Source of the DNA: an uncultured Mucilaginibacter sp.
GTDB lineage: Bacteria; Bacteroidota; Bacteroidia; Sphingobacteriales; Sphingobacteriaceae
Length of the DNA: 36,464 nt
Assembly (NCBI GenBank): GCA_913777515.1
Contig: CAJYSL010000370.1
Span: 1 to 36,464 of the forward strand
Direction: 5' to 3'
This document shows, in pieces, positions 1 to 36,464 of the stretch. The translations under genes were made by a program, and so were the position numbers. Each line of letters starts with the position of its first letter. Position 1 is the stretch's first letter. The notes beneath the pieces are model-generated. The model had not been told where the DNA came from. It saw nothing but the letters and a program-made list of their open reading frames with translations, and did no database searches.

Positions 1-44
1 AATTCAGACACTAATTTGTCATTCAATTCGAGTGTATCAGGCAT
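1..44 (-). CDS. rho: 5' end of a leftward gene, probably transcription terminator Rho (partial)
   Basis: The minus strand opens with an ATG whose complement lies at 42-44, and it runs open to the window edge for 14 full codons, reading MPDTLELNDKLVSE. The stretch LELNDKLVSEL resembles, from memory, the N-terminal start of Rho in Sphingobacteriaceae (Rho N-terminal helical domain). Only the N-terminus is present, so no ATPase motif can be checked. It is divergent from pyrF. The identification rests on 14 residues and is tentative; the open frame itself is plain. Confidence 0.45.
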   Translation of the reverse strand, partial: MPDTLELNDKLVSE

Positions 45-316
45 GAGATGAAATATGATTCAAAGAGGATTATTTAATGTATAGAAAATTGATCTTGCTG
101 CTGTAACGCACCTTGAAAACTAATTTAATGTATTTGTTGCAACGTGGGATTTTTACAACTTTTCTTTAGTGCAAGAAAAATTTGTTTGGAAACGCTGCAA
201 GTGTACCTAATAATTTCAATAATTACAATTATTTTAAAAAATAGTTACATCAGGCTAACACTCTTATTGATTTTTAGTTTTTTTGCGGCTTTATATTTTT
301 CATAATATTTATATAT
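45..316. other. AT-rich divergent intergenic region
   Basis: This 272-base stretch separates the presumed rho start from pyrF. It is AT-rich and must hold the promoters of both genes. I found no exact TAnnTTTG element on either strand, no strong hairpin and no small ORF worth calling. Confidence 0.5.
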
Positions 317-1150
317 ATGTTAAACTACAGCCAACTTGTTGAGCAGATTAAACTTAAAAAGTCATTTTTATGTGTAGGTCTGGATACCGATCCCGATAAA
401 ATACCTGCTTTTTTGCAGCGCTACCCCGATCCGGTACTGGAGTTTAACAAGCGTATTATTGATGCCACAAAAGATTTATGTGTTGCTTATAAACCCAACG
501 CTGCTTTTTACGAAAGCAGCGGTTTAAAAGGCCTGCAAAGCCTGATTGGTACTTATGAATATTTACCTAAAGACTGTTTAAGTATTATTGACGCTAAGCG
601 CGGTGATATTGGTAATACCTCCGACCGCTACGCCCGCGCGTTTTTTGATGAGCAAGCTGGTGGGATGAGTTTTGATGCCATTACCATCACCCCTTACATG
701 GGGCATGACAGCATCACCCCTTATTTGGCTTATGAAGGTAAATGGGTAATCGTATTGGCCTTAACCTCATCTGTAGGTAGCCGTGATTTCCAGTACCTGC
801 AAACGCCCGAGGGACTATTGCACGAGGCGGTGATTAATAAGGTGAATACCTTGGCTGGCGCCGACCGCATTATGTACGTGGTGGGTGCCACTAAAGGCGC
901 AGAGTTTGAAAACATCCGTAAGCATGCCCCCGATAATTTTTTGCTGGTACCTGGTGTGGGCGCACAAGGAGGAAGCTTGGAAGATGTTTGCCGTTACGGC
1001 ATGAACGCTGAGTGCGGCTTGCTCGTCAATTCGTCACGTTCCATTATCTACGCCTCAAACGGCGAAGATTTTGCTGAGGCCGCCCGCGCCGAGGCACAAA
1101 AACTGCAGGTGCAAATGCAAGCGGAGTTAGAAAAAGCAGGTATTATTTAA
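317..1150 (+). CDS. pyrF: Orotidine 5'-phosphate decarboxylase (type 2)
   Basis: Cytosolic enzyme that decarboxylates OMP to UMP, the last step of de novo pyrimidine synthesis. The 277-residue length fits the longer type 2 PyrF group. The signature DAKRGDIGN with the catalytic Asp-Lys-Asp array is at residues 92-100, followed by T-S-D-R-Y-A. The N-terminal [10 protein letters not shown] (21-30) and PGVGAQGG near residue 214 (phosphate-binding end of the TIM barrel) also match the family. It starts at an ATG after an AT-rich leader. No terminator with a T-tract follows; a weak 8-bp hairpin lies at 1165-1192. Identification is firm. Confidence 0.96.
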
Positions 1151-1250
1151 GCTTTTTTTCATTCACCGACCATCGCTTAACCGGTGGTCGGTATACTGTT
1201 ATATCCTGTAACGATTTGGTGCCACTTTTGGACGTAAGGCAATATTAGTA

Positions 1251-1266
1251 TAAACTAAATAGTTTA
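1251..1266. promoter_or_regulatory. Palindrome upstream of the MFS gene, candidate operator
   Basis: TAAACTA-AA-TAGTTTA has 7-bp perfect arms with a 2-base spacer and ends 20 bases before the MFS start codon. Position and symmetry suit a dimeric repressor site. No regulator gene is adjacent and no TAnnTTTG element was found here, so the function is inference. Confidence 0.3.
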
Positions 1267-1286
1267 GGTATTGTCTTTACTACATC

Positions 1287-2543
1287 ATGTCGGCGCTATC
1301 TACTACCTTTCGCTCACTGCGATTTTATAATTTCAGGCTTTATTTTATTGGTCAGTCCATATCCCTCATTGGTACCTGGATGGAACGGATTGCCATCAAT
1401 TGGCTGGTATACACCACTACGCATTCGGCGTTGATGCTGGGCTTGGTCAATTTTGCCGGGCAAATTCCTACGCTTTTGCTGTCGCCTTATGGTGGCACAA
1501 TATCCGACAGGCACAACCGGTATAAAATACTGCTGACTACCCAAATGGCGGCTATGCTGCAAGCAGGTACCATGGCTGCCCTGGTGCTGCTCAAAGTGTA
1601 TAATATGTACGCGATTATTGGCCTGAGTATCATCCTGGGTATCATCAACGCGTTTGATACGCCTTCGCGCCAATCGCTCATGATTAGGCTGATTGAAGAT
1701 AAACGCGACCTGCAAAATGCCATAGCGCTTAATTCATCCATGGTAAACCTGGCTCGTATGCTGGGGCCGGCCGTGGCAGGGGTGCTGCTCACCACCGTAG
1801 GTACGGGCATCTGCTTTTTATTAAATGCGCTGAGTTTTGTAGCAGTAATTACCTCATTACTGCTCATGAAACTGCCGCCCATGGATATTAAAAAAACTAC
1901 CGATAGCGTATGGGATGGCCTAAAGCAAGGATACAATTACCTGCAAACCGTGCCCGACATTAAACTGGTGATTTTATTGATGGCTTGCACCAGTTTTTTT
2001 GTAATGCCCTACACCACGTTGACGCCAATATTTGCCAAAGATATTTTTAATGGTGATGCACGTACTTACAGCTTGCTTAATAGTATATCGGGTTTAGGTT
2101 CGTTGATGGGTGCTTTTTATATGGCCAGTTTAAAAAACACCAGTAATGTTAAACGCATTGTGGTGTTGGCCTGTGCTATGTTTAGTATGAGTCTGGCCTT
2201 GTTTGCCTGGAGCAACAGCCTATGGTTAGCCTTGCTCTTGATAATGCCTGCCGGAGCAGGTGCCATGATGCAAATTGCCGGAACTAACACCTTTATACAA
2301 ACCACTGTAAGCGATGAAATGCGTGGCCGGGTAATTAGCTATTATGTAATGGCATTTATGGGTATGCAGCCTTTAGGAAGCTTTTTTGTAGGCTTGGCTA
2401 CGCACCATGCCAGTGCCCGTTTGGTACTTTGTATACAAGGCTTAGCCGGTTTGGCGGTTGCCATTCTTTTTGGTTTATTATTCAAACGCTCGGCAGACCG
2501 GCAGCGTGCCAGGAAAAAAGAAGCTGCGGTAATAACCGGGTAG
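1287..2543 (+). CDS. Major facilitator superfamily transporter (EntS/MFS_3-like)
   Basis: Inner-membrane secondary transporter of 418 residues. The start (FRSLRFYNFRLYFIGQSISLIGTWMERIAINWL) is typical of the transmembrane-effector/EntS-like MFS branch, with the loop motif GGTISDRHNRYKILL near residues 70-84 matching MFS motif A (G-x3-D-R-x-x-R). Hydrophobic segments are spread over the whole length, consistent with about 12 helices, and the tail is basic (KRSADRQRARKKE). Substrate cannot be told; export of a small molecule or drug is the usual guess. It stands alone and converges on the acpH-like gene 17 bases later. Confidence 0.88.
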   Translation: MSALSTTFRSLRFYNFRLYFIGQSISLIGTWMERIAINWLVYTTTHSALMLGLVNFAGQIPTLLLSPYGGTISDRHNRYKILLTTQMAAMLQAGTMAALVLLKVYNMYAIIGLSIILGIINAFDTPSRQSLMIRLIEDKRDLQNAIALNSSMVNLARMLGPAVAGVLLTTVGTGICFLLNALSFVAVITSLLLMKLPPMDIKKTTDSVWDGLKQGYNYLQTVPDIKLVILLMACTSFFVMPYTTLTPIFAKDIFNGDARTYSLLNSISGLGSLMGAFYMASLKNTSNVKRIVVLACAMFSMSLALFAWSNSLWLALLLIMPAGAGAMMQIAGTNTFIQTTVSDEMRGRVISYYVMAFMGMQPLGSFFVGLATHHASARLVLCIQGLAGLAVAILFGLLFKRSADRQRARKKEAAVITG

Positions 2544-2560
2544 TCTCGTTTCCAGGCTTG

Positions 2561-3229
2561 CTAATCAGTAAGCATCGCCTCAATATCGTCAAAAACGGAA
2601 GTGAAGTTATTTTCGAGCGTTTGTCGATAATGATTAATAGTAGCGCTCATCGCCGTTTCGTTTTCTTGGCTGAAAGGGTTTTGCCAAATGCGCATACAAA
2701 TGCGTTTTAGGGCATACGTTACTTTCTCGGTTTCGGCGTAGGTGTGCAGGTATTCACTGCGTTTAAAGTTCTCAAAAAAGTGTAAAAAAACGTCAGGGTT
2801 TTGCATGCCGCTCCGGCTTAAAAAGCTATAAATCACCTCATGGTTGCAGCCATTCAGGTGTGTATAAAAATCGTCGGCTTTTACCATGCCGGTGGTGAGC
2901 AGTAAATTGTCTAATAACAACTCCAGGGCAATGTGCCCTAAAAAAAATGGCTTTACCGGCGAACCTGCCATGGCAGGCAATAGTGCCAGTTTAAGCTGAT
3001 GTGAGTTGGTTTTAAAAAAGTCGGAGTTGTGAAAATGCCGGTCAACATCAAGATGCTTGAGCCAGCCTTGCTGTATAGCTTGTTCGGGGCCTTCCGGGTA
3101 ATCAAGCTTTTCGGGATGCAGAATAATATGTTTGTCGGCATTTTTGAGTAAATCCGGCAATACCGTGCCCAGTACATGGTAGCAATCGGTCGTATGGCGG
3201 TCGAAATAAAAATGAGACAAAAAATTCAT
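2561..3229 (-). CDS. ACP phosphodiesterase-like (AcpH family) protein
   Basis: Cytosolic 222-residue protein resembling acyl-carrier-protein phosphodiesterase, which removes the 4'-phosphopantetheine arm from holo-ACP. The start is the ATG at 3229, giving MNFLSHFYFDR; a longer upstream frame begins on a non-ATG codon and lacks family likeness. Typical elements are HVLGTVLPDLLKNA, DVDRHFHNSDFF and FFLGHIALELLLDNLLL, with His and Asp residues expected of an HD-like metal site. Bacteroidota members of this family have not, to my knowledge, been tested enzymatically. It is divergent from the next gene across 140 bases. Confidence 0.75.
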   Translation of the reverse strand: MNFLSHFYFDRHTTDCYHVLGTVLPDLLKNADKHIILHPEKLDYPEGPEQAIQQGWLKHLDVDRHFHNSDFFKTNSHQLKLALLPAMAGSPVKPFFLGHIALELLLDNLLLTTGMVKADDFYTHLNGCNHEVIYSFLSRSGMQNPDVFLHFFENFKRSEYLHTYAETEKVTYALKRICMRIWQNPFSQENETAMSATINHYRQTLENNFTSVFDDIEAMLTD

Positions 3230-3369
3230 AGCGGTATGGCAAAATACATGCTTTTTTGCAGTAAACGAAATTGTAAGGTTATCAAATTGTAACGTTTTAC
3301 CCTTAACTGCAATGGAATGGGCGGTTAAGTCCAGGAAAACAAATTGTGGAAAGGATAATTGATAGTTAA

Positions 3370-3912
3370 ATGAAATTCTTTGTTGGTATTGTTCCGCCAC
3401 CTGATATTTACAATCAGCTACAGCAAATACAAAATCAGTTTGGCGATAACCGGTTGGAGCCGCACATCACTATCCGCCCGCCGATAAGTCCGCTGCAACT
3501 TGATCCATGGCTGCAAACTATTAAAGCTATGAGTGCCGCTTTTAAGCCTTTTGATATTCATCTGCCCGGCACCGGCTTTTTTGGGGATAGGGTGTTGTTT
3601 GTAAATGTGCAATCACCCGGCCTAAAACAATTATACGATTTATTGATACCCGCCTTACAACCATTCGAGAAAGAAGAGCCGGGCAAAGGAGACGACAGTT
3701 TTCATCCGCATTTAACTTTGGGGCGTAAATGGTGTGGCTTTACTATAGAAGATTTTGCAGCCATGAAGTTACTGGCTGATGATTATCTGCAGGCAAGTCC
3801 GGTGTCGTTTAAGGTTACTCAAATCAGAATTTATTATAAGCCGGATAATCATGGCCGTTTCGAAGTTTACCGTGACGTTAGCTTAAGTAACGATTGGTGG
3901 CATCGGAGCTAA
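3370..3912 (+). CDS. 2'-5' RNA ligase / cyclic phosphodiesterase family protein (2H superfamily)
   Basis: Cytosolic 180-residue protein of the 2H phosphoesterase fold. Both H-x-T/S catalytic motifs are present: H32-I-T in EPHITIRPP and H115-L-T in FHPHLTLGRK, and the length is normal for ThpR/LigT-like proteins. Such proteins open or form 2',3'-cyclic or 2'-5' RNA phosphodiester bonds; the physiological substrate is usually unknown. It starts at an ATG, is monocistronic, and is followed after 128 bases by tyrS, which has its own promoter-like element. Confidence 0.82.
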   Translation: MKFFVGIVPPPDIYNQLQQIQNQFGDNRLEPHITIRPPISPLQLDPWLQTIKAMSAAFKPFDIHLPGTGFFGDRVLFVNVQSPGLKQLYDLLIPALQPFEKEEPGKGDDSFHPHLTLGRKWCGFTIEDFAAMKLLADDYLQASPVSFKVTQIRIYYKPDNHGRFEVYRDVSLSNDWWHRS

Positions 3913-4007
3913 TTAGGTTTTTGAATCAAACTGACTGTAAACGTTGAGGGTTAATGGCGTCTCTTTATCAAGGTATTTGATGCCTTAGCTTATTTTAGGG
4001 TAATTGC

Positions 4008-4015
4008 TATCTTTG
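4008..4015 (+). promoter_or_regulatory. Bacteroidota-type -7 element upstream of tyrS
   Basis: TATCTTTG fits TAnnTTTG exactly and lies 25 bases before the tyrS ATG. A TTTG at 3976-3979 is further upstream than the usual -33 spacing, so the -33 partner is uncertain. Confidence 0.45.
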
Positions 4016-4040
4016 CCAACTTTAAAATACGTTTACAATC

Positions 4041-5324
4041 ATGAGTTTTGTTGAAGAATTACGCTGGAGAGGCATGCTGCACGATATTATGCCCGGAACC
4101 GAAGAGTTACTGAATAAGGGTATGGCATCGGGCTATATTGGCTTCGACCCGACAGCTGATTCGTTACATGTTGGTCACTTAACGCAGATTATGACGCTGA
4201 TTCATTTTCAGCGTGCCGGTCACAAACCGTTTGCTTTGGTTGGCGGCGCTACCGGTATGGTGGGCGACCCATCGGGCAAATCGGCCGAGCGTAATTTGCT
4301 TTCTGAGGAGGTGTTACAGCACAACCTGCAAAGTATCCAGCAGCAGCTGGAGAAGTTTCTGGACTTCGACTGCGGTGAAAACAGTGCGCAGATGGTCAAC
4401 AATTACGATTGGTTTAAAGATTTTTCGTTCCTCAATTTTATACGCGACGTAGGCAAGCACATCACCGTAAACTACATGATGGCTAAGGACTCGGTAAAAA
4501 ACCGTTTAAGCGGCGATACCGGTATGTCGTTCACGGAGTTTACTTACCAATTGGTACAAGGATACGATTTTTACTACCTCTGGAAAAATCATAACTGCGC
4601 CATACAAATGGGCGGGTCAGACCAGTGGGGCAACATTGTAACCGGTACAGAGCTAATACGCCGTAAAGATGCCGGCGAAGCTTTTGCATTAACTACCCAA
4701 CTCATTAAAAAAGCTGATGGTACCAAGTTTGGTAAAACTGAAAGCGGCGCAGTTTGGTTAGATACAGCCCGTACCTCGCCTTACCAGTTTTACCAGTTTT
4801 GGTTAAACGCCGGTGATGACGACGTGAAAAAGTTTATCCGCATTTTTACCTTGCTCGACCGCCAGAGTATTGAAGATTTAGAAGCCACGCACAATGCGGC
4901 TCCGCATCAGCGTGCTTTGCAAAAAGCCTTAGCAAAAGATATTACTATCCGCGTACACGGCGAGGCGGCTTATCAAAAAGCCATACAATCTTCAGAGTTT
5001 TTGTTCGGTAGCACCGGCATCGAGTTCTTAAACGAGTTGACCGATGCTGAGGTATTAGCCATTTTCGAAGGCGTGCCTAATTTTACCGTTGCCAAGCAGG
5101 ACATAGAGCAAGGCGCTGATGTATTAGACCTGTTGGCGGTTAAAACCACGGTGTTCCCGTCTAAAGGCGAGGCTAAAAAAATGATACAGGGTGGGGGCGT
5201 CGCCATCAACAAAAAGAAAATTGAGGCGGTTGACAGCCGTTATGACACCGAAACCTTGATTAACGGCAAATTCTGGGTAGTGCAAAAAGGAAAGAAAAAC
5301 TACTTTTTGATTGTGGTTGAGTAA
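4041..5324 (+). CDS. tyrS: Tyrosyl-tRNA synthetase
   Basis: Class I aminoacyl-tRNA synthetase that charges tRNA-Tyr; cytosolic homodimer. The HIGH signature is HVGH at residues 43-46 in GFDPTADSLHVGHL, and the KMSKS loop is KFGKT at 229-233. The tyrosine-pocket motif QMGGSDQWGNI is at about 189-199. A C-terminal S4 RNA-binding domain spans roughly 360-425 (FPSKGEAKKMIQGGGVAINKKKI). The length of 427 residues is normal. A strong intrinsic terminator follows at 5358-5400. No T-box or other leader was recognised. Confidence 0.97.
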   Translation: MSFVEELRWRGMLHDIMPGTEELLNKGMASGYIGFDPTADSLHVGHLTQIMTLIHFQRAGHKPFALVGGATGMVGDPSGKSAERNLLSEEVLQHNLQSIQQQLEKFLDFDCGENSAQMVNNYDWFKDFSFLNFIRDVGKHITVNYMMAKDSVKNRLSGDTGMSFTEFTYQLVQGYDFYYLWKNHNCAIQMGGSDQWGNIVTGTELIRRKDAGEAFALTTQLIKKADGTKFGKTESGAVWLDTARTSPYQFYQFWLNAGDDDVKKFIRIFTLLDRQSIEDLEATHNAAPHQRALQKALAKDITIRVHGEAAYQKAIQSSEFLFGSTGIEFLNELTDAEVLAIFEGVPNFTVAKQDIEQGADVLDLLAVKTTVFPSKGEAKKMIQGGGVAINKKKIEAVDSRYDTETLINGKFWVVQKGKKNYFLIVVE

Positions 5325-5357
5325 GCTAGTTTCATAAATTAAACTTAAATATTTCAG

Positions 5358-5400
5358 GAGGTTGAATGCTTTAATTTAAAAGTATTCAACCTCTTTTTTT
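5358..5400 (+). terminator. Intrinsic terminator after tyrS
   Basis: Arms GAGGTTGAAT (5358-5367) and ATTCAACCTC (5384-5393) pair perfectly, with further pairing inward through G-T and AT pairs. A run of seven T (5394-5400) follows immediately, the textbook arrangement for a rightward terminator. Confidence 0.85.
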
Positions 5401-5474
5401 TGTGGTTGTAGGCAGTCCTATCGTTGTTCGATAAATATTTACTCTGAGTTTCTATCTGTTAAATTTTGTTAAAT

Positions 5475-5510
5475 AACTAATGTGTTAGTTTTGTAACTAA
5501 TTAATTAGTT
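5475..5510. promoter_or_regulatory. Tandem palindromic operator AACTAA-N4-TTAGTT (two copies)
   Basis: Two copies of AACTAA-N4-TTAGTT lie at 5475-5490 and 5495-5510, spaced 20 bp start to start, about two helical turns. The second copy extends to an 18-bp perfect palindrome at 5494-5511. They overlap the putative -33 and -7 elements of the promoter for the GLPGLI/TonB operon. Such AT-rich palindromes are typical of MarR or TetR dimers; a MarR-type gene lies at the far end of the operon. The regulator assignment is inference. Confidence 0.55.
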
Positions 5511-5517
5511 ATATTTG
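5490..5517 (+). promoter_or_regulatory. Promoter of the GLPGLI/TonB operon
   Basis: TATATTTG at 5510-5517 fits the -7 consensus TAnnTTTG, and TTTG at 5490-5493 sits 16 bases upstream as a possible -33 element. The start codon is 49 bases downstream. The overlap with the tandem palindrome suggests repression by steric block. Confidence 0.5.
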
Positions 5518-5565
5518 TTTTGTCCGGTTGGATAAATTAATTAACCACTATTAATATTTAACAAT

Positions 5566-6549
5566 ATGAAGCTTAGCCCTTACTTAACTGTTTTATTGCT
5601 TTTAGTTACCATTCTGGCAAAAGCACAAAAGCCAGATACCGCCCAGGCCATTGTGCATTACAAGTTTACCCACGTACGCGATACTAACAACCGCGATAAG
5701 CCGCTGGTAGAAAACATGATGTTGCTGGTAGGCCGTAACTCGAGCGTATATAAAAGCTACGACCGCAAATTAAAAGAAGAACAAATGCGTAAAAGCATTG
5801 AGGAACAAATGAGCAGCGGGTCGAGAGATTTAAGACTTACCTCGAGCGTTGGCTCGCTTAGCCCTAATATTGATTACTACCAATATCCTAACGAAAAAAA
5901 GCTTTACACCATTGAGCGGCTGATGGCCAACAGTTACATTATCCCCGAAAGTATGTCGGCTATCAATTGGAAAGTTAGTGCTGATACGGCAACCATCGAT
6001 GGGTTACCTTGCCAGAAAGCTACCACCCATTTTAAAGGACGTAATTATACTGCCTGGTTTTGCGATGAACTGCCTTACCGTGCCGGCCCATGGAAACTGA
6101 GCGGTTTACCCGGATTAATTGTAGAGGCTTCTGACGATAAAAAAGAGGTGATGTTCAAGTTTGACGGTATCGAAAAGATAGGTGGTGCCGGAAAAGACCA
6201 AGCCAGCCAAAATCAAAACGCAACGGCTCGCGTAGTGTTTGGCGGTATGGATGATGCCTCTAAAAACAGCAATGTTATCGCCTTACCAGCTAATGGTATC
6301 AAAACTAACCCAAAGGAGTTTGAAGAAGTAAGAGAAGTGATGCGAAAAGACCCACAGGCTTTCGCCCAATCACAACGGGCTGCCGTACAGGGACGGATGG
6401 GGGCATCCGGTCAGTCTGCCAGTTTTAGTGTGGGCACAGGTGGTGGCGGTGCTACAGCTGTATCCTCAATAGGCAGCATCAGAGTCGAGTCGGCACCGGG
6501 ACCGAAAGTAGTAACCAATAATCCAATCGAATTACCCGAAAAGAAATGA
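5566..6549 (+). CDS. GLPGLI family secreted protein
   Basis: Exported 327-residue protein. A signal peptide occupies about residues 1-20 (hydrophobic LTVLLLLVTILAKA before Q21). The family-naming motif is intact as GPWKLSGLPGLIVEA, with GLPGLI at 180-185; the tryptophans and the cysteine before it (AWFCDELPYRAGPWK) are also family-typical. The C-terminal third is Ser/Gly-rich. Family function is unknown; members commonly sit next to TonB-type outer-membrane proteins, as here. The stop overlaps the next gene's start by ATGA, indicating translational coupling and a shared envelope role. Expression is probably controlled by the palindromes at 5475-5510. Confidence 0.88.
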   Translation: MKLSPYLTVLLLLVTILAKAQKPDTAQAIVHYKFTHVRDTNNRDKPLVENMMLLVGRNSSVYKSYDRKLKEEQMRKSIEEQMSSGSRDLRLTSSVGSLSPNIDYYQYPNEKKLYTIERLMANSYIIPESMSAINWKVSADTATIDGLPCQKATTHFKGRNYTAWFCDELPYRAGPWKLSGLPGLIVEASDDKKEVMFKFDGIEKIGGAGKDQASQNQNATARVVFGGMDDASKNSNVIALPANGIKTNPKEFEEVREVMRKDPQAFAQSQRAAVQGRMGASGQSASFSVGTGGGGATAVSSIGSIRVESAPGPKVVTNNPIELPEKK

Positions 6550-9221
6550 GAACGGCAATTACCGTAATCGTTATCTGTATCTGCACTTTCCTGTTTACCA
6601 CCGATGGCCTGGCACAAACCATTAAGGGCACAGTTACCGACAGCGCCGGGAAAGTTGTGCCCTATGCCAATGCAAAGTTGATGGGAGCGGGTAATCTCAT
6701 TATTGGTTTTACAGCTACCGATAATAAGGGGGCATATAGCCTGCCTGTACCCGCAGATGGCACTCAAGGTGATTTACGGGTAGAAATCAGTTCGGTGGGT
6801 TTTAAAAAGCAAAGCAAGCCGGTGGAGGATTTCTCGTCACCGTATAATTTTGTTTTGAGCCATTCGGTTAACCAGCTGCAGGCGGTTAACGTAAAAAACA
6901 CTGCACCCCGGCTTAAGGTTAGGGGAGATACCATTAGTTACAAAGTATCGGAGTTTACCAGTCCGCAGGATAGGGTAATTGGCGATGTTATTAAAAAACT
7001 GCCTGGTGTAGAGGTGGACGACAATGGCAAGATTAAATACAACGGTAAAAGTATATCTAACCTGTACATCGGCGGAGATAATCTGCTGGATGATAAATAC
7101 AACATCGCTACCAAAACCATCCCGAACGGCGTGGTAGACCAGGTACAGGTAATGGAAAACCATCAGCCCGTTAAGGCCTTACAAAACAAAGTGGTGAGCG
7201 ATGATGTAGCACTCAACTTAACTATTAAGCCGGATGCTAAAATGCAGATGGTGGGGCAAGGCAATGTGGGCGGCGGTTTACCCGGTAAATACGACGGCAC
7301 TATTAACGCCATGATGTTTAAAGATAAATATAAGGCAGTTAACTACGTTAAAGGCAACAATACCGGTGTTGATATTCAGAATGATTTGGTATCGCACAAC
7401 CTGAGTAATTACTTAAACAGGTTAGACAATAACAAGCCTCAAAACTTATTGTCGTTAGGGGCAGCGGGCAACCCGAATTTACCTACCAACCGATACCTGT
7501 TTAACCAGTCGGGCTTGATTAACTTAAACAACCTGGTGAATGTAAAAAAGGATGTGCAGTTAAAAGCTAATCTATCGTACCTGCACGACAGGCAACTGCA
7601 GAACTATGTAAAAGTGCGCGAAACTTATTTGCCCGGCGATACTATCCGTTACACCGAGTTGCAGGACAATCGTAAGCGGCCCGATTTATTGCATGCCCAG
7701 GCCACGCTTAACATCAACAAAATAAATTATTACCTGAACAATACCCTGTTAACCGACTACGAGCAATACCGTTCAACATCGGCATTGAACGCTAACGGTG
7801 TTGGGTCCAGCCAGGCATTAAAAAATAACCGTTTAGATTTCTCTAATGAGTTTAATTTGATGAAGACATACAATTCAGGCAATATACTGGAGGCTTATTC
7901 TTACATCAACCGTTTAAGCAATCCAGAAAGCCGGGTATTACAGCCGGGTATTAATCAGGATGCGTTTAATCAAAACCTTCCTTACGCACAGTTGCTGCAA
8001 ACGGCTAATATCCCCACGTGGTTTACCAATAATTACTTATCGTTAAAACATGCGGGCGACAAAATTACGCAATCCTACAAAGCCGGCGTTAGTTTGCAGT
8101 CGCAAAATTTAAATTCGGCCTTAACCGTAATTCAAATCAACGGTAACACCACCGCGGCCAACAACCAGTCGGTTAATAACCTGGATTGGCGCAAAACAAA
8201 AAGCTACGCGGAGGCTGCTTTTGATGTGCCCGGCGAAAAGCTAAAGTTGGGTGTACGACTGCCTTTGAGTTTACAGCACATTGCTTATTCAGACCGCACC
8301 TATAATTTGGACAAGGCATTAACGCGCCTATATTTTGACCCAAGTTTATTTGTTAAATATGCTACCGCTGCCGAGCAATATGTAACCGCTGCCTATAATT
8401 TTAAGAACGATATCGGAGATATTACCCAGGCTTACCGTGGCGATATACTCACCAACTACCGCACGCTTAATGCTAATTATGCCAACCTGGCCGAGCGAAA
8501 AACACAAAATGCTACGGTAGGATACAATTATCGTAAAGCTTTAAAACTGTTTTTTTGGGGAGTAACAGCCGGGTATAACCACATTGCCGTAAATAATATT
8601 ACCTCGGCCGTGCTAACCGATAACTTTCAGCGCATGGTTGTGCTGCCTTATGCCAACAGCATCAGCACGTGGTCGGTAGCAGGAAGTACCAGCAAATATG
8701 TGTACAGTTTGCATACTACCTTTGGCGCAGGCTACTCGTGGTCTACCAACAAATACAACCAGATTTTAAATAATGTACTGTTGCCGTATACCAATTATAG
8801 CAACGTGGTTAATGGAAGCGCCGAAACCAAAATAAGCAATCAGCTTAATTTAAGTTATCGTATCACGGCTACACGTACAACCAGTCGTTCATCGGTTGAA
8901 GGCTCAGGCACCACGGGTATTACTCAGTTGCAGCACCAGGGTTCTATCAACTACAATCCGCTCAACAACCTGTTCCTAAGGTTATCCGGCGACCACTATT
9001 ACACAAACCAAAGCTTGCGTAACGATTTAAACTATTCTTTTGCCGATTTTTCGGCCCGTTACAAAATAAATAAGCGTAATACTGATTTAGAATTGACGAT
9101 GCTTAACATCTTCAATACAAAAACCTATAGTGCACCATTTCTTACGGCCAATAATTTTACTAATAGCGTATACCAGTTACCCGGCCGCATGGTAACGCTC
9201 AAAGCGTCTTTTAATTTTTAA
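6546..9221 (+). CDS. TonB-dependent-receptor-like outer-membrane protein with carboxypeptidase-regulatory N-domain
   Basis: Outer-membrane beta-barrel of 891 residues. A signal peptide covers about 1-24 (ending GLAQ). A CarboxypepD_reg-like Ig fold follows (TIKGTVTDSAGKVVPYANAKL onward, about 25-105). A plug-like segment (VIGDVIKKLPGVEVDDNGKI, NGKSISNLYIGGDNLLDDKY) comes at about 140-200, and the rest is barrel-type alternating sequence ending in an aromatic residue (SFNF). There is no clear SusC-type TonB box. It resembles the barrel proteins paired with GLPGLI proteins. Substrate is unknown. It is second in the operon and ends at a hairpin (9238-9283). Confidence 0.85.
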   Translation: MRTAITVIVICICTFLFTTDGLAQTIKGTVTDSAGKVVPYANAKLMGAGNLIIGFTATDNKGAYSLPVPADGTQGDLRVEISSVGFKKQSKPVEDFSSPYNFVLSHSVNQLQAVNVKNTAPRLKVRGDTISYKVSEFTSPQDRVIGDVIKKLPGVEVDDNGKIKYNGKSISNLYIGGDNLLDDKYNIATKTIPNGVVDQVQVMENHQPVKALQNKVVSDDVALNLTIKPDAKMQMVGQGNVGGGLPGKYDGTINAMMFKDKYKAVNYVKGNNTGVDIQNDLVSHNLSNYLNRLDNNKPQNLLSLGAAGNPNLPTNRYLFNQSGLINLNNLVNVKKDVQLKANLSYLHDRQLQNYVKVRETYLPGDTIRYTELQDNRKRPDLLHAQATLNINKINYYLNNTLLTDYEQYRSTSALNANGVGSSQALKNNRLDFSNEFNLMKTYNSGNILEAYSYINRLSNPESRVLQPGINQDAFNQNLPYAQLLQTANIPTWFTNNYLSLKHAGDKITQSYKAGVSLQSQNLNSALTVIQINGNTTAANNQSVNNLDWRKTKSYAEAAFDVPGEKLKLGVRLPLSLQHIAYSDRTYNLDKALTRLYFDPSLFVKYATAAEQYVTAAYNFKNDIGDITQAYRGDILTNYRTLNANYANLAERKTQNATVGYNYRKALKLFFWGVTAGYNHIAVNNITSAVLTDNFQRMVVLPYANSISTWSVAGSTSKYVYSLHTTFGAGYSWSTNKYNQILNNVLLPYTNYSNVVNGSAETKISNQLNLSYRITATRTTSRSSVEGSGTTGITQLQHQGSINYNPLNNLFLRLSGDHYYTNQSLRNDLNYSFADFSARYKINKRNTDLELTMLNIFNTKTYSAPFLTANNFTNSVYQLPGRMVTLKASFNF

Positions 9222-9237
9222 GGTCGATAGCAAAGAA

Positions 9238-9283
9238 AGAACTCAAAGAATAACTTCAGTAGTAATGTTATTCTTTGAGTTCT
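9238..9283. terminator. Bidirectional hairpin between the TonB gene and the MarR gene
   Basis: A 17-bp perfect stem (9238-9254 with 9267-9283, loop 12) lies between the convergent genes and overlaps the last codons and stop of the MarR-like gene. T-tracts are weak on both sides, so it may act more as an mRNA 3' end than as a strong terminator. Confidence 0.55.
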
Positions 9284-9723
9284 ATAGATACCTTTTTGCT
9301 CAGATTATTGATGATGCGGTCCAGGGTATCAATTACCTGGTTATAATCGTCTTCGGTAATGCCCTGCATCATAGTTACCAGTTGTTTTTCGTAGGTGCGG
9401 TTAACGCTGTCGTACAGCCGTTTGCCGGCATCTGTAAACTGGTAGTTTTTATTCTCGTTAGCCTTAATCCAGCCACGGGTAGCCAGGTTATCAATTATGC
9501 CGTTTAGCCTGTCTAAGCTTAAAAAATACTTAACCTGCTCGTGGTGCGCTTCAACATTGATATAGGTTTTACTGGCTATCGTGCGTAAAACCATCCAATG
9601 GTAGCGGGTAATGCAATGCCTGTCAAAAGCGTCGTCAAAAAACGCAGTAATTAAGTGATCGGCTTCTTTTAAATACCACCCAATTGGTTTGGGTAGTCCA
9701 TGTTCGTCGGTAACAGGCGTCAT
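9268..9723 (-). CDS. MarR-type winged-helix transcriptional regulator
   Basis: Cytosolic DNA-binding protein of 151 residues, presumably a dimer. The order fits MarR: an N-terminal helix, a wHTH core (ITRYHWMVLRTIASKTYINVEA, then FLSLDRLNGIIDNLATRGWIKANENKNYQFTDAGKRLYD with the wing), and a C-terminal dimerisation helix (DDYNQVIDTLDRIINNLSKKV). It lies 11 bases after the SHOCT gene and is probably cotranscribed. It converges on the GLPGLI/TonB operon whose promoter bears tandem palindromes, making it the nearest candidate to bind them; this is not shown. Confidence 0.8.
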   Translation of the reverse strand: MTPVTDEHGLPKPIGWYLKEADHLITAFFDDAFDRHCITRYHWMVLRTIASKTYINVEAHHEQVKYFLSLDRLNGIIDNLATRGWIKANENKNYQFTDAGKRLYDSVNRTYEKQLVTMMQGITEDDYNQVIDTLDRIINNLSKKVSIELKE

Positions 9724-9734
9724 AAACTGTATAA

Positions 9735-10391
9735 TTACAGCTCACTTAACAATTCCAGTTTCTTTTGGTTGTATTCTTCCTGCGAAATCAGTCCGTTATC
9801 AAACAGCAATTTTAGTTTTTTTAGTTTTTCGGTCAGCTCATCAGGCTTTTGTTCTACCACGGGTTCGGGTGCTGGAGCCGGTGCCGGAGCTGGTGGAGGT
9901 GTCGGGGCAACGGGCGGTGCAAAGGTTTGCTGAGAAGGTGCTTGAGTCTCAAACGGATTAAACGGGTTATATGGCGTGTTCTGAACCTTGTGTAGTTCTT
10001 CGCGCTTGCGTTCGTTTTCGCGGCATTCCTGCGAAAACTGGTAAAGTTTGCGGCCTTGCACCTTTGGTAAATAGTCAACGCTCATTTCGGCGCCCTGTAC
10101 GGTTTTGATGGTAAATACCGAGCCGATGATTTCTTCTTTCATGTTGACGTCGGCAATGTCTTTCCAAACAAAATCAACAAATTTTAACGATAAACCCAGA
10201 TTGGCCGGCGAAAAAAACAGTACCCGCCTGTTGGTGATTACTATACAATCGGGCAACAGGTTTACCAACGGCTTTTTTTGCGTGGCGATGTACATCGTAT
10301 CTTCGCCCGGTGGCAGTAGTTCTACCAGGCGGCTATAAACTTTCTCAACCGCTTTTGGGTCCTGCTGCTCATTTAGAAACTTTTCAATCAT
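9735..10391 (-). CDS. PH-like domain protein with C-terminal SHOCT domain
   Basis: Predicted cytosolic protein of 218 residues with no signal peptide or membrane helix. Residues about 30-120 look like a bacterial PH/YokE-like domain (CIVITNRRVLFFSPANLGLSLKF, WKDIADVNMKEEIIGSVFTIKT). A Pro/Ala-rich linker of alternating PA units spans about 150-182. The last 33 residues form a SHOCT domain (LKKLKLLFDNGLISQEEYNQKKLELLSEL). SHOCT modules are short oligomerisation or interaction tails in many proteins; the molecular role here is unknown. It is the first gene of a probable operon with the MarR regulator. Confidence 0.78.
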   Translation of the reverse strand: MIEKFLNEQQDPKAVEKVYSRLVELLPPGEDTMYIATQKKPLVNLLPDCIVITNRRVLFFSPANLGLSLKFVDFVWKDIADVNMKEEIIGSVFTIKTVQGAEMSVDYLPKVQGRKLYQFSQECRENERKREELHKVQNTPYNPFNPFETQAPSQQTFAPPVAPTPPPAPAPAPAPEPVVEQKPDELTEKLKKLKLLFDNGLISQEEYNQKKLELLSEL

Positions 10392-10418
10392 AGTACAACA
10401 TCATTGTATTGTGGTAAC

Positions 10419-10447
10419 CAAATGTAACAATAATCCGTCATCTGCAA
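10419..10447 (-). promoter_or_regulatory. Promoter of the SHOCT-marR operon
   Basis: On the minus strand TACATTTG (10426 to 10419) fits TAnnTTTG, and TTG (10447 to 10445) lies 18 bases upstream as a -33 partner. The element is 28 bases before the SHOCT gene start. Confidence 0.45.
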
Positions 10448-10769
10448 TAGACCCGGTTAGTATAACCCAAAATGTATGCAGAAGCATATAACCGCCTGTT
10501 AAACCGTGAATATTTAATTATACAATTGTCTTAATTGCCGGATAGTAAAAGTTGCAACGCTTAAATGATTTTCGTTCGGGTTAAAGTGTGTTTCACACTT
10601 GCAATAACTGCGTTCACGTAAAAAATAAGATACGAATTATTTAATAGTTAATTATGGGGCATTTTGGCAACGTATTTGAAACGAAATGCGCGGAAAGTTG
10701 AGTGTAGGTTAAAATGACCTTTAATTTATCTTCCTTAACTGTTTATTGATAATACAAACAAGTAAGATA
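10448..10769. other. Intergenic region without a recognised gene
   Basis: About 320 bases separate the leftward SHOCT operon promoter from the small rightward gene at 10770. It is AT-rich. I saw no hairpin, repeat, RNA gene or exact TAnnTTTG rightward promoter. Confidence 0.4.
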
Positions 10770-11018
10770 ATGTTTAAACGTATATTTAAAATTGAGTTCG
10801 TATACTTAAAAAATAAGTTTAAGGCAACTGTGTTTGAATCTGACTATCCTGGTGGCCTTACCATGTACAAAATTAAGTCAAGCGACACTAAATATTGGAT
10901 GCTTAAAGCCGGGAACAGCTGGAAAGTTTTGGGTGATGTCAACCTCAACTCATCGCTCAAAAACCTGATTGTTGCCGAGTTGGAAAAAACTCAATCGCTG
11001 CAAAGTACAGCGGCATAA
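10770..11018 (+). CDS. Small hypothetical protein (82 aa)
   Basis: The start is the ATG at 10770; a TTG eight codons upstream is less likely. The product is lysine-rich at the N-terminus (MFKRIFKIEFVYLKNKFKA) and has a compact pattern: a YKIKSSDTKYWMLKAGNSWKVLG core, then LNSSLKNLIVAELEKTQ, predicted as a beta-sheet followed by a helix. There is no signal peptide or membrane segment. I do not recognise the family. It converges on the glycosidase gene only 10 bases later with no terminator between. Confidence 0.6.
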   Translation: MFKRIFKIEFVYLKNKFKATVFESDYPGGLTMYKIKSSDTKYWMLKAGNSWKVLGDVNLNSSLKNLIVAELEKTQSLQSTAA

Positions 11019-11028
11019 CTTTGCCGTT

Positions 11029-12636
11029 TCAGTTGGGTAGTGGCTCCACTAAGACCGGCGTTTCCGTTACTTCAATCAATAATTTTCCGCTCTTAATATC
11101 GACTGTATGGTCTGAAGTTTTTTCAGAGTCATAATTGAGTTTATGAACAACTGCTTTCTTAGCGCCAGGTAAGGCGAGTGTGTAATTAGATACCGTGCCA
11201 TTTTGAGTTGGCTGCACCAATACGTACATGGTTTTTTTACCATACTGATATAAATCGACAAAAGGCACTTGGCTAATGGTTTTGCGATAACTATAAGCAC
11301 CTAACAGATTTTTTGTCTGCAGGATGAAATTAGCTGCCGGCCGGCGTTTCAAATCTTCTGTCACTAATCCTGACGAAGCATATTGCACCGGGTTAGCCAG
11401 GTTGTCATCAAACAGCATATAAAAAAATAACTTTTGAATGCCATTGCGTGCATATAATAATGCAGTTCTGATAGTCCAATCAGCTTGTGTTTGCAAAATG
11501 GTTTTAGGACCGATGGTAATTGCACGCTGAGGGCTTTGTGCATTAACATCGTACCCAGCTTCGGTAACCCATACCGGCAAATGGTACTGGTTACCTAATA
11601 GAGCAAACTGCGCGGCTATTTCGGCCGCTTCCGATTGTTCAGGAGCGACGCCCTGCGTGGCCTGGTCATGGTGTTCCAAATGGTCATTGGCATACAGGTG
11701 AAAATTAATCACATCGAAACAAAAGTTAATGCTGCCATCTGCTTTGTAGCCCCGGTTTTTCCGGCACCATTCAATCATCGATTTCACATAATTAACATCG
11801 GTTTTAGCCAGGCCGGCCATTACCACCTTCATGTTAGGGTCGGCTGTTTTTACGCCTGCGTCTTTTCCCAAAGTGCCTTTATGCCCATCGTAAAATGCCG
11901 AAAGGTTGGCAGCATATTCTTCGGCCGTCTGGTGCGCTTTATCACCTTTCCACCATTTATCGCGCTCGTTATCACATTCAATGTATTTTACCGTATTTAA
12001 TCCGGTGAGCGGCTGATTTATCTGGTCGGCCGTCCAGCGTGGCGACGAATCAATTTTTAAGAGAGATTTGTCAACCCGGCTGTTACTGCCATACCTGGCC
12101 GCAAACTGAAAGGCTGCCTTTGCCTGTAAAATATAGCTTGCAGGCTTGGCTTTATCGGCCCCATACGGCATGGGTACATTCTCGGCATCCCGCTGGTTAG
12201 CCGGATAGGTGTCTTGCAGCCAGTTCGGGCAGGTTTTTAAACATGCCAGCATATCAATTCCATCCGCTTTGCAGCGCTGGTATATGGCATCCAGATTCCA
12301 GCCGCCGCTATGGGCAGGGTTAAAAGTGAATTTGCCGGGTTTATCTTCAATGCGACCCCAGTCTAGGTAATGCCTTACGCCACCAAACGATTGTATGAGC
12401 TTCATTTTAGGCTCGTAAATCTCCATAGCGTTATTTGGGTCGTTGGGATTTTGCAAAAAGTTCCACTCAAAGGCGTTTACGCCCAGCATGTTTTTAAATG
12501 TATTGGTATCTTTTAAACTAAGCAGCCGGTTCAAGCCGGTACCCGGTTGCCTTTGGGTGCTTTTACAATTAAAAGAAAATAGGGAAGCCGCTAAGGCGAC
12601 GCAAATGAAAGCTTTCTGACCGGCGTGGTGTAACAT
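11029..12636 (-). CDS. Secreted clan GH-A type glycoside hydrolase (TIM barrel)
   Basis: The start is the ATG at 12636 (535 residues); the longer frame opens on TTG inside a hairpin. The N-terminus is a signal peptide with a possible lipidation cysteine at residue 24 (SLFSFNC), though the lipobox is loose. The barrel shows clan GH-A hallmarks: acid/base Asn-Glu at 223-224 (YIECDNERDKWW) and a likely nucleophile E359 in LPVWVTEAGYD. VINFHLYANDH and the WGRIEDKPGKF region also suit a beta-glycosidase. The exact GH family (GH39- or GH5-like) and substrate are not determinable here. A C-terminal beta-domain follows. It is transcribed alone and leftward. Confidence 0.75.
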   Translation of the reverse strand: MLHHAGQKAFICVALAASLFSFNCKSTQRQPGTGLNRLLSLKDTNTFKNMLGVNAFEWNFLQNPNDPNNAMEIYEPKMKLIQSFGGVRHYLDWGRIEDKPGKFTFNPAHSGGWNLDAIYQRCKADGIDMLACLKTCPNWLQDTYPANQRDAENVPMPYGADKAKPASYILQAKAAFQFAARYGSNSRVDKSLLKIDSSPRWTADQINQPLTGLNTVKYIECDNERDKWWKGDKAHQTAEEYAANLSAFYDGHKGTLGKDAGVKTADPNMKVVMAGLAKTDVNYVKSMIEWCRKNRGYKADGSINFCFDVINFHLYANDHLEHHDQATQGVAPEQSEAAEIAAQFALLGNQYHLPVWVTEAGYDVNAQSPQRAITIGPKTILQTQADWTIRTALLYARNGIQKLFFYMLFDDNLANPVQYASSGLVTEDLKRRPAANFILQTKNLLGAYSYRKTISQVPFVDLYQYGKKTMYVLVQPTQNGTVSNYTLALPGAKKAVVHKLNYDSEKTSDHTVDIKSGKLLIEVTETPVLVEPLPN

Positions 12637-12663
12637 CAGCGGCAAGTATAGCTGTAAAAGCAA

Positions 12664-12700
12664 CAAGGGGCAACAAACGTATATAATTTGTTGCCCCTTG
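12664..12700 (-). terminator. Hairpin after uridine kinase, overlapping the glycosidase leader
   Basis: A 14-bp perfect stem (12664-12677 with 12687-12700, loop 9) lies between the leftward uridine kinase stop and the glycosidase start. Reading leftward it is followed by TTGTTGCTTTT, a modest T-tract. The minus-strand sequence TACGTTTG (12681 to 12674), fitting the -7 consensus, falls in the loop and arm and could drive the glycosidase gene, 38 bases from its ATG. Confidence 0.6.
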
Positions 12701-12711
12701 GCTGGTGGTGG

Positions 12712-13359
12712 TTACTCGTTAAAGAGTTTATGTCTTAACTCGGCCGATATTTCGTCGGTAATCTTAATAATATCTTCGGCTACCTGGGTGTTGTTTACCA
12801 CAATTTTGTGGCAGGTTTCGCGGTAGGGGAGCAGGTATTCTTTATAAGCCGGTACTACGTGGTTGTGCCATTTATACAATACGTCATCGTTAGAGTATCC
12901 GCGCTCTTCCAAATCGCGTTTCAGGCGGCGCTGCAGAGCCACATCTTCATCAGTTTCTAAAAATATTTTAAGATTAAGCTGATTGGCAATATCCTCAAAA
13001 TGCAAAATAAACAGTCCTTCTACAATCAGTATCGGTGCCGGTTTAATTTCCAGCGTTTTGGGTATCGCGTTGGGGTTGTTAAAGGTATACTCTTTTTTGT
13101 AAATGGTCTGGTTGTTTACCAGCGCATTAATGTCTTGTATAAAATGTTCCCGGTCAATGGTGCGGGGTAAATCGAAATTGTAAAGCTTGTTTTCTTCCGG
13201 TGTCATGTTGTGTGCCACCGGGATGTAATAATCATCCTGCGATACTAAACAAATCTCATCGGCCGTAAAGTGCTCCAAAAAACATTTCAAAAAAAAAGTC
13301 TTGCCCGAGCCGCTTCCTCCGGCAATGCCTATAATATAGGGCTTATTCTTGTGACTCAT
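12712..13359 (-). CDS. udk: Uridine kinase
   Basis: Cytosolic enzyme phosphorylating uridine and cytidine to UMP and CMP in pyrimidine salvage. The P-loop GIAGGSGSGKT is at residues 11-21, followed by VSQDDYYIP, a conserved substrate-binding motif of uridine kinases, the NFDLPRTIDREHF segment and PILIVEGLFILH. The length of 215 residues is normal. It overlaps the preceding LysM gene by 17 bases, so translation is probably coupled. It is last in a three-gene leftward operon and is followed by a hairpin at 12664-12700. Confidence 0.94.
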   Translation of the reverse strand: MSHKNKPYIIGIAGGSGSGKTFFLKCFLEHFTADEICLVSQDDYYIPVAHNMTPEENKLYNFDLPRTIDREHFIQDINALVNNQTIYKKEYTFNNPNAIPKTLEIKPAPILIVEGLFILHFEDIANQLNLKIFLETDEDVALQRRLKRDLEERGYSNDDVLYKWHNHVVPAYKEYLLPYRETCHKIVVNNTQVAEDIIKITDEISAELRHKLFNE

Positions 13360-14314
13360 TAGGGGTTCCGTAGCTAATATTTACGTGAAAGCGTTTGTCG
13401 AGTGCACCCAGAGCGTCGGCTGCACTTTTGGTAAGCACCACCATTACATCTTTGGTGCTTTCGTTATCATTAAACCTGCCCACTACTTTGGCAAAAGTGG
13501 TGCGGTTGGTCATGGGGTTGGTTATTTTTAACACGGTGCCTACAGGCGCTGTACGGTGCAAGGCCAGCTTTTTGTTAGGGTCGAGGCCTAATCCGCTGTC
13601 GTCCATATACGTAGCCACTCCTTTTTCATTCCGTTCAGTAATGCCATAACGATTGGCAGGTAAGCGGCGTTCAACACCTGCGCTGTCTGTAGCTGCCACC
13701 CGGGTCGAGTCGCGCGGCATGGTTACCGGTGTGTTGACGGTGGGTTGTTGTACCCTGGTTTGTTGCTGCACCGTAGTTTGCGATTGTGCAGCAGTGGCCG
13801 GTTGTGTGGTTACCGTTGTTTGGACGGTAGTTACCTGAGGTTGCGCCGTCGGTGGAGGCGTTGCTGCTTTGATATTAAGCAGCTGCCCTGGCATCAAATT
13901 AGTCGATTTTAGATTATTCAGACTTACAATGTCTTCAACCTTCATGTTAAAACGTCTTGATATGGCATACAGCGATTCGCCTGCCGATACCTTATAAATC
14001 GTTGTGCCGTCGGTAGGGGTAGTAACAGCAGCTGTTGTTTGCGGTGTTGGCGATATAAAAGGCTGCTCGGTAGGTACCTTAATTACATTACCCACGCGCA
14101 TGGAGGCATTATTGTTAAACTGGATGATGACGTTGGGCTTAACGTTATAACGCCGGCCTATTGAAAAATAATTATCTCGGGGGTCAAGTTTATGCAGGAT
14201 TACTTTTTTTCCGTCCTGGTTTTCAACTCCAATAGAGTCTAAAACGGGGCTGGCTAAAACAGGTAAAGAACACAGGGATGATAAACCAGCTAATACAAAA
14301 ATCTTAAATGTCAT
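13343..14314 (-). CDS. Secreted LysM-repeat protein with RlpA-like double-psi beta-barrel domain
   Basis: Exported cell-wall protein of 323 residues. A signal peptide covers about 1-21. LysM-like repeat 1 is at about 40-80 (NYFSIGRRYNVKPNVIIQFNN) and LysM 2 at 106-149 (YKVSAGESLYAISRRFNMKV). A Thr/Gln/Pro-rich linker (about 150-210) precedes a C-terminal RlpA-like barrel (GLDPNKKLALHRTAPVGTV, ITNPMTNRTTFAKVVGRF). LysM domains bind peptidoglycan; RlpA-like barrels can be lytic transglycosylases or mere binders, and the activity here is untested. It sits between DUF4905 and uridine kinase with 15-base and overlapping junctions. Confidence 0.85.
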   Translation of the reverse strand: MTFKIFVLAGLSSLCSLPVLASPVLDSIGVENQDGKKVILHKLDPRDNYFSIGRRYNVKPNVIIQFNNNASMRVGNVIKVPTEQPFISPTPQTTAAVTTPTDGTTIYKVSAGESLYAISRRFNMKVEDIVSLNNLKSTNLMPGQLLNIKAATPPPTAQPQVTTVQTTVTTQPATAAQSQTTVQQQTRVQQPTVNTPVTMPRDSTRVAATDSAGVERRLPANRYGITERNEKGVATYMDDSGLGLDPNKKLALHRTAPVGTVLKITNPMTNRTTFAKVVGRFNDNESTKDVMVVLTKSAADALGALDKRFHVNISYGTPNESQE

Positions 14315-14329
14315 GTTAAACTTACTCAG

Positions 14330-15088
14330 CTATAAATTTAGTACCTTAATCTCCACCTTATCTTTTACATAGATAAGCTGATTACGGTATAACACAAACG
14401 CCTCGGGCTGCAATTTTTGTATATTGGTATTTAATATATCCTCAAAAATAAGTTGGCCGTTTTCAAGCACATACAGGCATTGCCGTAGCTGCCCGGCCCA
14501 AAGCGCGTGCAAAGATACAATTATCAGGTTATTGTATTCCAGGTAATGCACAATGTTTCGGTAAGGCTCGGCCGGTAGTTTGGGTAGGGTATCGTTCCAG
14601 TTGATGCTTTTGGGTACTGATAGCTGATTGTCGGGCACCTCGTCTGCGCCGGGTTGGTAACCACGAAGCAGAGTGCCGGTTTTAATATCCGCTATTTTTA
14701 AAACAGGCGGCTGAAAACGGCTGTCATATACGGCGGGGCCGTTCGCGGTCAAATGGTCAAACGTATAATTAAAATTGCTCCACAAAACTTTGCTTGAATG
14801 GGCTTCAATAGCTGCCAGTCCTTTGTGCGCCGGGCTGCCGGTAGCCTGGTAATAATGCAGCAGTAGTACACCATCAAAAGCAGATTCGATACCCGTCAGC
14901 CAGCTTTCGTCTATGGTATGGTCTTTAAAGTAGGTTTTGCCGGTGCTGAGGTCAAGGCCGGCGAAGCTTACTTTGCGGTCGTCTTTGCGGCGGGTTTCAA
15001 TAAATAAAATGTGGCTTATCGGGTCAATTTCCATTCGCCATATTTCTCCGGCAAAGTGCTCGGCAATTACCAGCTTTAACTGAGTCAT
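14330..15088 (-). CDS. DUF4905-like protein
   Basis: The start is the ATG at 15088 (252 residues); the longer frame begins with TTG. The sequence (HFAGEIWRMEIDPISHILFIETRRKDDRKVSFAGLDLSTGKTYF) matches my memory of DUF4905, found in Sphingobacteriaceae. The repeating pattern of strands with D-x-x-T-G turns and L-x-V-x-x-G-Q segments suggests a beta-propeller-like protein. No signal peptide is visible, so it is probably cytosolic. Function is unknown. It is the first gene of the operon with the LysM protein and uridine kinase, and divergent from dps. Confidence 0.7.
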   Translation of the reverse strand: MTQLKLVIAEHFAGEIWRMEIDPISHILFIETRRKDDRKVSFAGLDLSTGKTYFKDHTIDESWLTGIESAFDGVLLLHYYQATGSPAHKGLAAIEAHSSKVLWSNFNYTFDHLTANGPAVYDSRFQPPVLKIADIKTGTLLRGYQPGADEVPDNQLSVPKSINWNDTLPKLPAEPYRNIVHYLEYNNLIIVSLHALWAGQLRQCLYVLENGQLIFEDILNTNIQKLQPEAFVLYRNQLIYVKDKVEIKVLNL

Positions 15089-15137
15089 GCTTAAAAGTAA
15101 ACTTTTTATCAAAGCCGTCCAAAATGTTACCTTTTTT

Positions 15138-15158
15138 CAAACACTTAGTACGTGTTTG
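15138..15158. promoter_or_regulatory. Inverted repeat CAAACAC-N7-GTGTTTG upstream of dps
   Basis: Seven-base perfect arms (15138-15144 and 15152-15158) with a 7-base spacer lie 35 bases before the dps ATG, in the region shared with the divergent DUF4905 gene. Position suits a regulator site for a stress gene such as dps; the binding protein is unknown. Confidence 0.35.
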
Positions 15159-15192
15159 TGTTCGAATTTTAACATTACAACTACATAAGAAC

Positions 15193-15672
15193 ATGGATGC
15201 AAAAGAAATAAGCCTCAACGAAAAAGAGGTAAAACCGGTGGTAGACCACCTGAACGACTTATTAGCCAATTATCATATACACTACCAAAAAATAAGAGGC
15301 TGCCACTGGAATATTAAAGGCCCAAACTTTTTTACCCTGCACGAAAAGTTTGAGGAAATGTATACCAACGCTGTGCAGACCATCGACGATTTAGCTGAGC
15401 GTATTTTAACCTTAGGTAAACCGCCATACAGCACCTTTGGCGATTACATCAAAGTATCGACCATTAAAGAGGTAAATACCATTGGCCAAACCGATAAGTT
15501 TTTAGTAAAAGCGCTTATTGACGATATGGCGATTTTAATTGAAAAAGAACGCGAAATTTTGGATATCACCGCTGAAGCCGGCGACGACGGTACAAATGAT
15601 ATGGTAAACGGCTTTATGCAGTATAAAGAGAAAAACACTTGGATGCTGCGTTCGTTTGTAAACGAAGACTAA
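15193..15672 (+). CDS. dps: Dps ferritin-like DNA-protection protein
   Basis: The start is the ATG at 15193, giving MDAKEISL; upstream codons in frame lack family likeness and begin in the promoter region. The 159-residue length is normal. Ferroxidase ligands are in place: H38 (GCHWNIKG), H50, D65 and E69 (IDDLAERI), with the 27- and 4-residue spacings seen in known Dps proteins. Dps forms a 12-subunit cage that oxidises Fe(II) with H2O2 and shields DNA in stress. It is monocistronic and ends at a strong bidirectional terminator. Confidence 0.93.
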   Translation: MDAKEISLNEKEVKPVVDHLNDLLANYHIHYQKIRGCHWNIKGPNFFTLHEKFEEMYTNAVQTIDDLAERILTLGKPPYSTFGDYIKVSTIKEVNTIGQTDKFLVKALIDDMAILIEKEREILDITAEAGDDGTNDMVNGFMQYKEKNTWMLRSFVNED

Positions 15673-15684
15673 AAAACAAAGCAC

Positions 15685-15733
15685 CATAAACAAAACGGCC
15701 TGCGCTATTTCAGCGCAGGCCGTTTTGTTTATG
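15685..15733. terminator. Strong bidirectional terminator between dps and the FadL-type gene
   Basis: A 22-bp perfect stem (15685-15706 with 15712-15733) with a 5-base loop. The GC-rich core CGGCCTGCGCT is flanked by AAAAC on the left and GTTTTG on the right, so both convergent transcripts meet a hairpin followed by T-rich sequence. Confidence 0.9.
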
Positions 15734-15749
15734 TATAAAATTTATACTT

Positions 15750-17249
15750 TTAAAAACGTAAGCCTAAGGTTACAAATACATTGCTGTTGCGGTTTTTAAT
15801 ATCAGCGGCAGGGCTGTATTCGGCCAAATCATACGGAGTCATGGTAGTAGTGTTACTTACGTGGGTATAGGTAGCATCAATGTAATAGTTAGCAAAACGG
15901 TAACCCAAACCGCCGCTAACTGTAGTTCGATCAGTCGCGTTGATTTTAGACGGGCTGCCATAAATGCCATAACCGCCTCTTAAAAAGAAACTGTTAGTCA
16001 GGCGGGCCTCAGCACCTAAACGGGCATTAACTACCGACTGGTAATTACGTTTAATGTCACTATTGTCGGTAGTTACGTCATAATCTTCGCTGGTTAAATG
16101 GGTGCTGGTATAGTCCATATACTCCACATCACCGGTAATAAAACCGTATTTGCCGGCAAACACTGCTAAGCCGCCAGCTACCTTAAATGGTGTACGCAGG
16201 TTGTAACGGGCAGGATAGGTATCGCTGTTGCGGCCGCCTGCTGTTGAGGCGTTTGCATAACGGGTTGTTAAGCCTTCGTAGCTATTATCATCAATGGTAT
16301 ACCAGGTTGGTGTAGTGATAGACGCACCTAAGCGTACCACTTCAACCGGTTTATAGATAAAACCAAAGCGGGCATTAAAACCATTGCCTTTGGTTACCTG
16401 GTCGCGGGTGTAAGTTGAGGTGTAGTTGCTTCTCAACACGGTGTTATAATTGTCTTCTGTAAAATCGGTAGTGGTATTATAACGCAGGTTGGTAAAACTT
16501 AATCCTAAACCTAAATACAATTTATTACTATAGTTTGCACCGAAGGCAAAGTTATAAGCGCTTTGTCCACCGGTTGACGTAGTAATATTAGATTCTGTAC
16601 CACCTAGAGTATTTGACGGGACATAGGTGTTTGGATCAGCAGTGTTGTTGATTAATCGCTGATCTCGTGCCCAGCCTTCCAGGTAACCATCCAAACTGTA
16701 ACCATTATCAATAGCTTTATTGCCTAAAAACGCATAATAGTCAGAAATGGAACTGTTAGGATTTACACCACGGTAGCTGTAATTTTGATAAAAATCATTG
16801 GTACGGGCATACGAGGCGCCAAAGTTAACGCTCAGCCAGCCTTTGGTTTTATCCTCGCCGCGACCTTTATTTAACTGGCCATAAAATACCACCGATGCAT
16901 TATTAAAGTTCAACGCATTGCGTTGGTCGGCAGTACTGGTCGTGGCCGGGTTACTGCTGGTGCCGTAAGCCGAACCAAATCTCGGATAAGTAGAATTGGT
17001 ACGGTTCATATTAAATTCCGGCGTAATGCTTAATTCAGACCGGGTAAAAAAGCCCAGGCCCGCCGGGTTATTAGCAATCGACGTTAAATCGCCCCCTATG
17101 GCAATGTTGGCATTACCAATAGCCTTGACGCGCGATGTTGAACCAACATCGGCACCAGAAAAGCGTATGGCATCCTGCGAATATTGAGCAAAAGCATGCT
17201 GAGAAATGGCTACTGTAGCCATTGCCAGTAATAAGTGTTTAGCTTTCAT
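15750..17249 (-). CDS. OmpP1/FadL/TodX-family outer-membrane transport protein
   Basis: Outer-membrane barrel of 499 residues. A signal peptide ends at about A21 (SQHAFAQ). The N-terminal segment after it (DAIRFSGADVGSTSRVKAIGNANIAIGGDLTSIANNPAGLGFFTRSELSI) carries the NPAGL motif typical of FadL-family hatch regions, and the rest alternates as beta strands to a terminal F (VFVTLGLRF). These proteins import hydrophobic compounds such as fatty acids or aromatics. It lies 26 bases after the Gly/Tyr-rich lipoprotein gene, probably in one operon. Confidence 0.86.
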   Translation of the reverse strand: MKAKHLLLAMATVAISQHAFAQYSQDAIRFSGADVGSTSRVKAIGNANIAIGGDLTSIANNPAGLGFFTRSELSITPEFNMNRTNSTYPRFGSAYGTSSNPATTSTADQRNALNFNNASVVFYGQLNKGRGEDKTKGWLSVNFGASYARTNDFYQNYSYRGVNPNSSISDYYAFLGNKAIDNGYSLDGYLEGWARDQRLINNTADPNTYVPSNTLGGTESNITTSTGGQSAYNFAFGANYSNKLYLGLGLSFTNLRYNTTTDFTEDNYNTVLRSNYTSTYTRDQVTKGNGFNARFGFIYKPVEVVRLGASITTPTWYTIDDNSYEGLTTRYANASTAGGRNSDTYPARYNLRTPFKVAGGLAVFAGKYGFITGDVEYMDYTSTHLTSEDYDVTTDNSDIKRNYQSVVNARLGAEARLTNSFFLRGGYGIYGSPSKINATDRTTVSGGLGYRFANYYIDATYTHVSNTTTMTPYDLAEYSPAADIKNRNSNVFVTLGLRF

Positions 17250-17275
17250 GTAGATAAATGCAATAAAGGGTTGAA

Positions 17276-18199
17276 TTATGGTCTTGACGGACGGCCTCCT
17301 CCGCGGCTACCACCGCCACCACCTCCGCCCGAACCACCGAATGATCCGGCTGATGACGAACCACGGTCCATGGTTGCAGGCTGATATTGTGGACGATTGA
17401 TTTCGGTACGTTGCGGACGATAAACCGGTTGCGGGCTGGCTGCACCGCGCGACGGACGGCCACCATTGTAAGATGAATTGCCGTAGGCATCTGTTATAGA
17501 TGGACGACGAACTGGTGAATTCATGGCATTGCCATAAGCACCATTGTAACCCATTGGGCGGGCAGACGATGTGCGACCTACATTACCGCCGGTACCATAG
17601 TTTGTTGGATAGCCAGAACCGCGATATGGACGTGCTTTAGCTACGTTGCCGTAAGCAGAGTAAACACCCCAGTACGGACCACCATAACCAAAACCAGTAC
17701 CCCAGTATGAGTATGGCGAGTATATGCCGCCGTAACCATAGCCTAAACCGCCCCAGCCTAAGCCATAACCCCAGCCGCCATAGCCGTAACCACCCCAGCC
17801 CAGGCCAACGCCTAAGCCCCAACCGCCATAGCCGTAACCTAAACCACCATATCCGCCCCAGCCGCCATAGCCAAAGCTGTTATAGGCGTAAGGGTTATTA
17901 TAGCCATAGTAGTAATCGTCGTAGTAGTCAAAAGGTGATGAATAGCCAAAACGGTTAATGCGCGATGAGTAACTATCATAGTAATAATAGTCGTCATCGT
18001 CGCCGGTGCCTTGTTCTACGTTGGTGTAGCGGTCGGCATATACTGGTTGCCGGTATACAGGCGCCTCTGCTGCCTCTGCTTTAGTAAAATAAACATCATC
18101 GTCCTTACCAGGGTTAGATGCCAGTTTGTTGGGGGTTGAGCAGGAAGCAAGCGCAAGCGCACTGAAAAGAACGGCTGATTGGATGATGTTTCTTTTCAT
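17276..18199 (-). CDS. Gly/Tyr/Trp-rich predicted lipoprotein
   Basis: A 307-residue exported protein with a lipoprotein signal (SALALASCS, Cys at about residue 20). Residues about 60-185 are low-complexity Gly-Tyr-Trp sequence (repeats of GYGGWG and GLGWGG), preceded by an acidic/tyrosine patch (DDDYYYYDSYSS). The C-terminal third is rich in Arg, Asn, Pro and Ser and ends in polyglycine (GGSGGGGGGGS). No catalytic domain is evident. It is probably a surface or periplasm-facing structural or adhesive lipoprotein, but this is guesswork. It is upstream of, and likely cotranscribed with, the FadL-type gene. Confidence 0.7.
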   Translation of the reverse strand: MKRNIIQSAVLFSALALASCSTPNKLASNPGKDDDVYFTKAEAAEAPVYRQPVYADRYTNVEQGTGDDDDYYYYDSYSSRINRFGYSSPFDYYDDYYYGYNNPYAYNSFGYGGWGGYGGLGYGYGGWGLGVGLGWGGYGYGGWGYGLGWGGLGYGYGGIYSPYSYWGTGFGYGGPYWGVYSAYGNVAKARPYRGSGYPTNYGTGGNVGRTSSARPMGYNGAYGNAMNSPVRRPSITDAYGNSSYNGGRPSRGAASPQPVYRPQRTEINRPQYQPATMDRGSSSAGSFGGSGGGGGGGSRGGGRPSRP

Positions 18200-18245
18200 T
18201 TTATTAGGTTGTTAAAAGTTGAAGTTTTTAAACATAATTAATTTA

Positions 18246-18253
18246 TAAATTTG
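18246..18253 (+). promoter_or_regulatory. Bacteroidota-type -7 element upstream of proS
   Basis: TAAATTTG fits TAnnTTTG and is 50 bases before the proS ATG. A TTG at 18219-18221 is a possible but wide-spaced -33 partner. Confidence 0.4.
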
Positions 18254-18303
18254 GCAACAATATTACGTATTTCAATAGTCAAAATCTATTCCATAAATAA
18301 CAT

Positions 18304-19776
18304 ATGAGCAAGGGTATAATAAGTAAAGACGAAGATTACTCGCAATGGTTTAATGACCTTGTAATAAAAGCTGATCTTGCCGAATATTCGCCGGTAAGGG
18401 GCTGCATGATCATTAAGCCATACGGCTACTCCATCTGGGAAAAAATGCAGGCCGCGCTTGATAAGATGTTTAAAGATACCGGTCACAGCAACGCTTATTT
18501 CCCGCTGTTTATACCTAAATCTTTCTTTTCAAAAGAGGCCAGCCACGTAGAGGGCTTTGCCAAAGAATGCGCCGTAGTTACACACTATAGATTAAAGAAC
18601 GATGGTGAGGGCAACATTATTGTTGATGAGGAAGCAAAACTGGAAGAAGAATTAGTGGTGCGCCCAACGTCAGAAACTATTATCTGGAACACCTACCGCG
18701 GCTGGATACAATCGTACCGCGATTTACCTATCCTGGTTAACCAGTGGGCTAACGTGGTGCGTTGGGAAATGCGTACCCGTTTATTTTTACGCACCAGCGA
18801 ATTTTTATGGCAGGAAGGCCACACTGCCCACGCCACTGCCGAAGAAGCGATAGCCGAAACGGAGCAAATGCTGGACGTTTATGCCGATTTTGTGGAAAAC
18901 TGGATGGGGGTGCCCGTAGTAAAAGGCCGTAAAACCGCCAACGAGCGTTTTGCCGGTGCACTGGATACGTATTGCATTGAAGCATTGATGCAAGACGGAA
19001 AAGCCTTACAGGCCGGTACCTCACACTTTTTGGGTCAGAATTTTGCCAAAGCTTTTGATGTGAAATTTACCAGCAAAGAAGGCAAGCTGGATTATGTTTG
19101 GGCTACATCATGGGGGGTATCAACCCGTTTAATGGGTGCTTTGATTATGACCCACTCTGATGATGCCGGTTTAGTGTTACCTCCAAAACTGGCACCGATA
19201 CAGGTGGTAGCCGTGCCTATTTACAAGCACGACGAAGAGCTGGAAAATATTCGCACCTATATTAAAAGCCTAAGCGCCGAATTGAGGGCAAAAGGCATAT
19301 CTATCAAATTTGATGATCGCGACACCCAGCGCCCGGGCTTTAAATTTGCCGAATACGAGTTAAAAGGTGTGCCGCTGCGTATTGCTATCGGTAGCCGCGA
19401 TATGCAAAATGGTACGGTTGAACTGGCCCGCCGTGATACTAAAACTAAAGAGACGGTAGCGCAAGACGGCTTAGCTGAGCGTATTGAAAAGCTGTTAGAG
19501 GAAATTCAGGAAAACATCTATCAAAAAGCTTTCAACTTCCGTGCAGAAAACACCGTTGAGGTAAACGATTACGAAGAGTTTAAACGCATGCTGGACGAAA
19601 AGCCGGGCTTTATATCAGCCCATTGGGACGGTACTTCTGAAACCGAACAACGCATCAAAGAAGAAACCAAAGCCACCATCCGTTGTATACCTTTAAACAA
19701 CAAGCAGGAAGAAGGCAAGTGTATCCTGACCGGCAACCCTTCGTCGCAAAGGGTGTTGTTTGCGAGGGCGTATTGA
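18304..19776 (+). CDS. proS: Prolyl-tRNA synthetase, archaeal/eukaryal type
   Basis: Class II synthetase that charges tRNA-Pro; cytosolic dimer. The 490-residue length, absence of the large bacterial editing insertion, and the C-terminal aromatic end (RAY) mark the short archaeal/eukaryal-type ProRS common in Bacteroidota. Active-site motifs are RPTSE at 120-124, motif 2 region [23 protein letters not shown] at about 153-175, an AGTSH element near 239, and motif 3 GSRD ([11 protein letters not shown]). The TGA stop (19774-19776) abuts directly a CCCCCCAG repeat unit, so the 3' untranslated region is wholly repeat. Confidence 0.96.
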
Positions 19777-19800
19777 CCCCCCAGCCCCCTGAAGGGGGAG
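19777..19800 (+). repeat. G/C-tract repeat, copy A
   Basis: C6-AG-C5-T-GAA-G5-AG, a small palindrome (CCCCCT/AGGGGG-like) beginning on the base after the proS stop. Same family as copies B, C and D. Copy A points rightward and forms an outward-bounded inverted pair with copy B around the ORF at 19832-20332. Confidence 0.85.
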
Positions 19801-19831
19801 TAGGAAGTGCAAACTATTTGCATTAAATAAA

Positions 19832-20332
19832 GTGCGTATATCAAGAGAAGAACGTTACGGAATCTGCCTGAATTTTAAATTCAGGCAGATTTATATTATC
19901 TGGATTTCTGATGATATTGATTTAGTTTTGGTTAACGAAGACGACAACAAGATTATCGGCTTCAAAACACAAGAGGCACTCAAGAATTATTTGATAGAAA
20001 ATGGCTTGGATGCTTTAGTTGATATCGCAACTTACGAGTGTCATATATTGCAACAATGGTTGACTAATCCGTACGCAAATATTGACTATGATGAATTTTT
20101 GAATTTTTGGAATTTGTGTACGGATATTTCTGAATCTCTAAATATTCCGTTTTCTGGCGACATTAAAGATGATATCAGAAATTCAGTTTACGAAAAGTTG
20201 TTTAATGGAACTGGTATTTTTGTATCAGACGACCCTAACCCGGTTTTGTCTGATGATGAAATCCTGGCACTTTCCTCTGCTGTTCAGGATGGATTGAATT
20301 TTTTGTTGAACAATTTATCAATTCAAGAGTAG
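19832..20332 (+). CDS. Hypothetical acidic protein without an ATG start; possible remnant gene
   Basis: An open frame of 166 codons beginning at a GTG. There is no in-frame methionine codon anywhere, and codons 11-21 are encoded by a 15-bp palindrome (19861-19891), so the natural start is doubtful; a TTG further in (near VLVNEDD) is possible. The downstream part is acidic and protein-like (DDNKIIGFKTQEALKNYLIENG, YDEFLNFWNLCTDISESL, DDPNPVLSDDEIL), AT-richer than its neighbours. I recognise no family. It is bracketed by inverted copies A and B of the G/C-tract repeat, which suggests a carried-in or 5'-truncated gene. Confidence 0.5.
   Translation: MRISREERYGICLNFKFRQIYIIWISDDIDLVLVNEDDNKIIGFKTQEALKNYLIENGLDALVDIATYECHILQQWLTNPYANIDYDEFLNFWNLCTDISESLNIPFSGDIKDDIRNSVYEKLFNGTGIFVSDDPNPVLSDDEILALSSAVQDGLNFLLNNLSIQE
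19861..19891. repeat. Long palindrome (15-bp arms, 1-base centre)
   Basis: AATCTGCCTGAATTT (19861-19875) is the exact reverse complement of 19877-19891. It lies 85 bases after the proS stop and is followed by an AT-rich, not T-only, stretch. It could end proS mRNA; it also lies within the first codons of the ORF called at 19832. Confidence 0.75.
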
Positions 20333-20376
20333 TTATTATCTGTAAATCCTTCCCTAAAAGGATAAACGTTAAAATG

Positions 20377-20400
20377 CTCCGCCTTTAGGGGGCTGGGGGG
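20377..20400 (-). repeat. G/C-tract repeat, copy B
   Basis: Inverted copy: CTCC-GCC-TTT-A-G5-CT-G6, with one G in the C tract as its only clear difference from copy D. It ends 10 bases before the cystathionine gamma-synthase ATG and so forms most of that gene's leader. A further short palindromic stretch (TCCTTCCCTAAAAGGA) lies just upstream at 20347-20362. Confidence 0.85.
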
Positions 20401-20410
20401 CAGCAGTGAT

Positions 20411-21550
20411 ATGAAATTCGCAACTAAAGCAATACATGCAGGGCAACACCCTGACCCAAGTACAGGCGCGGTAATGACGCCGATTTATCAAACGTCTACC
20501 TATGCCCAGCGGGCTCCGGGCGACCACCAGGGCTATGAGTACTCGCGTGGTACCAACCCAACGCGTAAGGCACTGGAGGATTGTTTAGCTGCGTTGGAGA
20601 ATGCTAAATTCGGTCTGGCTTTTTCGAGCGGCATGGGGGCTACCGATGCGGTAATGAAATTACTACAGCCGGGTGACGAGGTTATTACCAACAACGATTT
20701 ATACGGCGGTTCATACCGTATCTTTACCAAGATATTTGCCAACTACGGCATCAAGTTTCATTTCATCAATCTGCACCAGCCGGAGATTATCCACGAGTAC
20801 GTGAACGATAAAACTAAACTGGTTTGGATAGAAACACCAACTAATCCTACCATGCAGGTGGTAGACATTCAGGCAGTGTCGTCTATTACTAAAGATAAAA
20901 ACCTGATGTTGGTGGTAGATAATACTTTCGCTTCGCCATACCTGCAAAACCCAATGGATTTGGGCGCCGACTTGGTGATGCATTCGGTAACGAAATATAT
21001 TGGTGGCCACTCCGATTTAGTGATGGGCGCTTTGATGATGAATGATGAGGATTTGTACAAGCGCTTGTGGTTTATCTATAATTCGTGCGGTGCTACACCC
21101 GGACCAATGGATAGTTTTTTGGCATTGCGTGGCATCAAAACCTTGCACTTGCGCATGAAAGCCCATTGCGAAAATGGCCGTGCCATAGCCGAGTTTTTAA
21201 AAGACCATCCAAAAGTAGAGCGCATTTACTGGCCCGGTTTTACCGATCATCCCAACCACCATGTTGCGGCTAAACAAATGCGTGATTTCGGCGGCATGAT
21301 TTCCATCGTATTAAAGGGCGCCGACCTGAAAGAAACTTTTCGCATTGCCTCCAACTTCAAGGTGTTTACGCTGGCCGAGTCGTTGGGTGGGGTAGAATCA
21401 CTCATCAATCACCCGGCCACCATGACCCACGCCTCCATCCCGCGCGAAACCCGCGAAGCTGCCGGTGTAGTAGACAACCTGTTGCGCATCAGCGTTGGGG
21501 TAGAAGATATTGATGATTTACTGGAAGACTTAAAAAACGCGCTGGCGTAA
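20411..21550 (+). CDS. Cystathionine gamma-synthase / gamma-lyase family PLP enzyme
   Basis: Cytosolic PLP-dependent trans-sulfuration enzyme of 379 residues. The PLP-binding Lys is K195 in HSVTKYIGGHSD; YEYSRGTNPT (42-51), SSGMGATDAV (72-81) and ETPTNPTMQVVDI (141-153) are family motifs, as is the C-terminal ESLGGVESLINHPATMTHASIP. Synthase, lyase and O-acylhomoserine sulfhydrylase members are hard to separate by eye, so no gene symbol is given. No riboswitch was recognised; the leader is repeat copy B. Another repeat (21569-21627) follows. Confidence 0.92.
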   Translation: MKFATKAIHAGQHPDPSTGAVMTPIYQTSTYAQRAPGDHQGYEYSRGTNPTRKALEDCLAALENAKFGLAFSSGMGATDAVMKLLQPGDEVITNNDLYGGSYRIFTKIFANYGIKFHFINLHQPEIIHEYVNDKTKLVWIETPTNPTMQVVDIQAVSSITKDKNLMLVVDNTFASPYLQNPMDLGADLVMHSVTKYIGGHSDLVMGALMMNDEDLYKRLWFIYNSCGATPGPMDSFLALRGIKTLHLRMKAHCENGRAIAEFLKDHPKVERIYWPGFTDHPNHHVAAKQMRDFGGMISIVLKGADLKETFRIASNFKVFTLAESLGGVESLINHPATMTHASIPRETREAAGVVDNLLRISVGVEDIDDLLEDLKNALA

Positions 21551-21568
21551 AGAAGAGAAACAAGGGCT

Positions 21569-21627
21569 AAGAGCCAGGAGCCAAGAGAAAAAAATGTCAA
21601 ATTTTCAATTCTTGGTTCCTGGCTCTT
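21569..21627. repeat. Inverted repeat of GAGCCAGGAGCCAAG type
   Basis: Arms of 17 bases (21569-21585 and 21611-21627) pair with a single G-T wobble around a 25-base AT-rich loop. The arms themselves are made of near-direct heptamers (AGCCAGG, AGCCAAG), and a further related unit (TTCTTGGCTCT) follows at 21630-21640. It fills the gap between two genes and ends 25 bases before the next ATG. It may act as a terminator but looks like a dispersed repeat. Confidence 0.7.
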
Positions 21628-21652
21628 GTTTCTTGGCTCTATACTCAAAAAC

Positions 21653-22549
21653 ATGGTTACCGATATTAAAGCTTTCCTGGATGCTAAAGTGGCGCAATAT
21701 AACCGGCCGGAGTTTATTGAAAACGACCCGATTGTAATACCGCACCAGTTTAGCCTACAGCAGGATATCGAAATCATGGGTTTTTGGGCGGCTACGTTGG
21801 CTTGGGGTCAACGCGTAACCATCATCCGAAAATGCCGCGAACTGATAGCCCTGATGGATGGCGCCCCATACGATTTCATCATCAACCATCAGGAACCCGA
21901 CCTTAAAAAGTTACTCAGCTTCAAGCATCGCACATTTAATGATATCGATACCCTATACTTCATCGCATTTTTCAGGCATCATTACGAAAAGTTTGAGAGT
22001 TTAGAGGATGCGTTTATACAAGTACAGCTACAGCCCCCCAGCCCCCTAAAGGGGGAGCAAATACATCAAGCGGAATATCATCCTGCCAACCCAACTTCTA
22101 CCCCCCCTTTAGGGGGCTGGGGGGCTGTAGCTGAGCTCGGTTTAAACCACTTTCGTTCCTATTTCTTCTCCTTACCCGATTATCCGCATCGGACTAAAAA
22201 GCATGTATCGTCGCCGTCACAAAAATCTACGTGTAAGCGGCTGAATATGTTTTTGCGGTGGATGGTGCGTAAGGATGATGCCGGGGTAGATTTTGGTATC
22301 TGGAAACGCATTAGTCCGGCGCAGCTGATTTGCCCATGCGATTTGCATGTAGACCGTATTGCGCGCAAACTTAAACTCATTACCCGAAAGCAGACCGATT
22401 GGCAAACAGCCGTGGAACTCACCGAGCACCTGCGCCATTTTGACCCGCTCGACCCGGTAAAATACGATTTCGCCCTGTTCGGTTTAGGTATAGAAGAGCG
22501 GTGGGGCCTCGACAGTATTCTGCCTAACGCCCTGCTCTCAGATGATTAG
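21653..22549 (+). CDS. TIGR02757/DUF2400 family protein with in-frame repeat insertion
   Basis: The start is the ATG at 21653 (298 residues); the longer frame opens on a TTG inside the preceding repeat. The conserved core is intact on both sides of an insertion: PIVIPHQFSLQQDIEIMGFWAATLAWGQR at the N-terminus, then PHRTKKHVSSP, CKRLNMFLRWMVRKDDAGVDFGIW, LICPCDLHVDRIARKL and DPVKYDFALFGLGIEERW. The family is uncharacterised; the helix-rich KRLNMFLRWM region recalls HhH-type DNA-binding proteins, which is only an impression. Residues about 125-161 (PPSPLKGE ... PPLGGWGA) come from an inverted pair of G/C-tract repeats and are absent from what I remember of the family. Confidence 0.85.
   Translation: MVTDIKAFLDAKVAQYNRPEFIENDPIVIPHQFSLQQDIEIMGFWAATLAWGQRVTIIRKCRELIALMDGAPYDFIINHQEPDLKKLLSFKHRTFNDIDTLYFIAFFRHHYEKFESLEDAFIQVQLQPPSPLKGEQIHQAEYHPANPTSTPPLGGWGAVAELGLNHFRSYFFSLPDYPHRTKKHVSSPSQKSTCKRLNMFLRWMVRKDDAGVDFGIWKRISPAQLICPCDLHVDRIARKLKLITRKQTDWQTAVELTEHLRHFDPLDPVKYDFALFGLGIEERWGLDSILPNALLSDD
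22025..22133. repeat. Inverted pair of G/C-tract repeats (copies C and D) inside a CDS
   Basis: A perfect 31-bp inverted repeat: arm C 22025-22055 and arm D 22103-22133, spacer 47 bases. Each arm holds the unit C6-AG-C5-T-AAA-G5, preceded by CAGCTACAG. The unit matches copies A (19777) and B (20377), and the pair has the same outward-bounded orientation. It reads through in frame within the TIGR02757/DUF2400 gene, adding about 36 residues. Confidence 0.92.
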
Positions 22550-22581
22550 TTTCTTGCGTTTAAATATTATCACTGCCAAGA

Positions 22582-23193
22582 TTATTTAACCGGCTTCACT
22601 GTAAAATTGTCAAACGTTACCAGGAAACTTTTTTTGCCGGGGGCTGCAGCCACTATGCCTATTTGTGCTTTCACTTTTGGCGGAAAATATGCTAAGCGCA
22701 GCATCTTATAGGTTTTGGCATCAAAAGAATACTCAATTTGTACGTAATCGCCTTTACGCAGCAATTTTAGCCAGATAGATTTCGGACTATCATTACGCGG
22801 TACAACCGACCAGTCTGATACCTCGCGGGTTACTACGGCGCTTACGTTTTGCACGCCGTCTACGTACTCAATGCCGGTTTTAATCCAGTTTTTGTTGTCA
22901 ACTCGCACCATCAGTCCGGCCTGGTGAAACAGTTCCTGGTAGTGGCCACTCACTTTTACAGTGGCTTCAAAATCGCCTTCCATCTCCTGGTAATAAAACG
23001 GACCTGAGTCGCGGATAAAATCGTAGTGAGTAATGCGCCAGTAATCCGTGCCGGGGTCAACGGTCATGGTTAGTTGGTGTGCATCGCCTTTCCATTGTTT
23101 GGGTTGGTTAAGCCATTTCATGGGTTTGTTTTGCGCAAAGGTAACGGTGCTCAGTAACAGCAGGGCAGCGGTAAAGTATTTAGATTTTTTCAT
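22582..23193 (-). CDS. Secreted DUF1349-domain protein
   Basis: The start is the ATG at 23193 (203 residues), which places MKKSKYFTAALLLLSTVTFAQ as a clean signal peptide; the longer frame begins without ATG. The mature part matches DUF1349, a concanavalin-like beta-sandwich: WRITHYDFIRDSGPFYYQEMEGDFEATVKVSG, AGLMVRVDNKNWIKTGIEYVDG and SVVTREVSDWSV. Related domains occur in carbohydrate-binding or glycosidase-linked proteins; here it stands alone, so a periplasmic sugar-binding role is only a guess. It converges on the TIGR02757 gene and lies downstream of the hydrolase gene. Confidence 0.82.
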   Translation of the reverse strand: MKKSKYFTAALLLLSTVTFAQNKPMKWLNQPKQWKGDAHQLTMTVDPGTDYWRITHYDFIRDSGPFYYQEMEGDFEATVKVSGHYQELFHQAGLMVRVDNKNWIKTGIEYVDGVQNVSAVVTREVSDWSVVPRNDSPKSIWLKLLRKGDYVQIEYSFDAKTYKMLRLAYFPPKVKAQIGIVAAAPGKKSFLVTFDNFTVKPVK

Positions 23194-23269
23194 GGTCAGG
23201 TTTGTTTGTCGCGGTAATGATAGTAACAATCATCTTCATAAACAACCTGCAGGAATTGTTGCGCCTGTT

Positions 23270-24115
23270 TTATTCCCGGATGAAACTGAGTATCATTTGG
23301 TTGATTTCATCAGGTTTTTCGTGATGCAGCCAGTGGGTAGCATCCTCAATCATCATGAGCTTGCCTTGCTTGCACATAGCCAGGCTGTCTTCAGCCATTT
23401 CGGCGCTCAGTGCAGTATCTTTTTTGCCCCAGATGATGAGGGTTGGTACCGTAACCTCAGGATGTTTTTTACCGAGGTCATGCCTGAACGCCCGGTACCA
23501 GTTGAGCATGGCGGTTAATGCGTACGGTTGCTGCCAGGTCTTCCAGTAATTTTCCAAATCCTGCGCAGTAAACGTGTTGGGGTTAGCCGAACGCACCAGG
23601 GCTTGGGTTAAAAATTTAAAATTCCATAATCGGCATAGCCATTCGGGCAATAAGGGGAGTTGGAAAAAAGCAGCATACCAACTTTTGAGTATTTGCTTAA
23701 TGTTGGTTCGTAAGTGCTTTTTCATCACTGCCAAGTGCGGCATATTAAGGATAACCAGCTTTTGCAGCAGTTTGGGATGTTGGGCAGCCAATGCCCAGGC
23801 TACGCCGCCGCCCCAGTCGTGTGCTACTAAAATTACTTTTTGCGGGGTAAGCTGTTTAATCCATTCGGCAATATCCCTAACTAGTTCATCAAGGCGGTAA
23901 GCTTTCACGCCCTTGGGTTTATCGCTCAGATTATAACCGCGCTGGTCAGGTGCCAAGGCATAATATCCTCGTGAGGCAAAAAATTCAAGTTGTTGATGCC
24001 AGGCGTATCCATATTCCGGGAAACCATGCAAAAATAGGATGATATTTTGGTTGTTTTCACCTGCATGATAAACGTGAAGATTGATACCGTTAACCCGGTC
24101 GAAACGCTCTTTCAT
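23270..24115 (-). CDS. Alpha/beta hydrolase, epoxide-hydrolase/haloalkane-dehalogenase-like
   Basis: Cytosolic alpha/beta-fold hydrolase of 281 residues. The oxyanion motif HGFPE is at 30-34. The nucleophile elbow is VAHDWGGG with D100, so an aspartate rather than serine, as in soluble epoxide hydrolases and haloalkane dehalogenases. The acid is probably D233 (WGKKDTAL) and the base H261 (DATHWLHHEKPDE). The cap holds Y207 in NWYRAF, typical of epoxide hydrolases, which favours that activity. It lacks a signal peptide. It is probably monocistronic or weakly linked to the downstream DUF1349 gene (76 bases). Confidence 0.85.
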   Translation of the reverse strand: MKERFDRVNGINLHVYHAGENNQNIILFLHGFPEYGYAWHQQLEFFASRGYYALAPDQRGYNLSDKPKGVKAYRLDELVRDIAEWIKQLTPQKVILVAHDWGGGVAWALAAQHPKLLQKLVILNMPHLAVMKKHLRTNIKQILKSWYAAFFQLPLLPEWLCRLWNFKFLTQALVRSANPNTFTAQDLENYWKTWQQPYALTAMLNWYRAFRHDLGKKHPEVTVPTLIIWGKKDTALSAEMAEDSLAMCKQGKLMMIEDATHWLHHEKPDEINQMILSFIRE

Positions 24116-24212
24116 AATGCTGCCTCTAATGGGTAATAAAGAGGAGGCGCATAATGTTTGGCTGATTTTTGGCCTATATAAATCGGATTAGGGTTATTTC
24201 AATCAGACCGCC

Positions 24213-25268
24213 TTACTCTTCCTCCTTAAAATAAACTTTATAAAAGTTCATCGCCTTATCATCATCAAAACCTTTTTCGATAAGTTCTTTGTTGCCGTGG
24301 ATGTAGATATGAAAGTTTTTATCAAGCTTTAAAACGCTTTTGTACACGCGGGCCTGCTTTTTAACGGCATTGTCCGATATTTCGAAAGTGTCGGGTATTT
24401 TAGTTTCAAACTCCTGCTCGTACTGGTTTTTATAGGTTTTGAACGATTCGATAGCCTGGTCGTTACCCAATACTTCACCTGTAAATTCATCCAGTTCAAA
24501 GGTGTCTTTTTCCTTAAAGTACTTCATCGAGCGGTTGAGCAAATCTATTTTATCGGCCTTGCTCATTTCAAACTCGTCGTCTAGTTTTTCGGTAACAAAG
24601 TTTTTGTAGATGCTCAGGGCGTTATTGGTCTGATTAAAGTTATCATTCCGTACCTTGAGTTTTAAAAACTCATCTTTCCAGTACACTGCTTCCTGGCTGC
24701 GGTTGGTATGGTCAATCACCACTACTTTATAACCTTCTTCTTTCTGCGAATTGATAATTAAACAACCTTTGTCCAGTTTATTGATGTTGATGGCGTTTTC
24801 TTCGTAATCCAGTTCAAAACCGTTGTCTTGAGGAAAAATCTTCAAAAAAGTTTCTTTAGTTTCCGATTTGAAAATACCGATGGCATCCAGTTGCTCTCCT
24901 TCTAACTGCACGTTATTAAAGTAACCGATATACACCTCGCCCGCTTTTATTTTGGGATGACCTGATACACTGTACAGGTGCTTGGCTATTTGCTGCGACA
25001 GTTCGTGGAAGCGGCTTTCGTCGGCAAACATGTCGGTGCAGTAGGCGTAAATTTCGTTCAGGTGTAGGTCGCCGCCGGCATGCATCAGGTGATATACTTC
25101 GTTAGTTTTTTCAAAAGGTGTCAAAAAATACTGCATCAGCAGGCGCGGTATAACCTCGTCTTTTAAAGCCAATGGGTTATCTGATAATACATAACGCTCA
25201 TCCTGCATGGGATTGCCCACGTGGTGAACTGAAATATTTTGGAGCGAAGCTTCGAAAGAGGTAACCAT
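24213..25268 (-). CDS. Nucleoid-associated protein, NdpA/YejK family
   Basis: The start is the ATG at 25268 (351 residues), since the longer frame opens on TTG. The protein matches the NdpA (37-kDa nucleoid-associated) family: N-terminal ASLQNISVHHVGNP, then YIGYFNNVQLEGEQLDAIGIFKSETKETFLKI, GCLIINSQKEEGYKVVVIDHTN and the EAVYWKDEFLKLKVRNDNFNQT motif. These cytosolic proteins associate with the nucleoid; in E. coli YejK contacts topoisomerase IV. It is highly charged and has no signal. It is monocistronic, divergent from the CAP-domain gene. Confidence 0.85.
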   Translation of the reverse strand: MVTSFEASLQNISVHHVGNPMQDERYVLSDNPLALKDEVIPRLLMQYFLTPFEKTNEVYHLMHAGGDLHLNEIYAYCTDMFADESRFHELSQQIAKHLYSVSGHPKIKAGEVYIGYFNNVQLEGEQLDAIGIFKSETKETFLKIFPQDNGFELDYEENAININKLDKGCLIINSQKEEGYKVVVIDHTNRSQEAVYWKDEFLKLKVRNDNFNQTNNALSIYKNFVTEKLDDEFEMSKADKIDLLNRSMKYFKEKDTFELDEFTGEVLGNDQAIESFKTYKNQYEQEFETKIPDTFEISDNAVKKQARVYKSVLKLDKNFHIYIHGNKELIEKGFDDDKAMNFYKVYFKEEE

Positions 25269-25452
25269 AATTTGAGGTGTCAAAGAAACGAATAATTATG
25301 CAAGTAACCGGAACTGATATGCCATAATTCGATGATGGAAGCGGAGGTTCAGTAATTTTTGGAAGCCAGAGACATGCTCATTTACAGCAGATAATTTTAC
25401 ATGCGTTTACCACGTTAAACTACATCGAATTTTTAGTGTCTGAAGGATTAGC

Positions 25453-26028
25453 ATGTTGAAGTTTACAAAAAAATCGGCCGTTGCCGGATTGATGATACTG
25501 GTAGGCGCCATAACCGCCGCTAAGTTGCCCGATATGGACAATAGCTCATTTAAAAACGAATTTTTAGCGCGCATCAATCAAACCCGTGCCCAGGGTTGCC
25601 GTTGCGGAACTACTTATATGCCGCCTGCGCCGCCCCTGGTTTGGAACAATCAGTTGGAGGACGCTGCTAAAGGCCATGCGAAAGACATGGATAAGCGCGA
25701 CTACTTTGACCATACTAGCAAAGATGGCCGCACCATCGAAGACCGGATTTTTGATGCAGGTTACAATTATAACGGCTATAAAAGCTTTGCCATTGGCGAA
25801 AACATAGCCAAAGGGCAGGAGAGCATTGCCGAAGTAAATGCCGGCTGGTTTAAAAGCCCCGGCCATTGCAAAAATTTGATGAACCCTGCCTTTAAAGAAG
25901 TTGGCATTGCCGAACGCAACGGCTATTGGGTACAGGATTTTGGCGGCCGCGAAGCGTTTACCGAGCAGGAGCAAAAGCTGATTAAAAGTGGTAAGTTAAT
26001 CATCAGGCGTCGTAAATCAGCTGAATAG
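25453..26028 (+). CDS. Secreted CAP/SCP-domain protein
   Basis: Exported 191-residue protein with a hydrophobic N-terminal signal (KKSAVAGLMILVGAITAAKL). The CAP domain runs to about residue 160: FLARINQTRAQG, WNNQLEDAAKGHAKDMDKRDYFDHTSKDGRTIEDRIFDAGY, GENIAKGQES, WFKSPGHCKNLMNPAFKEVGIAERNGYWVQDFGG. The CAP cavity residues His (GHAKDM), Glu (GENIA) and the second His (PGHCKNLM) are present. A short basic tail follows. Bacterial CAP proteins are secreted, with unclear enzymatic role. It is monocistronic, with no clear terminator before the ADH gene. Confidence 0.88.
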   Translation: MLKFTKKSAVAGLMILVGAITAAKLPDMDNSSFKNEFLARINQTRAQGCRCGTTYMPPAPPLVWNNQLEDAAKGHAKDMDKRDYFDHTSKDGRTIEDRIFDAGYNYNGYKSFAIGENIAKGQESIAEVNAGWFKSPGHCKNLMNPAFKEVGIAERNGYWVQDFGGREAFTEQEQKLIKSGKLIIRRRKSAE

Positions 26029-26146
26029 GTGGTCGCATTCAAAAGTTCCAGCATAAATTATTCCTATATTATTTAAACAATAAATTATTTACTAAGTTAT
26101 TTGATTAATTATTAGTTTATAATTACACAAGAAAGGAATAAACTGT

Positions 26147-27301
26147 ATGCTGGCAATGAACTACCGAGGGCCTTTTAGGGTAAGGGCCGACCAAAAACCT
26201 TATCCCGAAATTTTGCACCCAAATGATGCTATTGTAAGAGTAACCCGCTCCTGTATCTGTGGCTCGGATTTGCACCTTTACCATGGATTGGTGCCCGATA
26301 CCCGTGTGGGCTCTACCTTTGGGCATGAGTTTATTGGGGTAGTGGAGGAAGTAGGACCATCTGTAGAAAATGTAAAAGTAGGCGACACTGTACTGGTGCC
26401 TTTTAACATTGCCTGCGGCAAATGTGCCTTTTGTAAGCAAGAACTCTATGGCAACTGTCACGAGTCGAACCCGGAGGCTACAGCAGTGGGCGGTATATTC
26501 GGCTATTCGCATACGGCTGGTGGTTTTGATGGTGGCCAGGCCGAGTACGTGCGGGTACCCTATGCTGATGTAGGCCCAACCGTTATCCCAGACTGGATGG
26601 ACCCGGATGATGCAGTATTGCTAACCGACGTGGTACCCACCGGTTATCAGGCAGCCGAAATGGGCGGGATTAAAAAAGGCGATACCGTAGTCGTGTTTGG
26701 CGCAGGCCCGGTGGGTATTATGGCTGCCAAATGTTCGTGGCTGTTTGGTGCAGCCCGCGTAATTGTGATTGACCACCTGGAATACCGCCTGGACTTTGTG
26801 CGCAAGTATGCACAATGCGAAGCCTATAATTTTAAGTCGCTCGAAGACCCCGTACTTTTCCTGAAAAAAACAACCGATTGGCTAGGTGCCGATGTATGTA
26901 TTGATGCCGTAGGTGGCGATGCAGCGGGCAGTGCCATGCAAACTATTACGGGGCGTAAATTAATGTTGCAGGCGGGTTCGGCTACGGCATTGCATTGGGC
27001 TATCAATTCTGTTAAAAAAGGTGGCATTGTGTCAATTGTGGGTGTGTATGGACCAACAGATAACCTAGTGCCTATTGGTAACGTGGTAAATAAGGGGATT
27101 ACTATCCGGGCTAACCAGGCTTCGGTTAAGCGCCTGTTGCCGCGTTTAATAGAGCAAATCAAAGAAGGTCGCTTAAATCCGAAAGAAATTATATCGCATC
27201 GTGTGCCTTTAGAAGAGATATCTGACGCTTACCATATTTTTTCGGCTAAGCTGGATAACTGTATCAAACCCATTTTAATTCCTCCATTGGCAAGAGTGTA
27301 A
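26147..27301 (+). CDS. Zinc-dependent alcohol dehydrogenase (MDR superfamily)
   Basis: Cytosolic NAD(P)-dependent zinc dehydrogenase of 384 residues. Catalytic zinc ligands are C38 (CICGSDLH) and the H60-E61 pair (FGHEFIG). The structural zinc site CX2CX2CX7C is complete at C90, C93, C96 and C104. The Rossmann loop GAGPVG is at 185-190. Its layout resembles the formaldehyde-dehydrogenase-like branch, including the insert AVGGDAAGSAMQTITGRKLMLQAGSA, but substrate cannot be fixed. It is cotranscribed with the tail-anchored protein gene 12 bases downstream. Confidence 0.92.
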   Translation: MLAMNYRGPFRVRADQKPYPEILHPNDAIVRVTRSCICGSDLHLYHGLVPDTRVGSTFGHEFIGVVEEVGPSVENVKVGDTVLVPFNIACGKCAFCKQELYGNCHESNPEATAVGGIFGYSHTAGGFDGGQAEYVRVPYADVGPTVIPDWMDPDDAVLLTDVVPTGYQAAEMGGIKKGDTVVVFGAGPVGIMAAKCSWLFGAARVIVIDHLEYRLDFVRKYAQCEAYNFKSLEDPVLFLKKTTDWLGADVCIDAVGGDAAGSAMQTITGRKLMLQAGSATALHWAINSVKKGGIVSIVGVYGPTDNLVPIGNVVNKGITIRANQASVKRLLPRLIEQIKEGRLNPKEIISHRVPLEEISDAYHIFSAKLDNCIKPILIPPLARV

Positions 27302-27313
27302 AACAGTAAAGCT

Positions 27314-27799
27314 ATGGAAACAACAGAAAAAGACTTTTCGCACATTAAAGGATGGGGCATTGATGCCGACCCGGAAAACGAGCCCACCTATCCCATAAAA
27401 AAATACACCGGCGATGACCATAACCGTATCCGTTGGGAGCGCCCGCCACTGCAGCCTGCAACTGTAGAGGTGTTGCATTCTAATGAGCGCCCGGGTTTGT
27501 CCGCAGTTTTTGGAACCGTTGCGCCACCCTCGGGGTTAAGCGGTGCGATACGACGTTATGCTTTCAAATACAGCGAGTCGAGTTATGGGCATTGGTTACC
27601 CTTGCTGCTGGCCGATAGGGTAAACGTGGTAGAAGGTATTATTGACGACCTGAAGCAAGGCCATGTACCTAATATTTTTGCCGAAAAAGGTTGGGCGGCC
27701 GAGTGGAAATATAATCGCAAAGCCGTAGTGCAAAAAGCCGCTACAGCTGCCATTGTAACTTTTGTGGTGCTGGTATCGCTCAATAAAAAGAAGAAATAG
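27314..27799 (+). CDS. Hypothetical tail-anchored protein cotranscribed with ADH
   Basis: A 161-residue protein without an N-terminal signal. The only hydrophobic stretch is near the C-terminus (about 140-156, AATAAIVTFVVLVSL), followed by NKKKK, a tail-anchor pattern with the basic end probably on the cytosolic side or capped at the membrane. The soluble part (RPGLSAVFGTVAPPSGLSGAIRRYAFKYSESSYGHWLPLLLADRVNVVEGIIDDL) I recognise only as a protein found beside such dehydrogenases in this group of bacteria. It is closely spaced (12 bases) with ADH, so membrane recruitment of that enzyme or its pathway is possible but unproven. Confidence 0.65.
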   Translation: METTEKDFSHIKGWGIDADPENEPTYPIKKYTGDDHNRIRWERPPLQPATVEVLHSNERPGLSAVFGTVAPPSGLSGAIRRYAFKYSESSYGHWLPLLLADRVNVVEGIIDDLKQGHVPNIFAEKGWAAEWKYNRKAVVQKAATAAIVTFVVLVSLNKKKK

Positions 27800-27821
27800 C
27801 AAGTAGAAGGATGTAGACGTG

Positions 27822-27860
27822 AAAGGCGCTTATGGAATACATGGGCGCCTTTTGCTTTTT
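27822..27860 (+). terminator. Intrinsic terminator after the ADH operon
   Basis: Stem AAAGGCGC (27822-27829) with GCGCCTTT (27845-27852), loop of 15 bases that can pair further, followed by TTGCTTTTTT. Orientation is rightward, 23 bases after the stop. Confidence 0.75.
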
Positions 27861-28080
27861 TGAGACACATGTCATTCACAAGGCTGATTGGTCAATTCAC
27901 GCGTCTCCAATTTTTAAAACTGTATCAGTTGCGTACACAAGCTGTTACGCAGGCGAACGTTAAAAGTATTATGCTGTTGCTGTAAAGTATTGTAGTTTAG
28001 ATGTTTAATGTTTTGGTATTGCTTTTAAGCTGTTAATGTTATCAGTTTAATCATATTTACGCACATATAATAGCATTACA

Positions 28081-29121
28081 ATGAAAAAGCAAACCCTTAT
28101 CCTTTTTATGGCGCTGAGCAGCCTGGCCGCCTCGGCACAAGACAAATGGTACGCCGAACCTTATTTAACCAAGTCGTTATCTAAATCGGCCATTAAAGAT
28201 GTATTTGTACGTACCTCGGGCGGCAGTATCGAGGTGGATGGTACTTCGACAGGTGAAGCGCGGATAGAAGTATACATCAGCCCCAATAATAACCGCGACC
28301 GCACCACAAAGGCAGAGCTGGAACAGCGCCTGAAAGATAATTATACGCTTGAAATTACCGACGACAACCATGAACTTCATGCTACAGCAAAATCAAAATC
28401 CAATATGGATTGGAGTAAATCTGTCAGCATATCTTTTAAAGTTTATGTGCCCAAGGCGGTTTCTACCAACCTGAGTACCAGTGGCGGCAGCATCAGTTTA
28501 TCCGACCTTGCCGGCGAGCAAAACTTTACCACCAGCGGCGGTAGTTTGCAGGTAAGCCACGTAAGCGGCCGTATTAAAGGGCGCACATCGGGCGGCAGCA
28601 TCCAGATTGACCATGCCGACGAGGATATTGACCTGGTAACCAGTGGCGGCAGCATTAGCGCCCGCAATTGCCAAGGCAACCTTTACCTGGTAACCAGCGG
28701 CGGTTCGTTACAGCTAAGCCAGTTGCAAGGTAAAATTAACGCCACTACTTCGGGTGGCAGCATCAGCGCCGACTATATCTCGGGCGAATTATCAACCAGT
28801 ACCTCAGGCGGCACCATTAATTTGAGCCAGATTGATGGCGGTGTAGATGCATCGACCAGCGGCGGCAGTATCCATGCTCAATTAAACAGCGTAGGCAAAT
28901 ACGTAAAGCTAAATACCAGCTCGGGCCATATTGATTTGAGCATGCCGCAGCAGAAAGGTTTTAATCTAAATTTGAAGGGTACCCGCGTTAATGCCGCCTT
29001 AACCAACGGCGCCTTTGAAGGAAGCAAAGACAAGGACAGGGTAGAAGGCAAAGTAAACGGCGGTGGTGCCTTAGTGCAAGCCTATGCCTCAAGCGGAAGC
29101 GTTAACGTAAAATTTGAATAA
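28081..29121 (+). CDS. Secreted DUF4097-type beta-repeat protein
   Basis: Exported 346-residue protein with a signal peptide (MKKQTLILFMALSSLAASAQ, 1-20). After a start domain of about 110 residues that already holds one TSGGSI (45-50), the protein consists of TSGGS-type repeats at 133, 151, 169, 187, 205, 223, 241 and 259, exactly 18 residues apart, then a degenerate TSSGHI at 279. This fits the DUF4097/DUF4098 family of putative adhesin beta-strand repeats and predicts a right-handed beta-solenoid. Localisation is likely periplasmic or surface. It is monocistronic and ends at a bidirectional terminator. Confidence 0.87.
   Translation: MKKQTLILFMALSSLAASAQDKWYAEPYLTKSLSKSAIKDVFVRTSGGSIEVDGTSTGEARIEVYISPNNNRDRTTKAELEQRLKDNYTLEITDDNHELHATAKSKSNMDWSKSVSISFKVYVPKAVSTNLSTSGGSISLSDLAGEQNFTTSGGSLQVSHVSGRIKGRTSGGSIQIDHADEDIDLVTSGGSISARNCQGNLYLVTSGGSLQLSQLQGKINATTSGGSISADYISGELSTSTSGGTINLSQIDGGVDASTSGGSIHAQLNSVGKYVKLNTSSGHIDLSMPQQKGFNLNLKGTRVNAALTNGAFEGSKDKDRVEGKVNGGGALVQAYASSGSVNVKFE
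28477..28908 (+). repeat. Eight 54-bp (18-codon) repeats in the DUF4097-type gene
   Basis: Eight units, each opening with codons for T-S-G-G-[ST], recur every 54 bases from 28477. At DNA level the unit opening ACCAGCGGCGGCAG-like is recognisable but codon choice differs between units, so the periodicity is held at protein level rather than by recent duplication. Confidence 0.8.
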
Positions 29122-29151
29122 GTTATTTACAACCACCTTATCACTAAAAAT

Positions 29152-29185
29152 ACAAGGGCCAGTTCGGATTCGAACTGGCCCTTGT
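29152..29185. terminator. Bidirectional terminator between DUF4097-type and EEP genes
   Basis: A 15-bp perfect stem (29152-29166 with 29171-29185) with a GATT loop, flanked by CTAAAAAT on the left and GTTTTATTT on the right, suits both convergent transcripts. Confidence 0.85.
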
Positions 29186-29188
29186 GTT

Positions 29189-30028
29189 TTATTTAAACGC
29201 TACTTGTGCGGTTATCGGGAAATGGTCTGAGGGATATTTGCCGTGATAGCTGTCGGTTAGTAAGCCCCAGCGCAGTACTTTGAAGTTGCTGGTGGTAAAA
29301 ATATGGTCTATCACTTCGTCACTTTTTAAATTCGAGCCAAAGCTGTTAAAAGAGCCGTTGTTAGCATACGGATATTTCACCTGCGTGTAAGCATCCTTTA
29401 GCCAAACTGAAGTGGCTATACGCTGATACCAGGTGCTGTTGCGGCCGCCGTTAAAATCGCCGGTTAAAATTACGGGCTCATTGCCGGCAATGCTTTTAAT
29501 CCGTTGCATAATCAACTTGCTGCTTTCCTCGCGGGCTACATTACCTTGGTGGTCATAATGAGCGTTAAAAAAATAAAATTTGCGGTTTGATTTTATGTCT
29601 TGCAGGTATACCCATGAGCAAATACGGTTACAGCAAGTGGCGTCCCAACCCAACGAAGGCTTTTCGGGTGTTTGCGATAGCCAAAAATCGCCATGATTCA
29701 ACAGTTTGAATTTGTCTTTTTTAAACAAAATGGCCGAATGTTCGCCTTTGTCTTTACCGTCATCGCGACCTGCACCCGACCTCTGGTATTCCGGCAGAAT
29801 TTTGATAATATCATCCAGCTGGTTCTGATAACCTTCCTGGGTGCCAAACACGTCAAAGTCGTGGTAACGGATAAGTTCGGCCACTACCGGTGCCCGGTTT
29901 ACCCACAAATTGCCGGTATCGCTGGTTGTAAATAGTCGTAAGTTGTAAGTAGCTACGGTTAAATTTTGTGCTGATGCGGCGCGCATTAAAAAGAAAAGCA
30001 CGATAGAAAAAACAAACCTGAATTTCAT
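29189..30028 (-). CDS. Secreted endonuclease/exonuclease/phosphatase (EEP) family protein
   Basis: The likely start is the ATG at 30028 (279 residues), giving a signal peptide MKFRFVFSIVLFFLMRAASA; an ATG four codons upstream is the alternative. The DNase I-like fold motifs are in order: YNLR at 28-31, TQE at 63-65 (metal-binding Glu), NAHYDH with H157, GDFN at 190-193, D-H-I-F at 241-244 and SDHFP at 267-271. These enzymes cleave phosphodiesters in DNA, sugars or lipids; export suggests a periplasmic nuclease or phosphatase. It is monocistronic, leftward, after the AsmA-like gene. Confidence 0.88.
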   Translation of the reverse strand: MKFRFVFSIVLFFLMRAASAQNLTVATYNLRLFTTSDTGNLWVNRAPVVAELIRYHDFDVFGTQEGYQNQLDDIIKILPEYQRSGAGRDDGKDKGEHSAILFKKDKFKLLNHGDFWLSQTPEKPSLGWDATCCNRICSWVYLQDIKSNRKFYFFNAHYDHQGNVAREESSKLIMQRIKSIAGNEPVILTGDFNGGRNSTWYQRIATSVWLKDAYTQVKYPYANNGSFNSFGSNLKSDEVIDHIFTTSNFKVLRWGLLTDSYHGKYPSDHFPITAQVAFK

Positions 30029-30143
30029 AAAATAAGACATGTGATTAGTATAACATCTTTACTCGTTAACACGGCAAGTATACCAATTATACTTTAGGGC
30101 AATGTTAATTTTCGCGATGATGCTGACAGTAACAGGATTATAA

Positions 30144-31964
30144 TTATTGTTTTTGAGCCTTTCTCCGTGCTTTTTCCAATTCTTTCAACCGCCGTTTTTC
30201 TTCTTTGCGATTCTTTTTAGCTTGTTTTTTCTGTTCTTTCAAAAACTTCTTTTTCTGTTTTTCGGACAGCTTAACATCAGCGTCTCGCTGCGTTTTAAAG
30301 TCCAGTCCGGCGCAGGGCTTGATGCCCATGAGTAAGGTACGCCAAAGGGTAGCAAAAAAAGGATAGTTTTTGGGCCGTTGGTAAACCACATGAGCCGTAC
30401 GTGGCTGCTGGCCCGGCTGGTCGGGATTATTGTTTTTAAGGATGAGCGTGTTGGCCAGTAAAGAAACCAAAGCAAGTTTCCGCATTTTTAAACTGGCTGT
30501 ATCTGCTTTTAGTAACTGGATTTTTAAATCGTTATATAAAAAGGTAACCTGCCCGGTAGCTCCACGGCGGTTGCCCTTCATGTCGAAAGACAAGCGCTTG
30601 GCTGTGCCCGACTGTATTTTAAGCGAAGCCAGCGGAACCGTAGCCTGGTTAACCAACGGCATAGCAATGGGGCCGGCCCAGCCCTTGTAATTAACGGAGT
30701 ACAGGCTATCAATCAAGTTAAATGTAAAATTCACCTGCATCGGTGTATGATTCAAAAATCTTGCGTTGAATGACGCTTTGCTGTAATGGTTCTTTCTTAA
30801 GGCGTTAGTATCGGTGGTTACATTAGTGAGATGGCCGTTAATGTGATTAAAGCTCAGGCTACCGGTGCCTTTGGTTTTAGTGTTGTGCTCAGTATAAAAA
30901 ACATCATAGTTTTTGACGAAGATACTGTCAACATCCAGCTTAAAGGGAATGGTTCGTAACGTTTGATTGGGGAACGTAAAGGCTTTATCCTGCGATAAAC
31001 CTTTGGGATTAATACGTGGGTTACTGAATACTTTAACTTGCCCTTGGCTAAGTACTATGCTTTTAGCTTTTACTTTACGGCTTTTATCAAACAAGTTAAA
31101 ATCAAATTGATTAAATAAAAGCTTGCGGGCAGTCACTACAAAACGGTCTTCAAAAGTCTTGCTGAAAAAATCCTGCGGTGCATACAAGGGCATCAAACTT
31201 AACGAATCAACGCGCAATTGCTGGTTTTGGGTAGAAAACCGGATGGATTTAGCCTCGTAGCCGTACAAGGCATGTGCCGTGCGGCCTCTGTAATTCCGGA
31301 GTTCTATATCCAGGTTGCGGCAAAATAGAAAACGCTGCTTGTCGTATTGGGTAGTCGAATCAATCCGTAAATCCGTAGCTTTAATGTTCAGCTCTTTAAA
31401 TGCTGTTATGGCTGGTTTCGCTGTTGCATGGTTTTCGTAACGTAGCTTTATTTGGTTGAGTGCAATATTATCTACCTGCACCGATTTCAACGATTGAGAT
31501 ATCCGCTCGTAAAGCGTACGATTGTCTTTGGGTTTGTCTTCCTGATGTGGGTCAGGCTTGGCGAGTACCTTAATATCAGGAGCATTCAGTATGATGTCGC
31601 CCACCATCAGTTTATGCCTTAACCATAGCGTAAACAGGTGTACATGATTTAATTCCAGGCGTTGCACCTGCAACTGATAAACCTGGGCCGGCGCCGTGTG
31701 CATTTGCTGTTGCCGACGATAAACGGTACTGTCAAATCTTAATTCAGCTTGGTTAAGCACAATCTGTCCTTGTAATAAATTTATGCTGGCTTGGGCAAAG
31801 CCGACATGGTACAGACCGTTAGAAGCTTTTTGTACAGCCTGATTTACTTTTTTGGATAATATAGGACTGAACCACCAGGTTAAAATTAACCCGGTTGAAA
31901 TAATGGTAAGTACAACAGCTGCAATGGTTATCAATACAACCTTAACCCATTTGTACTTAATCAT
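30144..31964 (-). CDS. AsmA/DUF748-like envelope protein with a highly charged tail
   Basis: A 606-residue protein with one N-terminal membrane anchor (about residues 8-33, VVLITIAAVVLTIISTGLILTWW) and a long periplasmic beta-rich part. N-terminal phrases such as VGFAQASINLLQGQIVLNQAELRFD suit the AsmA/DUF748 type, whose members bridge membranes and may carry lipids; assignment is from pattern only. The last 40 or so residues (from KLSEKQKKK) are almost solely Lys, Arg, Glu and Gln and should form a helix. It is monocistronic, leftward, divergent from SusC. Confidence 0.65.
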   Translation of the reverse strand: MIKYKWVKVVLITIAAVVLTIISTGLILTWWFSPILSKKVNQAVQKASNGLYHVGFAQASINLLQGQIVLNQAELRFDSTVYRRQQQMHTAPAQVYQLQVQRLELNHVHLFTLWLRHKLMVGDIILNAPDIKVLAKPDPHQEDKPKDNRTLYERISQSLKSVQVDNIALNQIKLRYENHATAKPAITAFKELNIKATDLRIDSTTQYDKQRFLFCRNLDIELRNYRGRTAHALYGYEAKSIRFSTQNQQLRVDSLSLMPLYAPQDFFSKTFEDRFVVTARKLLFNQFDFNLFDKSRKVKAKSIVLSQGQVKVFSNPRINPKGLSQDKAFTFPNQTLRTIPFKLDVDSIFVKNYDVFYTEHNTKTKGTGSLSFNHINGHLTNVTTDTNALRKNHYSKASFNARFLNHTPMQVNFTFNLIDSLYSVNYKGWAGPIAMPLVNQATVPLASLKIQSGTAKRLSFDMKGNRRGATGQVTFLYNDLKIQLLKADTASLKMRKLALVSLLANTLILKNNNPDQPGQQPRTAHVVYQRPKNYPFFATLWRTLLMGIKPCAGLDFKTQRDADVKLSEKQKKKFLKEQKKQAKKNRKEEKRRLKELEKARRKAQKQ

Positions 31965-32429
31965 TACTCATCCTATCTGCGTTGAATTAGACTCCACCAT
32001 CGGCTCCACTAAAATTTAACAACCCGCAGGAGTATAAAGTTTTGGTTTGATATGCAGCAGAAGTTGTAGCGTGAGAAATGATATCGATATACACTATCTA
32101 CAATTAAAAGGATGGAATGCAGCCTTACTCACCAAGAAATAAAAGCTTTTAGCACGTTTTGAAACAAGGTTTAGGTGCCAGGCAAAATCAATAAAATCCT
32201 TTATATTAAATATCAAGATTACACTTATTGATGTCTTTTTATTTAAAAGTTGGCGATAAAAAACTTGATTTTTTAGTAGTTTTTTAAAGTTCTTATTAAT
32301 TCTTAACAACCGTAATAAAAATATTACAAACAGGATAGGTCAGGACACTAACCGCTTACTGATTGGCTAATATTGAGAAAACCAATTGTTGAAGCTGCAG
32401 ATACAGCAGCGCCGAATAAATTAAATTGT
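31965..32429. other. AT-rich region upstream of SusC, without a convincing gene
   Basis: This 465-base gap separates the AsmA-like gene from SusC. It is AT-rich with runs of T and A. A 71-codon leftward frame at 32094-32309 lacks protein-like character. There is no FecR-type anti-sigma or ECF sigma gene. No exact TAnnTTTG was found upstream of SusC. Confidence 0.45.
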
Positions 32430-35400
32430 ATGATAGATAATTTACTCCATTATTTTAATGGCAAAAAAATGAGTTTGATGCTGGTGACATGCCTGTTGGG
32501 CATAAGCACGGCGTTTGCTCAGCAGGTTACCGTAACCGGTACTGTAACCGACGATACCGGCGAGACTGCGCCCGGAACCACCGTGACCATCAGAAATAAA
32601 GCCGGCGGTACGGCAGTAGACGTAAACGGTAAATACAGCATTAAAGCTGCTAAAGGCGATGTGCTGGTGTTTAAGCTTTTAGGTTATACCGACCAGGAAG
32701 CTACCATTGGCGATAACCCGGTGATTAACATCAAGTTTTCGAAAGACAGCAAGCAGCTTACTGACGTAGTAGTGATTGGCTACGGTACGCAGAAAAGGAG
32801 CAATGTGAGTGGGTCGGTAGCCAGCTTAAAGGCAGATAATTTACAAGAACGCCCTATTGCCCGTGTAGACCAGGCCTTGGTTGGCCAGTTGGCAGGTGTG
32901 GTGGTAAAACAAACCACGGGTGTACCGGGTAAGGCATTTAGCGTACAAGTGCGCGGCAGCGGCTCTATCAGTGCTGGTAACGAGCCATTGTATGTAATCG
33001 ATGGTTTTCCGTTATCAACCGCGGCACAAGGCACTAACGGCAGCTTTTCAACCGGTAATCCGCTGGATAACATCAACCCTAACGATATTGAAAATATTGA
33101 AGTATTGAAAGATGCTGCGGCTGCTGCCATTTATGGTTCGCGGGCATCTAACGGTGTAGTTTTAATTACTACCAAAAGGGGTAAGTCTGGCAAGGCGCAA
33201 ATCAGCTACAACACTTATGTCGGTTACAATGCCCCGGCCAAAAAGCTTAAAATGCTGAACGGCGACCAGTGGATTGACCGTGCCACCGAGATGATTAACG
33301 CGGCTTATGTACTGCGTTACGGCGCTAATGGTGCTACCGCGAATGATAACGCTGCTCAGCGTTTGGCTATTGTAGGCGCTTTCAACGCTGCTTATTTTCT
33401 TGACCCGCGCTGGGCCATCCCAGGCCATCCGGGCTTACAGTACGTTGACTGGCAAAAAGAAATCGAGCAAAAAGGACTGGTGCAAAATCACCAGCTTTCG
33501 GCCAGTGGCGGTACCGACAATGTAAAATACTTCATCTCGGGCAACTATGCCGACCAAAACGGGTTTGTGAAAAGCTTAGGTTACAAAGCTTATTCTGCAC
33601 GTGCAAATGTTGAAGTTAATGCCTCTAAAAAGCTAAAGGCGGGTATCAACATCGCCCCAACATACTCCATTACCAATGATCCCGGTGTTGAGGGCAAAGA
33701 CAATATTTTCCACCAGTCGCTGAGTATGTCGCCCATTCAGGAAGATAGTGTGGGCTTATACGCTAACGCGTTCAAAAATGCCCAATATGCCTGGAGTAAC
33801 TCGACCAATAGCCCGGTAGCCAAACTGGAGAATATCGTAGGTGAAACCAAACGTTTCCGCACGCTAACTTCACTCTACGCCGAGTATCAGATTACTAAAG
33901 ATTTAACCTTACGCAGTTCTTTAAACTTAGATAATACTGATAATAATTCACGGTCGTATACCCCATATACCGTTGCTGGTACTGCAGCCGCAAGAACATT
34001 TAACCCGTTAACCAATACCAATTTGACTGCGGCCACTTCTGGTTCGTACAGCAGTTATAAAAGGTTAACATTTGTGAACGAAAATACCCTGAATTATAAT
34101 AAGACATTTGCCGGTGTACATAGCTTAAGTGTATTGTTGGGCCAGTCTTATAACCTTGACAGATTAGACCAGTCGTCCGTGTCGTCAGTAGGAGGGTACA
34201 CCAGCAGTTCTATCCAGACTTTAAATGCCGCTGCCACTACTACTGGTAGTACCAGCAGTCAGCAAAATGTGTTGGTATCCTACTTTAGCCGTGTGCAATA
34301 TGGCTACAAAGATAAATACCTATTGTCTGCAAGTATCCGTGAAGACGGTTCGTCACGGTTTGGGTCAAACACAAAGTACGGTGTGTTTCCGTCGGCCTCA
34401 TTGGCATGGCGCGTAACCCAGGAAGATTTTATGAAAGGCTTCCAGACTTTGAGCGATTTGAAATTGCGCGCCAGCTATGGTGTTAACGGTAGCAACAACA
34501 TTGGTAACTACGCCAGCATTGCTACTATAGGTACAGCCGGTTATACTCTGGGCTCAACCCAGGTGTTGGCTAACGGTCAGGCACCAAACGTGATTGCTAA
34601 CCCCGACCTGAAATGGGAGCGCTCTCAAACCTATGATTTGGGCTTAGATTTCGGCTTTTTGAAAAACCGCATTACCGGTTCGTTCGATTACTACAACAAA
34701 CTGAACACGCAATTATTGCTGAACGTGCCAACGCTTGGCGCCACCGGTTTCACCAGCTATTTGAGCAACGCCGGTTCGGTTAGAAACATTGGTCAGGAAC
34801 TGGAATTGTCCAGCCGTAACCTTGTTGGCAAATTCCAGTGGTCAACCAGTATTAATGTGAGCCATAACAGCAACAAGATAGTGGCGCTGTATGGTAACCA
34901 GACGCAGATTATCATTCCTAACTCTTTTGACGTAGCCGACAACATACTTCGCGTGGGCTCGCCAATCAATAGTATTTACGTGGTAAAGCAAATAGGCATA
35001 TTAACGCAGGAAGACATCAACAATAAAGTGGCTGTTTATGGCAGCGGCGAAACCGTAGGCGACCCCAAATACCAAGATTTAAATGGCGACGGCGTAATTA
35101 CAGAGGCTGATAAACAAATTGTAGGTCACCCCAACCCTAACTATACCTGGGGCGTTACCAATACTTTCCGCTTTAAAGGTTTTGATTTAAGTGTTTTGGT
35201 GCAAGGCCAAAACGGCGGTTCAATATATTCGCTATTAGGTCGTGCCATTACCCGTACCGGCCAGGGCTATACCGACAACGCACCTGAGTTTTATGTAAAC
35301 CGCTGGAGGTCGCCATCAGACCCAGGAGCTGGCCGTGTAAGTAAGGCTTATTCTACCTTCGGTTTTGTGGCTAATACCGATTGGTTGTACTCATCAGATT

Positions 35401-35648
35401 ACTTCAGAGTGAGAAACATCACCTTAGGATATAACTTAAAAGACATCATCAAAACCAGGGCCGTTCAGGGCGCTCGTATATACGTTTCGGCCGAAAACTA
35501 TTTTGGGCATGATAAGTATTATGGTGGTTTAAATCCGGAGGCTGCTAACACCGCAATAAGTTCAAACAGTGCCTATCCTCAGTCTGGCGACTACGGCGGC
35601 TTGCCATTGGCTAAATCCCTGATTTTCGGTTTGAATTTTACATTCTAA
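32430..35648 (+). CDS. SusC/RagA-family TonB-linked outer-membrane receptor
   Basis: Outer-membrane TonB-dependent transporter of 1072 residues, assuming the ATG at 32430 (an in-frame ATG at 32469 is the alternative). A signal peptide ends at about A30 (STAFAQQ). CarboxypepD_reg-like domain at 33-104 (VTGTVTDDTGETAPGTTV), TonB box DVVVIGYG at 112-119, then the plug (GSVASLKADNLQERPIARVDQALVGQLAGV, ...GVVLITTKRG), and a 22-strand barrel to the terminal F. A conserved calcium-site-like DLNGDGVITEADK occurs late, as in SusC. No STN domain precedes it, so no anti-sigma signalling role is expected. The SusD partner follows after 10 bases. Confidence 0.95.
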   Translation: MIDNLLHYFNGKKMSLMLVTCLLGISTAFAQQVTVTGTVTDDTGETAPGTTVTIRNKAGGTAVDVNGKYSIKAAKGDVLVFKLLGYTDQEATIGDNPVINIKFSKDSKQLTDVVVIGYGTQKRSNVSGSVASLKADNLQERPIARVDQALVGQLAGVVVKQTTGVPGKAFSVQVRGSGSISAGNEPLYVIDGFPLSTAAQGTNGSFSTGNPLDNINPNDIENIEVLKDAAAAAIYGSRASNGVVLITTKRGKSGKAQISYNTYVGYNAPAKKLKMLNGDQWIDRATEMINAAYVLRYGANGATANDNAAQRLAIVGAFNAAYFLDPRWAIPGHPGLQYVDWQKEIEQKGLVQNHQLSASGGTDNVKYFISGNYADQNGFVKSLGYKAYSARANVEVNASKKLKAGINIAPTYSITNDPGVEGKDNIFHQSLSMSPIQEDSVGLYANAFKNAQYAWSNSTNSPVAKLENIVGETKRFRTLTSLYAEYQITKDLTLRSSLNLDNTDNNSRSYTPYTVAGTAAARTFNPLTNTNLTAATSGSYSSYKRLTFVNENTLNYNKTFAGVHSLSVLLGQSYNLDRLDQSSVSSVGGYTSSSIQTLNAAATTTGSTSSQQNVLVSYFSRVQYGYKDKYLLSASIREDGSSRFGSNTKYGVFPSASLAWRVTQEDFMKGFQTLSDLKLRASYGVNGSNNIGNYASIATIGTAGYTLGSTQVLANGQAPNVIANPDLKWERSQTYDLGLDFGFLKNRITGSFDYYNKLNTQLLLNVPTLGATGFTSYLSNAGSVRNIGQELELSSRNLVGKFQWSTSINVSHNSNKIVALYGNQTQIIIPNSFDVADNILRVGSPINSIYVVKQIGILTQEDINNKVAVYGSGETVGDPKYQDLNGDGVITEADKQIVGHPNPNYTWGVTNTFRFKGFDLSVLVQGQNGGSIYSLLGRAITRTGQGYTDNAPEFYVNRWRSPSDPGAGRVSKAYSTFGFVANTDWLYSSDYFRVRNITLGYNLKDIIKTRAVQGARIYVSAENYFGHDKYYGGLNPEAANTAISSNSAYPQSGDYGGLPLAKSLIFGLNFTF

Positions 35649-35658
35649 CATTAAAAGC

Positions 35659-36464
35659 ATGAAAAAGATATTCTCTATATTCTCCATCATATTGGTACTG
35701 TTCTCGTCGGCTTGTAAAAAGTCGTTAGACCAGGTGCCTATTTCATCATCTACAACGGCTACGTTTTACCAGTCGCCGAGCGATTTTTTACAGGCTATCA
35801 ATGCTGTTTATGCTGATTTGCACAATTATCCGGTAAGGTTACTCAACCTGTCCGAAATACGTTCTGACAATATTTATGGCGTTTCGGTTACCGTACGCGA
35901 CTGGGACCCTATCAATAACTTCTCGCCCGGTATTGCATCTAACTCTTATGTAGAAGAAGCCTGGACAACTGATTATAACGGAATCTTTCGTGCCAACCAG
36001 TTATTAGACCAGATTAGCAAAAACGGTAGTGTTATTAATTCGACAAGCCTGGCAACGCGTTTTCAGGCCGAGGCCCGTTTTCTGCGTGCGTTTTATTATT
36101 TCGACTTAGTCAAATACTACGGTAAACTGCCCATTGTTGACCGGCCTATTACCGCAGTTGAGGCAACCTCTATTCCACGCAGTGCGGTAGCCGACGTTTA
36201 TAAACTAATTATTTCTGACTTGCAATTTGCCATTGCCAACCTTCCTGCTTCTTATACAGGGGCCGATGTTGGCCGTGCTTCTAAATACGCTGCCGAAGGG
36301 GTACTTGCACAAGTATACATGGCGCGTTCCGGACCAACCTATGGCATTGAAGGACCTGGCCTGGGTTTAAACGAATGGAATTTGGCATTACCGCTGCTTA
36401 ATGATATCATCAATAGTGGCTTGTTTGTGTTTAACACCAACTACGCTAATATATTTTCGTACAG
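35659..36464 (+). CDS. SusD/RagB-family lipoprotein (3' truncated by window)
   Basis: Surface lipoprotein that lids the SusC channel and binds the nutrient. 268 full codons are visible. The signal ends in the lipobox LFSSACK (Cys19). Characteristic segments include LDQVPISSSTTATFYQSPSDFLQAINAVY, YNGIFRANQLLDQI, and FQAEARFLRAFYYFDLVKYYGKLPIVDRPI, the last a hallmark of SusD-like proteins with TPR helices. It starts 10 bases after the SusC stop and runs off the window edge. The substrate is unknown; more of a nutrient-utilisation locus may lie to the right. Confidence 0.94.
   Translation, partial: MKKIFSIFSIILVLFSSACKKSLDQVPISSSTTATFYQSPSDFLQAINAVYADLHNYPVRLLNLSEIRSDNIYGVSVTVRDWDPINNFSPGIASNSYVEEAWTTDYNGIFRANQLLDQISKNGSVINSTSLATRFQAEARFLRAFYYFDLVKYYGKLPIVDRPITAVEATSIPRSAVADVYKLIISDLQFAIANLPASYTGADVGRASKYAAEGVLAQVYMARSGPTYGIEGPGLGLNEWNLALPLLNDIINSGLFVFNTNYANIFSY

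Follow-up and report, generated by a model that had tools for sequence, protein, structure and literature searches.

Coding palindromes are already known, from Rickettsia, where the Rickettsia palindromic elements (RPE), reportedly described by Ogata in 2000 and 2002, lie in frame inside conserved genes. A study on R. japonica reports that orthologues can carry inserts at one locus, sometimes belonging to different RPE groups, and leaves undecided, for six species, whether this reflects a hot spot or a common origin (PMC3767692). RPE-4 and RPE-6 are counted among the CGTC (TGTC) REPs, which have intragenic copies, many of them in repair genes, and include Bacteroidetes among their named hosts (PMC3733652). 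One paper treats REPs as extragenic (PMC12306157), and MITEs of Coxiella are also found in frame (PMC5896051). Among the papers listed by our literature search, for which most subscription papers were beyond reach, none reports such inserts in the DUF2400 gene, in Mucilaginibacter or in Bacteroidetes.

The locus described here lies in a 36,464-nucleotide stretch of DNA from an uncultured Mucilaginibacter sp. (contig CAJYSL010000370.1 of assembly GCA_913777515.1), referred to below as the window; the genome to which it belongs is called the source genome. Like an RPE, its insert is a multi-copy palindrome that sits in frame in a conserved gene and is lacking in distant orthologues, known here from DNA only; unlike an RPE, it belongs to another phylum and consists of other repeats. 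Compared with the six species in the R. japonica study (PMC3767692), the present material comprises 137 genomes together with a gene tree, controls taken from shuffling and from the gene body, a search through the class, and one nested case. What is new here is the dense, controlled evidence of repeat families replacing each other at one loop genus-wide. These families are REP-A, present in the window, and three others designated B, C and D. Units of B, C and D begin with C/TGTCA, which, compared by ends alone, likens them to the CGTC REPs (PMC3733652), and the GTCAT of B and D is the ATGAC motif of RPE-4/6/7 (PMC3767692) read on the other strand.

The inverted repeat in the DUF2400 gene

The DUF2400/TIGR02757 gene (21653-22549, plus strand, 298 aa), recognized from its ORF and from profile matches, had been reported to contain a perfect inverted repeat, and it does: the arms, 22025-22055 and 22103-22133, are 31 nt long, 100% complementary and 47 nt apart. 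The frame is also open through the insert, as claimed (ORF 21626-22549, with an ATG at 21653), and the match to the conserved family is continuous on both sides, the TIGR02757 profile (199.9 bits, cut-off 139.2) and Pfam DUF2400 (280.5 bits) each aligning with the protein in a single stretch that spans the insert. The size of the insert, first put at about 36 residues, was refined: 42 residues separate the anchors SLEDAF and LNHFR, against 12 in the shortest relatives. The codons of this variable loop (IQVQLQPPSPLKGE...PPLGGWGAVAELG, 22016-22141, plus strand) were delimited by the anchors.

Each arm holds a copy of the REP-A unit, located by repeat search and core matches. The left unit, GCCCCCCAG-CCCCCTAAAGGGGG-AG (22033-22057, plus strand), is read as PPSPLKGE; the right unit (22101-22125, minus strand) is inverted and read as PPLGGWGA, its final two bases in the window (22101-22102) being GG where the consensus has AG. 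The 47-nt spacer between the arms (22056-22102) is unlike the spacers of other pairs seen in the source genome. Outside the units, a left extension, CAGCTACA (22025-22032, plus strand), is complementary to the right flank, which carries the extension TGTAGCTG (22126-22133, plus strand); with the 8 nt of the left extension, the left arm of the window reaches beyond the REP-A unit. Two relatives, G154 and G167, share the right extension, and the left one is imperfect in G154 and missing from G167. Because the right flank is shared with these genomes while the left extension is imperfect or absent there, we infer that the 8 nt would have been gained by arm-to-arm copying, for which this is the single case.

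The stable mRNA hairpin that had been expected was recovered as a predicted fold: positions 22010-22150 reach -84.6 kcal/mol versus a shuffle mean of -42.3 (z -10.8, 0 of 200 shuffles as good). The two further G/C-tract units reported nearby were likewise found by core match (at 19783-19800 and 20379-20394), the copies extending over 19776-19800 and 20377-20401, both between ORFs. The former, a TGAA variant on the plus strand, starts at the TGA stop of ORF 18304-19776, base 19776 being the last base of that stop codon; the latter, on the minus strand and with one core mismatch, lies 9 nt before the ATG of a metB-like gene (20411-21550). Over the whole window the REP-A core, with up to two mismatches and both strands counted, has seven matches versus 0.25 expected. 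Most of the gap ahead of the DUF2400 gene is occupied by an imperfect inverted repeat of another kind (AAGAGCCAGGAGCCAAGAG type, 21551-21645, 45 nt, 71% complementary), also detected by repeat search, which we take to resemble another common Bacteroidota repeat.

A disrupted gene copy beside an intact paralogue had been named as a possible objection; in the source genome, which is 84% complete, no second DUF2400 copy was found, and the other match to the gene listed there is the repeat itself on the opposite strand. In one other genome (G027, locus L065), a second piece matching residues 180-286 adjoins a full DUF2400 gene. The same incompleteness, together with the 473 contigs of the assembly, would fit an insert that arose as an artefact when a fragmented metagenome was assembled or binned. 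Against such an origin, the same loop inserts are present in single-contig genomes, e.g. G154 (L162) and G034 (L034), and an artefact is excluded in practice.

In an AlphaFold2 model built from 48 aligned sequences (mean pLDDT 88.9, pTM 0.87), residues 121-160 have pLDDT block means of 54-72, and residues 123-154, between two helices, carry no assigned structure; on this model the loop is read as disordered. A single-sequence structure prediction (pLDDT 34.8) was discarded for the alignment-based model. Structural comparison with VIA-align placed HhH-GPD glycosylases first (NTHL1, Z 12.4, 4.1 Å over 202 residues, such Z scores being not unusual for helical proteins), with EndoIII, MutY and OGG1 next, and the 50 matches shown were all HhH-GPD proteins or DUF2419. 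Foldseek alone gave no match with E below 0.57, its first entries being unrelated terpene cyclases. The comparison is suggestive only, and DUF2400 may possibly have a DNA-glycosylase-like (HhH-GPD) fold. A profile search of solved structures gave a single match, to a designed repeat protein over 29 positions (E 3e-5), which was taken as irrelevant.

Varied occupants and frequent changes at one loop across Mucilaginibacter

Of the 149 genomes of the genus, 145 gave a match to the DUF2400 gene, and the loop was read in 137, the source genome included (G112, G151, G082, G089, G119, G141, G152 and G163 were left out; loci L077, L078, L080 and L081 are outside the analysis). Three loops were missed by the anchor pattern and delimited by hand. 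Every loop was compared, in either orientation, with five repeat units, and a repeat was called at a score of at least 20 with a shuffle p of at most 0.01. At these thresholds, uncorrected for the ten unit/strand comparisons, 114 of the 137 loops hold a recognizable repeat: 77 REP-A, 36 B/C and 1 D. As B and C overlap in sequence, 'B/C' may stand for one or several families. Among the 23 loops in which none was recognized, some may contain decayed repeats (e.g. L032 and L166, judged by eye).

The body of the gene is clean. A score of at least 20, taken alone, is reached by 116 of the 137 loops versus 3 of 1068 equal-length windows of the conserved gene body, and 99 loops score at least 30. An earlier control had covered whole stop-to-stop frames (33 of 1064 windows at 20 or more); since these frames took in leader sequence, it was narrowed to the conserved body. 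The loop itself has a median length of 25 residues (range 12-54), and the 120 residues before it and the roughly 122 after it align almost without gaps (726 of 729 columns kept). By loose patterns, in which double counts are possible, REP-A is read in the loop as PPSPLKGE-like (45), PPLGGWGA-like (30) and SPFRGLGG (14 species), the last using another frame, with a 3' border that takes the place of LN in LNHFR.

The insert of the window is one case of a recurring site, because different species hold different in-frame palindromes there. The original prediction was right that a repeat had entered in frame; its picture of a single entry into an otherwise clean gene has to be given up in view of this occupancy and of the many changes described below. 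The alignment with close relatives, suggested to see whether the segment is absent from them, found it present, G154 and G167 carrying the same pair. We consider it likely that short palindromic repeats have landed in frame at this site again and again, and that 22016-22141 represents one of its states.

The excess of REP-A at DUF2400 extends beyond the loop into the flanks. Around 50 DUF2400 loci, 182 kb of flanking sequence contain 15 exact REP-A cores, where about 1.4 would be expected at the density of the source genome; 12 of the 15 lie 1.17-1.40 kb before the frame, matching the copy ahead of the metB-like gene in the window.

The occupants were placed on a tree of the DUF2400 gene minus the loop, i.e. 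one short gene with quick support values, in which 38 of 134 inner branches were starred. The family label requires a minimum of 42 changes and the finer state one of 60; for the finer state, shuffled labels averaged 84, and none of 200 shuffles reached so low a value. If only starred branches are counted, the B/C label must have changed at least 13 times, A+- (the REP-A pair) at least 11 times and SPFRGLGG at least 10 times. Close relatives with different occupants include the sisters L035 (A) and L191 (B) with a support of 98, L182 (A) and L048 + L051 (B) with 99, and a sister set of L176 (A), L041 + L194 (B) and L259 (A, SPFRGLGG form) with 96. Flanking codons agree on one or both sides in the first two sets; L035 and L191 share GTACC...GAAACTGCC, and their inserts are both 99 nt long. 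The third set is not uniform at the 3' border either. On the tree, exchange of sequence by recombination between species could give the appearance of such turnover.

In one species, L225, a palindrome C stands between two REP-A halves, the right recognized by score and the left by eye, and it seems from the sequence that C is nested inside a REP-A pair; the tree state of this locus was assigned by hand. Covariation of the arms was also compared. In 29 paired inserts, own arms pair at a mean of -57.3 kcal/mol and arms of different species at -54.3, a mean as low as the former being reached in none of 5000 permutations. No conclusion is drawn from this: the gain is small, the own partner has a median rank of 14 among 29, and relatedness is not removed.

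Could all this descend from one ancestral REP-A pair, present before the genus radiated and since then subject to divergence and decay only? The prevalence of REP-A (77 of 137 loops), neighbours that share a form, such as an A+ group of seven (support 82), and the clustering of labels on the tree, which no shuffle equalled, agree with such a history. It does not account for B, C and D, which are multi-copy elsewhere and cannot come from REP-A decay, nor for the occurrence of REP-A in three frames/orientations with different borders, and we regard it as improbable.

Outside the genus 67 loops were taken, 62 of which could be delimited. The segment was expected to be missing from distant orthologues, and this is what we found: a score of 20 or more was obtained in 3 of the 62, where L106 is really a Mucilaginibacter-like bin whose loop is the same as that of L054, L148 is marginal in score, and L056 holds a different repeat. 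The latter, in a genome of another family of the class (G043), is C/G-rich (CCCCCTTAATCCCCCTCCAAAGGGGGAC...) and lies in frame in the same loop. Pedobacter loops vary in length and can be long without these repeats; given these loops, the variation in length appears to be old, and therefore only the filling by these repeats is specific to the genus, as far as sampled. Two further DUF2400 genes, L138 (titled Bifidobacterium breve) and L153 (Rickettsiales), are close to those of Bacteroidota, with 62 and 59% identity to that of the window; their titles or bins are probably wrong.

The REP-A family and the search for its mover

The conserved part of REP-A, derived from 33 copies of the source genome and 55 others, is about 26 bp long and can be written AAGCCCCC(C/T)AGCCCCCTAAAGGGGGA(G/A). 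The consensus of the 33 own copies is AAGCCCCCCAGCCCCCTAAAGGGGGAG, and the 55 others are near-identical; flanks are not conserved, and spacers differ among the pairs seen. In contrast to the GTAG and CGTC superfamilies, the ends of the consensus from these 33 and 55 copies are neither GTAG nor CGTC, and the GTAG in the right flank of the window falls outside the unit.

The suggested genome-wide count confirmed a multi-copy family, with 36 exact matches to the 14-bp core (CCCCCTAAAGGGGG) in the source genome and none to the reversed control. The exact core is present in 123 of 149 Mucilaginibacter genomes (reversed control 0). In a class sample of 198 genomes it was found in seven: the source genome, one other member of the genus and, at 1-2 copies apiece, 5 of the remaining 196. 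Because of this difference, 123 of 149 against 5 of 196, REP-A is, on sequence counts, essentially a genus-level family. Exact matches to B, C and D occur in 64, 88 and 134 of the 149 genus genomes, respectively; when the units were reversed as a control, C matched once, in a single genome, and B and D had no match. Family D (GTCATTGCGAGGAACGAAGCAA) reaches 155 copies in one genome of the genus and, among the places listed, forms many inverted pairs about 59 bp apart.

The unit had been suspected of being shaped to be readable in frame. Read by hand, four of the six frames of REP-A are free of stops, so that no special shaping is required. Three of the stop-free frames are seen in the DUF2400 loop, and the fourth, APQPPKGG-like, occurs in RadA. 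Several copies of REP-A stand directly before a start codon (...GG-M), e.g. L297, L301, L306 and L327 (G064, G067), the genes behind them being metB-like and, by eye, peptidyl-tRNA hydrolase; the G-run of such copies may touch the ribosome-binding site.

With respect to mobility, REP-A recalls the REPINs, in which two inverted REPs form one long hairpin, as they do in the 29 A+- loops here. One could assign REP-A to the RAYT/REPIN type, with a Y1 (IS200-like) transposase as its mover, considering that the unit is palindromic, that several inverted pairs exist, and that Y1 matches occur in 133 of 149 genus genomes, with one in the source genome. Unlike REPINs with their RAYT, no association with a transposase was found for REP-A, and the spacers of the pairs seen are not conserved. 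Within about 1.5 kb on each side of Y1 (30 of the best loci and the own one), the REP-A core occurred at 1 of 31 loci and cores of B, C or D at 0 of 31, and no core turned up when 4.5 kb surrounding the Y1 match of the source genome were scanned less strictly. Moreover, 11 of the 16 genomes without a Y1 match hold exact cores, and five of them, which are 99% complete, hold 6-21 each. Movement of REP-A by Y1 therefore seems unlikely to us. A transposase link was sought for all units and none could be tied to them, and no target sequence or target duplication was defined for the inserts.

RadA, the loop as a probable landing site, and possible consequences

Copies inside genes were read for 30 of the 36 own cores and for 52 cores of G064, G066, G067 and part of G061, with the reality of each gene judged by eye and featureless frames of 117-184 aa taken as spurious. 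By eye, DUF2400 and RadA are the sole conserved genes of these four genomes in which a copy is clearly internal, and several other cores stand immediately ahead of a start codon and are read through. Of the 30 cores in the source genome, one lies inside a gene and two lie at C-termini. The former (L020, contig C218) is a 239-aa frame resembling a membrane protein, with REP-A in frame near residue 116, read as NSPFRGQGG.

RadA, represented in G066 by L320 (556-2010, minus strand), is a repair gene. Its loop after MRAER is a second in-frame site: of 30 RadA loci read (L333-L362), 12 hold REP-A there with a score of at least 25. A search of 61 genomes had ranked these 30 as the best matches, and since its query was a RadA with REP-A of its own, the share may be too high. 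One of 328 windows of the RadA body scored, and 129 kb of RadA flanks contain no exact core. The RadA loop of the source genome has no REP-A, and other RadA loops hold SQKSEVGS-like repeats.

If insertion were random throughout the genome and survived only in loops like that of DUF2400, tolerance alone would explain the pattern, and the low model confidence of the loop, as well as the variable length of Pedobacter loops without these repeats, speaks for it. Under such a scheme the load should spread over many loops; the same two recur across species, and clear in-gene copies are rare by eye (L020 for 30 own cores, RadA beside DUF2400 for the 52). We consider tolerance alone an unlikely explanation.

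On the other hand, the palindrome-coded segment might be useful, as an mRNA or DNA hairpin or as a flexible linker, with any family serving. The recurrent occupation by different palindromes, with the repair gene RadA as a second case, is what one would expect of a useful segment, and the paired form makes very stable hairpins: for 150-nt folds, the median z of REP-A pairs (A+-) is -5.2 (29 loops). The other classes argue against it, with weak values for A+ (-1.39, 27 loops) and B/C (-0.66, 36) and no folding beyond chance for SPFRGLGG (-0.54, 14), A- (+0.40, 6) and repeat-free loops (-0.14, 23), the upstream control stretches of the loop classes having medians of -0.1 to -0.6. As repeat-free loops fold no better than chance, a hairpin is not needed at this site, and we rejected it as a requirement; Pedobacter loops, too, serve without these repeats. 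Usefulness of the segment thus appears rather unlikely.

Returning to the recurrent landing site, we infer a preference for this locus and propose a process in which repeats would enter, or be replaced at, the loop more often than elsewhere, perhaps via replication- or repair-linked processing of single-strand hairpins. Hairpin-linked replacement of whole palindromes is suggested because in two sister sets the palindromes differ as a whole and the flanking codons are alike. Selection would then retain only insertions that preserve the frame and bring no stop; REP-A has four open readings out of six. A resident palindrome could recruit others, as the one nested case suggests, and its arms could be copied onto each other, as in the 8-nt extension of the window's left arm.

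The many occupant changes at one loop in 137 genomes make the entry, exit and swapping of palindromes in genes directly testable. They also present a conserved protein in which repeat sequence supplies most of a loop of 12-54 residues. The bias towards repair genes remarked on in PMC3733652 recurs in RadA and, going by the modelled fold only, might extend to DUF2400. A bolder and quite tentative idea, which we would sooner doubt than accept, is that disordered loops of repair-related genes (DUF2400, RadA) are interchangeable palindrome sockets, into which palindromes of any family would be repeatedly installed, swapped whole and translated throughout the genus. If this were true, either insertion targets such loops or selection maintains the coded segment, and the sockets would be a steady source of new protein sequence.
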